This document shows positions 1 through 52,106 of a stretch of DNA of 52,106 bases, in pieces (within the stretch, counting starts at the first letter, position 1; each line of letters begins with the position of its first letter). The notes under the pieces were generated by a model. It was not told the origin of the DNA. It did no database searches and saw nothing but the letters and a program-made list of their open reading frames with translations. A program made the position numbers and the translations under genes. The stretch spans positions 1-52,106 of the forward strand of contig VEQR01000011.1 of assembly GCA_018883125.1 (NCBI GenBank), given 5' to 3'. Source of the DNA: Candidatus Kapaibacterium sp. Its GTDB lineage: Bacteria > Bacteroidota > Ignavibacteria > Kapaibacteriales > Kapaibacteriaceae.

Positions 1-312
1 CTTCTGAATATCATCGAGAACGCTGTAAAGTATACGCCGGAAGGGGGCTCGGTGCGTGTTGAGCTCCTGGCTATCGATGGCTCGGCACGACTGTTGGTCA
101 GTGATACAGGTATTGGCATTGCCGAAGAGGACCTGCCGCACATCTACGATCGATTCTATCGTGTTGATAAAGCTCGCTCACAGGACATACAAGGAACGGG
201 ACTCGGACTTGCGATCGTGAAATGGATCCTTGATGAGCACCGTGCAACCATCGACGTGGTGTCAAGCGAAGGTGCGGGCACGACCTTCAAGATCACGTTC
301 GTAACTTTGTGA
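1..312 (+). CDS. Sensor histidine kinase, C-terminal fragment
   Basis: This is the ATP-binding (HATPase_c) end of a two-component sensor kinase; the start lies before the window. The reading frame is open from base 1 and ends at the TGA at 310-312, leaving 103 residues. The boxes appear in the expected order: N box (NIIENAVKYTP), G1 box (DTGIGI), F box (FYRVDK) and G2 box (GTGLGLAIVK). The spacing between them is normal, so the catalytic domain is intact. The sensor and dimerisation domains cannot be seen, so neither signal nor partner can be named. ileS follows after 28 bases. Confidence 0.93.
   Translation, partial: LLNIIENAVKYTPEGGSVRVELLAIDGSARLLVSDTGIGIAEEDLPHIYDRFYRVDKARSQDIQGTGLGLAIVKWILDEHRATIDVVSSEGAGTTFKITFVTL
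302..309 (+). promoter_or_regulatory. Candidate promoter -7 box upstream of ileS
   Basis: TAACTTTG matches the TAnnTTTG -7 element known for Bacteroidota primary sigma factors and lies 31 bases before the ileS start, inside the end of the kinase gene. No clear TTTG/TTG upstream element is seen at the right distance. The same GTAACTTT followed by GAATTC within a few bases occurs before aspS at 47346. Confidence 0.35.
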
Positions 313-340
313 ATTCGACCATCTGGGGCAGTCATATCAC

Positions 341-3300
341 ATGTTTCAACCTCTTCCTGACGATTTTTCCTACCCGAAACAAGAAGAGTCAATTCTCGAG
401 TACTGGGAAGCCAACGATGTTTTTGCGCGTTCGCAGCAGCTTCGCCAGTCAGCTCCGGCCTTCACGTTTTATGAAGGTCCGCCAACAGTAAATGGCAAAC
501 CGGGCATTCATCACATTCTTGCCCGAACCATCAAGGATTCGATCTGTCGATACAAGAACATGCGTGGCTTTTCTGTCCGACGTCAAGCCGGATGGGATAC
601 GCACGGCCTTCCTGTAGAACTCAGCGCCGAAAAGGAACTGGGCATCACAGACAAGGCGCAGATCGAAGTGCTTGGGGTTGATGTCTTCAACAAGGCGTGT
701 CGCGACATCGTCTATCGCAACATCACGATGGATAGCGGCTGGCGTACCTTGACGCGCCGTATGGGGCACTGGCTTGATCTCGATAGCGCCTACATCACCT
801 GCACCAACGACTACATCGAATCTGTCTGGTGGGCCCTCAAGCAGTTCTTTGATAAGGGGCTGATTTATCGCGGCTACAAGGTTGTACCGCAATCTCCTAC
901 GCTTGGAACGCCCCTTTCATCGCATGAGCTGTCCCAGAATTACAAGGACGTGCGCGATCCGAACGTGTACCTCAAGCTCCGGCTTACCTCATCGCGTGTT
1001 GCGGGGTTGGAAGGGGCCAGTGTTCTGGTGTGGACAACCACACCGTGGACTCTCTTTGCCAACGTAGCTCTGGCCGTAGGACCGGAGATTATCTATGTTC
1101 GAGTGCGCAATACACGCACAGTTGGAGAGCAGCAGATCGTCGAAGACGTCATCCTTGCTGAATCTCGTCTGCCTATTCTCGACGGTGAGGTTGAGATCAT
1201 TGCTTCGTACCGTGGAACCGATCTTGTGGGTTCGCACTACGAACAGATCTTTACGGATGTCCGCATTGATAGTAACGAGTATCCGCATGCGTTGACGATT
1301 CTGCCGGGCGAATTTGTTTCGACTGAGGACGGCTCCGGTATCGTTCACCTTGCGCCGGCATTTGGTCAGGATGACTTCGAAATGTCGAAGCTCTTCAATC
1401 TACCTGTGCCTCAACCGGTATCGCCAAATGGACACTTCACGGAGGAGATCCGCGACTATGCCGGACGCGCGGTAAAAAGTTTTACGTACTCTGATCACAC
1501 TGAAGAGGGGGCTGATCGAGATATCGTGAAAGCGCTGAAGATCTCCGGCAAGATCTACAAGGCATCGTTTGACTATCTCCACAGCTATCCGCACTGCTGG
1601 CGGACAGATAATCCCGTCATTTACTACGCCCGTGACTCGTGGTTCATTCGGTCACCGAAGTATCGTGAGCGTCTGGTTGAGCTCAACAAAACCGTTCACT
1701 GGCATCCTGAGGAGATCGGTGAAGGCAGATTTGGAAATTGGCTTGAAGAGGTCAAAGAGTGGTCTATCTCTCGTGACCGATACTGGGGAAGCCCCCTCCC
1801 GATCTGGGTGAGCGAAGATGGATCAAGCATGTTTGCCGTTGGATCAATCGATGAGCTCCGCACTGGATTATATGAGCGGGAAGACGGGTCCAAGGTTCCC
1901 GTGAGCGAGTGCGGCATGGAGATCGATCTGCACCGTCCATTTGTTGACCGCGTGGTTTTTGATCGCGATGGCGTAACCTATCGAAGAACACGAGAAGTTG
2001 TTGACGTGTGGTTCGATTCTGGTAGTATGCCCTTTGCGCAATTCCACTATCCGTTCGAGAACAAGGAGATCTTTGAATCGTCGTTTCCGGCTGATTTCAT
2101 CGCTGAGGGAATCGACCAGACACGAGGATGGTTCTACACGCTCCACAACATTTCTACGGCATTGTTCGGTGCCCCGGCCTACCGAAACGTTGTCGTGAAC
2201 GACCTCGTCCTGGATAAGCGCGGACAGAAGATGTCAAAGTCGCGTGGCAACACCGTCGATCCTTTTGAAGTGATGTCACGATTCGGAAGTGATGCGATTC
2301 GCTGGTTCCTGATGGCGTCCTCGCCGGTGCATAAGCCGAAGCTGTGGAATGAAGAAGACATAGCGAAGACGGTTATCGCTGACTTCTTCCGTTCGCTGAC
2401 CAACACCTATGAGTTCTTTGCGCTTTACGCCAATGTTGACGGGTATTCGTCATCTGACGCTCTGATCCCCGTGTCGCACCGTCCGGAGATCGACCGCTGG
2501 ATCATCTCTCGATTGAATACTCTCATGAAATCGTATCAGTCAGCGATGGACGATTACGACCTGACGAGAGCGTGCCGTGTGATACAGGAGTTTACCATCG
2601 AAGAAGTATCCAACTGGTACGTCCGGCGTAACCGTCGTAGGTTCTGGAAAGGAGAGTACGATGACGACAAGCGTGCAGCTTACCAGACACTGCACGAAGT
2701 GCTCCTTCGCATAGCCGAGATGATGGCTCCGGTTGCACCGTTTCTGTCTGAGTCGATCTTTTTACGCTTGCGTATGCACGATGAACAATTCAGTATTCAT
2801 TGTAGTATATTGCAATCATGTGATGAGTCAGTGATTGATAACGAACTGGAGCATCGCATGAAGCAAGCGCAACGAATTGTTTCACTTGCTCGTTCTTTGA
2901 GAGAGAAGGCGAAGATCAAAACACGCCAGCCACTTCGGAGAATTCTTCTTCCTGTTGACAGTCCGCAAATGCGCAGACAGATACAATCCGTTGAAGACAT
3001 TATCACCGAAGAAATCAATGTCAAAGACATTGAGTATGTATCGGATGACACAAACATTGTCCGACGCAGTGCCCGGCCGAACTTCAAGGTCATTGGCAAG
3101 AAGTATGGAACGGACACACAGGCTGTGGCAAACTCGATCAAGTCAATGACGCATGATGACGTGAGACGACTCGAACAGTCATCGGTCCTTATGCTGACTA
3201 TTGGCGAAAAGACGGTTCAGATTGACTTTGAAGATGTTGAGATCATTAGCGAGGATATCGAAGGATGGTTGGTGGCAACCGATGCCGGTACAACTGTTGC

Positions 3301-3580
3301 ACTCGATACCGAACTTGATGAATCACTCGTGCGTGAAGGTTTAGCACGGGAGTTCGTCAGTCGCCTTCAAAAGCTTCGCAAGGATTCGGGGTATAACGTA
3401 ACGGATCGTATCAGTGTCGAATACTCGACCGATGACGAAACGTCTGCTGCCATTGAATCAATGCGATCCTACATTGGAATGGAAACGCTGGCGGAAGCGC
3501 TCGAGCGGGGGGGACAGTTCGAAGGGACTGAACTCGAGATAAACGGGCGTCACGTCAACGTGCGCGTTAAGCGTGTTTGA
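341..3580 (+). CDS. ileS: Isoleucyl-tRNA synthetase, large type
   Basis: This enzyme charges tRNA-Ile with isoleucine in the cytosol. At 1079 residues it is longer than the E. coli type (about 940) and fits the eukaryote-like type 2 group. The class I signature is GIHH at residues 55-58, the CP1 editing domain carries WTTTPW at 231-236, WFDSGS starts at 557, and the KMSKS loop is at 630-634. An anticodon-binding domain and a C-terminal extension follow. The type 2 form is known in the family to be less sensitive to mupirocin, but this is inferred from the type and not tested. A candidate -7 box lies at 302-309. It reads away from the preceding kinase gene with only 28 bases between. Confidence 0.97.
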   Translation: MFQPLPDDFSYPKQEESILEYWEANDVFARSQQLRQSAPAFTFYEGPPTVNGKPGIHHILARTIKDSICRYKNMRGFSVRRQAGWDTHGLPVELSAEKELGITDKAQIEVLGVDVFNKACRDIVYRNITMDSGWRTLTRRMGHWLDLDSAYITCTNDYIESVWWALKQFFDKGLIYRGYKVVPQSPTLGTPLSSHELSQNYKDVRDPNVYLKLRLTSSRVAGLEGASVLVWTTTPWTLFANVALAVGPEIIYVRVRNTRTVGEQQIVEDVILAESRLPILDGEVEIIASYRGTDLVGSHYEQIFTDVRIDSNEYPHALTILPGEFVSTEDGSGIVHLAPAFGQDDFEMSKLFNLPVPQPVSPNGHFTEEIRDYAGRAVKSFTYSDHTEEGADRDIVKALKISGKIYKASFDYLHSYPHCWRTDNPVIYYARDSWFIRSPKYRERLVELNKTVHWHPEEIGEGRFGNWLEEVKEWSISRDRYWGSPLPIWVSEDGSSMFAVGSIDELRTGLYEREDGSKVPVSECGMEIDLHRPFVDRVVFDRDGVTYRRTREVVDVWFDSGSMPFAQFHYPFENKEIFESSFPADFIAEGIDQTRGWFYTLHNISTALFGAPAYRNVVVNDLVLDKRGQKMSKSRGNTVDPFEVMSRFGSDAIRWFLMASSPVHKPKLWNEEDIAKTVIADFFRSLTNTYEFFALYANVDGYSSSDALIPVSHRPEIDRWIISRLNTLMKSYQSAMDDYDLTRACRVIQEFTIEEVSNWYVRRNRRRFWKGEYDDDKRAAYQTLHEVLLRIAEMMAPVAPFLSESIFLRLRMHDEQFSIHCSILQSCDESVIDNELEHRMKQAQRIVSLARSLREKAKIKTRQPLRRILLPVDSPQMRRQIQSVEDIITEEINVKDIEYVSDDTNIVRRSARPNFKVIGKKYGTDTQAVANSIKSMTHDDVRRLEQSSVLMLTIGEKTVQIDFEDVEIISEDIEGWLVATDAGTTVALDTELDESLVREGLAREFVSRLQKLRKDSGYNVTDRISVEYSTDDETSAAIESMRSYIGMETLAEALERGGQFEGTELEINGRHVNVRVKRV

Positions 3581-3639
3581 TGATGGTGCGTCAAGGTGGC
3601 GCACGCGTTTTCATGTTTCACTTTTTTTGAGGTACACTC

Positions 3640-3900
3640 ATGGCAGCAGCAAAGAAAGCCGCCAAGAAACCGGCAGCCAAGAAGGCCGCTAAGCCAGCAG
3701 CCAAGAAGGCAGCCAAGCCGGCAGCTAAGCCAGCCGCTAAGCCAGCAGCCAAGAAGGCAGCCAAGCCAGCAGCCAAGAAGGCCGCTAAGCCAGCAGCCAA
3801 GAAGGCAGCTAAGCCAGCAGCCAAGAAGGCAGCAAAGCCAGCAGCTAAGCCAGCTGCAAAGAAGGCTGCAAAGCCTGCGGCAAAAAAAAAAGCCAAGTAA
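3640..3900 (+). CDS. Lys/Ala/Pro repeat protein (histone H1-like tail)
   Basis: The 86 residues are almost entirely PAAKKAAK repeats, built only from Ala, Lys and Pro after the start Met. Such tails bind DNA or RNA through charge and resemble bacterial histone H1-like proteins. The start ATG at 3640 follows GAGG at about 3629. The gene ends two codons after a run of ten A (3882-3891). Read one base back from that run, the frame stays open through 3892-3974 with Ser/Ala/Lys-rich sequence and joins the DksA-like gene at 3975. The 86-residue product could therefore be real, or only the N-terminal part of a 323-residue DksA-like protein made by slippage. A homopolymer error in assembly would look the same. 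Confidence 0.7.
   Translation: MAAAKKAAKKPAAKKAAKPAAKKAAKPAAKPAAKPAAKKAAKPAAKKAAKPAAKKAAKPAAKKAAKPAAKPAAKKAAKPAAKKKAK
3882..3891 (+). other. A10 slippery tract, possible frameshift or slippage site
   Basis: Ten consecutive A in frame GCA-AAA-AAA-AAA-GCC. The heptamer A-AAA-AAA suits -1 ribosomal slippage, and A tracts of nine or more are known to cause polymerase slippage. A -1 shift, or one added A, leads directly into the frame of the DksA-like gene with no stop in between. Confidence 0.6.
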
Positions 3901-3974
3901 GGGTTAGTCCCAACTCGGCGAAGCAGTCGAAAGCGTCTAACGTCATTGCGGCTCCGAAAGGATCGGCACGTTCC

Positions 3975-4610
3975 GTGTCGTCCGCGTCGAAGAATAGTTC
4001 GGCAACAGCCAAGAAGAGTCCGGTTACAGCAGCAGCAAGCGGGAAGATGACGAACCCGAAGCCGCAAACGAAGACAACGACTGTGAAAATGACGCCCGTA
4101 TCGGCGGTCTCAAAGGCCACTGATGCGGGCTCTGTTTTATCTGAAGCCCCGGTAAAATCAACAAAGCTTATGCCAATTCCGCCGCCGAAAGGCCTGCGAT
4201 ACAGTGATGCCGATCTCAAGTCCTTCCGTGCGAACATCGAGCGCGCAAAAGTTGATGCCCTTGAGGAGCTTCGTATGCTACGGGAGCGTCTTGAGGACCT
4301 CACCAACAGTGAGGCAAACGAGGACTCGTCGATCTACTCCATGCACATGGCAGAGCAGGGATCCGAGGCAGTTGAGAAGGAAAAGACCTACGGCCAGATT
4401 CAGCGCGTGCAGGACTACATCCGCAAGCTGGATGAGGCAATCGTTCGGATCGATGATAAGACGTATGGAATCTGCCACATGTGCGGCATTCTCATCGCAC
4501 GTGAACGCCTGATGGCGGTGCCGATTACAACACAGTCGGCTTCCTACAAGATCCGGAAAAAGTGTCCCGATGATGGGGTCGACCGTATTCTCGCTAAGAG
4601 TTCGAACTGA
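3975..4610 (+). CDS. TraR/DksA-family regulator with half zinc site
   Basis: DksA-type proteins insert a coiled coil into the RNA polymerase secondary channel and adjust transcription. From the GTG at 3975 the product has 211 residues: a Ser/Thr/Lys/Ala-rich disordered N-terminus, a helical coiled coil (RYSDADLKSFRANIERAK onward, through MRMLRERLEDL) and a C-terminal finger. The finger begins CHMCG, but the later cysteine pair of the C4 type is absent: after AVPITTQ come Ser and Tyr where Cys is expected. This loss is seen in other Bacteroidota members. AAAGGA lies 12 bases before the GTG, a rather long gap. The frame is open upstream to the A10 tract, so the true start may be the ATG at 3640 through a frameshift. 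Confidence 0.82.
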   Translation: MSSASKNSSATAKKSPVTAAASGKMTNPKPQTKTTTVKMTPVSAVSKATDAGSVLSEAPVKSTKLMPIPPPKGLRYSDADLKSFRANIERAKVDALEELRMLRERLEDLTNSEANEDSSIYSMHMAEQGSEAVEKEKTYGQIQRVQDYIRKLDEAIVRIDDKTYGICHMCGILIARERLMAVPITTQSASYKIRKKCPDDGVDRILAKSSN

Positions 4611-4627
4611 TCGGTAGGCAACTGAAG

Positions 4628-5212
4628 ATGCACACAGGCATCCGACCATTCTTGGTCGCGGGCGTACTCGTGGTGGTTGATCAGATCACAAAGGCGCTGG
4701 TGAAGGGCTTTGATGTGATGGGGTTTCACCACCAGGGGATGGTCCTTGGTGAGAGTCGCCCCCTGATCGGCGAGACGCTGCGATTGACTTTTGTGGAAAA
4801 TCCAGGAATGGCTTTTGGTGTTAGCTGGGGTGATGCCAAGATCATCCTGACGTTGCTGACAATTGGCATCGTTGTGCTGATTGTGCGAATGATCCTTACA
4901 ACGCCCCCTGGCTCTCGCATAGTGCGGAATGCGCTCGTGCTTGTCCTTGCTGGGGCTGTGGGTAATCTGATCGATCGAATGTTCTACGGTGTGCTTTATG
5001 GTACGGACCCATTGTTCTACGGCAAGGTGGTGGATTTCCTCCAAGTAGACATTCCTGATGTAACCATGTTTGGCGAGCTCTATACGCATTGGCCCGTGTT
5101 TAACGTAGCCGACTCCTGCGTGAGTGTTGGCGTTGTGGTTCTGCTCCTTGCTTCGCTGTTTGGCAATGCGGACTTGACGCTTTTCCGAGTTCAGGATGAG
5201 CGTGCAGAATAG
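4628..5212 (+). CDS. lspA: Lipoprotein signal peptidase (signal peptidase II)
   Basis: This is the inner-membrane aspartic protease that removes the signal peptide from diacylated prolipoproteins. It has 194 residues and four hydrophobic segments. The conserved ENPGMAFG segment is present, and the two catalytic aspartates sit in GNLIDRM (D116) and NVADSC (D162). It is slightly longer than usual (about 160) because of an insert around residues 125-150. The start ATG at 4628 lies 17 bases after the DksA-like stop. Its end overlaps the next gene by 17 bases, which suggests co-translation. A predicted lipoprotein lies elsewhere in the window (27515-28351). Confidence 0.96.
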   Translation: MHTGIRPFLVAGVLVVVDQITKALVKGFDVMGFHHQGMVLGESRPLIGETLRLTFVENPGMAFGVSWGDAKIILTLLTIGIVVLIVRMILTTPPGSRIVRNALVLVLAGAVGNLIDRMFYGVLYGTDPLFYGKVVDFLQVDIPDVTMFGELYTHWPVFNVADSCVSVGVVVLLLASLFGNADLTLFRVQDERAE

Positions 5213-6365
5213 CACCGGAAACTCTTCCCAACAGCGGTCCGCCGTGGAATGGAACGAGCATGTTTATGAGTTCACAATTGCGCCAGGTCAGCGACCTGAG
5301 CGCCTAGACGCGTTCTTGACGCATTCCATCGTCCACGCAACGCGAACACGCGTGCAGAAGGCTATCGACGCTGAAGCGGTAACGGTAAATGGCAGGCCAT
5401 CGAAGGCGAATTACCGCATTCGGCCGAATGATCAGATACGTGTAACCGTAATGAGGCCACCGCCGTTACAGCTGATCCCGCAGAACATTCCTTTGACGGT
5501 AATGTATGAGGATGAGCACCTGCTTGTTATCGATAAAGCACCGGGGATCCTCGTTCATCCCGGCTTGGGTAATCGTGACGGTACGCTCGTGAATGCTGTT
5601 TTATGGCACCTTGGCCAGAGAGACCCGATCAACGTGCTGAAGGCCCGCGAGTCGTGGGGCGATGGCGACGATGATGACTCTCGATCTGAATCCTCGGAGC
5701 AGGGGACGGATGATGATCAGGCATGGGGCTCTGCAGAGCTCGGAGCCGACGAGGTTCCCGGACTTCGACCGGGAATCGTTCATCGGTTGGACCGCGACAC
5801 CACAGGCGTTATGGTGATTGGTAAGACCTACCCTGCAACGATGCATCTGGCGACGCAGTTCGCCGAGCGGACCGTGTCGCGGCAGTACGTTGCTCTGGCA
5901 TGGGGCGTTATTGCTGATGACTATCGACTGATCGAAAGCGAGATTGGCCGATCGCCACGAGACAGGACGCTTCGGGCCGTTGTTCGAACGGGTGGTAAGT
6001 ATGCCGCCACGGAGGTGACGGTGCTTGAGCGATACAACTTCGCGTCGCTTATCGCCTGTAAGCTTCGCACAGGAAGAACGCACCAGATCCGCGTTCATCT
6101 GAGTCACGATAAGCATCCACTGATTGGAGATGGCGACTATGGCGGACGCGAATCAGCGGTTGCCGGATTGCACACCGTTTACCGGAAACCCGCCGCACAG
6201 CTGCTGACGAACATCCATCGTCAGGCGCTGCATGCCCGAATACTCGGCTTTACCCATCCCCACACCAAAGAGCGTCTCACGTTTGAGAGTCCGCTTCCGT
6301 CCGATATGCAGGCGTGCTTGGATCTACTTCGGGATGGCAGTCCCCATGCGTCCGCGAATCCATGA
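5196..6365 (+). CDS. RluA/RluD-family 23S rRNA pseudouridine synthase
   Basis: This enzyme converts uridines in ribosomal RNA to pseudouridine. The 389 residues hold an N-terminal S4 RNA-binding domain (about 30-95) and the catalytic domain. The catalytic Asp is D199 in HRLDRDTTG, and GRTHQIRVHL follows near the C-terminus. An acidic insertion of about 35 residues (152-186, rich in Asp, Glu and Ser) lies between the strands before the catalytic motif and is not part of the usual family core. The start ATG at 5196 is preceded by AGGA and lies inside lspA. The 3' end overlaps mtgA on the other strand by 42 bases. The exact rRNA position modified (RluC or RluD type) cannot be told. Confidence 0.93.
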   Translation: MSVQNSTGNSSQQRSAVEWNEHVYEFTIAPGQRPERLDAFLTHSIVHATRTRVQKAIDAEAVTVNGRPSKANYRIRPNDQIRVTVMRPPPLQLIPQNIPLTVMYEDEHLLVIDKAPGILVHPGLGNRDGTLVNAVLWHLGQRDPINVLKARESWGDGDDDDSRSESSEQGTDDDQAWGSAELGADEVPGLRPGIVHRLDRDTTGVMVIGKTYPATMHLATQFAERTVSRQYVALAWGVIADDYRLIESEIGRSPRDRTLRAVVRTGGKYAATEVTVLERYNFASLIACKLRTGRTHQIRVHLSHDKHPLIGDGDYGGRESAVAGLHTVYRKPAAQLLTNIHRQALHARILGFTHPHTKERLTFESPLPSDMQACLDLLRDGSPHASANP

Positions 6366-7010
6366 TGCTCTGCGAAGCGTGTACGCGCTGGGATTGGACG
6401 CGCTGAAAATGCGAGGATTGGGAACAATTGCGGCCAGTCGCGCTGCCTGATCTCTTGTAAGGTCCTTGGCCGAAACCCCGAAGGCTGTGCGCGCCCCTTG
6501 CTCAACTCCGTACACGCCGTCGCCCCATTCGATCATGTTCAAGTATACCTCGAGTATGCGACGTTTGCCCCAGAGCGCCTCGGTGAGGTACACAAAGTAC
6601 ACCTCAAAGGCCTTCCGGATCATTGATCTCCAAGGCACCAGGAAGACGTTCTTACAGGTTTGCATGGTGATGGTGCTTGCGCCGAGAGGCGGACGTCCAC
6701 GTTTTATGCGAGCTGCATTGACCCTCTTGGCACGCTCGACGGCGTTCCAGTCAATCCCCTTGTGACGCATGAAACCACCGTCTTCGCCACCGACTACTCC
6801 ACGAGGTACCCAGGCAGAGATGTTGTCATAACTCACCCAGCGATGCCGGATAAGCATAGAGTTACCCGTGAAGGGGGCTTTCACGAACCGCCAGACCATC
6901 AGCGGCGTGGCCGCTGGCGGGATGAACCGTAACAGACCAACAACTACGACCGATCCAAGCAGAAATGCAACCGCCGAACGCATTGTCCAAACCAGAATAG
7001 TTTTCAACAT
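6324..7010 (-). CDS. mtgA: Monofunctional biosynthetic peptidoglycan transglycosylase
   Basis: This GT51 enzyme polymerises lipid II into glycan strands at the periplasmic face of the inner membrane. It has 228 residues, with one N-terminal membrane segment (about 8-30) and then the transglycosylase domain. The catalytic Glu lies in GGEDGGF (E76) and the second motif is GASTITMQ. Further conserved stretches are KAFEVYFVYLTEALWGKRRILEVYLN and GVYGVEQGA. No transpeptidase domain follows, so it is the monofunctional type. It runs convergent to the pseudouridine synthase gene with a 42-base overlap of coding ends, and divergent from the Lrp-type regulator. Confidence 0.95.
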   Translation of the reverse strand: MLKTILVWTMRSAVAFLLGSVVVVGLLRFIPPAATPLMVWRFVKAPFTGNSMLIRHRWVSYDNISAWVPRGVVGGEDGGFMRHKGIDWNAVERAKRVNAARIKRGRPPLGASTITMQTCKNVFLVPWRSMIRKAFEVYFVYLTEALWGKRRILEVYLNMIEWGDGVYGVEQGARTAFGVSAKDLTRDQAARLAAIVPNPRIFSASNPSAYTLRRASWIRGRMGTAIPK

Positions 7011-7031
7011 AGGGCCTGCAATGCCTCTAGA

Positions 7032-7051
7032 AACTTTACGAACGTTAAGTT
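7032..7051. promoter_or_regulatory. Imperfect palindrome between mtgA and Lrp-type gene
   Basis: AACTTTACGAACGTTAAGTT is a 20-base dyad with 16 of 20 positions symmetric, in the 78-base gap between divergent mtgA and the Lrp/AsnC gene. Lrp-family proteins commonly repress their own promoter, so this is a candidate operator. Function is inferred from position and symmetry only. Confidence 0.4.
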
Positions 7052-7088
7052 TGACGGCGAATTACTTAACAATCGTTGGGAAATGTGA

Positions 7089-7535
7089 GTGAAAGACCTT
7101 GACCGACACATCTGCTCACTCCTTCAGGAGAATGCTCGCCTGAGTTTGAGTGAGATCGCCGAACAGGTCGGATCGTCTGTCCCAACCGTCAGCGACAGGG
7201 TGCGCCGACTTGAGGCCGACGGAACCATTCGCGAGTATACGACCTTGTTGCGTCCGGCCGACTTCGGATTCGATGTAACGGCCTTCATCTTCGTCGATCT
7301 CGACTCGAGTACGAGTTATGATCTATTTCGTCGTCAGTGTCGGGCACGGAAAGAGATCCAGGAATGCCACGCGGTTACCGGCACGGCATCTCATCTGCTT
7401 AAGGTCCGCGTAGTGAACACAGCGGCACTTGAGCAACTGCTTTCATCGATTCAGCAGTGGAGAGGTGTTTCTCGCACGCTCACCAATGTGGTGCTGAGCA
7501 CGCACAAGGAAACGCCAACAATCACGATTACATAA
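7089..7535 (+). CDS. Lrp/AsnC-family transcriptional regulator
   Basis: This is a feast/famine-type regulator that binds DNA as oligomers and responds to an amino acid. Its 148 residues comprise an N-terminal helix-turn-helix (about 3-62, [23 protein letters not shown]) and a RAM ligand-binding domain (about 68-140, containing [15 protein letters not shown]). The start is the GTG at 7089; the ATG five bases earlier runs at once into a stop. glnN begins 28 bases after its stop, so control of glutamine synthesis is a natural guess. The effector is unknown. A dyad upstream (7032-7051) may be its operator. Confidence 0.93.
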
Positions 7536-7563
7536 ACCTGCAGTATTAACCAGGAGGAGCCCC

Positions 7564-9720
7564 ATGGCGAACAATGTAGATGTTTCAACCGTTGCCCGAA
7601 ACTGGCGTCTCGATGGAGTTACCGTTCCGTCTCCATCGGATGTTGTCAATGAAGTCTTCGCAAGCGATGTGCTCACGATGGAGGAACTTCGCCAGCGCCT
7701 GAGCAAACCCGTTTGGAAATCGCTTCTTGCAACCACCGAACGCGGGGCAACACTTGATCCGGCGATCGCCGACACGGTTGCTCTAGCCATGAAGACATGG
7801 GCAATGGAGAAGGGGGCGACGCATTACACGCACTGGTTTCAGCCGCTGACTGGTCTTACTGCGGAGAAGCATGATTCTTTCGTGACGCCAACGAGTGATG
7901 GATCGGCGATATCGCAGTTTTCCGGCAAGGAGCTTATACAAGGCGAACCCGATGCATCATCGCTTCCGAGCGGAGGACTCCGTGCAACGTTCGAGGCACG
8001 CGGCTATACGGCGTGGGACCCTACCTCGCCGGCATTCATCATGCGTCACTCCAATGGTGCTACGCTGTGTATTCCTACGGCATTTGCTTCATGGACCGGT
8101 GAGGCACTCGATAACAAGACCCCGCTCATGCGCTCGATGGAGTGCGTCAACACGGCTGCGCTTCGTGCGCTACGATTGTTTGGTGATCAGGAATCACAGC
8201 GTGTGGTGGCAACCGTGGGTGTAGAGCAGGAGTATTTCCTGATCGATGAAGAGTTCTACTTCCGACGTCCGGATCTTGTGATGTCCGGACGCACGCTCTT
8301 TGGTGCGCAGCCACCAAAGGGTCAGGAACTGGAGGATCACTATTTCGGATCGATTCCTGACCGCGTGCTGACGTTCATGACTGACGCTGAGCACCAGCTT
8401 TATGCACTGGGGATTCCCGTCAAGACACGACACAACGAAGTGGCACCCGGACAGTTTGAGATCGCACCGATCTTTGAGCAGGCGAACATTGCCGCCGACC
8501 ATCAGCAACTGTTGATGCAGGTCTTCAAGAATACCGCACGTAAGTATGGGATGGTGTGCCTGCTTCACGAGAAGCCCTTTGCCGGTGTAAATGGTTCGGG
8601 CAAGCATGTCAACTGGTCGATGTCCACCGACACGGGGAACAACCTTCTCGAACCGGGCGACACGCCGCAGGACAACATGCAGTTTCTGTTCTTCTGTGCT
8701 GCGATGGTCAAGGCGGTTGATGATCATCAGGATCTGCTTCGCACGTGTGTTGCCTCGGCTTCAAACGATCATCGTCTCGGGGCCAACGAGGCGCCCCCTG
8801 CCATCATGTCCATGTTCCTCGGAGAACAACTCACGGATATCTTTGACCGCATCCTTTCTGGCAGGGGTGGCTCGTCGAAGAAGGCCGGCTTCCTCGGCCT
8901 TGGGACGCAAGTACTGCCGGCATTGCCACAGCATACTGGTGACCGCAACAGGACGTCGCCATTTGCCTTCACGGGAAACAAGTTCGAGTTCCGTGCGGTG
9001 GGGTCTTCTCAGTCCGTGTCATTTCCGATCACGGTGTTGAACGTCATTGCCACAGATGCCATCAACGACCTCTCGCACCGGGTCGAGAAGCGTCTCAAGA
9101 AGGGTCAGGCACTAGAAACGGCACTCGCAGACGTCGTCAAGGAAGTATATGCCGCTCACAAGCGCATTCTGTTCAACGGCGATGGCTACTCAGCCGAGTG
9201 GCACCGAGAAGCAGCTGAGAGGGGGCTTCTGGCTTTGCGCACGGCCATCGACGCCATCGAGACGTTGGTCAGCTCAAAGAATACCGATCTGTTCTCCAGC
9301 AACAACGTCCTTTCTGCACGGGAGCTGGAGGCACGTCAGGAAGTGATGTTTGAACAGTACTTCAAGACCGTGAACATCGAAGGTGAGACAACGGAGTGGA
9401 TTGCACAGACCCAGATCCTTCCGAGTGCCATGCGCTCTCTGCGGGAGATGACCGCCATTGGTGTTTCACTGCCGGCCATCGACAGGGCCACCGCGCAGTT
9501 GGCCGAGGTAACGAATGAACTTGCGCTGGCGATCGAGGCGCTGCGTGCTCAGAACAATGAGCTTGGAGGAGACACGGTCCACTCAAAGGCACATCACATG
9601 CTGGCCAGTGTACTGCCGGCTATGCAGCGCGTACGCAAAGCCGCCGACTCCCTTGAGCGCCTGGCGGCATACGATCACTGGCCGCTTCCATCCTACCGGG
9701 AAATGCTTTTCGTCAAGTGA
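7564..9720 (+). CDS. glnN: Type III glutamine synthetase
   Basis: This enzyme makes glutamine from glutamate, ammonia and ATP in the cytosol. The 718-residue length is typical of the GSIII family (about 700-730), clearly longer than GSI. Active-site stretches visible are VEQE at 220-223 in [25 protein letters not shown], and SGKHVNWS near 345-352. The C-terminal helical part continues to FVK. A strong ribosome binding site, AGGAGGAG, lies just before the ATG. The Lrp/AsnC regulator is directly upstream and probably co-transcribed. GSIII is widespread in Bacteroidota. There is no sign of an adenylylation loop of the GSI type. Confidence 0.96.
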
Positions 9721-9746
9721 TTGCGCCCGAGCCGAGCACATCACGA

Positions 9747-12155
9747 TCACTTCGTGGTGCGCTTGGCTGCAGTCTTCTTTGCCGTCTTCTTCACGGCCGT
9801 CTTCTTGGCGGCCGTTTTCTTTTCTGCACCAACTCCGGCGGCCGATTTCTTCGCTGCCGAGCTCTTCGTTGCCTTCGGGGCCGGCGCCTGTTGTTGGGCA
9901 AGCTGCAGACACTCGTCAAGTGTCAGGGCCGCTGCATCGGTTCCTTTGGGTAGGCGGACGTTTTGCTTGCCGACCACCACGTACGGACCCCAACGCCCCT
10001 TGAGAACCTTCACCGTTGGATCTTCCGCGAATACCTTGATGGTGTTCTCGGCGATCTTCTGACGTCGCGCAAGGATGACCTCAATGCCCCGAGTTCCGGC
10101 CACAGTGTAGGGATCATCGTCTTTGGCCAGCGAGTAGAACGCTCCGTTGTGTTCGATGTACGGGCCGAACCGCCCAAGCTTGACCTCCATCGGATGATCT
10201 TCGAATGCTCCGATGACGCGGGGGAACTTGAAGAGCTCAAGCGCCTGCTCCAGCGTGATGCTCTCCATGGTGAGGTTGCCCGGAAGCCCCTTCTGACGTT
10301 TGTTCTCATCATCGGCATCACCGATCTGAGCGATCGGTCCGTAGCGGGCCAGGCGCACATATACGTTGCGTCCCGATGCCGGATCCACTCCAATGAGCCG
10401 CTCTCCACTTTGGCGCTCTGCGGTCTCGCTGGTGCGGTCAACATCCAGCTTGAATGGCCCGTAAAAGGACCTGATCATTTCTGTCCAGCGAACGCTTCCT
10501 TGGGCGATCTCGTCGAACTGCTTCTCCACGGTGGCCGTGAAGTTGTAGTCCATGATCTTGTCGAAGTGCTTCGTGAGAAAGTCAGTGACGATCATGCCGA
10601 TGTCGGTCGGGAAGAGTTTTGAGCGCTCTGCGCCGGTGTTCTCACGTTCTACGACACGTGTTACCGTGCCGCGTTCAAGCTTGAACTCGCGCACCTCGCG
10701 CTGACGTCCCTCACGGTCTTCCTTGACCACGTAGTTGCGAGCCTGGATCGTTGCGATTGTCGGAGCGTACGTGGACGGTCTGCCGATGCCAAGTTCTTCG
10801 AGCTTCTTCACGAGCGAGGCTTCCGTGTAGCGCGACGGCGGTCGGTCGAATTTTTCACGGGCCGTCATGCGAAGCAGATCCGGATGCGCGCCAATCGTCA
10901 GCGGCGGAAGCATCTTTCCGGAATCATCCTCGGATGCATCCTCGTCGGTCGATTCAAGGTAGAGTTTCAAGAAGCCATCAAAGCGGATCACTTCGCCTGT
11001 TGCAACAAGCACGTCGGGACGCGTTGAGATGGTGATGCTGGCAATGGTCCGTTCAATCTGAGCTTCGGCCATCTGCGAGGCAAGTGTCCGCTTGTAGATA
11101 AGGTCATAAAGCTTCCGCTCACCATCCGAATTTCCGGCCGAACGCTGCGAAAAGTCCGTCGGCCGGATGGCCTCGTGGGCCTCCTGAGCAGAGGCAACCT
11201 TTGTAACATAGTTGTGGGGACGGCTGTACTGCTGACCAAAAACTGAGACGATTTCCTGGCGAGCCCCTTCAATGGCAAGCTCGGAAAGATTAACCGAGTC
11301 AGTTCGCATATAGGTGATGTGGCCAGCCTCGTAGAGACTCTGCGCAAGTCGCATTGTGTTGGTGAGCGAGAATCCAAGCTTACGACTGGCCTCCTGCTGC
11401 AGGGTCGACGTAGTGAAAGGGGCTGATGGCGACCGCTTGGCCGGCTTGATCTCGAGGTTGCTGACGGTGAACGTAGCGCCAATGCACGAGGTAAGAAACT
11501 CCTGTGCCTGCTCCTCGCGGTCAAATCGTTTCGGCAATTCCGCCTTGAACGTCTTGCCATTCTCGTCGAACTCAGCAACGATGCGAAACTGACTCTTGGA
11601 CGTAAAGGCCTGGATCTCCCGCTCGCGCTCAACCACCAAGCGAACGGAAACGGACTGCACACGTCCGGCAGAAAGGTTTCGCTGAACTTTGCGCCACAGC
11701 ACCGGCGATAGGCCGTAGCCAACTAGTCGGTCCAGCACCCTCCGAGCCTGCTGCGCATCAACAAGGTTGGTGTCGATGCTTCGCGGGTTGGCCACTGCTT
11801 TGAGGATAGCCGGCTTGGTGATCTCGTGAAAGACGATTCGCTTGGTTCGTGAGGCCTCAAGATCGAGAGCTTCAAACAGGTGCCACGCGATGGCTTCGCC
11901 CTCGCGGTCTTCGTCAGAAGCAAGCCATACAGTTTCGGCCTGGCGTGCACGCTTCTTGAGCTCCTGTACCAGCTTCTTTTTGTCTTCGCTGATCTCGTAA
12001 ACGGGAGTGAAATTGTTTTCGACGTCGATCGCTTTGTCGTTGCCCGGAAGATCACGGATGTGACCCATGCAGGAGGTTACCTCGAAGTCGGCCCCGAGAT
12101 ACTTCTGGATGGTTTTTGCCTTTGACGGCGATTCGACGATAACAAGGTTTTTCAT
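9747..12155 (-). CDS. topA: DNA topoisomerase I with Lys/Ala-rich tail
   Basis: This type IA topoisomerase relaxes negative supercoils. Its 802 residues start with a Toprim domain (ASDEDREGEAIAWHL), followed by the cleavage core with catalytic Tyr282 in ITYMRTDSVNLS. Then come C-terminal repeats of the GRFGPY/GRWGPY type rather than four-cysteine zinc ribbons. The last 35 or so residues are Lys/Ala/Thr-rich (KKTAAKKTAVKKTAKK), much like the repeat protein at 3640, and should add nonspecific DNA binding. The start ATG lies 13 bases after the fur stop, so the two form an operon. It is convergent with glnN. Confidence 0.97.
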   Translation of the reverse strand: MKNLVIVESPSKAKTIQKYLGADFEVTSCMGHIRDLPGNDKAIDVENNFTPVYEISEDKKKLVQELKKRARQAETVWLASDEDREGEAIAWHLFEALDLEASRTKRIVFHEITKPAILKAVANPRSIDTNLVDAQQARRVLDRLVGYGLSPVLWRKVQRNLSAGRVQSVSVRLVVEREREIQAFTSKSQFRIVAEFDENGKTFKAELPKRFDREEQAQEFLTSCIGATFTVSNLEIKPAKRSPSAPFTTSTLQQEASRKLGFSLTNTMRLAQSLYEAGHITYMRTDSVNLSELAIEGARQEIVSVFGQQYSRPHNYVTKVASAQEAHEAIRPTDFSQRSAGNSDGERKLYDLIYKRTLASQMAEAQIERTIASITISTRPDVLVATGEVIRFDGFLKLYLESTDEDASEDDSGKMLPPLTIGAHPDLLRMTAREKFDRPPSRYTEASLVKKLEELGIGRPSTYAPTIATIQARNYVVKEDREGRQREVREFKLERGTVTRVVERENTGAERSKLFPTDIGMIVTDFLTKHFDKIMDYNFTATVEKQFDEIAQGSVRWTEMIRSFYGPFKLDVDRTSETAERQSGERLIGVDPASGRNVYVRLARYGPIAQIGDADDENKRQKGLPGNLTMESITLEQALELFKFPRVIGAFEDHPMEVKLGRFGPYIEHNGAFYSLAKDDDPYTVAGTRGIEVILARRQKIAENTIKVFAEDPTVKVLKGRWGPYVVVGKQNVRLPKGTDAAALTLDECLQLAQQQAPAPKATKSSAAKKSAAGVGAEKKTAAKKTAVKKTAKKTAAKRTTK

Positions 12156-12168
12156 GGTACGCTTTTCG

Positions 12169-12636
12169 TTAGTCCTGCCTATTGTGCGGGCAGACTAGCG
12201 GATCGTGACATGTGGCGAAAATTTGTAGTGAGTGTGCCATCGGCCGAAAACCCAGTCGAGTACACACACCATCGCGAAGAACGTCGATCTTTTCCTCGCG
12301 GAACTCCTCAATATGGCCACATTCCATGCAAATCAGGTGGTCGTGGTCCGGCATTCGGCTGGCAAGCTCAAAATGTGCGCTCCCTCCCTGGAAGCGATGC
12401 TTCATTAAGATGCCGCACGTGGTAAGGAGGTCAAGCGTTGAATAGATGGTTGCGCGGGAGATCCGATCGCCCCTTCCATTCATGTACAGATAGAGCTCGT
12501 CGGCGTTGAAATGCCGGTCGAGCTCGGCAATGCGATCGATCACATTGAAGCGCTCCTGGGTACCGCGGTACTTCTTCCGCTTCAGGAAGTCGGCAAACTG
12601 CTGTTTCAGGGATTCGTTGTCGGTTGGCAAAGACAT
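12169..12636 (-). CDS. Fur-family metal/peroxide-responsive repressor
   Basis: This is a Fur superfamily DNA-binding protein (Fur, Zur or PerR type). I chose the ATG at 12636 (155 residues); longer forms would extend across the promoter region and into speA. The winged helix spans about 20-85 (SRATIYSTLDLL), the metal site includes HDH at 98-100, and one structural zinc pair is C103-x2-C106. The second pair is C143 and C149, spaced by five instead of the usual two, with His residues nearby. topA follows after 13 bases. A near-perfect 18-base palindrome lies directly upstream of the start, suggesting self-control. The metal or signal cannot be decided from sequence. Confidence 0.92.
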   Translation of the reverse strand: MSLPTDNESLKQQFADFLKRKKYRGTQERFNVIDRIAELDRHFNADELYLYMNGRGDRISRATIYSTLDLLTTCGILMKHRFQGGSAHFELASRMPDHDHLICMECGHIEEFREEKIDVLRDGVCTRLGFRPMAHSLQIFATCHDPLVCPHNRQD

Positions 12637-12638
12637 GG

Positions 12639-12656
12639 GCACAAATATACTTGTGC
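12639..12656. promoter_or_regulatory. Candidate Fur-family operator at fur start
   Basis: GCACAAATATACTTGTGC has 16 of 18 positions symmetric and ends two bases from the fur ATG. On the minus strand it contains TATATTTG, matching the TAnnTTTG -7 promoter box, so a protein bound here would block fur-topA transcription. The site is also 46 bases from the speA start on the other strand. It does not match the classical Fur or PerR box by eye. Confidence 0.5.
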
Positions 12657-12657
12657 G

Positions 12658-12665
12658 TACTTTTG
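12658..12665 (+). promoter_or_regulatory. Candidate -7 box for speA
   Basis: TACTTTTG fits TAnnTTTG and lies 37 bases before the speA ATG, beside the palindrome at 12639-12656. No convincing TTTG -33 element is seen at 17-23 bases upstream. Confidence 0.35.
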
Positions 12666-12702
12666 CGCTCACTTTTCCCACTGACCAGACACCAAAAGCC
12701 CT

Positions 12703-14598
12703 ATGCGCAAATGGCGCGTTGAAGACTCCCTCGAAACCTACAATGTCCCCGGATGGGGCATCGGCTATTTTGGTATCAACTCCAAAGGACACGTTGTTGC
12801 TGCCCCGCGGAAGAATAAGGGTCCGCAGATCGACCTAAAGGAGCTCATTGATGAGCTGATCCTTCGCGACGTCAGTGCACCGGTACTGCTTCGCTTTCCG
12901 GATATTCTCGATGATCGTATCGAGAAGATCTCCGACTGCTTTTCTAAGGCAGCGAAGGAGTACGACTACACTGGTACGTACTACAGCGTTTATCCGATCA
13001 AGGTGAACCAGCAGCGCCCGGTTGTCGAAGAACTGGTCCGTCACGGTAAACGTTTCAACATCGGTCTCGAAGCTGGCTCTAAACCAGAGCTCCATGCTGT
13101 TCTGGCGATCATGGACAACAGCGAAGCGCTTATCATCTGCAATGGCTATAAAGATGAGGAGTTCATCGAGCTAGGCCTGCTGGCTCAGAAGATGGGCAAG
13201 CGCATATTTCTTGTGGTGGAAAAGCTCAACGAGCTGCGTTTGATCAACGATGTTGCCAAACGAGTAGGCGTGCGGCCAAACGTTGGTATCCGTATCAAGC
13301 TCGCCTCCAGTGGAAGTGGCAAGTGGGAAGAGTCAGGGGGCGACCAGTCGAAGTTCGGACTGAATGCCTCGGAACTTCTCGAAGCGGTAGAGTATGCTCG
13401 TGCCAACGATATGTTGGACTGCATCAAGCTGATCCACTTCCATCTGGGTTCGCAGATAACCAACATTCGAAAGATCAAGCAGGGACTGAGTGAGGTAGCG
13501 CAGTTCTATGTGCAACTGATGGCCATGGGCTGTCAGATCCAATTCGTGGATGTTGGCGGTGGACTTGGCGTTGATTACGATGGAACCCGCAGTAGTGTTG
13601 CTTCAAGTATCAACTACTCCATTCAGGAGTACGCGAATGATGCGATCAGCTCCATCGCTGAGGCCTCCACGAAGAACTCGCTCCCACATCCGCATATCAT
13701 CACAGAGTCGGGTAGGGCTCTGACGGCGCATCACTCGGTACTGGTCTTCAACGTGCTCGAAACGGCAAGTATTCCGACCTGGAATTCCCGTGACAAGACA
13801 AATACGAAGGATCACGAACTCGTGAGCGAACTGCACGAGATCATGACATCCCTCAATAGTCGCACCATGCTCGAAGCATGGCACGATGCCCAGCAGCTCC
13901 GGGAGGAAACACTCGACCGTTTCTCGTTGGGCCTGATCGATCTGCGCACGCGTGCTCAGGTGGAGCGTCTCTACTGGACCATTGCTCAGAAGATATCCGA
14001 GATGGTCGGTGACCTCAAGACTGTGCCGGAAGAACTTCGCCAGCTGCCGAAGATGCTGGCCGATAAATATTTCTGCAACTTTTCACTCTTTCAGTCGCTG
14101 CCAGACTCATGGGCCATCGACCAACTCTTTCCGATCATGCCGATCCACCGTCTGAACGAACGTCCGACGCGGATGGCAACCCTACAGGATATTACCTGTG
14201 ATTCGGATGGTAAGGTCGATCACTTCATCGGCGTTCGTGATTACACGTCGCTTCTTCCGGTCCATACACTTAAGGCGGGGGAGGAATATTACCTCGCTGT
14301 ATTCCTTGTGGGTGCTTACCAGGAGATTCTTGGTGACCTACATAATCTCTTCGGTGATACAAACGCCGTGCACGTTGCCGTTAGTGGAAACGGATACGAG
14401 ATCGCCCAGGTGATCGACGGCGAAACCGTTGCCGATGTGCTGGACTACGTGCAGTTCGATGCAAAGAAGCTTGTGCGCACAATGGAAGCTTGGGTGAGCG
14501 CATCGGTCAAGGAGAAGAAAATCAGTGTACAGGAGGGTAAGGAGTTCCTTGCCATCTACCGCTCGGGTCTTTACGGCTACACCTACCTGGAAGACTGA
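12703..14598 (+). CDS. speA: Biosynthetic arginine decarboxylase
   Basis: This PLP enzyme makes agmatine from arginine as the first step to putrescine and spermidine. The 631-residue length is typical of the SpeA group. The PLP-binding lysine is K100 in YPIKVNQQRP. Other landmarks are HFHLGSQITNI, VDVGGGLGVDYDG and TESGRALTAHH in the barrel domain, with the C-terminal beta domain including LPDSWAIDQLFPIMPIHRL. The start ATG at 12703 is divergent from fur across 66 bases. No agmatine-processing gene follows; the next gene is an envelope protein eight bases downstream, possibly co-transcribed. Confidence 0.96.
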   Translation: MRKWRVEDSLETYNVPGWGIGYFGINSKGHVVAAPRKNKGPQIDLKELIDELILRDVSAPVLLRFPDILDDRIEKISDCFSKAAKEYDYTGTYYSVYPIKVNQQRPVVEELVRHGKRFNIGLEAGSKPELHAVLAIMDNSEALIICNGYKDEEFIELGLLAQKMGKRIFLVVEKLNELRLINDVAKRVGVRPNVGIRIKLASSGSGKWEESGGDQSKFGLNASELLEAVEYARANDMLDCIKLIHFHLGSQITNIRKIKQGLSEVAQFYVQLMAMGCQIQFVDVGGGLGVDYDGTRSSVASSINYSIQEYANDAISSIAEASTKNSLPHPHIITESGRALTAHHSVLVFNVLETASIPTWNSRDKTNTKDHELVSELHEIMTSLNSRTMLEAWHDAQQLREETLDRFSLGLIDLRTRAQVERLYWTIAQKISEMVGDLKTVPEELRQLPKMLADKYFCNFSLFQSLPDSWAIDQLFPIMPIHRLNERPTRMATLQDITCDSDGKVDHFIGVRDYTSLLPVHTLKAGEEYYLAVFLVGAYQEILGDLHNLFGDTNAVHVAVSGNGYEIAQVIDGETVADVLDYVQFDAKKLVRTMEAWVSASVKEKKISVQEGKEFLAIYRSGLYGYTYLED

Positions 14599-14605
14599 TC
14601 ACCCC

Positions 14606-16726
14606 ATGACGCGCGTACTCACCACCATTCGTGCAGTTTGGACTGTTGGCATTCTCCTCGTGGCATGGGGTAAAATGATTGCTCAGCCCCTTCCCGAGGC
14701 GTATCACGACACGTTCGATGATAACAAAGGGGAGTGGCAGGTAGGGGGCTCACTCGGACGCAGTGCCGGGATAGCTAACGGGGCATATCGTGTTGACCAG
14801 CGCTCGGCCTTCGGGGAGTGGTTTACACCAACAACGTGCTTTGTTGATTACGCCAAAGACTTCGACATCGAAGTCAAGATGCGCCAGCTGGGTGGATCGA
14901 CTACCTCTGGCTTTGGGGTTTTCTGGGCTGCTAAAGGTGGAATGAACTACAACGCTTTGGTTGTTGCAGGCGCCGGACGCTACCTGGTGATGTCGATTGA
15001 TAACGGAAGCCGAAATGACATCCAGCCGTGGACGCCGTTCGAGGGCATGCCACCCATGCAAACATGGTTTACGCTTACCGTGCGCAAGCGTGGGTCGGGT
15101 ATGAGCGTAATGGTCAACGGCACGACGCTCTTTGCCTTCGACCGACCGAATATCTACGGTGGACGTCTGGGCCTGATCGTCGGTCCGCAGCTAGTAGTCG
15201 AAGTTGATGATCTCGTTGTTCGGCAGGCTCAGGGACCCATCAATGTTGCTGAAGACTGCATGATCGACGGCAAGCCCGAGAGCCTCGGACCGCAGGTCAA
15301 CAGCACTGGTGGTGATATCTCGCCAGTGATCACAGCTGATGGCAAGCGGCTGTATTTCGGACGGTATCCGTACATCGGCAACATCGGTGATCCATCAACG
15401 GAAGACATCTGGTTCACGGACCTGCAGCCCAACGGTACATGGGGTCCGGCACAGAATATCGGCGCACCGCTCAACAACTACGCATCGAACTTTCTCGTCA
15501 GCATCACGCCCGACCGGAATTCGGCCATTGTTGGCAATACCTATTACAGCAACGGACTCCCGAAGGGGGCTGGCATATCTTCTACCTTGTTGACGGAAAA
15601 TGGATGGAGTGTGCCGAAAGAGATCAAGATCGACCGGTACTATAATCAGGATCAATTCTCCGAGCTGTGTCTCGATCCAAGCGGGATGATCCTGATGATG
15701 ACGGTGCAGCGCGAAGACAGCAGGGGGCAGAAGGATATCTACGTTTCACGACGGAAGCCGAACGGTATGTTCAGCGAGCCAGTCAATTGTGGACCCGTGC
15801 TGAACACCTGGGGTAATGAGATTTCTCCGTTCATAGCTGCCGACGGGGTAACGGTGTTCTTTGCCACCGATGGCCGCAAGGGCTATGGCGACATGGATAT
15901 CTGGATGTCGCGGCGTCTTGATGATACCTGGACAAATTGGAGCGAGCCGAAGAACATCGGTCCGGTGATCAACACACCCGGATGGGATGCCTACTTCACC
16001 ATTCCAGCTAAGGCCGACTACGCATATTTCAGCGCGGCAAGTCCGACAGATGGTAGTTCGGATCTGTATCGTGTTCCGTTGCCGAAGGGACTTAAGCCCC
16101 TTCCCGTTGCACTCATCAGTGGACGGGTTCTCGATGCATCAACGAAGAAGCCAATTGCTACCGCCGTCAGTTATGAGAGTCTGACCAAGGGCATCACCGC
16201 CGGTATTGCCCGAAGCGAGCCAACGAAAGGGTCGTACAGCATTGTACTGCCAGTGGGCGACCTATATGGCTTCCGGGCAGAGCTTGAAGGGTTTTACCCT
16301 GTCAGCGATCAGCTTGATACGCGCTCGCTGGCAGAATACACCGAGATAACCCGCGATCTCTACCTGGCACCGATCACCAAGGGTCAGGTGGTAACACTCA
16401 ACAACGTGTTCTTCGACTTCCGCATGTCGGAGCTTCGACCGGAGTCTCACGCAGAGCTGGATCGTCTGGCGGCATTCCTCATACAGCGTCCGACGATGGT
16501 GATCGAGCTCGGTGGACATACGGACAATGTAGGAAGCACAAGCTTTAACATGGACCTTTCACGGCAGCGCGTGAACGCCGTAAAAGATTACCTCGTTAGT
16601 AGAGGCGTTGAATCGGCCCGCATGAAGGCCGTTGCGTATGGAGCTACAAAGCCCCTTGCAAAGAATAACACCGACGATGCCCGTCGGCGCAACCGTCGAG
16701 TGGAGTTCCGCATTGTCTCCATGTAA
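14606..16726 (+). CDS. OmpA-family envelope protein with PD40 repeats
   Basis: This is a 706-residue exported protein that probably anchors to peptidoglycan. The ATG at 14606 gives a signal peptide (about 1-26, ending near KMIAQ). Next comes a concanavalin-like beta-sandwich region (about 30-210, DTFDDNKGEWQ onward), then WD40-like PD40 blades (about 220-500, for example GKRLYFGRYP and EISPFIAADGVTVFFATDG). A small carboxypeptidase-regulatory-like domain follows, and finally an OmpA C-terminal domain with GGHTDNVGS and the RRNRRVEFRI end. PD40 plus OmpA architectures are common in Bacteroidota, some near type IX secretion genes. It lies eight bases after speA and just before the large secreted protein. 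Confidence 0.9.
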   Translation: MTRVLTTIRAVWTVGILLVAWGKMIAQPLPEAYHDTFDDNKGEWQVGGSLGRSAGIANGAYRVDQRSAFGEWFTPTTCFVDYAKDFDIEVKMRQLGGSTTSGFGVFWAAKGGMNYNALVVAGAGRYLVMSIDNGSRNDIQPWTPFEGMPPMQTWFTLTVRKRGSGMSVMVNGTTLFAFDRPNIYGGRLGLIVGPQLVVEVDDLVVRQAQGPINVAEDCMIDGKPESLGPQVNSTGGDISPVITADGKRLYFGRYPYIGNIGDPSTEDIWFTDLQPNGTWGPAQNIGAPLNNYASNFLVSITPDRNSAIVGNTYYSNGLPKGAGISSTLLTENGWSVPKEIKIDRYYNQDQFSELCLDPSGMILMMTVQREDSRGQKDIYVSRRKPNGMFSEPVNCGPVLNTWGNEISPFIAADGVTVFFATDGRKGYGDMDIWMSRRLDDTWTNWSEPKNIGPVINTPGWDAYFTIPAKADYAYFSAASPTDGSSDLYRVPLPKGLKPLPVALISGRVLDASTKKPIATAVSYESLTKGITAGIARSEPTKGSYSIVLPVGDLYGFRAELEGFYPVSDQLDTRSLAEYTEITRDLYLAPITKGQVVTLNNVFFDFRMSELRPESHAELDRLAAFLIQRPTMVIELGGHTDNVGSTSFNMDLSRQRVNAVKDYLVSRGVESARMKAVAYGATKPLAKNNTDDARRRNRRVEFRIVSM

Positions 16727-16760
16727 GGGGCATTTCGGGCGACTGATTCGCGTTTGTGTG

Positions 16761-19700
16761 ATGGTACTTGTGGGTGCATCATCACTGCTCGCGAAATCCG
16801 ATGACATAAATGAAGAGCGTCTTGCCGACGACTCTGTTCATCAGCAATCTGTCTGGTTCCGACTCGTAGAAGCTGGGCACCGCAACGTATTCGACCTGAT
16901 GCGGGAGATGCAGGCCGACACGACCCTTCGCGGCGGACGGCGCACTCGACAGTGGAAGATCGCCCAGCAGTGGATCGCAAAGCTGCGCCCTTTGGCCGAT
17001 GCCAACGGAAACGTGGATGTGTTGGAGCCGTCGCTTGAAGAGATCTTCGCTGAGCGCTCACGACGCAGGCGGCGCCACGAGTCGCCGCAGGCTAACGACA
17101 CGCGCTGGGAGGGTATCGGTCCATTTGGTTGGGATACAAGTGCTATTCTGGCAACCGGCTCACAAGGCATCGGTGTTGTACGCAGTCATCTCGTCTGGCC
17201 AACGAACCGACGTCTTGTCCTTGCCGGTACGATCTCTGCCGGTATCTGGCGCAGCACCGATGCCGGCAGAACATGGTCTGCGGTTGCCCAAGATGAACCC
17301 ATACAGTCGGTCAATCGCTTTGCTGTTTCCGGTCAGGTGGTCTATGCGGCCACCAATGCGGGGCTCTACGTGTCAATGGATAAGGGGCTCACCTTTACAC
17401 GACTGAATCTTGCAGGTGATGTGGCTCTCACGCAGGCCTCAAGCGTGGACCTTTGTAGCGTGGATCCGAATGACTATCGCCGAATCGTTATTTCGACCAT
17501 CAATCGACTGTTCCTCTCGACTGATGCAGGTTCCACATGGACATCGGCTACGAACCTCATCGGAACATGGTGGGACCTTGTCTGGCACCCGACGCGCTCG
17601 GACGTAGCCTATGGTCTTGTGCAGATCGGTGGACATATTCAGTTCGCTCGCTCGACCAGTTCCGGAGTGAAGTTCAATTCCACTGGTCAGGGATATCCGG
17701 CGCAGCGATCGGATGCAAGCATGGCGCGGGCGCTGCTTGCTGTTACACCGGCGTCGCCACGGACCGTGGCAGTAATGATTGCCGGAAAGACCTCGTCTGA
17801 TGTGGGTGGAGTGTACGGACTATATGTATCAACCGACGAAGGATCTACCTTTGAGCATCGTTGCTGCGGATCCGTGGACGGTCCCGAGGCAGCGAACAAG
17901 GACACGAATCCTAACCTTTTTGATTATGACATTTCCGGTCAAGGACTCGGTCAGGTAACATGGGACATGGGCTTTGCCATCTCCACCCGTGATCCGCAGT
18001 TTATGGTTGCTGCTGGTATCTTTCCGTATCGAAGCAGCGATGGCGGGCGAACCTGGAAGACTTTTCCCGGAATGCACTACGACATTCAGTCGTGCTCAAT
18101 CATTGGCGATTCCGTGTGGCTTACGCACGACGGTGGTCTTACGCTCAGCACCGACCGGGGACTGACCATTTCCGACCGCAGCAAGGGAATCTCGGCCACT
18201 GAGGTGTGGGGCTTCGATCAGTCGCATGACGGACACGTGATGGCGCTCGGTGCGTATCACCTGCCAACATTTGTTCGTGATACGACGGTCTATGCGTCCG
18301 GGCATCCATTCGACGGTTGGTACCCTTGGGCTGGCGCTGATGCGATGGGAGCGAATGTTAATCCTATTGCCACCGAGTGGATCTATGCGAAGCCGTGGAG
18401 TAACGTCAGGGCTCTGCGCACGCGCTCGAAACTTGCTCCTCCAAGTTCCTCAGAGCTTGGTATCGACCTCGGGTATATCACACTGAACAACATCTGCTTC
18501 GATCCCGTTGATTACTTCCACATCGTGGCCCCGGATTACGGAGCGCAGAGGCTTGTGAACAGTCGAGATAATGCTTCCTCATGGTCAACGCTGAAGCAGT
18601 TCTCCCGCTGGGTTCATCGTGCGCGCATTCATCCTCACATACCGGGTTGCATCATGGTTCTCGGTGATGATGCTCTTTGGCTAACGAACGATCGCGGAGC
18701 CACATGGTCGAATGTGACGCCCCCTTCATCTGTTGCGAAGGGGCAAGGCATGGTGGACATGGCATTCGATTCCCAGGATCCGCTCCATGTGTACCTTGCC
18801 TACGGTGGCAATCAGTCCCAGGTAAAGGTTGTCGAATCGACCGATGGTGGAAAGACATGGAAGTCCATTGGTCAGGGCCTTCCATCTTTCGCGGTGTTCA
18901 CCATGATTGACCGTGCCGGCGTTCCGGGGGAACTCTACGTCGGGACTTCCTACGGCGTGTACCGGCGTGATTCGATGGGTGCATGGGAGCCATTTGGAAA
19001 GGGGCTTCCATACACAAACGTCAGCTTTCTCGAGATCGATTATCCGAACGGTCTACTTCGGGCTGCCACAAATCGTGGACTTTGGCAGGCGTCGATTCCA
19101 CCGGCGGGTAGGCCCGAGGCACAGATCTCTCGCAGCACCGACACCGTGCGCTGCTCCCGCGCGCCAGTGCGTTTCGGATGTCGATCAGCCGCGCTCGAAA
19201 CGGCGGCCTTTCGGCGCGAATGGAAGTTTCCGGGCGGAGTTCCGGCGATTTCCAGCTCGCCGGTGGTGGATGTCTTCTATGCAGTGCCCGGCACCTACGA
19301 TGCCGAGCTGCTCGTGACGAACGAATACGGTCAGAGCCGTTCGGTGTTGAAGAATGCAGTGACCGTGCTCCCAAGCGAGTGCGACGGCTTTCATGCCGTG
19401 CCGGGCAGTGCTGCCGATCTTACGCGCGATGGCGATCATATCACGCTTGGCAGGATGCCTCAGAAGGTAAGCGAGTTTACCTTCACGGCTTGGGTAAAGC
19501 CAATCGGCATGCAGCCGAACTTCTCGGCCATTCTGTGTACGGATGCAGACCCCGATGTTTCCCAAGAGATCGGTCTGCAGTTTGCTAATGACAACAACGA
19601 GCTTGGGTACCTCTGGTCCGGTGGACGCTGGTGGTGGTCCTCGGGGTTGACGCTGCGTCCGGACGCATGGTCCCATGTAGCTCTGACGATCGATAGTACC

Positions 19701-20741
19701 GGCGCAACCGTCTATGTGAATGGGATACCAAGTAAGGACGCGACGCCGCTCCCGGCCATCGACCTTTCACAGTTGGTGTTCAAACTCGGGACGTATCACT
19801 ACTGGAGCTCGCGAAACTTCAAGGGGCTTATCGATGAGGTGGCTCTCTATAGCCGCTGTCTTTCGCTGAAGGAGATCCGCTCGGACATGCACCTTACGAA
19901 GCCGGGACCGCAGGACGGATTGATGGCGTATTATCAGTTCAATGAATCGCGTACCGGTACCATCTATGACAAGATCGCCGCTCGCGAAGGTCGTCATGAG
20001 GCCGGAGCCTCACCGGTGAGGTCGGACGCACCGGTGGCCGGCGGCAGAAGCGAGCTGCGACGTCTAGTTCCGGGCCAGCCAATGGCTGCATTTCGTGCGG
20101 TGGGCGACACCTGCGTGTTCCATCAGCCCTTTGCAGATTCCGTCGATGTTGTACTGACACGCTTTGACCGCATCGCCGTCGCACCTCCGGCGCAGGACAA
20201 GAATTGCCTTGAGGGCAGCTGGAGAATTCTGAATGTGTTCGGACCGGTTACGGTTGCAGAGGTCAGTGAGATAACGCTATCGGCAGATTCGCGCTTTATG
20301 CCGGAGAATCCATCAGGGCGCACTTGGGGAATCCTGACACGATCCGGCTGGAGCCTCAACGAGCCGTGGTCGGCTGCTCGCATTCCTTCGAATGGCGAGC
20401 TGAAGATCCGTGGGGCATCGATCACCAGCGGTGCAGACAGAGGACTGCTAACGCCTCTTCAGCTGATGGTTACCTACTCCGGAGAGCCCGTTACCGTAGA
20501 CGACCAGTTTGCACCACGAGAGCTGTTGATCACTCCACAGCCGGCCATGGACGTTCTGCGTATCAGCGCGCCGAATGCGATCTCGCACGTGGTTGTCAGC
20601 GACGTGTCGGGGAGAGTGCTCAGCGAATGGCGATTCTCTGGAACGTCGCTCGAGCAAGGAGTCGACCTCACGGGGCTCGGCAACGGCACCTACGTGGTGG
20701 ATGTGGACGGGCAGCGGCGGCTGGCCGTTATTCTTCGCTGA
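16761..20741 (+). CDS. Large secreted BNR/PKD/LamG protein with T9SS sorting domain
   Basis: About 1326 residues from the ATG at 16761. The frame is open upstream to 16632, but that would overlap the OmpA gene and bury the signal-like stretch (VMVLVGASSLLA); CTG at 16743 or GTG at 16758 are other possible starts. The first two thirds carry repeated sialidase/sortilin-type Asp-box motifs (STDAGRTWSAV, SSDGGRTWKTF, STDGGKTWKSI). A PKD-like domain follows (about 19150-19350), then a LamG/concanavalin domain (about 19390-19950, HVALTIDSTGATVYVNG). The C-terminus (PQPAMDVLRI to VILR, with LGNGTYVV) is a type IX secretion sorting domain. The protein is probably exported to the cell surface. Its substrate is unknown and enzyme activity is not evident. 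The end overlaps rqcH by 14 bases. Confidence 0.85.
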   Translation: MVLVGASSLLAKSDDINEERLADDSVHQQSVWFRLVEAGHRNVFDLMREMQADTTLRGGRRTRQWKIAQQWIAKLRPLADANGNVDVLEPSLEEIFAERSRRRRRHESPQANDTRWEGIGPFGWDTSAILATGSQGIGVVRSHLVWPTNRRLVLAGTISAGIWRSTDAGRTWSAVAQDEPIQSVNRFAVSGQVVYAATNAGLYVSMDKGLTFTRLNLAGDVALTQASSVDLCSVDPNDYRRIVISTINRLFLSTDAGSTWTSATNLIGTWWDLVWHPTRSDVAYGLVQIGGHIQFARSTSSGVKFNSTGQGYPAQRSDASMARALLAVTPASPRTVAVMIAGKTSSDVGGVYGLYVSTDEGSTFEHRCCGSVDGPEAANKDTNPNLFDYDISGQGLGQVTWDMGFAISTRDPQFMVAAGIFPYRSSDGGRTWKTFPGMHYDIQSCSIIGDSVWLTHDGGLTLSTDRGLTISDRSKGISATEVWGFDQSHDGHVMALGAYHLPTFVRDTTVYASGHPFDGWYPWAGADAMGANVNPIATEWIYAKPWSNVRALRTRSKLAPPSSSELGIDLGYITLNNICFDPVDYFHIVAPDYGAQRLVNSRDNASSWSTLKQFSRWVHRARIHPHIPGCIMVLGDDALWLTNDRGATWSNVTPPSSVAKGQGMVDMAFDSQDPLHVYLAYGGNQSQVKVVESTDGGKTWKSIGQGLPSFAVFTMIDRAGVPGELYVGTSYGVYRRDSMGAWEPFGKGLPYTNVSFLEIDYPNGLLRAATNRGLWQASIPPAGRPEAQISRSTDTVRCSRAPVRFGCRSAALETAAFRREWKFPGGVPAISSSPVVDVFYAVPGTYDAELLVTNEYGQSRSVLKNAVTVLPSECDGFHAVPGSAADLTRDGDHITLGRMPQKVSEFTFTAWVKPIGMQPNFSAILCTDADPDVSQEIGLQFANDNNELGYLWSGGRWWWSSGLTLRPDAWSHVALTIDSTGATVYVNGIPSKDATPLPAIDLSQLVFKLGTYHYWSSRNFKGLIDEVALYSRCLSLKEIRSDMHLTKPGPQDGLMAYYQFNESRTGTIYDKIAAREGRHEAGASPVRSDAPVAGGRSELRRLVPGQPMAAFRAVGDTCVFHQPFADSVDVVLTRFDRIAVAPPAQDKNCLEGSWRILNVFGPVTVAEVSEITLSADSRFMPENPSGRTWGILTRSGWSLNEPWSAARIPSNGELKIRGASITSGADRGLLTPLQLMVTYSGEPVTVDDQFAPRELLITPQPAMDVLRISAPNAISHVVVSDVSGRVLSEWRFSGTSLEQGVDLTGLGNGTYVVDVDGQRRLAVILR

Positions 20742-22329
20742 TCGTTCCTTCGGGAATGCCCGGACGCACCATTACCGTCTGCTCGCGCTCGAGCGTTACG
20801 GCTCCTACATTCGCCCCCTTCGGCTTACGAACGTATTTGCGCTGTGTGTAAACCACCGGTACATACGAGGCATTGCGCGCCTGCGAATAATACGCCGTGA
20901 TTGCCGCTGCTGCTTCGAGGATTTGCTTTGGGATCTTCGGACCGCTCACACCACGAAGCACGGCATGTGAGCCGCTGGCTCCGCGAACGTGCATCCACCA
21001 GTCCTGCTGGCGGGCAAACCTCATCGTGAGCTCATCATTGTTGGCGGCATTTCTCCCAACGTAAAGCGTGTGCGCGTCGTCGAGACGAAACTCCCGAAAC
21101 ATTGGCGCTTTGGTCTGCTGCTGATTTTCCATAGGGGTGTGCTGTTGAGGTAGGTCTGCAAGCGTGGTCGCAGCCTCAATGCGATGTCGTGTTTCAGAGA
21201 GTTCATCGATTCGATTCCGCAGTTCGGGGATTCGCTGCTCGCGTCGCTTCGCTGCCTGCTCGGCATCGCGAGCTTTGGCATAGAGCGCTGTGGCGTTTTC
21301 CAGAATCGTTGATTCGTTTCGAAGCGGGATCGTTTCGAGCTCGCCGGTGACAACGTTGATGAGGTCGAGATACTCCAGGCCAGAACGGTAAACATCCGAC
21401 TGAGCCATCAGCGTGTCGGCCCAGGAGCGATACTTTCCGGCACGCCCTGTAGCGGCTTCATCGGCAAGGACGGCTAGCAGCGTTCGGCTGAGCTTGTTGA
21501 GCTGAGCATCAATCGATCGAAGTCGTCTCTGGCGTTCTTCGCGCAGGGACCGATCAGCACGCCGACGAAATGACGTCGTGCGAACCGCATTGATCACCGA
21601 GTCGAATCGCTCTGCGACCTCCCACCCATGCAGCGGTACGAGTGACATCAGCATCTGTTCTCCTTGCGAGAGCAGGAGAAACTGAGGGTGATCGCGGCAC
21701 TCCAGCAAAAACGCATCTAGATGGTTGATGATGCTCGCACGCTGTGCGGGCGAGACATCCCGAACCAGTAGTGTGGGGTCGACTCCCGCCCGCAGACACA
21801 CCTCCTCGGCGTACGGACGTCCGAGCCGAAGCACGCACGTCGAGAGATCTTGGACCAGACTCTTGTCGCGTTGCTCAAGGGGCTCGGGTGCCGTGCGTGA
21901 CAACGTCGAAAACTCTGTCCCAATGCGCTCAGTTCGAGCGCGAAGGGCATCAATGATCTTCGACTCGCGGCACTGTACGATGTTGCCGCGTCCACCACTG
22001 AAGAGTTCTACGTGAAGCACGTTGTGTTCGAAGATGAAGCTAATCACTCGATCGTGCTGGAGCTTCACTACGGCACCAACCGTCTGCCCGATCAATTCCG
22101 GAAACACATCGATGCTGTTGCGCAGCGCGCGATGAACGTTCTCTCGTGTTGTGATTGACGCATCGTGCGCCGAGACATCGATCACAACTGGGATCTCCTG
22201 GGACTCGCCGACGAACACCAATGTAGCCACACACTTCTGCTGCGACCAGGCCCGAACCAAGGTTGCACCGCAGAGCCACGAATTGAGTTCCTGGGCGATG
22301 TGCTCAAGCGTGAGATGGTGACTAATCAT
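20728..22329 (-). CDS. rqcH: NFACT-family protein, RqcH-like
   Basis: Family members bind stalled large ribosomal subunits carrying peptidyl-tRNA and add alanine tails, marking the peptide for destruction; some were once named fibronectin-binding proteins. The 533 residues show an NFACT-N domain (1-200), coiled coils (about 250-390, with ELRNRIDELSETRHRIE) and the NFACT-R domain (about 410-510) with DWWMHVRGASGSHAVLRG. The start ATG overlaps the preceding repeat-protein stop by four bases (ATGA), so it is the last gene of the minus-strand run. The 3' end overlaps the T9SS cargo gene by 14 bases. Family assignment is firm; the alanine-tailing role is by homology. Confidence 0.9.
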   Translation of the reverse strand: MISHHLTLEHIAQELNSWLCGATLVRAWSQQKCVATLVFVGESQEIPVVIDVSAHDASITTRENVHRALRNSIDVFPELIGQTVGAVVKLQHDRVISFIFEHNVLHVELFSGGRGNIVQCRESKIIDALRARTERIGTEFSTLSRTAPEPLEQRDKSLVQDLSTCVLRLGRPYAEEVCLRAGVDPTLLVRDVSPAQRASIINHLDAFLLECRDHPQFLLLSQGEQMLMSLVPLHGWEVAERFDSVINAVRTTSFRRRADRSLREERQRRLRSIDAQLNKLSRTLLAVLADEAATGRAGKYRSWADTLMAQSDVYRSGLEYLDLINVVTGELETIPLRNESTILENATALYAKARDAEQAAKRREQRIPELRNRIDELSETRHRIEAATTLADLPQQHTPMENQQQTKAPMFREFRLDDAHTLYVGRNAANNDELTMRFARQQDWWMHVRGASGSHAVLRGVSGPKIPKQILEAAAAITAYYSQARNASYVPVVYTQRKYVRKPKGANVGAVTLEREQTVMVRPGIPEGTISEE

Positions 22330-25112
22330 TTCTTCGGTTCAGTCGGCTGCAGATTCTGCTTGCCTTCCATGACTTTTGTCAGGGGGCTGGGCAGCGCTGC
22401 ACCGATGCGCCGCACAAGCCCCTTGCCAGAGGCATCCTGCTGTGACCACCATCGGGTAAAGGTCTCAACGTCAGACGCAGTTGTATCCGAAGCTGCCAGT
22501 AGTCGCATCACGGACGGTAACGACCGATGATCGGAATGTCCGTCGATAAGTGGCAGGATCGACGCCATCGGACGCTTTGTTCCACGCACAATCCCTTCAA
22601 CGGCTGCCATACGAACGATCTGCAATGTGTCGTCAAGAAGTGGACGTAGCAGCACAGTATCAGGACTGAGCATGCGCGCCGAATGATAGGCGGCGCGCTG
22701 GCGGACGTACGGATGCTGGTCACTGCAAGCCCCCTTCAAAACAAGGGCACTTGCCGAATCACCGATCTCGCCAATGGTGGCAGCGGCGGTGCGGCGGCGT
22801 CTCCACAAGGTGTCGGAGAGCATTCCTGTGAGCTTCGGGATGAACTCCTTGGCCTTGACCTTACCAATGACCGTTGCGGCCATCGACATTGTTGCGTTGT
22901 CAGCTGAACTGAGTGATCGATCCAGCAGAGCAGTTGTCGAGTCTCTATGAGTGGCGTAAAGATCCGGCAGGACGTTCTCGAGAGTCAGACGCTCACGGGG
23001 CATCTGTGTGGACATTCTGGTTTCCAAGAACGACAGCGATTCATTACCGCGGCGTCCCAGTTCTTTTCGTGCAGGTGCTACGTTGTTTTGAAACCGTAGA
23101 TGGGAGGCTGACGCTTGGATGAAGAGGGAGTCGACGCGTGAGCTGAGCCCTGAGGATTGCGCAGACGATGAGGTAGATGCTGATGACGTGGTTGACGAAG
23201 GGTTCAGGTCGGCATCCAGCAGAATGCCATACGTTGAGCGGACCATTGTTGTGTCGTTTTGTTGTGTGTCGCCGTATCGATCACGTCCTGCTGCGTCGAT
23301 GAACAGACCCAGCATGCCGTACCCACGGCGCATGTCCGAATACCCAACCGTGTTGCCGTCGTTCATCGCGCTATAGCTGTCGTCGCCACGCTCATCGAAC
23401 AGAATCGACACCGCATTGGCATTGCCGGCACCAAGGGAGAGGCTCTCGCACATATACGTGTCGTTGCCTGCATGATCTCGAAGAATGCCCGTTGCGATGT
23501 CGTGACCACATCCCTGCGACACTCCATGCGAGCGATAGACATCCTCGCCGCTAAGATCATTTAGCAGGCCAACCGCAAAGTGAACGCCCGAGCCCTGGGC
23601 ATACTGATAGGCATCGTATCGGTCGTCTCCGGCGCGGTCGATCAGTGCACCAAGGCCGAACCAATACCCCGTACCCTGACCGTAAATGTCACATGAGTAA
23701 AGGTCGTTACCGGAGGCATCGATAAGCAGGCCTACACCGCCAGACATGATGGGACGCGAGCCAAGAGCCGCTCCTTGAGCAAAGGAGACCTGATGGTCAT
23801 CGTAGCGCAGAACATCAGCAAAGGGGCTAACGGCGATGTACCGATCATTGCCTGCATTGTCGCTCAGGATCCCAACACCACGCGTTGCACCAAAGGCTTG
23901 CGACTGCGAGGCACAGACGTAGAGATCGTGACCTGTGTCATCAAGCAGTAGGCCCATACCGACAATGCCTGCCCCTTGCGAGTTCGATCGGCTGCGATAT
24001 ACATCGTTACCAGCCATGTCGTGGAGGATTCCAATTCCATAGGTGCCAGACCCAAGAGCAAAATCCCTTGCTGTGTACTGATCATCGCCAGCTCGGTCGA
24101 TGAGGATGCCAATGCCGAAGTGTCCCGAACCGAGGGTGTGGTCCTGACCGCGATAGATGTCATCTCCGTCCATGTCGATGATGATCTGCGTCATGGTTGA
24201 GTCCGACTCAACAAGATCATACGTGTCGTTCCCGCCAACATCGATGATCAGCGCATAGGCGCCCGAATAGGAGTCATTTCCCGTGCCGCCAATGGCAAAG
24301 CGTCCGGCGGGAGTATTGATCACCACGCTTCTGACGGAGTCCTTCCGGGATGGATTGTTACTCATCACAGCTTGCATCTGTGCGAGGCAGTCCAGGTATA
24401 GCTCCATGCCGATGCTACAGACGCGCTCGGTGCTCGGCAGTGTTTCGATGGACGTACTGATGGCGCTGGTGACCTCTGTGCCATGTTGCTCATTGTCATA
24501 AACTTGCCAGAGCGTCAGACGTGCATCTTCCATCGATGGCGTCCATATCGAATCAAGCTGGCGAACAAACCAACGAGAATCCTTTGCGTTTTGCTGATCA
24601 CGAATGACCAATCGCAGCATCTCGGTCATGGACGCCGCCATGGAGGTTGATTCGATAAAGCGATCGAACAGTTTCTTCGTTGCTGGACTTACCCGTCGCA
24701 GCTGTCGCTGGATCGTGTCGGCGTAGGCCCGATACTTTTGAGGCATCATCGGAGGATATTCTTTGGCAGGCCACACGGTCTTGCCGAGAGAGGAGAACGC
24801 CGCACGCAGAGCGAGATTCTCTCTGGATATCAGCGCCGTGGCGACTTCATCCGTCCAGTCTGTGGCTCTCAACGGATCGACAAACAGACTATCATGAAAC
24901 AGCGTCCGATGAGGATCGCGGTCCAAAAGATCCGGCGGCATTGAAAGATCCGCTAAACGCATTCCGAGAAGAGCCAGAGCCGTGTCGACACCTCGGCGGA
25001 ATCGTTCGCGCGGCTGGCGTTGTAGCGTATCCGATGCAGTCGAGGCGTGAAGTACGTCATTGGAGCAAAACAGCACGATTACTGCGGCAACCAGACGAAG
25101 GGACAATCTCAT
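22326..25112 (-). CDS. Exported Gly-Asp-Tyr repeat protein with C-terminal HEAT repeats
   Basis: 928 residues with a clear signal peptide (about 1-24, ending LHAS). The N-terminal third (25-265) is helical and unrecognised. The middle (about 268-610) holds around twelve imperfect repeats of some 26 residues, with the pattern GIGILID-x-AGND-x-Y followed by a QGxG segment (for example LIDRAGDDQY, LLDDTGHDLY, LIDASGNDLY). This spacing suggests a parallel beta solenoid, perhaps metal-binding through the paired acidic residues. The C-terminal third (about 690-910) looks like HEAT repeats (PYVRQRAAYHSARML). It is encoded one base after a TPR protein and overlaps rqcH by four bases. I do not recognise a named family and propose no function. 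Confidence 0.82.
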   Translation of the reverse strand: MRLSLRLVAAVIVLFCSNDVLHASTASDTLQRQPRERFRRGVDTALALLGMRLADLSMPPDLLDRDPHRTLFHDSLFVDPLRATDWTDEVATALISRENLALRAAFSSLGKTVWPAKEYPPMMPQKYRAYADTIQRQLRRVSPATKKLFDRFIESTSMAASMTEMLRLVIRDQQNAKDSRWFVRQLDSIWTPSMEDARLTLWQVYDNEQHGTEVTSAISTSIETLPSTERVCSIGMELYLDCLAQMQAVMSNNPSRKDSVRSVVINTPAGRFAIGGTGNDSYSGAYALIIDVGGNDTYDLVESDSTMTQIIIDMDGDDIYRGQDHTLGSGHFGIGILIDRAGDDQYTARDFALGSGTYGIGILHDMAGNDVYRSRSNSQGAGIVGMGLLLDDTGHDLYVCASQSQAFGATRGVGILSDNAGNDRYIAVSPFADVLRYDDHQVSFAQGAALGSRPIMSGGVGLLIDASGNDLYSCDIYGQGTGYWFGLGALIDRAGDDRYDAYQYAQGSGVHFAVGLLNDLSGEDVYRSHGVSQGCGHDIATGILRDHAGNDTYMCESLSLGAGNANAVSILFDERGDDSYSAMNDGNTVGYSDMRRGYGMLGLFIDAAGRDRYGDTQQNDTTMVRSTYGILLDADLNPSSTTSSASTSSSAQSSGLSSRVDSLFIQASASHLRFQNNVAPARKELGRRGNESLSFLETRMSTQMPRERLTLENVLPDLYATHRDSTTALLDRSLSSADNATMSMAATVIGKVKAKEFIPKLTGMLSDTLWRRRRTAAATIGEIGDSASALVLKGACSDQHPYVRQRAAYHSARMLSPDTVLLRPLLDDTLQIVRMAAVEGIVRGTKRPMASILPLIDGHSDHRSLPSVMRLLAASDTTASDVETFTRWWSQQDASGKGLVRRIGAALPSPLTKVMEGKQNLQPTEPKK
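23282..24309 (-). repeat. Coding repeats: about twelve GND-x-Y units
   Basis: This stretch encodes the repeated segment of the 928-residue protein. Units share Gly-x-Gly-(Ile/Leu)-Leu-x-Asp-x-(Ala/Ser)-Gly-(Asn/Asp)-Asp-x-Tyr and are about 70-80 bases apart. The codons have diverged between units, so the array is old rather than a recent DNA-level tandem expansion. Boundaries are approximate. Confidence 0.75.
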
Positions 25113-25113
25113 G

Positions 25114-26439
25114 TTACATCCTCATTGCTGTTTTCAGCTGGCCGGCAAGGGCAGGGTCGATTCGCTCAAGTACGGGAAGTATGAGCTCTACCTGTTCACG
25201 TTTATTGTTTCGCAGATAACACCGTGCGGCCTGAAACAGCACATTGGGATTCTCCGGGAACCTCGTTACGTCGCGATCGATGAACGGAGCAGCATCGGCG
25301 CAACGTTCCGCATCGACGCAGGTACGAAGACGTTCGGCATGGTACACATCGGCTGAGTCATTGATGCTAATCGCCTGACCATGAGCACGCATTGCCTCGT
25401 CGAAACTTCCGAGTTTGCGGTAAAGAAGTGCAAGCGCATGATACGAGTCAGCGGCAAATGCGCCTGACGTGGTAGCGCATCGACGGAATGCTTGTATGGC
25501 ATCTTCTGAAAACCCGAGCACATCATACACGCGGCCCAGGTTATAGTATGCTTCCGAATAGTTGGGCTTGATGGCCAAAGCCCGTCTCAGAGACTTCACC
25601 GAAGAATCCAGCTGTTGTGATTCGATCTGAAGCAATCCGAGGTTGTACCAAGCCATGGCATCGTTTGGAGCACGTTTGGCGTATTCGGTCGCAACGGCGA
25701 GAGCTTCCTGGGTTCGCCCCCTGTCTTGCAGCGCCGCAGTCTGCAGCAGATACGCAGAGTTCGCCGAACCGAGCGCGATGGCGCGCTCGAGAAATGGTAT
25801 GGCTTGATCGGACTTCATCGCAGCCATGAGTGTTTCGCCGGCAAGCAGCTGAGCCACCGCAAGGTTGGGCTCCAGTTCAGCCCCACGCGTGGCAAGGTCT
25901 GTGGCTTCGAAGATCCTGCCCAGCTGCAGGTAACACTTGGTGAGCTGATGTATGATGGAGCCGTTGTCGGGACGTCGAAACAGCGCATCTTCCAAGTGCG
26001 TTATGGCATCATCGCATCGGCCGGTGGTTGCAAGCAACATGCCGAGAGCCATTGCCGGCTCCGCAGAGTCTGGAGCAATTTTGCGCGCTGATTCGAACAT
26101 CAAGATGGCATCGCTGTTTCGGCCAAGGTGCATTAGGGATGACGCTGCAATCATGCGCGGTGGATAGCTCGTAGGATGCTTGGCGATGGTTGCTTTCGCC
26201 TGCTCGAGTGCCTGGGGATGTCGCTTCTGTTGGGCCAGTGAAAGCGCCAACAACGTCATGCGATGAACATCTCCAGGATTGGTCTTCAATTCCTTCCGAA
26301 CAAGTGTCTCAACCTGCTTCCAGTCATTCCGTGCCACTGCCGTGGTGATAGGTTCGGAAAGCGACTGTCCGAATAGTGAGGTGGCCAACAGAAGGGGCAG
26401 GACAAAGAGGAGCGCTCTGATTGTTGTATAGGGCTTCAT
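25114..26439 (-). CDS. Exported TPR-repeat protein
   Basis: 441 residues from the ATG at 26439, chosen because it gives a clean signal peptide (PYTTIRALLFVLPLLLATSLFG, cut near residue 25) and overlaps the ribD stop as ATGA. The rest is a continuous row of about eleven tetratricopeptide repeats (for example YYNLGRVYDVLGFSEDAIQAFRR in the middle), a scaffold for protein-protein contacts, probably in the periplasm. It is followed one base later by the Gly-Asp-Tyr repeat protein, and the two exported proteins may work together. No enzymatic motif is visible. Confidence 0.9.
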   Translation of the reverse strand: MKPYTTIRALLFVLPLLLATSLFGQSLSEPITTAVARNDWKQVETLVRKELKTNPGDVHRMTLLALSLAQQKRHPQALEQAKATIAKHPTSYPPRMIAASSLMHLGRNSDAILMFESARKIAPDSAEPAMALGMLLATTGRCDDAITHLEDALFRRPDNGSIIHQLTKCYLQLGRIFEATDLATRGAELEPNLAVAQLLAGETLMAAMKSDQAIPFLERAIALGSANSAYLLQTAALQDRGRTQEALAVATEYAKRAPNDAMAWYNLGLLQIESQQLDSSVKSLRRALAIKPNYSEAYYNLGRVYDVLGFSEDAIQAFRRCATTSGAFAADSYHALALLYRKLGSFDEAMRAHGQAISINDSADVYHAERLRTCVDAERCADAAPFIDRDVTRFPENPNVLFQAARCYLRNNKREQVELILPVLERIDPALAGQLKTAMRM

Positions 26440-27518
26440 CGCTTGCGAACATACTGCGCATGGATGTCGGAACCCACACGCCGTGCGTGACATGCTTTCC
26501 ACCGGGAAAGGTCATTGTCGGCAAACCAGACCGGACCACTGCCGATGATGATCGGTGCTGTGTGCATCTCGATCTCGTCAATCACGTCATCTCGGAGCAT
26601 TCTACCAGCAAGGTAGGGGCCCCCTTCAAGTAGGATCGAAGCAATATTGAGCCGAGCCAAAACGCGCAGGATATCGCGCGAATCAACTACCTGATCTTCA
26701 TCGGCAGAGACATTATGGATCTCAACGCCACAGTCGATAAGTGATCGCTGCGCACGTGGATCGGCTTCATCGCGGCAGATGACGATCGTGCGAACGTCGC
26801 GGGCCGTTTGCACCAGCGTTGTCGTGGTTGGCAGACGACAGCTTGGGTCGACGACGATCCGAACCGGATTGCGGCCGGAGCAGAGTCGAACGGTCAGCTC
26901 AGGATTGTCCCACATCGCTGTACCGATCCCGATCATGATGCCGTCGCGACTTGCTCGCATACGGTGTACGCGAAGCCGACTCTCGACGGAGGTAATGTAC
27001 CGGGGTTGATCCTCCGGCATACGGACACGTCCGTCGATGGACGTTGCAATCTTCAGCGTTACGTGCGGCAGGCCCGTTGTGGTCCAGTGCACAAAGGCAC
27101 GATTCAAATGCTCTGCTTCATCGCGAAGCACGTCGGTCGTAACCGCGATACCGGCGGCTCGCAGAGCCTGGATGCCGCGACCGGATACTAGTGGGTTAGG
27201 ATCCGTCATAGCCACTACGACGTGGCTTACGCCACTTGCGATGATGGCCTCGGTGCATGGCGGTTGCTTACCATGGTGCGCGCATGGCTCGAGACTCACA
27301 TACATCGTGGCGCCGTCGGCACGACCTTGAAGAAAGCGAAGCGCGTCGATCTCTGCATGAACATCTCCATAGGCATGATGCCAGCCTTCAGAGAGCGTGA
27401 CGTCATCGTGGACGATCACGCATCCGACCATGGGGTTGGGACTCACGCGCCCCGAACCGATCCGAGCCAGGTCGAGCGCTCGGCGCATGTAAAATTCGTG
27501 TGATGTTCTCCGCATCAT
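26436..27518 (-). CDS. ribD: Riboflavin biosynthesis deaminase/reductase
   Basis: A bifunctional enzyme of flavin synthesis. The N-terminal cytidine-deaminase-like domain removes the pyrimidine amino group, and the C-terminal DHFR-like domain reduces the ribosyl side chain. It has 360 residues. Zinc ligands are H54 in HAE and C79/C88 in PCAHHGKQPPC. The reductase domain begins near residue 150 (VTLKIATSIDGR) and includes ILLEGGPYLAGRML. The start at 27518 overlaps the preceding lipoprotein gene by four bases; MRRALDLA at residue 11 is a possible later start. No other rib genes are present in the window. Confidence 0.95.
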   Translation of the reverse strand: MMRRTSHEFYMRRALDLARIGSGRVSPNPMVGCVIVHDDVTLSEGWHHAYGDVHAEIDALRFLQGRADGATMYVSLEPCAHHGKQPPCTEAIIASGVSHVVVAMTDPNPLVSGRGIQALRAAGIAVTTDVLRDEAEHLNRAFVHWTTTGLPHVTLKIATSIDGRVRMPEDQPRYITSVESRLRVHRMRASRDGIMIGIGTAMWDNPELTVRLCSGRNPVRIVVDPSCRLPTTTTLVQTARDVRTIVICRDEADPRAQRSLIDCGVEIHNVSADEDQVVDSRDILRVLARLNIASILLEGGPYLAGRMLRDDVIDEIEMHTAPIIIGSGPVWFADNDLSRWKACHARRVGSDIHAQYVRKR

Positions 27519-28351
27519 TCGAGTGGAAACTCCCCGGTTACTGATGTGGAGTAGGCAAGGGGCTTCACCGGCAGGGTATATTCCACTGTGTACAATCCGG
27601 CCGGAAGGGGAGTTCCATCAGACTGCACACCATTCCACGTGAGGCTGTATTCGTGCATCTCTCCAACGCCTGAAGGCTCTACGGGATAGATCATCGTTAG
27701 GAAGGCCAGGCCTTCGCTTGACGACCACACAACAGCCCCTTTGCCATTGATGATGCGAATACGCAGCTGTTCGGACGATGGGAAGTACTCGCCGGGCACC
27801 TGACGACGACGATGCGCCGTAGCCGTGAATGTGTATTGCTTGCCATCCTGAGAATAGGAGGTCAGCAGTTGCAGTGCAGAGGTATCCGCTGCAACCGGTC
27901 CGTTCGGCTGCAGTGTTAGCGTCCGTGTGGTCACTTGCAGTCTGCTTTGCACGACACCATACCGCTGAATTACACCATTCTTTACGACCTCTACAACCAT
28001 AGAGTCATACTTTGGCAGGGCCATGGTTTGTGTTCGAACGGTCATCGTTGTCGTGACGGTTTCGGAACGTCCGGGCGCACCCATGGACGTGAACTCCATG
28101 GGCATTTTGGCAATTGTCTCGTCGGCTTGAACAAGCAGCAACGAGACCTGCTGAGAAGAACCGAGCAGCGTGTCACCGGATGCTCGTCGTATGACAAAAT
28201 CCGTCGAGGAAGCAGAGTCTGTGTAGACGGTAACGCTTATTCGTTCCGGGGTCAGCTTGCTCGTTTGCTGTTGCTGGCCGATTCCGGCACAACCGTACAA
28301 AAAAGAGCTCAGGATGGCCAGCAGTGCGAGGTTTTGTGTCATTGAATTCAT
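27515..28351 (-). CDS. Putative lipoprotein with C-terminal FlgD-like domain
   Basis: 278 residues from the ATG at 28351, with a lipoprotein signal (hydrophobic 8-18, lipobox LYGC, modified Cys21). Longer starts would put this signal too far inside. The body is beta-rich. The C-terminus (about 215-275, YSLTWNGVQSDGTPLPAGLYTVEY) resembles the FlgD Ig-like or gliding-motility-type domain common in secreted Bacteroidota proteins. It is the first gene of an overlapping run that continues with ribD. About 100 bases separate it from the PNP gene, and that gap contains TTGACA at about 28386 on the minus strand but no clear matching -10. Function unknown. Confidence 0.78.
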   Translation of the reverse strand: MNSMTQNLALLAILSSFLYGCAGIGQQQQTSKLTPERISVTVYTDSASSTDFVIRRASGDTLLGSSQQVSLLLVQADETIAKMPMEFTSMGAPGRSETVTTTMTVRTQTMALPKYDSMVVEVVKNGVIQRYGVVQSRLQVTTRTLTLQPNGPVAADTSALQLLTSYSQDGKQYTFTATAHRRRQVPGEYFPSSEQLRIRIINGKGAVVWSSSEGLAFLTMIYPVEPSGVGEMHEYSLTWNGVQSDGTPLPAGLYTVEYTLPVKPLAYSTSVTGEFPLE

Positions 28352-28452
28352 GCTAAAAAGGGGATGACGACGAAAATCAAACATGTCATATGTCAAGCCT
28401 ATACGCACGATGCTCCGCATATCACCACGGCAATGTAGACCCAAAGGGCGAA

Positions 28453-29253
28453 TCATGCAACCGTCAGTTCGATGATATGGCTAAGCTGACGTGCTGCGGT
28501 CTTGGCAGCAAGGATGACCTCGTCATGTGTGGTTGTGTGGGATGCGGTTTGAGAGTGGACATTCGTTACCAATGAGACGATGACGCAATTGAGACCGAGA
28601 TTGTGAGCTCGGCGGGCTTCGATAGCCGTGGACATCCCGACGATGTCTGCACCGAGTGCACTCAACATCCGTACCTCTGCACGAGTTTCGTAGCTGGGGC
28701 CGAGCACCTGAACGTAGGTTCCCCCCCGCACATTGATGCCATGCTCTCGGCACCGCTGTGCTAGTTGGTCGCGTGAGGTATTCCAAACAGCTCCGGATGC
28801 TGTGCCCTGCACTGGGCGGTGTGCACTGGTGAGGGTCAGATCCAGCAGGTCCGTTGGCATAACCACGTCACCAACAGCATACCTGCTGCTTAGGGCACCA
28901 ACGGCATTCATCAGAACAATCTGCCGGCAGTTAAGACCGTGAGCAATGTCGACCAGGACCTGACAGTCAGTAGCGCAAAGACCCTCGTATAAGTGAAAAC
29001 GTCCGGCACAGAGCAGGTGGTGCTTTCCATTGATTAAAAGTTGACGAAACTCATGGGCATGGCCGATCACAGAACCGGTGGGCATACCGGAAACTGAGGC
29101 ATACGGGATCGAATCAACAACCACTCCGCCAATGGGCTCAAAGGAGAAGCCCGAGCCGGTTACGACGGCCGTATCGAATTGTTGATCCCATCGCTGACGA
29201 AGGGCGCCAACGGCCCGAAGTGATGAGCTGGCTGTGCTGGTACCTACTCGCAT
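28453..29253 (-). CDS. Purine nucleoside phosphorylase, inosine/guanosine type
   Basis: This enzyme splits purine nucleosides with phosphate into free base and ribose-1-phosphate for salvage. The ATG at 29253 gives 266 residues, the usual size for the trimeric PNP group. Conserved stretches are TGSGF near the start, GRFHLYEG, MNAVGALS, GPSYETRAE and GMSTAIEARRAHNLGLNC. The C-terminal end includes the expected TNVH-like segment. It is divergent from yicC across 89 bases, where the two promoter regions mirror each other. The downstream lipoprotein gene starts about 100 bases later. Confidence 0.93.
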   Translation of the reverse strand: MRVGTSTASSSLRAVGALRQRWDQQFDTAVVTGSGFSFEPIGGVVVDSIPYASVSGMPTGSVIGHAHEFRQLLINGKHHLLCAGRFHLYEGLCATDCQVLVDIAHGLNCRQIVLMNAVGALSSRYAVGDVVMPTDLLDLTLTSAHRPVQGTASGAVWNTSRDQLAQRCREHGINVRGGTYVQVLGPSYETRAEVRMLSALGADIVGMSTAIEARRAHNLGLNCVIVSLVTNVHSQTASHTTTHDEVILAAKTAARQLSHIIELTVA

Positions 29254-29259
29254 GCTGAG

Positions 29260-29315
29260 CGGCAAGATACGGCCGACGGTCACTTCGGCGCACTGGCATT
29301 GCCGTATCTTTGCCG
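29260..29315. promoter_or_regulatory. Mirror-image divergent promoter region, PNP and yicC
   Basis: CGGCAAGATACGGC at 29260-29273 and GCCGTATCTTTGCCG at 29301-29315 are inverted copies differing by one base insertion, 27 bases apart. The right copy contains TATCTTTG (TAnnTTTG -7 box) reading toward yicC; the left copy gives TATCTTGC toward the PNP gene. This could be two facing promoters of similar sequence or one operator. Confidence 0.45.
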
Positions 29316-29342
29316 TCCACCTTCCAAGCAACAGGGCTAAGA

Positions 29343-30218
29343 ATGATTCGAAGTATGACGGGGTTCGGCAGGGCCGACGCCATGATTCTGGACGTGCCGA
29401 GCACGATTGAGGTTCGTTGCGTCAACGGTCGGTATCTAGAGGTATCGACAAAGGTTCCCCGCGAATGGTCTGACAAGGAATCGCTCATCCGAGAAGTAGT
29501 GCGTGGACATGTAACACGGGGCTCGATCACCGTTACCATCCGTCGTGACGAGAAGACAAACAGTCGCGCGGCAAAGGCGAATGTCGAGGTCGCTGCCTCC
29601 TATCTGACCGCTCTGCGGCAGATCCAGGAGCAACTTCACCTGCCCGGCACGATCTCCATCGAACTCTTGGCAAACCTTCCGGATATTTTTTCGCCCCCTG
29701 AGGAAGCAGCAGACGACGATACGCTTTGGGCAGACCTCAGCGCAAGCCTGAGGCGTGCCCTGGAGGCACTTACGGCCATGCGCGACAGGGAAGGGGCTGA
29801 GCTTGCCCGCGACCTTCGCGAGCGACTTGCCGTGATCGAACGAGGTTTGGAGTCGATCGAGGCAACTGCCTCGGAGCGTGTTGCCGCTGAGCGCGTGCGT
29901 CTGCGCGAGCGTGTTGCTCAGATCATGGGTGAGGCTGGAGTTGACGAACAGCGACTTGCACTGGAGATCGTTCTGCTGTCGGAAAAACTTGATGTAACAG
30001 AGGAATGTGTTCGGCTCCGTAGCCATATCAAGCACATGCGCCAGTACATGGACTCTCCGGAGCACGCCGGACGCAAGCTCAATTTTCTTCTTCAGGAGAT
30101 GAATCGCGAGGTCAATACCATTGGTTCGAAGTCAAATCATGCCGAGGTGGCGGTGATCGTTGTCGGAATGAAGGAAGAACTCGAACGCATGCGAGAACAG
30201 GTGCAGAATGTCGAGTAG
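29343..30218 (+). CDS. yicC: YicC-family protein
   Basis: 291 residues from the ATG at 29343, with the hallmark N-terminus MIRSMTGFGRA and the C-terminal DUF1732 region with KLNFLLQEMNREVNTIGSKS. YicC of E. coli is a nuclease linked to small-RNA turnover; that role here is by homology. The middle is helical and charged. It overlaps gmk by 11 bases, a gene order widely conserved in bacteria, which supports both calls. Confidence 0.95.
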   Translation: MIRSMTGFGRADAMILDVPSTIEVRCVNGRYLEVSTKVPREWSDKESLIREVVRGHVTRGSITVTIRRDEKTNSRAAKANVEVAASYLTALRQIQEQLHLPGTISIELLANLPDIFSPPEEAADDDTLWADLSASLRRALEALTAMRDREGAELARDLRERLAVIERGLESIEATASERVAAERVRLRERVAQIMGEAGVDEQRLALEIVLLSEKLDVTEECVRLRSHIKHMRQYMDSPEHAGRKLNFLLQEMNREVNTIGSKSNHAEVAVIVVGMKEELERMREQVQNVE

Positions 30219-30810
30219 GAAGCATCTCATCGTGTTGAGTGCCCCTTCCGGAGCGGGCAAAACCACCGTTGCTCGGCATCTCCTGGCGACCTTTCCGCAG
30301 ATGCGGTTCAGCGTTAGCGCTACCACGCGTCAGCAACGTCCGGGCGAGTTGCATGGTAAGGACTACTACTTCCTGCCGCGCGAGGAGTTCCGTCGGGCGA
30401 TCGAGAACGGTGATCTTATCGAATACGAGGAGATCTTCGGTAATTATTACGGGACCCTTCGAAGCGTTGTCAGCCAGGCAGTAAGCCGTGGGGAGTTTCT
30501 GGTCTTTGATGTGGACGTCAAGGGGGCCTTGTCTCTGCGTCAGGCATTCCCGGACGACACCCTGCTGATCTTCGTTGCGCCCCCTTCTCTTGAAGCCCTG
30601 GAGCAACGGTTAACACAGCGTCATACGGAGACGGCAGAGCAGATCGCCACGCGACTGTCCCGGGCAGAGATGGAGATGGCACACCAGGAGATGTTCGACG
30701 TGATTCTTGTCAACAGTGACCTTGAGCATACCCTCGAGAGGGCCGAGACCTTGGTTCGTGATCATGTTGAAGGTTCTCCACACCAACCGTCGCTCTTCAC
30801 AGAGCCGTAG
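30208..30810 (+). CDS. gmk: Guanylate kinase
   Basis: This enzyme phosphorylates GMP to GDP using ATP, an essential step in GTP and dGTP supply. It has 200 residues, normal for the family. The P-loop is SAPSGAGKTT near residues 10-19, the GMP-binding segment is SVSATTRQQRPGE with KDYYFL, and EYEEIFGNYYGT follows. The start ATG lies inside the end of yicC. The fused E1 gene begins 22 bases downstream, but a possible promoter box (30819) lies between. Confidence 0.96.
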   Translation: MSSRKHLIVLSAPSGAGKTTVARHLLATFPQMRFSVSATTRQQRPGELHGKDYYFLPREEFRRAIENGDLIEYEEIFGNYYGTLRSVVSQAVSRGEFLVFDVDVKGALSLRQAFPDDTLLIFVAPPSLEALEQRLTQRHTETAEQIATRLSRAEMEMAHQEMFDVILVNSDLEHTLERAETLVRDHVEGSPHQPSLFTEP

Positions 30811-30818
30811 CAACGTCG

Positions 30819-30826
30819 TAACTTTG
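30819..30826 (+). promoter_or_regulatory. Candidate -7 box just before fused E1 gene
   Basis: TAACTTTG followed by GCCG, with its last base only six bases before the ATG at 30833. A transcript from here would have almost no leader. There is no convincing -33 element. Confidence 0.3.
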
Positions 30827-30832
30827 CCGTCT

Positions 30833-33271
30833 ATGAAGAAGACTAAGAAGGCCAATACGGTCACGCTACCGGTCGGTTTGTCACCCCAAGATGTTCTTCG
30901 CGATTACCGCATTGCGGTTGTGAGCCGTCAGGCATCGCTGCTTGGGCGGAAAGAAGTGCTCACAGGAAAAGCCAAGTTCGGCATCTTTGGTGATGGCAAG
31001 GAAGTGGCCCAGCTGGCCATGGCCCGGGCCGCTCAGCCGGGCGACTGGCGCAGTGGATACTATCGCGACCAGACCTTCATGTTTGCCATCGGCGAGAGCG
31101 ACGTGCAGAAGTTTTTTGCTCAGCTCTATGCTCATACGGACATCGACGCGGAACCGGCAAGTGCTGGACGCTCGATGAATGGGCACTTTGCGACCCGATT
31201 TCTCAATGATGATGGATCATGGAGGTCGCAAACAGCAACCGTGAACGTTTCGGCCGATGTGTCTCCAACGGGATCACAGATGCCCCGCCTGGTGGGGCTG
31301 GCCTATGCCTCTCGCCTGTACCGCGATGTAGATGTTCTGAAGGGGCTGACCGAGTTCAGCAGCAACGGCAACGAAGTGGCCTTTGGTACCATCGGAAACG
31401 CCTCGAGTGCCGAGGGAATGTTCTGGGAGAGCATCAATGCTATCGGCGTCTTGAAGTCTCCTGCCGTTGTTTCGATCTGGGACGATGGGTATGGTATCAG
31501 CGTTCCCAACGAGTTTCAAGTCACGAAGTCGAATGTCGGAGAGCTCCTGCAGGGCTTTGCGCGCCGCGAAGGTACTCGAGATGGATACGACGTACACGTC
31601 GTGCGTGCCTGGGATTATCCAGCACTTGTTCAGGTGTATCACACGGCAACCGAGACGGCTCGCCGTGAGCATGTTCCGCAGATCATCCATGTTATCGACG
31701 TAACCCAACCTCAGGGTCACTCCACGAGCGGTTCTCATGAGCGGTACAAATCGCCCGAGCGCCTTGCGTGGGAAGTCGAAATGGACGGTATCACTCGGAT
31801 GCGTCAATGGATCATCGACCATGGCATCGCCTCTGATGATGAGCTCCGAGCAATCGATGATGATGCCGTTCGCCATGTGCAGGAATCAAAGCAGGCCGCC
31901 TGGGATGCCTACATCGCTCCGATCCGTGCCGATATTCTTGAATGTGCTCAAGTGCTGCGTGCAACGGCCGACCAGCTGGAAAGCGGTTCGGCCGCTGAAG
32001 CTGCAGGTCAGGTGCGTGCTTCGGCCGATGAACTTCAGCGCATCCGCGAGCCATTCCGCCGCGACATCATGACGGCAACCTATTCCGCGCTTGTGGCTGC
32101 GCGTCAGGGGGCTCCAAGTGCCGCGGCTGACCTTGCACTCTGGCGGCGTGAGTACGATGCTCGAATTCGACCTCTGTATGCTTCGCATCTGACCAGTGAG
32201 AGTGCGTTCAGCCCCCTAAAAATCGATCATATTTCGCCGGTCTATGATACCACGGCTGCGTCGGTGAATGCTTCGGAAGTGATACGTGCATGGTTTGACC
32301 ACGCTCTTTCGACGGATCCTCGCGTGGTGATCTTTGGCGAGGATGCCGGCAAGCTTGGTGATGTTAACCAGGGTACGACTGGACTCCAGGCGATTTACGG
32401 TGATCTGCGGGTGAGCGATACCGGCATCCGTGAATGCACCATTCTGGGTCAGGCTATTGGACTGGCCATGCGTGGGCTGCGTCCTGTGGCGGAGATCCAG
32501 TATCTGGACTACCTGCTCTACGCACTTCAGTTGATGAGTGACGACCTTGCCACGGTTCAGTGGCGTACCAGAGGCGGACAAAAGGCCCCGGTGATCATCC
32601 GCACGCGAGGACACCGCCTAGAGGGTATTTGGCACTCTGGTTCGCCTATGGCCGGGATCATCAATCTAGTGCGTGGCGTACACGTGTGCGTGCCGCGGAA
32701 CTTTGTTCAGGCGGCAGGTATGTATCAGACCCTTCTCAAGGGTGACGACCCAGGCCTGATTGTAGAAGTGCTCAATGGATACCGTCTCAAGGAGACGATT
32801 CCATCGAACATGGGATCATACAGCGTGCCTCTCGGCGTCCCGGAAGTTGTGCGCCATGGTCAAGACCTGACAATTGTCACCTACGGTGCCACCGTGAGGG
32901 TTGCCTTGGAAGCTGCAGGGATTCTCGAACGGCTGGGCGTACATGCGGAGGTAATTGATGTGCAGACGTTGCTTCCATTCGACATCAATGGTGTGATCGT
33001 TGACTCGATCAAGCGCACGAACCGTCTGCTTGTTGTCGACGAAGATGTGCCGGGTGGCACCACGGCATACATGCTTCGCGAGATTCTCGAGGTGCAAGGG
33101 GGCTTCCGCTGGCTCGACTCAGCGCCTGTTACCCTCAGTGCGCGAGCTCACCGTCCGGCCTATGGTACAGACGGGAATTACTGGTCGAAGCCAGAGGCCG
33201 ATCACATCGTTGATGCTGCCTACGAGATGATGAACGAGGCTGATCCAGTGCGCTACGCGCGCTTTACGTAA
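30833..33271 (+). CDS. Fused E1 alpha-beta 2-oxoacid dehydrogenase (branched-chain type)
   Basis: A thiamine-diphosphate enzyme that decarboxylates 2-oxoacids, most likely branched-chain oxoacids or pyruvate, and passes the acyl group to an E2 lipoyl protein. The ATG at 30833 gives 812 residues. Residues 1 to about 440 correspond to the alpha chain, with cofactor segment GTIGNASSAEG through WDDGYGIS. About 460-812 correspond to the beta chain (VVIFGEDAGKLGDVNQGT, EIQYLDYL, VDEDVPGG). The fused form is typical of Bacteroidota. A separate pair of E1 genes (pdhA, pdhB) lies at 42710-44684, so the genome has at least two systems. No E2 or E3 gene is in the window. Confidence 0.92.
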   Translation: MKKTKKANTVTLPVGLSPQDVLRDYRIAVVSRQASLLGRKEVLTGKAKFGIFGDGKEVAQLAMARAAQPGDWRSGYYRDQTFMFAIGESDVQKFFAQLYAHTDIDAEPASAGRSMNGHFATRFLNDDGSWRSQTATVNVSADVSPTGSQMPRLVGLAYASRLYRDVDVLKGLTEFSSNGNEVAFGTIGNASSAEGMFWESINAIGVLKSPAVVSIWDDGYGISVPNEFQVTKSNVGELLQGFARREGTRDGYDVHVVRAWDYPALVQVYHTATETARREHVPQIIHVIDVTQPQGHSTSGSHERYKSPERLAWEVEMDGITRMRQWIIDHGIASDDELRAIDDDAVRHVQESKQAAWDAYIAPIRADILECAQVLRATADQLESGSAAEAAGQVRASADELQRIREPFRRDIMTATYSALVAARQGAPSAAADLALWRREYDARIRPLYASHLTSESAFSPLKIDHISPVYDTTAASVNASEVIRAWFDHALSTDPRVVIFGEDAGKLGDVNQGTTGLQAIYGDLRVSDTGIRECTILGQAIGLAMRGLRPVAEIQYLDYLLYALQLMSDDLATVQWRTRGGQKAPVIIRTRGHRLEGIWHSGSPMAGIINLVRGVHVCVPRNFVQAAGMYQTLLKGDDPGLIVEVLNGYRLKETIPSNMGSYSVPLGVPEVVRHGQDLTIVTYGATVRVALEAAGILERLGVHAEVIDVQTLLPFDINGVIVDSIKRTNRLLVVDEDVPGGTTAYMLREILEVQGGFRWLDSAPVTLSARAHRPAYGTDGNYWSKPEADHIVDAAYEMMNEADPVRYARFT

Positions 33272-33290
33272 GCTTTTTTTTGAAGCATTC

Positions 33291-33321
33291 TTGAACAGCT
33301 TCTCCGTTTGAATTATATTTG
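33291..33321 (+). promoter_or_regulatory. Promoter of the Rrf2/cbb3 island
   Basis: TTGAAC at 33291-33296, a 17-base spacer, then TATATT at 33314-33319, which continues as TATATTTG. It therefore fits both the general sigma-70 pattern and the Bacteroidota TAnnTTTG box. The dyad at 33321-33334 follows immediately. A T8 run at 33274-33281 just upstream could end transcription of the previous gene. Confidence 0.6.
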
Positions 33322-33334
33322 GACAAAAGAGTCC
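33321..33334. promoter_or_regulatory. Candidate Rrf2 operator, site 1
   Basis: GGAC-AAAAGA-GTCC, a perfect four-base inverted repeat with a six-base A-rich centre, flanked outside by TT and AA. It lies over the expected transcription start of the Rrf2 gene. A sister site with the same spacing (AGAC-AAAAAT-GTCT) is at 42127-42140 before the cytochrome c gene. Confidence 0.5.
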
Positions 33335-33360
33335 GAAATCTTTTGTTTGGGGGAGCGGTT

Positions 33361-33855
33361 ATGATGCTATCGAAATCATGCATTTACGGGATCCAAGCAG
33401 CGATCTATGTTTCTGCTCACGATTCCGAAGAATATGTGTCGATAAGCCAGATTGCCTCGGAACTCAAGATCTCGTTCCACTTCCTGACAAAGGTCTTGCA
33501 GCAGCTTACCCAGGCCGGACTGATGATTTCCTACCGAGGTCCGAAAGGGGGAGTGGCGCTGGCCCGTGCAGCCAAGGATATATCCCTCTACGATCTCGTA
33601 GGAGCCATTGATAGCACGGCAATCTTCACGGAGTGTTTATTGGGTCTTCCCGGCTGTGGTGTGGCAGCCCCTTGTCCGGCTCATGACCACTGGACAAAGA
33701 TCCGTAGTGAACTGACGACGATTTCCCGTCGGGTGACGCTCGAAAGTATGGGCAAGAAGGCGTCTGAGCTCAATGTTCGACTTTCCGAAGAGTTCCGATA
33801 CGCGCAGTCACAGTATCTCGATCACAAGTCAGCACCAGCAAACGGTCACGTATGA
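33361..33855 (+). CDS. Rrf2-family regulator with IscR-like cysteines
   Basis: 164 residues from the ATG at 33361; GGGGGAG lies seven bases upstream, and a second ATG follows directly. The winged helix occupies about 1-80 (SISQIASELKISFHFLTKVLQQL). C92, C99 and C105 match almost exactly the C92/C98/C104 set that holds the 2Fe-2S cluster of E. coli IscR, so an iron-sulfur cluster is likely. Related proteins sense iron-sulfur status, nitric oxide or redox state. It overlaps ccoI by ATGA and heads the cbb3 oxidase gene run, so it probably regulates that run and itself. The signal is not determined. Confidence 0.9.
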   Translation: MMLSKSCIYGIQAAIYVSAHDSEEYVSISQIASELKISFHFLTKVLQQLTQAGLMISYRGPKGGVALARAAKDISLYDLVGAIDSTAIFTECLLGLPGCGVAAPCPAHDHWTKIRSELTTISRRVTLESMGKKASELNVRLSEEFRYAQSQYLDHKSAPANGHV

Positions 33856-36236
33856 GCTCGTCTCCACATCTGGTGACGTGTTTCCACTGTGGGACGGAAA
33901 GCGGTATCGGAGCTCCTGCGGCCGATGGACATACCTTCTGCTGTCAGGGCTGTCTGAGCGTCTACGATCTCCTGCGCACGCACGATTCCTGCCAATACTA
34001 TCAGTTTGATGATTCACAACGTCGGCGTCCGGCTGCAGAACCCGAAGATCGCTTCACGGGTTTGGACAGAGCATTTGCCACGACGGCAAGTCCGGGGATT
34101 GCGGTCAGATCGACTATACATCTTCGACTGCCCGATATGCATTGCGCCGGCTGCGTCTGGCTGTTGGAACGACTCAGCCGATTTGACTCTGGCATTCTGG
34201 CATCTCGCGTTGACTTGCTTCATCAAACGGTTGTCGTTGACTACAACAACGATGAAACGTCCCCATCGGCAATAGCCAGACTCCTTGATTCGCTGGGGTA
34301 TCCGCCGGCTATTGGAAACATCGCGGCAGAGGGTCGTAACCCGAGTTCAGCTCGCCGAACCCTGACGACACAGATCGGTATCGCCGGTTTCGCCGCTGGA
34401 AATGTCATGATGATCGGCCTTGCCAACTACATCGCTGGGCCTGGTGGGCTTGATCCACTGGTACAGAAAGTGCTGACAGTGGTTGAGATTGGCCTTAGTG
34501 CGCTGGTCCTTGTCACATGCACACAGCCATGGCTGCGTGCGGCTTGGGGCAGTCTGCGACGCGGCGTTGTTAGCCTTGACGTACCAGTTTCGATTGGCAT
34601 ACTCACGATCTTCTCTCGCTCGCTGTTTGACATTCTCACCGGGCGTGGCGAGGGATTCCTTGACTCGTTTACGGGTCTTGTGTTCTTTCTCCTTGTTGGT
34701 CGTCTTTTTCAACAACGGGCCTTCGAATCGCTCGAGTTTGAACGGTCGATGCACTCGTTCCTTCCAATTACGGCCATGCGGCGCAACGGCAACGATGTAG
34801 AGACCATCGGTATCGATGAACTACAGCGCGCCGATGTTGTTGTGGTTCGGAATGGTGAAGTGATTCCCGCCGATGCGATTCTTTTGCACACTGTTGGGGT
34901 GGTTGATTATGCCTACCTGACTGGTGAGGTGGAACCGATTGAATGTCGCCCAGGTACGATGCTATACGCTGGCGGTCGTGTGCTTGGACGAGCTCTGGAG
35001 CTTAGCGTTGTGAAGCCATCATCATCAAGCATGATGGCCTCCTTGTGGTCACGACAGGATATTCATACCGACCGCCGATCGATCGAATCAACGCGTGAGC
35101 GGTTTGGTCTGGCGTTTACGGCGAGTGTACTCGGTGTTGCAATTGGTGCGGCGATGTGGTGGCTCCCCAACATGGACATGGCGCTCAACGCCTTCACATC
35201 CGTGATGATCATTGCCTGTCCGTGTGCACTCACTCTTGCAATGCCGATCACCTTCGGCACGGCGATGGGAGTGCTTTCACGCAGAGGAATCTTCCTGAAA
35301 AACGTTGCAACGCTGAGCGAGCTGCAGCGCGTAACACACGTAACCTTCGACAAGACCGGCACTCTTACTAGACCCCATACAGCAACGTATGTCGGTGCGC
35401 AACTTTCACCGGACATTACTGCCGGACTTGTGGCCCTGGCCATGCATAGTACGCACCCGGTAAGCAGGGCAATTGTTGCTGCAGGACCTCCTTCACGAGT
35501 TTTCGTTGATGATGTACAGGAGTTGCCGGGTGTAGGGATCCGATGCAACCATGCCGGCCACGATCTCGCACTCGGATCAGCGGAGATGATTCTCGACGAC
35601 GATGAAAGAGCTCCATACAGAGAAGGTGTGTCGGGATCTGTGGCAATGATCGATGGGCACCCTGTGGGACGATTCGTTGTGCGGCATGAGGTCTATAGCG
35701 GCGTTGCGTCAATGGTCTCGGCGCTGCGTCAGGAGGGCATCAGCGTATCAATGGTCTCGGGTGATTCGGAAAACGGTAGAACGGCGGTCGAACACATCTT
35801 CCGTCCGGAAGAGATTCGACTTTCCACTTCACCAAGCGAAAAGGTTGAGAATATTATGCTCACTAAGCAGTCTGGCAAGCACGTGCTGATGGTCGGCGAT
35901 GGACTGAACGACATCGCTGCCATGTCCGCTGCAAACGTGTCAATAGCTGTGAGCAATGGATCCAGCCGCATCGTTCCAGCATGCGACGTGATGATCGATG
36001 CGGCCAACATCTCGACCATTGATCGGTTGCTGTCCTATGCAAAGGCTCAGAAATCCGTGGTAACGACTGCGTTTTGGTTTACCATGGCATATAATGCTTT
36101 AGGGTTCTATCTCGCTGTCAGCGGTCGGCTTTCACCGGTAATCACTGCCGTAATGATGCCACTGAGTTCTCTTCTGGTAATCGCCATCAGCGTTCTTGGT
36201 GCTCAATTGACGTATCGGAGGATCACATGGGAGTGA
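33852..36236 (+). CDS. ccoI: Copper-type P1B ATPase for cbb3 assembly
   Basis: This protein exports copper across the inner membrane for delivery to the cbb3 oxidase. It has 794 residues. The N-terminus has a cysteine-rich metal-binding segment (CFHCGTE with CCQGC, residues 10-40) and a heavy-metal-associated domain with CAGC at 98-101. Membrane helices follow, with the ion-selecting CPC at 456-458 and the phosphorylation site D500 in DKTGTLT. The hinge GDGLNDIAAMSAANV comes near the end. The context (ccoS, ccoNO, ccoQ, ccoP, ccoG) favours ccoI over a detoxifying CopA. Confidence 0.93.
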   Translation: MSSSPHLVTCFHCGTESGIGAPAADGHTFCCQGCLSVYDLLRTHDSCQYYQFDDSQRRRPAAEPEDRFTGLDRAFATTASPGIAVRSTIHLRLPDMHCAGCVWLLERLSRFDSGILASRVDLLHQTVVVDYNNDETSPSAIARLLDSLGYPPAIGNIAAEGRNPSSARRTLTTQIGIAGFAAGNVMMIGLANYIAGPGGLDPLVQKVLTVVEIGLSALVLVTCTQPWLRAAWGSLRRGVVSLDVPVSIGILTIFSRSLFDILTGRGEGFLDSFTGLVFFLLVGRLFQQRAFESLEFERSMHSFLPITAMRRNGNDVETIGIDELQRADVVVVRNGEVIPADAILLHTVGVVDYAYLTGEVEPIECRPGTMLYAGGRVLGRALELSVVKPSSSSMMASLWSRQDIHTDRRSIESTRERFGLAFTASVLGVAIGAAMWWLPNMDMALNAFTSVMIIACPCALTLAMPITFGTAMGVLSRRGIFLKNVATLSELQRVTHVTFDKTGTLTRPHTATYVGAQLSPDITAGLVALAMHSTHPVSRAIVAAGPPSRVFVDDVQELPGVGIRCNHAGHDLALGSAEMILDDDERAPYREGVSGSVAMIDGHPVGRFVVRHEVYSGVASMVSALRQEGISVSMVSGDSENGRTAVEHIFRPEEIRLSTSPSEKVENIMLTKQSGKHVLMVGDGLNDIAAMSAANVSIAVSNGSSRIVPACDVMIDAANISTIDRLLSYAKAQKSVVTTAFWFTMAYNALGFYLAVSGRLSPVITAVMMPLSSLLVIAISVLGAQLTYRRITWE

Positions 36237-36451
36237 TGCCGATCATCATCATTCTGAGTCTCTTTGTGGCAGGGGGCTTTGCTATCGCATTTGTGATCTC
36301 AACGCAACACGGTCAGTATGATGACACACGTACGCCGCCTGTGCGAATGCTGTTTGACGATGATCTGGTAGACGCATCTGTGGATGCTGATAAGGAAACA
36401 ACGCATTTCAATTCTCATATCACAAACAATCTGCACGGGAGGGTGCGATAG
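36227..36451 (+). CDS. ccoS: cbb3 oxidase assembly protein CcoS
   Basis: A 74-residue single-span membrane protein needed to insert cofactors into the cbb3 core subunit. The hydrophobic segment (about 2-24, IIIILSLFVAGGFAIAFV) is followed by QYDDTRTPPVRMLFDDD, the usual CcoS mark. It overlaps ccoI by 10 bases and ends three bases before ccoNO. Confidence 0.92.
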   Translation: MGVMPIIIILSLFVAGGFAIAFVISTQHGQYDDTRTPPVRMLFDDDLVDASVDADKETTHFNSHITNNLHGRVR

Positions 36452-36454
36452 CAC

Positions 36455-38617
36455 ATGGAAACCTCTTTTCAACAATCGAATGGTGAGCAGCTTCGGGTTC
36501 GCTATGACAACAACATCGTCAAGTTGTTTGCCATAGCAGCACTTGGTTGGGGCATCATAGGATTTCTGGTTGGACTTATCGTAGCCATCAAGCTGTACTT
36601 GCCGGACTTTCTTGGGGGCATCGATTTCCTATCATACGGGCGCCTTCGCCCCCTCCATACAAATGCGGTGATCTTTGCGTTTGCTGGTAATGCCATATTC
36701 GTTGGCGTGTACTACTCGTTGCAGCGTTTGTGCAAGGCGCGGATGTTCAGCGATGTCCTAAGCAAGATTCACTTCTGGGGATGGCAGACCATCATTGTTA
36801 GTGCCGCTCTAACCTTACCACTGGGGATCACCAGCAGCAAGGAATATGCTGAGCTGGAATGGCCGATCGACATCGCCATTACACTGGTATGGGTTGTGTT
36901 CGGCTGGAACATGATCGGAACGATCCTGCGTCGGCGTGAACGACACATGTACGTTGCCATTTGGTTTTACCTAGCCACATTCATCACCGTTGCGCTGCTG
37001 CACGTCGTGAATTCGTTGGCGTTGCCGGTGCATTTGCTGAAAAGCTATTCCATGTATGCCGGTGTTCAGGATGCCCTTGTACAATGGTGGTATGGTCATA
37101 ATGCTGTGGCATTCTTCCTAACGACGCCGTTCCTTGGGATCATGTACTACTTCATTCCCAAGGCATCAGGACGTCCGGTGTTCTCGTATCGGTTGTCCAT
37201 CATTCACTTTTGGGCTCTCATCTTTCTGTATATCTGGGCAGGCCCGCACCACCTTCTGTACACGGCTTTGCCGGACTGGGCGCAGTCGCTTGGTGTTGTC
37301 TTTTCCTTCATGCTGATCGCACCGTCTTGGGGCGGCATGGTCAACGGACTTCTGACGCTTCGTGGTGCGTGGGACAAGGTTCGCCTTGATCCGGTGTTGA
37401 AGTTCCTGGTCGTCGGTATCACGGCCTACGGAATGTCGACCTTCGAGGGCCCGATGATGTCGCTCAAGAACATCAATGCCCTTACACATTACACGGATTA
37501 CATCATTGCCCACGTGCACCTCGGGGCCTTGCTCTGGAATGGTGGACTAACGTTTGCAATGTTGTACTATATCATCCCGAGGATTTATCGAACAAAGCTG
37601 TATTCGATATCGATGGCAAACTGGCACTTCTGGCTGATGACGCTCGGAGTTGTGATATACGTTGTGCCGCTCTATATCGGTGGAATCACCCAGTCGCTGA
37701 TGTGGAAGCAGTTTCTTCCTGACGGAACTCTGCAGTACACAAACTTCCTCGACACGGTTAGCCAGCTGATACCGATGTATATCATGCGATCGATCGGTGG
37801 AACGTTCTATCTCGTTGGCGCGTGCGTAGGGGTCTGGAATCTGTACAAGACCGCAAAGAGTGGTTCGTTGATGGCCGACGAAGAAGTACTCGTTTCAGCC
37901 ACCGTCCACGAGCCGGAGCCGACGCAGAAAGAAGGATGGCATAGACTTCTCGAGGGTAAGCCGGTGAGGTTCGCCGTCTACACATTTGTAGCGGTGCTTA
38001 TCGGTGGCATCGTGGAGTTCATTCCCACAGCGATGGTTCAGTCGAACATTCCAACCATTGCCAGTGTGACGCCGTATACGCCCCTTGAACTGGAGGGTCG
38101 CGACATCTACATCCGCGAGGGTTGCTACACGTGTCACTCGCAAATGATTCGTCCGTTCCCATCGGAAACGGAACGCTACGGCGACTATTCCAAACCCGGT
38201 GAATTCGTGTATGATCGACCATTTCAATGGGGCTCGAAGCGCACCGGTCCGGATCTTCACCGCGAAGGTGGAAAGCGCCCGGACGCATGGCACTGGAAAC
38301 ACATGATGGACCCACGGTCTACCTCGCCTGGTTCGATCATGCCGACATATCCATGGCTATACTCATCGGTGCTTGATTTGACCCACACGGAAGGTAAGAT
38401 CCTTACGCTGCAGAAGCTCGGTGTACCGTATGCCGATGGCTTTGCACGAAAGGCGGCTAACGAGGCTCGCTCGCAGGCAGCTCTGATCGTTGAGTCACTC
38501 CAGTCGAGCGGCATCAAGGATGTCACGGCCGATCGTGAGATCATCGCCGTTATCGCCTACCTGCAACGTCTGGGTACCGATATCAAGAAGTCTCCATCAA
38601 CAGCCGGCATACAGTGA
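36455..38617 (+). CDS. ccoNO: cbb3 cytochrome oxidase, fused CcoN-CcoO
   Basis: The catalytic core of the high-affinity proton-pumping oxidase. Its 720 residues join subunit I (about 1-480, some twelve membrane helices, with heme and CuB histidines in WWYGHNAV and AHVHLGALLWN) to the monoheme subunit II (about 500-720). The subunit II heme site is CYTCH at 557-561 in the family sequence GCYTCHSQMIRPFPSE. Subunits I and II are separate genes in proteobacteria; the fusion is common in Bacteroidota. ccoQ follows after eight bases. Confidence 0.95.
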   Translation: METSFQQSNGEQLRVRYDNNIVKLFAIAALGWGIIGFLVGLIVAIKLYLPDFLGGIDFLSYGRLRPLHTNAVIFAFAGNAIFVGVYYSLQRLCKARMFSDVLSKIHFWGWQTIIVSAALTLPLGITSSKEYAELEWPIDIAITLVWVVFGWNMIGTILRRRERHMYVAIWFYLATFITVALLHVVNSLALPVHLLKSYSMYAGVQDALVQWWYGHNAVAFFLTTPFLGIMYYFIPKASGRPVFSYRLSIIHFWALIFLYIWAGPHHLLYTALPDWAQSLGVVFSFMLIAPSWGGMVNGLLTLRGAWDKVRLDPVLKFLVVGITAYGMSTFEGPMMSLKNINALTHYTDYIIAHVHLGALLWNGGLTFAMLYYIIPRIYRTKLYSISMANWHFWLMTLGVVIYVVPLYIGGITQSLMWKQFLPDGTLQYTNFLDTVSQLIPMYIMRSIGGTFYLVGACVGVWNLYKTAKSGSLMADEEVLVSATVHEPEPTQKEGWHRLLEGKPVRFAVYTFVAVLIGGIVEFIPTAMVQSNIPTIASVTPYTPLELEGRDIYIREGCYTCHSQMIRPFPSETERYGDYSKPGEFVYDRPFQWGSKRTGPDLHREGGKRPDAWHWKHMMDPRSTSPGSIMPTYPWLYSSVLDLTHTEGKILTLQKLGVPYADGFARKAANEARSQAALIVESLQSSGIKDVTADREIIAVIAYLQRLGTDIKKSPSTAGIQ

Positions 38618-38625
38618 GGTGAGAT

Positions 38626-38844
38626 ATGTATAAGAACGTCCTTGAGAGCATCCCCGGTATTGAATGGTACCCGATCGTAGCGCTGGTGCTGTTCTTCGGT
38701 TTCTTCAGCGTTTTGCTGGTGTGGTTTGTGTTCGTGGATACCGGAAGACTCGGACGCTTGTCGTCTGCTGCCCTGGAAGAGGGAAGTCCGGTCGGTCATC
38801 AATCATCTCAATCATCCCTTGGAGACTACAGCAATGTCGAATGA
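38626..38844 (+). CDS. ccoQ: Small cbb3 oxidase subunit CcoQ
   Basis: 72 residues with one membrane span (about 16-38, YPIVALVLFFGFFSVLLVWF) and a short polar tail. Size, topology and position between the core gene and ccoP match CcoQ, which stabilises the complex; sequence similarity alone is weak. The end overlaps ccoP by 11 bases. Confidence 0.78.
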   Translation: MYKNVLESIPGIEWYPIVALVLFFGFFSVLLVWFVFVDTGRLGRLSSAALEEGSPVGHQSSQSSLGDYSNVE

Positions 38845-39451
38845 TCAGAATGAAAAACTTCTCGAGCACGATGCCGACGGAATCCGTGAGCTCGATAACG
38901 ATTTGCCCAGATGGTGGCTCTACGGATTCTATTTCACCATTGTGATGAGTGCGATTTACATTTTCTACTACCACGTCTACACGGGTCCGGACTGGAATAT
39001 TCTTTGGTACGGGGCTCGTGGTTCCGCGGCGGAATACGCAGCCCAGATCAAAGAGGCAGAGGTCATGATAGCCAATGCCCCGAAGGCAAAGAAAGAGGCC
39101 CTTGTATTGCTCACGGACAAGGAATCACTTGCCAAAGGCGCGGAGATCTTCAATGGCATAAACAATCTGTGCTATACCTGTCATCGCGAAGACTTGGGCG
39201 GTCAAGTTGGACCAAACCTTACTGACGAATACTGGATTCACGGGTGCTCACTTGAACAGATCGTTGCGAACATCACGTCGGGCTTCCCGGAGAAAGGCAT
39301 GCTTCCGTATGGCAGTGGTAACAAGCTGACAGATCGCGAGCTCATGCAGGTGGCTTCGTACATCATCTCGAAGAAGGGCACGAATCCGCCAGACCCGAAG
39401 CCGATCGAAGAGGGTAGGGATGTCATCTGCAGCTCAGAACCGGCGATGTAA
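38834..39451 (+). CDS. ccoP: cbb3 oxidase cytochrome subunit CcoP, monoheme
   Basis: 205 residues from the ATG at 38834. The N-terminus (LPRWWLYGFYFTIVMSAIYIF) is the typical CcoP membrane anchor, followed by one cytochrome c domain with CYTCH at 113-117 and GMLPYGSG carrying the likely axial Met. Classical CcoP has two heme c sites and about 290 residues; only one is present here. The soluble cytochrome at 42191 might serve in the missing role. The start I chose overlaps ccoQ by 11 bases. Confidence 0.92.
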   Translation: MSNDQNEKLLEHDADGIRELDNDLPRWWLYGFYFTIVMSAIYIFYYHVYTGPDWNILWYGARGSAAEYAAQIKEAEVMIANAPKAKKEALVLLTDKESLAKGAEIFNGINNLCYTCHREDLGGQVGPNLTDEYWIHGCSLEQIVANITSGFPEKGMLPYGSGNKLTDRELMQVASYIISKKGTNPPDPKPIEEGRDVICSSEPAM

Positions 39452-39474
39452 CAAACAGAAACGGCAAACGAGTT

Positions 39475-40917
39475 ATGTCTGTCATCGACGTCTCACAGAT
39501 TGAGGATCACGAACGTTTTCGTGCTGAGCTTGCCAGTATCCGTCCTGATGGACGCCGGCGTTGGATTTATGCTCGTAAGCCGAAGGGACGATTCACGCGT
39601 ATGCGGACGGCCGTCAGTGTTGTGCTGCTGGCCTTCCTGTTGATTGCACCGTATGTGAAAGTTGGTGGACATCAGTTTGTGCTGCTGAACATCATTGAGA
39701 GAAAGTTCGTGTTCTTCGGGATGCCATTCTGGCCCAGCGACTTCTATCTCGTAGCCGTGCTGTTTCTCACGACGATCGTAACGTTCGTCGTAGCAACGGC
39801 AAGTATTGGTCGGATCTGGTGCGGCTGGCTCTGTCCGCAGACGGTCTTCATGGAGATGGTCTTCAGGAAGATCGAGTGGCTCATCGAGGGATCGCCGGTG
39901 GAGCAGGCTAAGCGTCATGCAGGTCCGTGGAACATGGATAGAGTGCTTCGGAGCGGGCTCAAAATTCTGGTGTTCTTTGCGCTGAGTTTTGTGATTGCGA
40001 ACACATTTCTTTCCTACATCATTTCGAGCGATGTACTTCTGAGGTACGTTACCGATGGACCCCTTGCTCATCTCGAACTCTTCATCGGTCTGGTGTTCTT
40101 CACCGGCGTGTTCTTTGCCGTCTTCTATCGCTTTCGCGAACAGGCCTGTCTGATTGCCTGTCCGTATGGAAGGTATATGTCTGCACTGGTCGACGAAAAG
40201 ACCATCACGGTCTCCTATGACCATGTTCGCGGTGAGCAGCGCTCCAAATGGAACCGCGATGACGTTGCTGCCCAGCGCGCATCGGAGGATACTTCTGCAC
40301 CGTTCAGTCGTCCACAAGGCAAGGGCGACTGCCTTGACTGCCATCAGTGCGTAACGGTGTGTCCGACGGGAATCGACATTCGCAACGGAATACAACTTGA
40401 ATGTGTTGCCTGCACTGCATGCATTGATGCATGCGATGAGGTCATGGATAAGGTTGGACTTGATAGGGGGCTGATTCGTTATGCGTCTCTCGGCTCAATT
40501 CGCAGTGCTCAGCCCCCTAGCTTCCTTTCGCGAAGGGTGGTTGCCTATGGTCTGGTATGGATTGTTCTGGTAGGTGCCGTTGTGACAATGTTTGCCATGC
40601 GCTCTTCGCTCGACGTGATCGTAACTCGACAAGAGGGAACGACGTGGGTGCAAACACCGCAAGGAATGGCAAACTTTTATCAGATCCGACTCATCAACAA
40701 GACTGGCCAGCAAACGCCTCTTTCAATTCGCGTTATCGAGCCAGCCGGGATAAGCTTGCGCCCTCTCGGACTGCCATCGACGCTGCAGCCGGAGGAGATC
40801 ATCAAAGCGAGATTCATTCTCACTGACTCAAGGTCTGTTTCTTCGCAAAAGGTCGTTCTTGAAGTCCGCACCGCTGATGATAGTCAAACAGTTACCACGT
40901 CATTTGTTGGCCCTTGA
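39475..40917 (+). CDS. ccoG: cbb3 oxidase accessory iron-sulfur protein CcoG
   Basis: A 480-residue membrane protein linked to copper reduction during cbb3 assembly. It has about five membrane spans, the NapH-like GWLCPQTVFMEMVFR motif near residue 120, and two ferredoxin-type cysteine groups (CLDCHQCVTVCPTGIDIR and CVACTACIDACDEV). A C-terminal FixG Ig-like domain completes it (about 380-480). It lies 23 bases after ccoP. An 11-base perfect inverted repeat (40464-40519) lies within the coding region. Confidence 0.95.
   Translation: MSVIDVSQIEDHERFRAELASIRPDGRRRWIYARKPKGRFTRMRTAVSVVLLAFLLIAPYVKVGGHQFVLLNIIERKFVFFGMPFWPSDFYLVAVLFLTTIVTFVVATASIGRIWCGWLCPQTVFMEMVFRKIEWLIEGSPVEQAKRHAGPWNMDRVLRSGLKILVFFALSFVIANTFLSYIISSDVLLRYVTDGPLAHLELFIGLVFFTGVFFAVFYRFREQACLIACPYGRYMSALVDEKTITVSYDHVRGEQRSKWNRDDVAAQRASEDTSAPFSRPQGKGDCLDCHQCVTVCPTGIDIRNGIQLECVACTACIDACDEVMDKVGLDRGLIRYASLGSIRSAQPPSFLSRRVVAYGLVWIVLVGAVVTMFAMRSSLDVIVTRQEGTTWVQTPQGMANFYQIRLINKTGQQTPLSIRVIEPAGISLRPLGLPSTLQPEEIIKARFILTDSRSVSSQKVVLEVRTADDSQTVTTSFVGP
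40464..40519. repeat. Inverted pair of the AGGGGGCT motif inside ccoG
   Basis: TAGGGGGCTGA at 40464-40474 and TCAGCCCCCTA at 40509-40519 are exact reverse complements, 34 bases apart. The motif is over-represented across the whole window. The pair can form an mRNA or DNA hairpin within the gene. Confidence 0.7.
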
Positions 40918-40919
40918 TC

Positions 40920-41366
40920 ATGAATTCTTCACACGCACCCCGTTCGAACTGGGGAAGAAACATTGTTATTGTCTATTCGATCTTTGCGCTTTCCACGCTA
41001 GGGTTTGTGGCCTTTGCTATGACGCAGCGAGTAGATCTGACCAGTGCCGACTACTACGAGCAGGCACTACGCCATGATGAAACGGTAGCGGCACTCAAAA
41101 GGGGCATGGATGCCGGAGTGCACGTCGTGGTTGGTCCGGTGCTTCAAATAGTCATCCCACAGCAAATGCCAATAGACGGCAGGATACAGGTACGACTTGC
41201 ACGAGCAGACGATCCATCATTAGACAGGAATTTGTCCATTACCGCTGATCCCGTATTAGGTATTGCCATATCCACCACTGATATGCGGCGTGGCAAATGG
41301 CGCCTGATTGCCGAGTGGAAATCCAAGGGGCTAGCATACCGCTGTGAATCGGCTATCTGGATCTGA
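40920..41366 (+). CDS. ccoH: CcoH/FixH-family protein
   Basis: 148 residues from the ATG at 40920, just after the ccoG stop. One N-terminal membrane span (about 15-36, NIVIVYSIFALSTLGFVAF) and then a periplasmic beta domain with SADYYEQAL, a typical FixH feature. FixH proteins help cbb3 maturation. It ends in TGATG, giving a one-base overlap with the next gene. Confidence 0.88.
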   Translation: MNSSHAPRSNWGRNIVIVYSIFALSTLGFVAFAMTQRVDLTSADYYEQALRHDETVAALKRGMDAGVHVVVGPVLQIVIPQQMPIDGRIQVRLARADDPSLDRNLSITADPVLGIAISTTDMRRGKWRLIAEWKSKGLAYRCESAIWI

Positions 41367-42094
41367 TGGTTGGCATTGCTATCATCACAGGTGCAACGCT
41401 TGGGTTCGCTTCCTGGATTCACTGCATTGGAATGTGCGGTCCGCTTGTAGCCGTCATGGTTCCAAGGGGCCATACGGCCATGGATACGGCGGTTCGTAGC
41501 GGCCTGTATCATGCGGGCAGAACACTGACGTACTGTATTCTTGGTCTGCTCGTCGGATCGGTCGCTGACGGGGCGCGCATCGTGGTTCTGGGTTCCGCCG
41601 TCTCAATGTTCACCGGCACAGTCATGATTGCTTTGGGCGGTTTTCAGATCGTTGGTGGTTCGGTCCACCTTCCGAATATGATCTCGAGCAGAGCTCGACA
41701 ATTGGCATCAGCGCTCCAGAGCAGATCAGCTGTGTTTTCGCCACCGATGCGAGCTTTTATGCATGGCATCATCAACGGTTTGCTGCCATGTGGGATTTCG
41801 TTGTCGGCAATCATTGCCGCTGCAACGCTTCCTTCCTTTGGCGAACGGACGCTGTTCCTCGTCGCATTTGGTGTGGCTACATCGCCGGCGCTTGCAGGTT
41901 TGGCTCTTCTGATCGATCGCGTCAGCGGCACCTGGCAGCGGCGGCTTCGGATGTTCTCAGCCGTGATAATGGTTGTCGTCGGGGCACTTGTGACCATGCG
42001 GGGGATGTCTCTTGATATCCCGTTTGTGTCGCCGATGATTGCTGATCGTACGCACGTACACGACGGTTGCTGTCAGACCGTAAAGGAACGGTAA
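41366..42094 (+). CDS. SafE/UreH-like membrane protein
   Basis: 242 residues with about six membrane helices. The segment WIHCIGMCGPLV near the N-terminus and HGIINGLLPCG in the middle are the marks of the TauE/SafE-like (UreH, DsbD-related) family often found at the end of cbb3 clusters, where it is thought to help copper supply. The paired Cys residues in HCIGMCG and LPCG may bind metal. The start ATG shares a base with the ccoH stop. Confidence 0.85.
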   Translation: MVGIAIITGATLGFASWIHCIGMCGPLVAVMVPRGHTAMDTAVRSGLYHAGRTLTYCILGLLVGSVADGARIVVLGSAVSMFTGTVMIALGGFQIVGGSVHLPNMISSRARQLASALQSRSAVFSPPMRAFMHGIINGLLPCGISLSAIIAAATLPSFGERTLFLVAFGVATSPALAGLALLIDRVSGTWQRRLRMFSAVIMVVVGALVTMRGMSLDIPFVSPMIADRTHVHDGCCQTVKER

Positions 42095-42117
42095 CACCGA
42101 TATTTTGCCTCCTAGTG

Positions 42118-42148
42118 TTGTAATTCAGACAAAAATGTCTTATTATTG
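42118..42148 (+). promoter_or_regulatory. Candidate promoter of the cytochrome c gene
   Basis: TTG at 42118-42120, a 20-base gap and TATTATTG at 42141-42148 (one change from TAnnTTTG), in the 96-base gap before the cytochrome. The dyad at 42127-42140 fills the spacer. Confidence 0.45.
42127..42140. promoter_or_regulatory. Candidate Rrf2 operator, site 2
   Basis: AGAC-AAAAAT-GTCT, a perfect four-base inverted repeat with a six-base A-rich centre, sharing GAC-AAAA-N2-GTC with site 1 at 33321-33334. It sits between the two promoter boxes, where a bound repressor would exclude polymerase. Confidence 0.5.
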
Positions 42149-42190
42149 TGTGTTCCGATTTATCTAAATCACCATCAAGGAATTGAGACA

Positions 42191-42598
42191 ATGATCAGGA
42201 ATATGATCGCCCTCGTCGCACTCGTCATTGGGTTCACCGTTGTAGCGCATGCTGATGATAAGGCAAAGCTGATGACGCGAGGGCAGCAGGTATTCACAGA
42301 GTACTGCAAGACGTGCCATCAGGCCAATGGACAAGGTCTCGGAGCCGTGTATCCGCCGCTGGCTAAGAGTGACTATCTCAAGAACACGCCAATGCCACAG
42401 ATCATCAAGGAAGTGGTCAACGGAAAGAGTGGTAAGATCAAGGTCAACGGTAAGGAGTATAACGGCGTTATGGCCCCCCTGCCAAAGAAGTATACAGATG
42501 AGGACATCGCGTCGGTGATCACGTATGTGTACAACAGCTTTGGCAACTCAGGCCCAACGGTCACCGTTGCCGACGTCAAGAAGCACAAGAAAAAATAA
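42191..42598 (+). CDS. Small monoheme cytochrome c
   Basis: 135 residues from the ATG at 42191, with a signal peptide cut near VAHA (residue 21) and a single heme site CKTCH at 39-43. The axial Met is probably in GVMAPLP. The C-terminus is Lys-rich. It is a class I periplasmic electron carrier, placed at the end of the cbb3 island with its own promoter region and candidate Rrf2 site, so it is a likely electron donor to the oxidase. A strong hairpin terminator follows. Confidence 0.93.
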   Translation: MIRNMIALVALVIGFTVVAHADDKAKLMTRGQQVFTEYCKTCHQANGQGLGAVYPPLAKSDYLKNTPMPQIIKEVVNGKSGKIKVNGKEYNGVMAPLPKKYTDEDIASVITYVYNSFGNSGPTVTVADVKKHKKK

Positions 42599-42628
42599 AT
42601 CGTGCCCCCAGCACGATACGCTCTGCAT

Positions 42629-42669
42629 GCCCCCTGAAGGTTTGTGCCTCAGGGGGCTTGCGTATTTTT
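42629..42669 (+). terminator. Rho-independent terminator after cytochrome c
   Basis: GCCCCCTGA at 42629-42637 pairs with TCAGGGGGC at 42649-42657 over an 11-base loop. A T5 run follows at 42665-42669, seven bases after the stem. A small hairpin, CGTGC/GCACG (42601-42615), precedes it. The stem is made of two inverted copies of the window-wide AGGGGGC motif. A pdhA promoter seems to start within it. Confidence 0.8.
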
Positions 42670-42670
42670 G
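42641..42670 (+). promoter_or_regulatory. Candidate pdhA promoter inside the terminator
   Basis: TTTG at 42641-42644 (in the terminator loop), an 18-base gap and TATTTTTG at 42663-42670, a good match to the Bacteroidota TTTG/TAnnTTTG pattern. The pdhA ATG lies 39 bases downstream. Confidence 0.5.
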
Positions 42671-42709
42671 GGGCTACTCTTCTCCACACAGGCAGGTATT
42701 AGCGGAGCA

Positions 42710-43711
42710 ATGGCACGAAAACGAGGATCACAGCTATCGTCCGACATGCGTCAAAGCATGCTCAGGTACATGATCATGGCGCGCGAATTCGACACGGCAA
42801 TGCTGCGTCTGTACCGGCAAGGGAAGGCCTTCGGAGGTGTGTATTCACAGCTCGGTAATGAAGCCGTAAGTGTGGGCAGTGCCCTTGCACTGGATCGCAC
42901 GAAGGACGTTCTGTTTCCAATGCACCGGAACATTGGCGGACACTTTGTCTTCGGCCAGACGCTTGATCAGCTCATGCTGAATCACCTTGCTCGCCAGGGG
43001 AGCCAGATGCGCGGTACTGACGGCACCGGACATTATGCCGACCCTGCTCTTCGGATATACGGGAATGTTTCTCACCTTGGCGCCATGATCCCTGTAGCTG
43101 CCGGGTTCTCATTGGCTGACAAGTTGCGTGGCGTCACCACCGTGTCAATGACCTACATCGGCGACGGGGGAGCGCAGGTAGGAGAAGTGCACGAAGCGTT
43201 GAATTTTGCTTCAGTTCACAAGATTCCGCTGATCCTGATCATCGAGAACAATCAATACGCCTATTCTACGCCGAACTCCATGGAGTTTGCCTGTGAGCGC
43301 CTCAGTGACCGTGCCGTTGGATATGGGATGGCCGGGGCAACCATCGATGGAACGGATGTGGAACTCGTCTATACCACCTGCTCAGAGGCCGTTGACCACG
43401 CGCGAAAGGGGCTTGGCCCAACGCTGATCGAAACAGTAACGATGCGCATGCGAGGTCATGCCGAGCATGACGACTTTTCCTACGTACCCAAAGAGCTGCT
43501 CGAAGAGTGGTCTGCCAAGGATCCCGTCGAGCGCTACATCGATCGATTGATCGATGACGGTGTTGTCACGCGCGAAGAGACCGACGAGCTCCGAGCTTCT
43601 ATCCTTAACGACATGATCGCATCAATTGACCGTGCACTTGAGCACCCATGGCCGGCTGCTGAAGAGGGCCTGAAAAACGTGTTTATGTCTACTGCCGGGG
43701 AGGGACACTAA
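42710..43711 (+). CDS. pdhA: Pyruvate dehydrogenase E1 alpha subunit
   Basis: 333 residues from the ATG at 42710; a longer form would start in the terminator. The thiamine-diphosphate motif GDGGAQVGEVHEALNFASVHKIPLILIIENN is complete (GDG to NN). YGNVSHLGAMIPVAAG, KGLGPTLIETVTMRMRGHAEHDD and similar segments are typical of acetyl-transferring pyruvate dehydrogenase alpha chains. The beta gene follows after one base. E2 and E3 are not in the window. Confidence 0.93.
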   Translation: MARKRGSQLSSDMRQSMLRYMIMAREFDTAMLRLYRQGKAFGGVYSQLGNEAVSVGSALALDRTKDVLFPMHRNIGGHFVFGQTLDQLMLNHLARQGSQMRGTDGTGHYADPALRIYGNVSHLGAMIPVAAGFSLADKLRGVTTVSMTYIGDGGAQVGEVHEALNFASVHKIPLILIIENNQYAYSTPNSMEFACERLSDRAVGYGMAGATIDGTDVELVYTTCSEAVDHARKGLGPTLIETVTMRMRGHAEHDDFSYVPKELLEEWSAKDPVERYIDRLIDDGVVTREETDELRASILNDMIASIDRALEHPWPAAEEGLKNVFMSTAGEGH

Positions 43712-43712
43712 C

Positions 43713-44684
43713 ATGCAGATGACCTACCTGGAAGCCATTGCCGATGCACTCCGCGTGGAGATGCGTCGGGACGAGCGGGTATTCATGATCGGCGAGGACA
43801 TCGGTACCTATGGCGGTGCGTTCAAGCTGACCAAGGGATTCCTTGACGAATTCGGTCCATCGCGCATCATTGATGCGCCGATCAGTGAAGCGGCCATCAT
43901 CGGTGCCTCTATCGGAGCCGCCCTCAACGGCATGCGTCCCGTTGCCGAAATGCAGTTCATGGATTTCGTTACCAATGGGTTTAATCAGATCGTTACCGTT
44001 GCCGGCACTACCGCATACCGTTGGGCGATTCCGGTCCCTATGGTAGTTCGCGGTCCATCGGGTGGCGGAGTTGGAGCCAATCCGTTTCATAGTCGAAACT
44101 CCGAAGCGTGGTTTGTGCATGCCACCGGGATCAAGGTGGTATGTCCGGCATTTCCTGACGATGCTAAGGGGCTCATGATGGCGTCGATCCGCGATAACGA
44201 TCCCGTGGTTTTTTACGAGCACAAGGGACTCTATCGCAAGATCAAGGGTGATGTGCCGGAGGGCGAGTATATCGTGCCACTCGGCAAGGCACGCGTCGTG
44301 CGACAGGGTAGTGATGTGTCGGTGATCTGTTATGGTTCTGCTGTGCACATGGCGTTGGCTGCGGCGGAGGCAGTAGCGGCTGAAGGAATCAACGTCGAAG
44401 TTGTCGATATCCGTACGCTTGTTCCGTTCGATGAGGAGACTGTGCTCGCATCGGTGCGCAAGACGGGTCGTGCCGTTGTTGCCCACGAGGCAGTGCTAAC
44501 AGGTGGCTTCGGTGGTGAGATCGCTGCGCGTATTGCCGACAAGGCATTCTCCTATCTTGATGCCCCCGTCAAGCGTGTTGCGGCATTTGATGCACCAACG
44601 CCATTTGCACCGACTCTGGAACAGGCAGTATTGCCAAATTCTGACATCATTGCGAACACGATTCGCGCAACATGTTCGTTCTGA
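43713..44684 (+). CDS. pdhB: Pyruvate dehydrogenase E1 beta subunit
   Basis: The 323-residue partner of PdhA. Conserved stretches are FMIGEDIGTYGGAFKLTKGF, ISEAAIIGASIGAALNGMRPVAEMQFMDF, the pyrimidine-binding region with PSGGGVGANPFHSRN, and VVAHEAVLTGGFGGEIAARI in the C-terminal transketolase domain. ACATG starts one base after the pdhA stop, so the two are translated together. A weak hairpin follows at 44717-44730. Confidence 0.94.
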   Translation: MQMTYLEAIADALRVEMRRDERVFMIGEDIGTYGGAFKLTKGFLDEFGPSRIIDAPISEAAIIGASIGAALNGMRPVAEMQFMDFVTNGFNQIVTVAGTTAYRWAIPVPMVVRGPSGGGVGANPFHSRNSEAWFVHATGIKVVCPAFPDDAKGLMMASIRDNDPVVFYEHKGLYRKIKGDVPEGEYIVPLGKARVVRQGSDVSVICYGSAVHMALAAAEAVAAEGINVEVVDIRTLVPFDEETVLASVRKTGRAVVAHEAVLTGGFGGEIAARIADKAFSYLDAPVKRVAAFDAPTPFAPTLEQAVLPNSDIIANTIRATCSF

Positions 44685-44716
44685 CGAATTGGTGTTGATA
44701 AGTTCAACGCTACCGT

Positions 44717-44730
44717 CGGACGCCCGTCCG
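44717..44730 (+). terminator. Weak candidate terminator after pdhB
   Basis: CGGAC-GCCC-GTCCG hairpin (five base pairs, four-base loop) followed by TATTTT. It is short and might instead be part of the upstream region of the next gene, whose start is 33 bases away. Confidence 0.35.
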
Positions 44731-44763
44731 TATTTTGCGCCAAAAATCATACAGGGTTACTGC

Positions 44764-45057
44764 ATGTCCAAGGTTCTTTTCAGTGTCTCGTATTCTATTC
44801 CTGATGGCAAGCGCCCAGAGTATCTGGCCGCTATCGCAGCCGTGCGGGAGTTCTATTCGGGTTCTGATGTTTCGTTCTCTCTTTACGAAACAAAGGGCAA
44901 GCATAACCACTTCCAAGAAGTCTACGTCTACCCAAGTGCTGACGCCTACGAGGCTTCCGATGATCCGGCCGCAACGGCTGCGATCTCCTCTTCCATTGAG
45001 AAGATCTACTCCCTGGCAACAAGCGTCGTGTACGATGTTGCCAACGAGGTAGCCTGA
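44764..45057 (+). CDS. Conserved-looking small protein, unknown function
   Basis: 97 residues from the ATG at 44764 to the TGA at 45055-45057. The pattern of alternating strands and helices (KVLFSVSYSIPDGKRPEYLAAI, then NHFQEVYVYPSADAYEAS) recalls the dimeric ferredoxin-like fold of antibiotic-biosynthesis monooxygenase-type proteins, but I see no named family and no cofactor motif. It has no signal peptide. It sits alone between pdhB and a glycosyltransferase gene, 79 and 22 bases away. Codon use looks like its neighbours. It is probably a real gene. Confidence 0.72.
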   Translation: MSKVLFSVSYSIPDGKRPEYLAAIAAVREFYSGSDVSFSLYETKGKHNHFQEVYVYPSADAYEASDDPAATAAISSSIEKIYSLATSVVYDVANEVA

Positions 45058-45079
45058 TCCTTTCGACGCACAACGTGTG

Positions 45080-46216
45080 ATGAACGCTGCGTTTGATGCC
45101 AGCGCGATCCTCGGACGCAGTGGAATTGAACGCTATTCGCGTGAGCTCATCAAGGGGCTCCTGCGTACAGGTTCGGTGGATGGTGTCACGCTCGCAGCAA
45201 GCGAGTCAGACCACGGTGCAGTCGCGCGGTATTTTGAATCGTTCCCAACGGCGCGCGTTGTTGAATGTCTGCCACATGAGCGCAAATTCGGCGCTCCGCT
45301 GCGCCCCCTTGCTCGATGGAGTATCCGACGTGGGATGTCGTCAGTGTTTGCCGGCGCCGACATTGTCCATTTGCTCTCTCCGGGTAAAGTGATTCCGAAA
45401 AAGAAGCCGATCGTCACAACGATCCATGACCTATTCCCGATGTATCCGGATATGGGACTCGATCACTATCTCGTGAAGAGATTTCCCGGTAGAGTCAAAC
45501 GACATCTTTCAGCCTCGCAGGCGATACTCTGTCCATCGGCCTACGTGGCCTCGACGATTCGAGAGTTCTTTCCAGAGTGCACGCTGCCGATTACTGTTAC
45601 GCCGCTTGCGGCCGGAGAGGAGTTCGTTCCCACGCCAATGGATGCCGCGGTGATCGATCGTTACGGTCTCCAAAAACCATACGTGCTTTTCGTTGGTCGA
45701 ATCGATCCACGGAAGAACCTCCATCGGATCATGTACGCATGGGGAATGCTTCCGCAGTCCATCCGCCAACATTCTGAACTGCTGCTACTCATAGCGGGCG
45801 GAGAGCAGGCGGTGGCGCGATTCCGAAAGGAGAATGCGTCGGTTGTCTCCGAAGCATCGATACGGATCATCACCGATGTACCAACAACCGAGATGATCCA
45901 GATCATCTCTGCGGCGCGTGCACTGGTGTTTGCAACGCTAGGGGAGGGCTTTGGGTTACCCGTGCTCGAAGCCATGCGCTGTGGATGTCCGGTGATCACG
46001 TCCAACACGACGTCTCTACCAGAAGTTGGTGGTGAAGCCGCGATGTACGTTGACCCTACAAGAACGGAAGAGATTGCCGATGCGATGATGCGTTGCATCA
46101 TGGACGATGCGCTAGTTGCAGACCGTCGTGAGGCTGGCTTGCGTCATAGTGCATCATTCACGTGGGATGCAACGGCCCGCGCGACGGCTGCTGTGTATCG
46201 GTCTGTTCGAGGATAG
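45080..46216 (+). CDS. Glycosyltransferase family 4 (GT-B)
   Basis: 378 residues from the ATG at 45080; a GTG three bases earlier is also possible. The N-terminal acceptor half (FDASAILGRSGIERYSREL) is followed by the donor half with LFVGRIDPRKNLHRIMYAW and the EGFGLPVLEAMRCGCPVITS motif, in which the first Glu and the E of LEAM form the EX7E pair. Such enzymes transfer a sugar from a nucleotide donor onto a surface polysaccharide or lipid. A GT9 gene follows after four bases, so cell-surface glycan synthesis is likely. Donor and acceptor are unknown. Confidence 0.92.
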   Translation: MNAAFDASAILGRSGIERYSRELIKGLLRTGSVDGVTLAASESDHGAVARYFESFPTARVVECLPHERKFGAPLRPLARWSIRRGMSSVFAGADIVHLLSPGKVIPKKKPIVTTIHDLFPMYPDMGLDHYLVKRFPGRVKRHLSASQAILCPSAYVASTIREFFPECTLPITVTPLAAGEEFVPTPMDAAVIDRYGLQKPYVLFVGRIDPRKNLHRIMYAWGMLPQSIRQHSELLLLIAGGEQAVARFRKENASVVSEASIRIITDVPTTEMIQIISAARALVFATLGEGFGLPVLEAMRCGCPVITSNTTSLPEVGGEAAMYVDPTRTEEIADAMMRCIMDDALVADRREAGLRHSASFTWDATARATAAVYRSVRG

Positions 46217-46220
46217 TGAC

Positions 46221-47348
46221 ATGGCAGATTCATTTATCAAGCGCATCGAGCTGGCCATTCGCCGTTGGTACAACACGCAGGTGGGTTCGCAGGGCGAGCC
46301 CGTCATTGTTGATGCACCACGTCAAGCGATATCGCCTGCCGTTGTTCGGCGGGTGCTGCTTCTGCGTCAGGATCGAATCGGTGATGTGATCGTTAGCACG
46401 CCGATCATCAAGGCCTTGCGTGCACAGTTTCCCACTGCTCGCATCGACATGGTCCTATCGACAAACAACATAGCGGTGCGCCAGGCAGTTGAGCAGTGGG
46501 TGGATGGAGTACACGTGTTCCGGAAGTCCATTCCGAGTCTGCTGCTCTTGCGCCGACGATTGCGTCGTCAGCGATACGACCTCGTCATCGATCTTATGGA
46601 CAACGCTTCATCGACCTCGGCCTTGCTGATCTCCGGTGCCCGAGCCCCTTTCGCAATCGGCGTTGACAAGGTTAACCGAGGTGTGTATACTCATGTGGTT
46701 CCACTTGCTGATCAGTCTACGGTTCATATTGTTGATCGTATTGCCCGGCTTACGTGGCCTTTAGGATTTGCGATAGGGGGCGAGGACATTCGCCTTGAGT
46801 TCCCGCTGACGGACGAGCAGCGTCGGTCAGCAGAGTTGATCATGTGCCGATCTGAAGGCGAGATGATCCTTGCTGTTAATATATCCGGATCAGACGACCA
46901 CCGCATGTATCCCGAAGCGAAGATGATCGAGGTGCTTTGCCTGGTGCGCGAAGTGTGCGATGAAAACGCATCTTCCCGGGTAGGGATGCGCATCATGAGT
47001 GCCCCAGCGCATGCGCAGATGGCGCAGCGTATCGGTGAGGTCTGCGGCATTACGGTTGTTGAGTCGCAGAGCTCATACGCGCAATTCGCCGCTTGTATTG
47101 CTGCGTCGGACATGCTGCTGACGCCCGACACATCCGCCGTGCATGTTGCAGCCGCTCATGGAGTTGCATCCGTGGTGCTGTTCTCACAGGATGCCCGTGG
47201 TCTGCTGCCGTGGACGCCATACAAAGCCCCATGCTGGCCATGTGTAACCTCGAGTGGAGCACTAGAAGCCATTGATCCGATGGAAATCGTCGCGGCTGTG
47301 AAAGCAATGCTCCAGTCAACAACCAACGGGAACAGACCCGTTGCGTAA
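46221..47348 (+). CDS. Glycosyltransferase family 9 (heptosyltransferase-like)
   Basis: 375 residues from the ATG at 46221. The N-terminal nucleotide fold starts VVRRVLLLRQDRIGDVIVSTPIIKALRAQFP, a hallmark of the WaaC/WaaF/RfaQ group that adds heptose to the lipopolysaccharide core. The C-terminal half has LTPDTSAVHVAAAHGVASVVLF, typical of GT9. It follows the GT4 gene by four bases. The product is probably a core or O-antigen sugar linkage; heptose itself is inferred from family. Confidence 0.9.
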   Translation: MADSFIKRIELAIRRWYNTQVGSQGEPVIVDAPRQAISPAVVRRVLLLRQDRIGDVIVSTPIIKALRAQFPTARIDMVLSTNNIAVRQAVEQWVDGVHVFRKSIPSLLLLRRRLRRQRYDLVIDLMDNASSTSALLISGARAPFAIGVDKVNRGVYTHVVPLADQSTVHIVDRIARLTWPLGFAIGGEDIRLEFPLTDEQRRSAELIMCRSEGEMILAVNISGSDDHRMYPEAKMIEVLCLVREVCDENASSRVGMRIMSAPAHAQMAQRIGEVCGITVVESQSSYAQFAACIAASDMLLTPDTSAVHVAAAHGVASVVLFSQDARGLLPWTPYKAPCWPCVTSSGALEAIDPMEIVAAVKAMLQSTTNGNRPVA

Positions 47349-47353
47349 CTTTC
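47346..47353 (+). promoter_or_regulatory. Candidate -7 box upstream of aspS
   Basis: TAACTTTC (one change from TAnnTTTG) then GAATTC, 28 bases before the aspS start. The stretch GTAACTTT with GAATTC close behind is also found before ileS (302-309). It overlaps the last codon of the GT9 gene. Confidence 0.3.
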
Positions 47354-47381
47354 GAATTCACACCACTGCTGAGCTGAGAGA

Positions 47382-49157
47382 ATGCACTTCGAAAAGAGAA
47401 CCACGAACTGTGGACACCTGCGACCATCCGACGCTGATACAACCGTTACCTTGAATGGATGGGTGAATGCTCGCCGAGATTATGGCGGCGTGATCTTCAT
47501 CGATCTTCGGGACCGTTATGGTGTGACGCAGGTGGTGGTTGATTCGGCCCATACCCCCGAGCTGGCCTCATCGATCGATGCCGTTCGGTCGGAGTATGTT
47601 CTCTGGGTCAAGGGGCGTGTTCGCATGCGCGAGAATCCGAATCCGAAGATCCCAACGGGACTCGTTGAACTGCTTGCCGATGAGATTGGTATCATCAATG
47701 CGGCTGACGTGACGCCGTTTGAAATTGTCGATGACCTTGGAACCAATGAGGAACTACGATTGACGTATCGCTATCTGGACCTGCGACGTCCGGCGCTGCA
47801 GAAGAACTTCCTCGTTCGTAACAAGCTTTACCAGATCACCCATCGGTTCTTCGAGCAGGAGGGATTCATCGAGGTCGAAACGCCGGTGTTGACGAAGTCC
47901 ACGCCCGAAGGAGCCCGTGATTTCCTTGTTCCGAGCCGCATGAACAAGGGTCGTTTTTACGCCCTTCCGCAATCGCCGCAACTCTTCAAGCAGCTGTTGA
48001 TGGTTTCGGGATTTGACAAGTACATGCAGATCGTAAAGTGTTTCCGCGACGAAGACCTGCGTGCCGATCGTCAGCCGGAGTTTACGCAGATCGACGTCGA
48101 GATGTCCTACGTCACGCAGGAGGACATCCTAGCTCTTACAGAACGCTTCATCGCCATGGCCTGGAAAGAGATTCTTGGCACCGATGTCCCTGTGCCTTTC
48201 CCGCGGATGAGCTTTCATGATGCACTCAACCGATTTGGTTCGGATAAGCCGGACATTCGCTACGGTCTTGAGCTGCAGAACGTATCAACATTAGCCAAGG
48301 ACAGTTCGTTTAGCATCTTCTCCTCGACAGTGGCCGAGGGTGGTGTTGTGATGGCACTCAACGCAAAGGCATGTGGATCATTTTCCCGCAAGCAGATCGA
48401 CGAGCTCACCGAACATGCTAAGAAGTATGGAGCCAAGGGGCTTCCCTGGCTCAAGATGGCAGACGGAGAGATCAGCGGTTCGTTTGCAAAGCAGCTCGCT
48501 GGTGATGAGGCCGCGCGCCTCTGTGGGGAGCTTGGAGCTGAGAATGGAGACCTCTTGCTCTTTTTCCCGGGCGAGTGGGAGCGTGCCTGCACAATTGGTG
48601 GTGCGCTGCGCACCGAGATTGCCAAGCGTTGCGGCATACTTAGCCAGGTCTCAAAATCTTACTCCTTCCACTGGGTTGTGGAGTTTCCGCTTCTGGAATA
48701 CAGTGAAGAGGAGTCGCGGTGGATTGCGCGGCACCATCCGTTCACCGCTCCGATGACCGATGATGTTCATCTTCTGCATTCTGATCCAACGCATGCCCGC
48801 GCCGTAGCGCACGACCTTGTTATCAATGGCTACGAGGCGGCAGGGGGCTCTATTCGTATCCATACCAACGACGTGCAACAGCGCATGTTCGATTTGCTTG
48901 GATTCGAACGTGAGGATGCTGAGCAGAAGTTTGGATTCCTGCTGAACGCGCTTCGCTTTGGGGCGCCCCCTCACGGTGGTATCGCCTTCGGATTCGACCG
49001 ACTAGTGATGCTTCTGTGCGGCACCGAGAACATCCGTGATGTGATCGCATTTCCAAAGACAACTTCTGGCCTTTCGCTCATGGATGGTTGTCCGTCGGGT
49101 GTTGATGAGCGCCAACTTGCTGAGGTGGGCATGCGCCCCCTGGATACTCGACAATGA
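47382..49157 (+). CDS. aspS: Aspartyl-tRNA synthetase
   Basis: This class II enzyme charges tRNA-Asp. It has 591 residues, the normal bacterial length. The OB-fold anticodon domain (1-105, VTLNGWVNARRDYGGVIFIDLRDRYG) leads to the catalytic core: motif 2 FRDEDLRADRQPEFTQID, the bacterial GAD insert in the middle, and motif 3 GIAFGFDRLVMLL near the C-terminus. Whether it charges only Asp or also Asn tRNA cannot be judged here. It overlaps the DUF1460 gene by four bases. Confidence 0.97.
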   Translation: MHFEKRTTNCGHLRPSDADTTVTLNGWVNARRDYGGVIFIDLRDRYGVTQVVVDSAHTPELASSIDAVRSEYVLWVKGRVRMRENPNPKIPTGLVELLADEIGIINAADVTPFEIVDDLGTNEELRLTYRYLDLRRPALQKNFLVRNKLYQITHRFFEQEGFIEVETPVLTKSTPEGARDFLVPSRMNKGRFYALPQSPQLFKQLLMVSGFDKYMQIVKCFRDEDLRADRQPEFTQIDVEMSYVTQEDILALTERFIAMAWKEILGTDVPVPFPRMSFHDALNRFGSDKPDIRYGLELQNVSTLAKDSSFSIFSSTVAEGGVVMALNAKACGSFSRKQIDELTEHAKKYGAKGLPWLKMADGEISGSFAKQLAGDEAARLCGELGAENGDLLLFFPGEWERACTIGGALRTEIAKRCGILSQVSKSYSFHWVVEFPLLEYSEEESRWIARHHPFTAPMTDDVHLLHSDPTHARAVAHDLVINGYEAAGGSIRIHTNDVQQRMFDLLGFEREDAEQKFGFLLNALRFGAPPHGGIAFGFDRLVMLLCGTENIRDVIAFPKTTSGLSLMDGCPSGVDERQLAEVGMRPLDTRQ

Positions 49158-50008
49158 TGGTTCGAACGATCGTCGCACTGCTTTTCATGTTGGCGCTCTT
49201 TCCGTGTGCATCCGTTCATGCACAGGATGCCGATCTGCGTCGGCGTGTTCAAACCCTATCGGCTATTGCCAAAGATTCTGCCTGGGCTTCACTTCCCCTC
49301 GGCCAGCTCATGGCCAAACTCGGACGTCAGCTCGTTGGTACGCCTTACGTGGGTGGGACACTCGAAGGCGAGGGACCAGAGGTATGCCGTGTGCGGCTTG
49401 ATGGACTGGACTGCGTGACGTTCTTTGAATCGGTACTAAACCTGTCGCGAAATCTCCAGAACGGCCACGTCACAGCTGACAAGCTTGTGGAGAGCGTGAT
49501 GCGTACGCGGTACCGCTCAGGCAAGATTGCCGGCTACACCAGTCGTCTGCACTACACCACGGATTGGATCCTCGACAATGTTCGGAAGGGAATAGTAACG
49601 GATATTAGCAAGGACCTCGGAGGCAAACCCGTTCACATGCCGGTTGATTTCATGTCAACCAACCCGAAGTACTATCCGGCATTGCGTCAGGATTCCGATG
49701 CCGTGCGGCAGATGGCCGAGATCGAGGCGCGCCTTCGTGGCGAAACGATGTTTGTAATCGGGCGCAAGGATATCGCCGACATTGAGTCCCGTTTGCAGGA
49801 TGGCGACATCGTTGCAATTGTTACCTCGAAGAAGGGGCTCGATTATGCCCATACGGGAATTGTAGTGCGAGAGGGAAACCGAGCACGCTTCATGCATGCA
49901 TCATCCACAAAGAAACACGTTGTTCTCGACGGGTACCTTTCCGATGTGATCGCCCGAGTAGACACCTGGACGGGCATCAGCGTCGCGAGGCCTTTACCTG
50001 CTCGCTAG
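49154..50008 (+). CDS. DUF1460 protein, probable peptidoglycan amidase-like
   Basis: 284 residues with a signal peptide (about 1-24, ending VHAQ). The core is the DUF1460 (NlpC/P60-like) fold: GTPYVGGTLE, then LDGLDCVTFFE with the likely catalytic C87. The catalytic His is probably in YAHTGIVVREG, with RFMHASSTKKHVVLDG after it. Family members are periplasmic cysteine hydrolases that act on cell-wall peptides; the exact bond is not known. The start ATG overlaps the aspS stop (ATGA). It is convergent with lplA, 13 bases apart. Confidence 0.88.
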   Translation: MMVRTIVALLFMLALFPCASVHAQDADLRRRVQTLSAIAKDSAWASLPLGQLMAKLGRQLVGTPYVGGTLEGEGPEVCRVRLDGLDCVTFFESVLNLSRNLQNGHVTADKLVESVMRTRYRSGKIAGYTSRLHYTTDWILDNVRKGIVTDISKDLGGKPVHMPVDFMSTNPKYYPALRQDSDAVRQMAEIEARLRGETMFVIGRKDIADIESRLQDGDIVAIVTSKKGLDYAHTGIVVREGNRARFMHASSTKKHVVLDGYLSDVIARVDTWTGISVARPLPAR

Positions 50009-50021
50009 CCGTGGCCGGGGC

Positions 50022-50729
50022 TTACTGACGGTTCTGACGCATAATTGCTGTGATAACATCATGCTGCGTAATGCTGTGACCGGCAGCATCCGTGAGGGTT
50101 GCGCTTGACGCTGTGATTGAGTCAAGAAGCCGACGTCTATCGGCTGTTTCGGCCGTGATGCATTCTGCCAGACGCTCATGTCCGTTACCGCAGAGGATCG
50201 ATCCGTGCTGTAATACAACCCCCTCCAGCACGCGCTGGGCCGAACCAACGATCTTTTTCCCATGCCAGAGTATCTCTGTCCGGGCGTGTGAGGTAAAGCA
50301 TACCTGACCAAGAGGTCCGCTTGCGGCGTAGTGCTGCCGCAGGTCGTGATCAACGGTAGCATAGGACAAATCCGGCACCAGACTCGTGAGTGCCCTAAAG
50401 AGAATCTGGTGAACCTCGGCATAGATCCGTCGAGCATCAAGCGCATCGCGCACCGGAACGCACACGCAGTACGTCACCTCATCAGCGTGGAGAACTGCTC
50501 TGCCCCCTGTCGGGCGATGGACAACGTCAAAGCCGGCAGCGTCAACCGCTGACATGTCGATGGATGAGGTGTTCTGGTGTTTGCCGAGCGATATGCACCA
50601 CGGCGTCCACGTATACAGTCGAAGGGTCGGTGAGATCTCACCAGCACGAACACGTTCACAGAGTTCAATGTCACGGCGCATGTTCTCCGTGCCGGACGCC
50701 GCGCCACTGTCAACGATTTCGAGGGTCAT
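50022..50729 (-). CDS. Lipoate-protein ligase-like protein
   Basis: 235 residues of the biotin/lipoate ligase (BPL_LplA_LipB) fold. Recognisable parts are WCISLGKHQN, HRPTGGRAVLHADEVTYCV (usually RRxSGGGAV.H) and KKIVGSAQRVLEGVVLQHGSIL with the likely catalytic Lys. It could attach lipoate or octanoate to the E2 and H proteins, and the window's two E1 systems need lipoylated E2 partners. LipM/LipL-type octanoyl transferase is another option. It overlaps tyrS by four bases and is probably co-transcribed. Confidence 0.85.
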   Translation of the reverse strand: MTLEIVDSGAASGTENMRRDIELCERVRAGEISPTLRLYTWTPWCISLGKHQNTSSIDMSAVDAAGFDVVHRPTGGRAVLHADEVTYCVCVPVRDALDARRIYAEVHQILFRALTSLVPDLSYATVDHDLRQHYAASGPLGQVCFTSHARTEILWHGKKIVGSAQRVLEGVVLQHGSILCGNGHERLAECITAETADRRRLLDSITASSATLTDAAGHSITQHDVITAIMRQNRQ

Positions 50730-51934
50730 CTCCCGTGCACTCGCAGGAACCGCAGCTTACCAACACGCAGGATCACGGGGCTCGCCAGATCAATACTCGC
50801 CGCAATGTCGGTAACCTTGTTCCCATCAATAGAGACGCCCCCTTGCTGGATAAGGCGCCGGGCCTCACTCTTGGATGCGGCCATGCCGGTGAGCGTCAGC
50901 AACGACACGATGTCGTGCGAAGCCCCCTCCAACTGACGTTCTTCGATCTCATCTGGCACATCCTTACGAACAAACACCTTCTCGAACTCTGCCAGTGCTG
51001 CACTACCCGAGCCGGCACCGTGATAACGATCGACGATGCTGCCGGACACTTCAACCTTTGCCTGACGCGGGTGCAACGAGCCATTGGCAAGGTCAGATTC
51101 CATCTTCTTCACCTGCTCGTCGCTGGCAAAGCAGGCATATTGGTAATACCGTGTTATGAGTGAATCGGGGATGGACATTGTCTTGCCGAACATGTCCCGC
51201 GCTGAGTCCGTTACCGCGATGTAGTTGTCGAGAGACTTACTCATCTTCTCAACACCGTCCGTGCCCTCTAGGATCGGCATCGTGAGGATGCACTGCGGCT
51301 CTTGACCGTAGGCCTTCATGATCTCGCGTCCAACGAGCAGGTTGAACTTCTGATCTGTGCCGCCCAGTTCAATATCACTCCGCACAGCCACCGAATCATA
51401 GGCCTGTGAAAGGGGATACAGAAACTCGTGGACGCTGATCGGTTCTCCCGAACGATACCGCTTGGTGAAATCGTCGCGCTCGAGAAGCTGGGCTACTGTG
51501 TACTTGGCTGACAACGTGACAACGTCCCGGAAGGACATTGCATCTAACCACTGCGAGTTATACACCACCTCAGTCTTAGACATGTCAAGGATCTTGGCTG
51601 CCTGCTCAACATAGGTCTTTCCGTTCTCACGGGTCTCCTCAAGCGTCAACGCCGGCCTGGTCTTCGACTTGCCGGTGGGGTCGCCGATCATCGCCGTAAA
51701 GTCACCGATGATCAGTACAACCGTGTGCCCAAGGTCTTGAAACTGACGGAGTTTGTTCAGCACCACTGCGTGGCCAATATGGATGTCCGGCCTGCTCGGA
51801 TCAAGCCCAAGCTTTGCCCGAAGGGGCACTCCTGTTGCAATGCTCTTCTCAAGCTTGCGCACGAAGTCCTCCTGGGGTAGCAGGTCAATAACCCCGTCGT
51901 TGAGTATGTCGAGTTGTTCCTTGAGGGTCTTCAT
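50726..51934 (-). CDS. tyrS: Tyrosyl-tRNA synthetase
   Basis: 402 residues from the ATG at 51934; a longer in-frame start would extend toward the repeat array. The class I motifs are HIGH at 52-55 and KMSKS in GVEKMSKSLDNYIAV. An S4-like RNA-binding domain closes the protein (ASKSEARRLIQQGGVSIDGNKV). It is the first gene of a tyrS-lplA pair. A perfect short dyad (AAATCC-CT-GGATTT, 51963-51976) lies 29 bases upstream and may be regulatory. Confidence 0.96.
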   Translation of the reverse strand: MKTLKEQLDILNDGVIDLLPQEDFVRKLEKSIATGVPLRAKLGLDPSRPDIHIGHAVVLNKLRQFQDLGHTVVLIIGDFTAMIGDPTGKSKTRPALTLEETRENGKTYVEQAAKILDMSKTEVVYNSQWLDAMSFRDVVTLSAKYTVAQLLERDDFTKRYRSGEPISVHEFLYPLSQAYDSVAVRSDIELGGTDQKFNLLVGREIMKAYGQEPQCILTMPILEGTDGVEKMSKSLDNYIAVTDSARDMFGKTMSIPDSLITRYYQYACFASDEQVKKMESDLANGSLHPRQAKVEVSGSIVDRYHGAGSGSAALAEFEKVFVRKDVPDEIEERQLEGASHDIVSLLTLTGMAASKSEARRLIQQGGVSIDGNKVTDIAASIDLASPVILRVGKLRFLRVHGR

Positions 51935-51980
51935 TGTCGAAGTCACGTGATCTATGTTGTTCAAATCCCTGGATTTCTGA

Positions 51981-52106
51981 CTCGTACCCCGGGCCAAGGC
52001 CCGGGGCTATTATGGTCGCTTTCGTCACTCGTACCCCGGGCCAAGGCCCGGGGCTATTATGGTCGCTTTCGTCACTCGTACCCCGGGCCAAGGCCCGGGG
52101 CTATTA
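51981..52106. repeat. 47-bp tandem repeat with internal perfect hairpin
   Basis: Two full units (51981, 52028) and a third cut by the window end (52075). Each unit contains CCCCGGGCC-AA-GGCCCGGGG, a perfect nine-base inverted repeat, and the linking bases are also identical, so there are no unique spacers and it is not a CRISPR array. It may continue beyond the window. It lies about 47 bases upstream of tyrS. Confidence 0.95.

What the first reader, a model, noticed from the sequence alone, without database searches (positions are those of the whole stretch)
22326..25112. Unfamiliar exported protein with twelve GND-x-Y repeats and HEAT-like tail
The 928-residue protein combines a signal peptide, a helical region, about twelve units with LID-x-AGND-x-Y and QGxG, and a HEAT-like C-terminus. 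The even spacing fits a beta solenoid with regularly placed Asp pairs that could bind calcium. The combination is unknown to me. It is translationally coupled to an exported TPR protein and to rqcH.
Basis: partly seen in the sequence, partly recalled or inferred. Interest (0 to 1): 0.6.

Follow-up and report, generated by a model that had tools for sequence, protein, structure and literature searches.

The report
Exported beta-solenoid with invariant Arg-Tyr-His-Asp patch
This is a secreted bacterial protein whose repeats very probably wind into a calcium-type beta-solenoid; it belongs to a large family, absent from Pfam and NCBIfam, in Planctomycetota and the Ignavibacteria-like bacteria, and nearly every sampled member keeps the same Arg, Tyr, His and Asp side by side on the coil, so it may be an unrecognised enzyme or ligand-binding domain rather than a mere scaffold.

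Summary
A 928-aa ORF at 22326-25112(-) has an N-terminal signal-like segment, a helical region, 13 GxDxY units (12 as DxxGxDxY; 0.25 expected after shuffling) and a Pfam-level HEAT tail. Nothing in Pfam, NCBIfam or PDB sequences matches the repeat region. AlphaFold2 predicts it as a beta-solenoid (domain model pLDDT 77.8, pTM 0.81). Among solenoids of known structure it resembles the Ca2+-bound RTX-like solenoid of the Marinomonas antifreeze adhesin (3P4G, Z 18-19), but its coils are 26-27 residues, not 19-21. Homologues occur in 101/246 Planctomycetota and 59/149 genomes of its own class, in 0/299 Pseudomonadota, and in no sampled Bacteroidota outside the class. HEAT, PDZ or unassigned helical regions flank the same core. 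The repeats are the best conserved part. Besides the scaffold, R453, Y483, H511 and D538 are kept in 62-63 of 63 non-redundant members (mean identity 38%), and positions 484 and 504 are always aromatic. Y483, H511 and D538 lie at the same corner of three successive coils, after an insertion carrying R453. My reading: an exported Ca2+-stabilised solenoid with one active-site-like patch, most likely carbohydrate-active. That function is inferred, not shown. The rqcH linkage is fixed only in the family.

The parts
22326..25112 (-). whole gene: exported helical / GND beta-solenoid / HEAT protein, 928 aa
25023..25112 (-). N-terminal signal-peptide-like segment (about residues 1-30)
   Evidence: by eye; similar segments with A-x-A/Q ends in orthologues
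24333..25022 (-). helical N-terminal region (residues 31-260), mean column conservation about 40% in 28 orthologues, no Pfam match
23214..24332 (-). GND beta-solenoid core (residues 261-633): 13 GxDxY turns, mean column conservation about 70% in orthologues; AlphaFold2 domain model (residues 260-640) pLDDT 77.8, pTM 0.81
23736..23831 (-). coil insertion, residues 428-459 (starts SPFADVLRYDDHQVSFAQGAALGSRP), carrying R453; about 20 residues longer than a normal coil
23754..23756 (-). codon of R453 (62 of 63 non-redundant members)
23664..23666 (-). codon of Y483 (63/63); the neighbouring position 484 is always W, F or Y
23580..23582 (-). codon of H511 (63/63)
23499..23501 (-). codon of D538 (63/63)
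22329..23147 (-). C-terminal helical/HEAT region (residues 656-928); Pfam HEAT match 728-808
25114..26439 (-). exported TPR protein, likely start ATG 26439; stop one base before the GND gene
20728..22329 (-). rqcH (NFACT_N + NFACT-R), ATGA overlap with the GND gene stop
26436..27518 (-). ribD, upstream gene of the same run

Best explanation
An exported protein (periplasmic or beyond) whose core is a flattened two-sheet beta-solenoid. Each 26-27-residue coil runs strand A (GxGLLID), a calcium-type turn (DxxGNDxY), strand B, then a second corner back to strand A. Shown: the repeats, the predicted solenoid, and the near-invariance of R453, Y483, H511 and D538. Shown by register: Y483, H511 and D538 fall at the second corner of three successive coils, opposite the calcium-type turn in the predicted coil order, next to the insertion that carries R453. 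Inferred: Ca2+ in the stacked GND turns rigidifies the solenoid once the protein is outside the cytoplasm, and these residues, with the always-aromatic positions 484 and 504, form one binding or catalytic site. Most likely that site acts on an anionic or other carbohydrate, with His as base, Tyr as acid and Arg/Asp for charge handling and orientation, in the way beta-helix alginate epimerases and lyases work but evolved independently. The HEAT, PDZ or helical flanks would dock the module to other proteins or to the envelope.
For: 13 GxDxY units against 0.25 expected. AlphaFold2 solenoid in the full-length and domain models. 3P4G, a Ca2+-bound solenoid whose repeat contains GTGND, aligns over nearly the whole core: 270 residues, 3.3 A, Z 19.4; domain model 274 residues, 4.0 A, Z 18.5, 16% identity (repeat consensus from PMC3492233). 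The solenoid is the most conserved part of the orthologues (70% against 40% and 49%). In 63 members under 90% identical (mean pairwise identity 38%) R453 is kept 62/63, Y483, H511 and D538 63/63; in 22 members under 50% identical 21/22, 22/22, 22/22 and 22/22; positions 484 and 504 are aromatic in all. H511 and D538 are 27 residues apart in 27-residue coils, so one coil apart at the same position. Characterised beta-helix enzymes use the same residue types: AlgE7 His154 as base and Tyr149 as acid, with Asp152, Asp178 and Arg195 important (PMC8824271).
Against: No enzyme family matches by sequence, and no PDB sequence matches the core. Model coordinates could not be inspected, so side-chain directions and distances are inferred from register alone; the four residues could be buried and structural. 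Gene neighbourhoods show no polysaccharide-utilisation genes. Foldseek itself ranks no PDB chain below E 0.001 for the core, and the top VIA rows mix several unrelated solenoids, so the fold match says nothing about function. Ca2+ binding was not tested.
Confidence: 0.4

Rival explanations
1. Non-catalytic ligand binder: the solenoid is a lectin- or adhesin-like envelope protein, and the Arg/Tyr/His/Asp plus aromatic patch binds a conserved ligand (a glycan, lipid head group or protein end) without chemistry.
For: Aromatic positions 484 and 504 beside charged residues are typical of glycan binding; the closest solved Ca2+ solenoid belongs to an adhesin (PMC3492233); PDZ and HEAT partner domains suggest assembly or scaffolding.
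Against: Invariance of His, Tyr and Asp across 38% mean identity in several subfamilies is stricter than I would expect for a binder adapting to different ligands (inference).
Confidence: 0.3
2. The four residues are structural: they brace the 20-residue insertion and a one-residue bulge at the second corner (27- instead of 26-residue coils), and the protein is an inert Ca2+-hardened rod or spacer holding HEAT or PDZ domains.
For: R453 lies in the insertion and D538 a few coils further on, so a salt bridge or hydrogen-bond network is possible; coils around the insertion are 27 rather than 26 residues.
Against: The insertion itself varies in sequence and length between subfamilies while the four residues do not; an inert rod would not need the solenoid to be better conserved than its partner domains.
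Confidence: 0.2
3. The operon partners define the function: the exported TPR and GND proteins work with RqcH in a stress or quality-control pathway.
For: Coupled gene order with rqcH in 13/13 family loci and in four loci of two other families.
Against: RqcH acts on ribosomes in the cytoplasm (established knowledge) while this protein is exported; many orthologues and all Planctomycetota members examined have other neighbours.
Confidence: 0.04
4. Ice-binding solenoid like Marinomonas MpAFP region IV.
For: Best-covered Ca2+ solenoid in the fold comparison.
Against: Threonine makes up only 4% of the core and no register carries a regular Thr/Asx row away from the turn; unique conserved residues are not needed for a repetitive ice face.
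Confidence: 0.02

Closest known systems
Marinomonas primoryensis MpAFP region IV (PDB 3P4G), RTX-like Ca2+ beta-solenoid
   Same: Predicted solenoid of similar length; GND in the turn followed by x-hydrophobic; one Ca2+-type turn per coil on one edge
   Different: Coils of 26-27 instead of 19-21 residues; extra conserved Asp opening the turn (DxxGxD); unique near-invariant residues; N-terminal signal instead of placement in a giant adhesin; no Thr rows
RTX beta-roll repeats (HemolysinCabind, Pfam PF00353)
   Same: Gly/Asp-rich turns between short strands, presumed Ca2+ binding
   Different: No nonapeptide GGxGxDxUx tandem; no Pfam match at E up to 1; one calcium-type turn per 26-27-residue coil
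AlgE mannuronan C-5-epimerases and beta-helix polysaccharide lyases (PL6 and others)
   Same: Solenoid with a Tyr/His/Asp/Arg set of the same residue types; calcium involved in several of them
   Different: No sequence similarity; AlgE residues Y149, D152 and H154 lie within six residues of one another, here the residues lie one per coil; three-sheet beta-helix (PL6) against a predicted two-sheet roll; activity unknown
HEAT-repeat and PDZ domain proteins of bacterial envelopes
   Same: C-terminal HEAT in the window protein; PDZ or N-terminal HEAT in relatives
   Different: These are optional partners of the GND core, not its defining part

Membership tests
HEAT repeat proteins | Pfam HEAT models above curated cut-off | tested here: met
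   HEAT_2 44.2 bits against 27.7, HEAT 28.8 against 23.5, residues 728-808
RTX nonapeptide repeat family (PF00353) | tandem GGxGxDxUx nonapeptides recognised by the Pfam model | tested here: not met
   no HemolysinCabind match at E up to 1; period 26-27
RTX / type I secreted proteins | non-cleaved C-terminal secretion signal, no N-terminal signal peptide | tested here: inconclusive
   N-terminus looks like a Sec signal by eye in window and orthologues; no predictor available
MpAFP region IV-like solenoid | 19-21-residue repeat xGTGNDxuxuGGxuxGxux (PMC3492233) | tested here: not met
   spacing 26-27, only the GND-x-hydrophobic part is shared
MpAFP region IV-like solenoid | same overall fold | tested here: met
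   VIA Z 19.4 (270 residues, 3.3 A) and 18.5 (274 residues, 4.0 A); other solenoids score similarly
MpAFP region IV-like solenoid | Ca2+ bound in the turns | not testable with these tools
   needs calorimetry or a structure
beta-helix polysaccharide lyase / epimerase families | sequence membership in a known family | tested here: not met
   no Pfam or NCBIfam match to the core at E up to 1
beta-helix polysaccharide lyase / epimerase families | conserved His/Tyr/Arg/Asp catalytic set in one pocket | tested here: inconclusive
   residue types nearly invariant; geometry not seen
beta-helix polysaccharide lyase / epimerase families | lyase or epimerase activity | not testable with these tools
   needs purified protein
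type IX secretion substrates | C-terminal sorting domain | tested here: not met
   no Por_Secre_tail match in the GND protein, while neighbour 16632-20741 has one below cut-off

The most novel reading that the evidence does not exclude
The GND solenoid is a so far unnamed enzyme superfamily of Planctomycetota and Ignavibacteria-like bacteria: a calcium-stabilised, RTX-like roll that acquired its own Arg-Tyr-His-Asp active site on the edge of consecutive coils, making a catalytic domain out of a repeat normally used as a folding or adhesion scaffold.
Probability: 0.3. Interest if true: 0.75.

Novelty: new variant of a known kind. Interest (0 to 1): 0.52.

Why it matters
A domain found in about 40% of sampled Planctomycetota genomes (up to seven matches per genome) and about 40% of sampled genomes of the window's class, with a near-invariant four-residue signature, has no entry in Pfam or NCBIfam. 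If the patch is catalytic, it would be a large unannotated exported enzyme family in phyla known for polymer degradation; if it binds only, it is still an abundant envelope module whose key residues can be mutated at once.

Tried and rejected
Sequence search of the core against PDB: only cytochrome c3 at E 0.11, judged chance. Plasmid records: no match. Viral contigs: none confirmed. Pseudomonadales locus L038, which matched only 54 residues of the N-terminal region: its genome has no GND core, and 0/299 Pseudomonadota have one. Foldseek with the full-length model was filled by HEAT proteins; with the domain model no PDB chain fell below E 0.001, and this absence is not evidence of a new fold. 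N-terminal helical regions: weak collinear match between HEAT-type orthologues and the 700-aa paralogues (hhalign E 6e-4, probability 11%), none to Planctomycetota PDZ types. Neighbour genes in relatives are housekeeping and gave no functional clue. Literature searches for the motif found nothing relevant. Loci fetched through the genome search were not handed to the structure predictor because its stated rule names only other tools.

Full report
What is there. The ORF at 22326-25112 on the minus strand is 928 aa, with a signal-like N-terminus, a helical region, a repeat region and a HEAT tail. The repeat region holds 13 GxDxY units against 0.25 expected in shuffled versions of the protein. 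Spacing is 26-27 residues apart from the first coils, the last coil and one 20-residue insertion. Pfam and NCBIfam recognise only HEAT in this protein, and no PDB sequence matches the core.

Neighbourhood. PNP, a lipoprotein-like gene, ribD, TPR, GND and rqcH form a tightly packed minus-strand run; the ribD/TPR and GND/rqcH junctions are ATGA overlaps and TPR/GND has a one-base gap. In the same family rqcH follows the GND gene in 13 of 13 loci. TPR precedes it in 9 of the 12 loci where it could be seen; one genus has ribD there instead. Outside the family rqcH adjacency was seen in four loci (L054, L070-L072) and is absent in others. The order is therefore an inherited arrangement, not a general functional link.

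Distribution. Full-length relatives occur in 45 of 60 near genomes. With a profile of the core (alignment A2): 59/149 genomes of the own class, 101/246 of the Planctomycetota sample, up to seven matches per genome, 0/299 Pseudomonadota, and 23/296 of the own phylum, all 23 inside the own class. Partner domains vary: C-terminal HEAT in the window type, PDZ at the N-terminus of Planctomycetota and some same-class members, N-terminal HEAT in L108, nothing recognised in others. In a FastTree of the core the HEAT-type members form one clade (support 0.994) while Planctomycetota and own-class sequences interleave elsewhere, so the family is old or has moved between phyla.

Structure. AlphaFold2 with only seven sequences gives the full-length model pLDDT 60.4 (repeat blocks mostly 70-92) and the core alone pLDDT 77.8, pTM 0.81: strand A, a five-residue turn with the GND, a longer strand B, a short corner. 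VIA-align places 3P4G, a Ca2+-bound RTX-like solenoid with a GTGND turn, over nearly the whole core (Z 19.4, 270 residues, 3.3 A; domain model Z 18.5, 274 residues, 4.0 A); other solenoids such as 8C50 (Z 21.0 at 8.2 A) and 2ODL (Z 18.9, 3.8 A) score similarly, so this supports the class of fold only.

The conserved patch. In 28 orthologues the solenoid is the best conserved part (mean column conservation 70%, against 40% for the N-terminal region and 49% for the HEAT region). Across the superfamily, 63 members under 90% identical and 38% identical on average, the scaffold residues of DxxGxDxY are kept as expected; in addition R453 is kept in 62/63 and Y483, H511 and D538 in 63/63, and positions 484 and 504 are always aromatic. 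Reducing to 22 members under 50% identical gives the same picture (21/22, 22/22, 22/22, 22/22). Most of these members were fetched by profile score and not by these residues. Caveat: the 16 seed sequences are among the 73 aligned. By register, 483/484, 510/511 and 537/538 are the same corner of three successive coils, on the side opposite the calcium-type turn.

How it most likely works. An exported, calcium-stabilised solenoid presents one site made of an insertion (R453) and three successive coil corners. His, Tyr, Arg and Asp with aromatic neighbours is the set used by beta-helix alginate epimerases and lyases (AlgE7: His154 base, Tyr149 acid, Asp152, Asp178 and Arg195 important; PMC8824271; PL6 uses Lys/Arg with His important, PMC6879350). 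I therefore favour a carbohydrate-active role, about 40% for the whole statement, with a non-catalytic ligand binder (30%) and a purely structural role (20%) as the main rivals. The analogy concerns residue types only; there is no family membership.

Verdict. The notable result is a widespread family without a Pfam or NCBIfam entry and with a near-invariant, testable four-residue signature.

Noticed in passing
16632-20741 (+): Predicted 1369-aa secreted protein with Sortilin/Vps10-BNR repeats, PKD, Laminin_G_3 and a weak (below cut-off) type IX sorting tail; conserved next to rqcH in several relatives.
   Followed up: no
L059, L060, L063-L065: Second GND subfamily of about 700 aa without HEAT in the same order and family, with a characteristic GRRADLGDGHSLAGG stretch in place of the window's insertion.
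   Followed up: partly
L033:6162-7214, L034:7362-8501: queA (queuosine synthesis) lies downstream of a PDZ-type GND gene in Planctomycetota; L035 and L036 have ORFs of similar size nearby that were not identified. A divergent gene with eight CarboxypepD_reg domains precedes it in L033, with ORFs of similar size in L035 and L036.
   Followed up: no
L067:2336-3466, L060:1812-3389: Proteins with type IX sorting tails sit near GND genes in own-class genomes.
   Followed up: no
L012 (G018:C15): The stop-to-stop frame of this orthologue is 1324 aa, much longer than usual; not examined whether the start is far upstream.
   Followed up: no
25114-28456 (-): ribD/TPR overlap by ATGA and ORF ends suggest the same for lipoP/ribD (27515/27518) and PNP/lipoP (28453/28456), so six genes may form one translationally coupled run.
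   Followed up: partly
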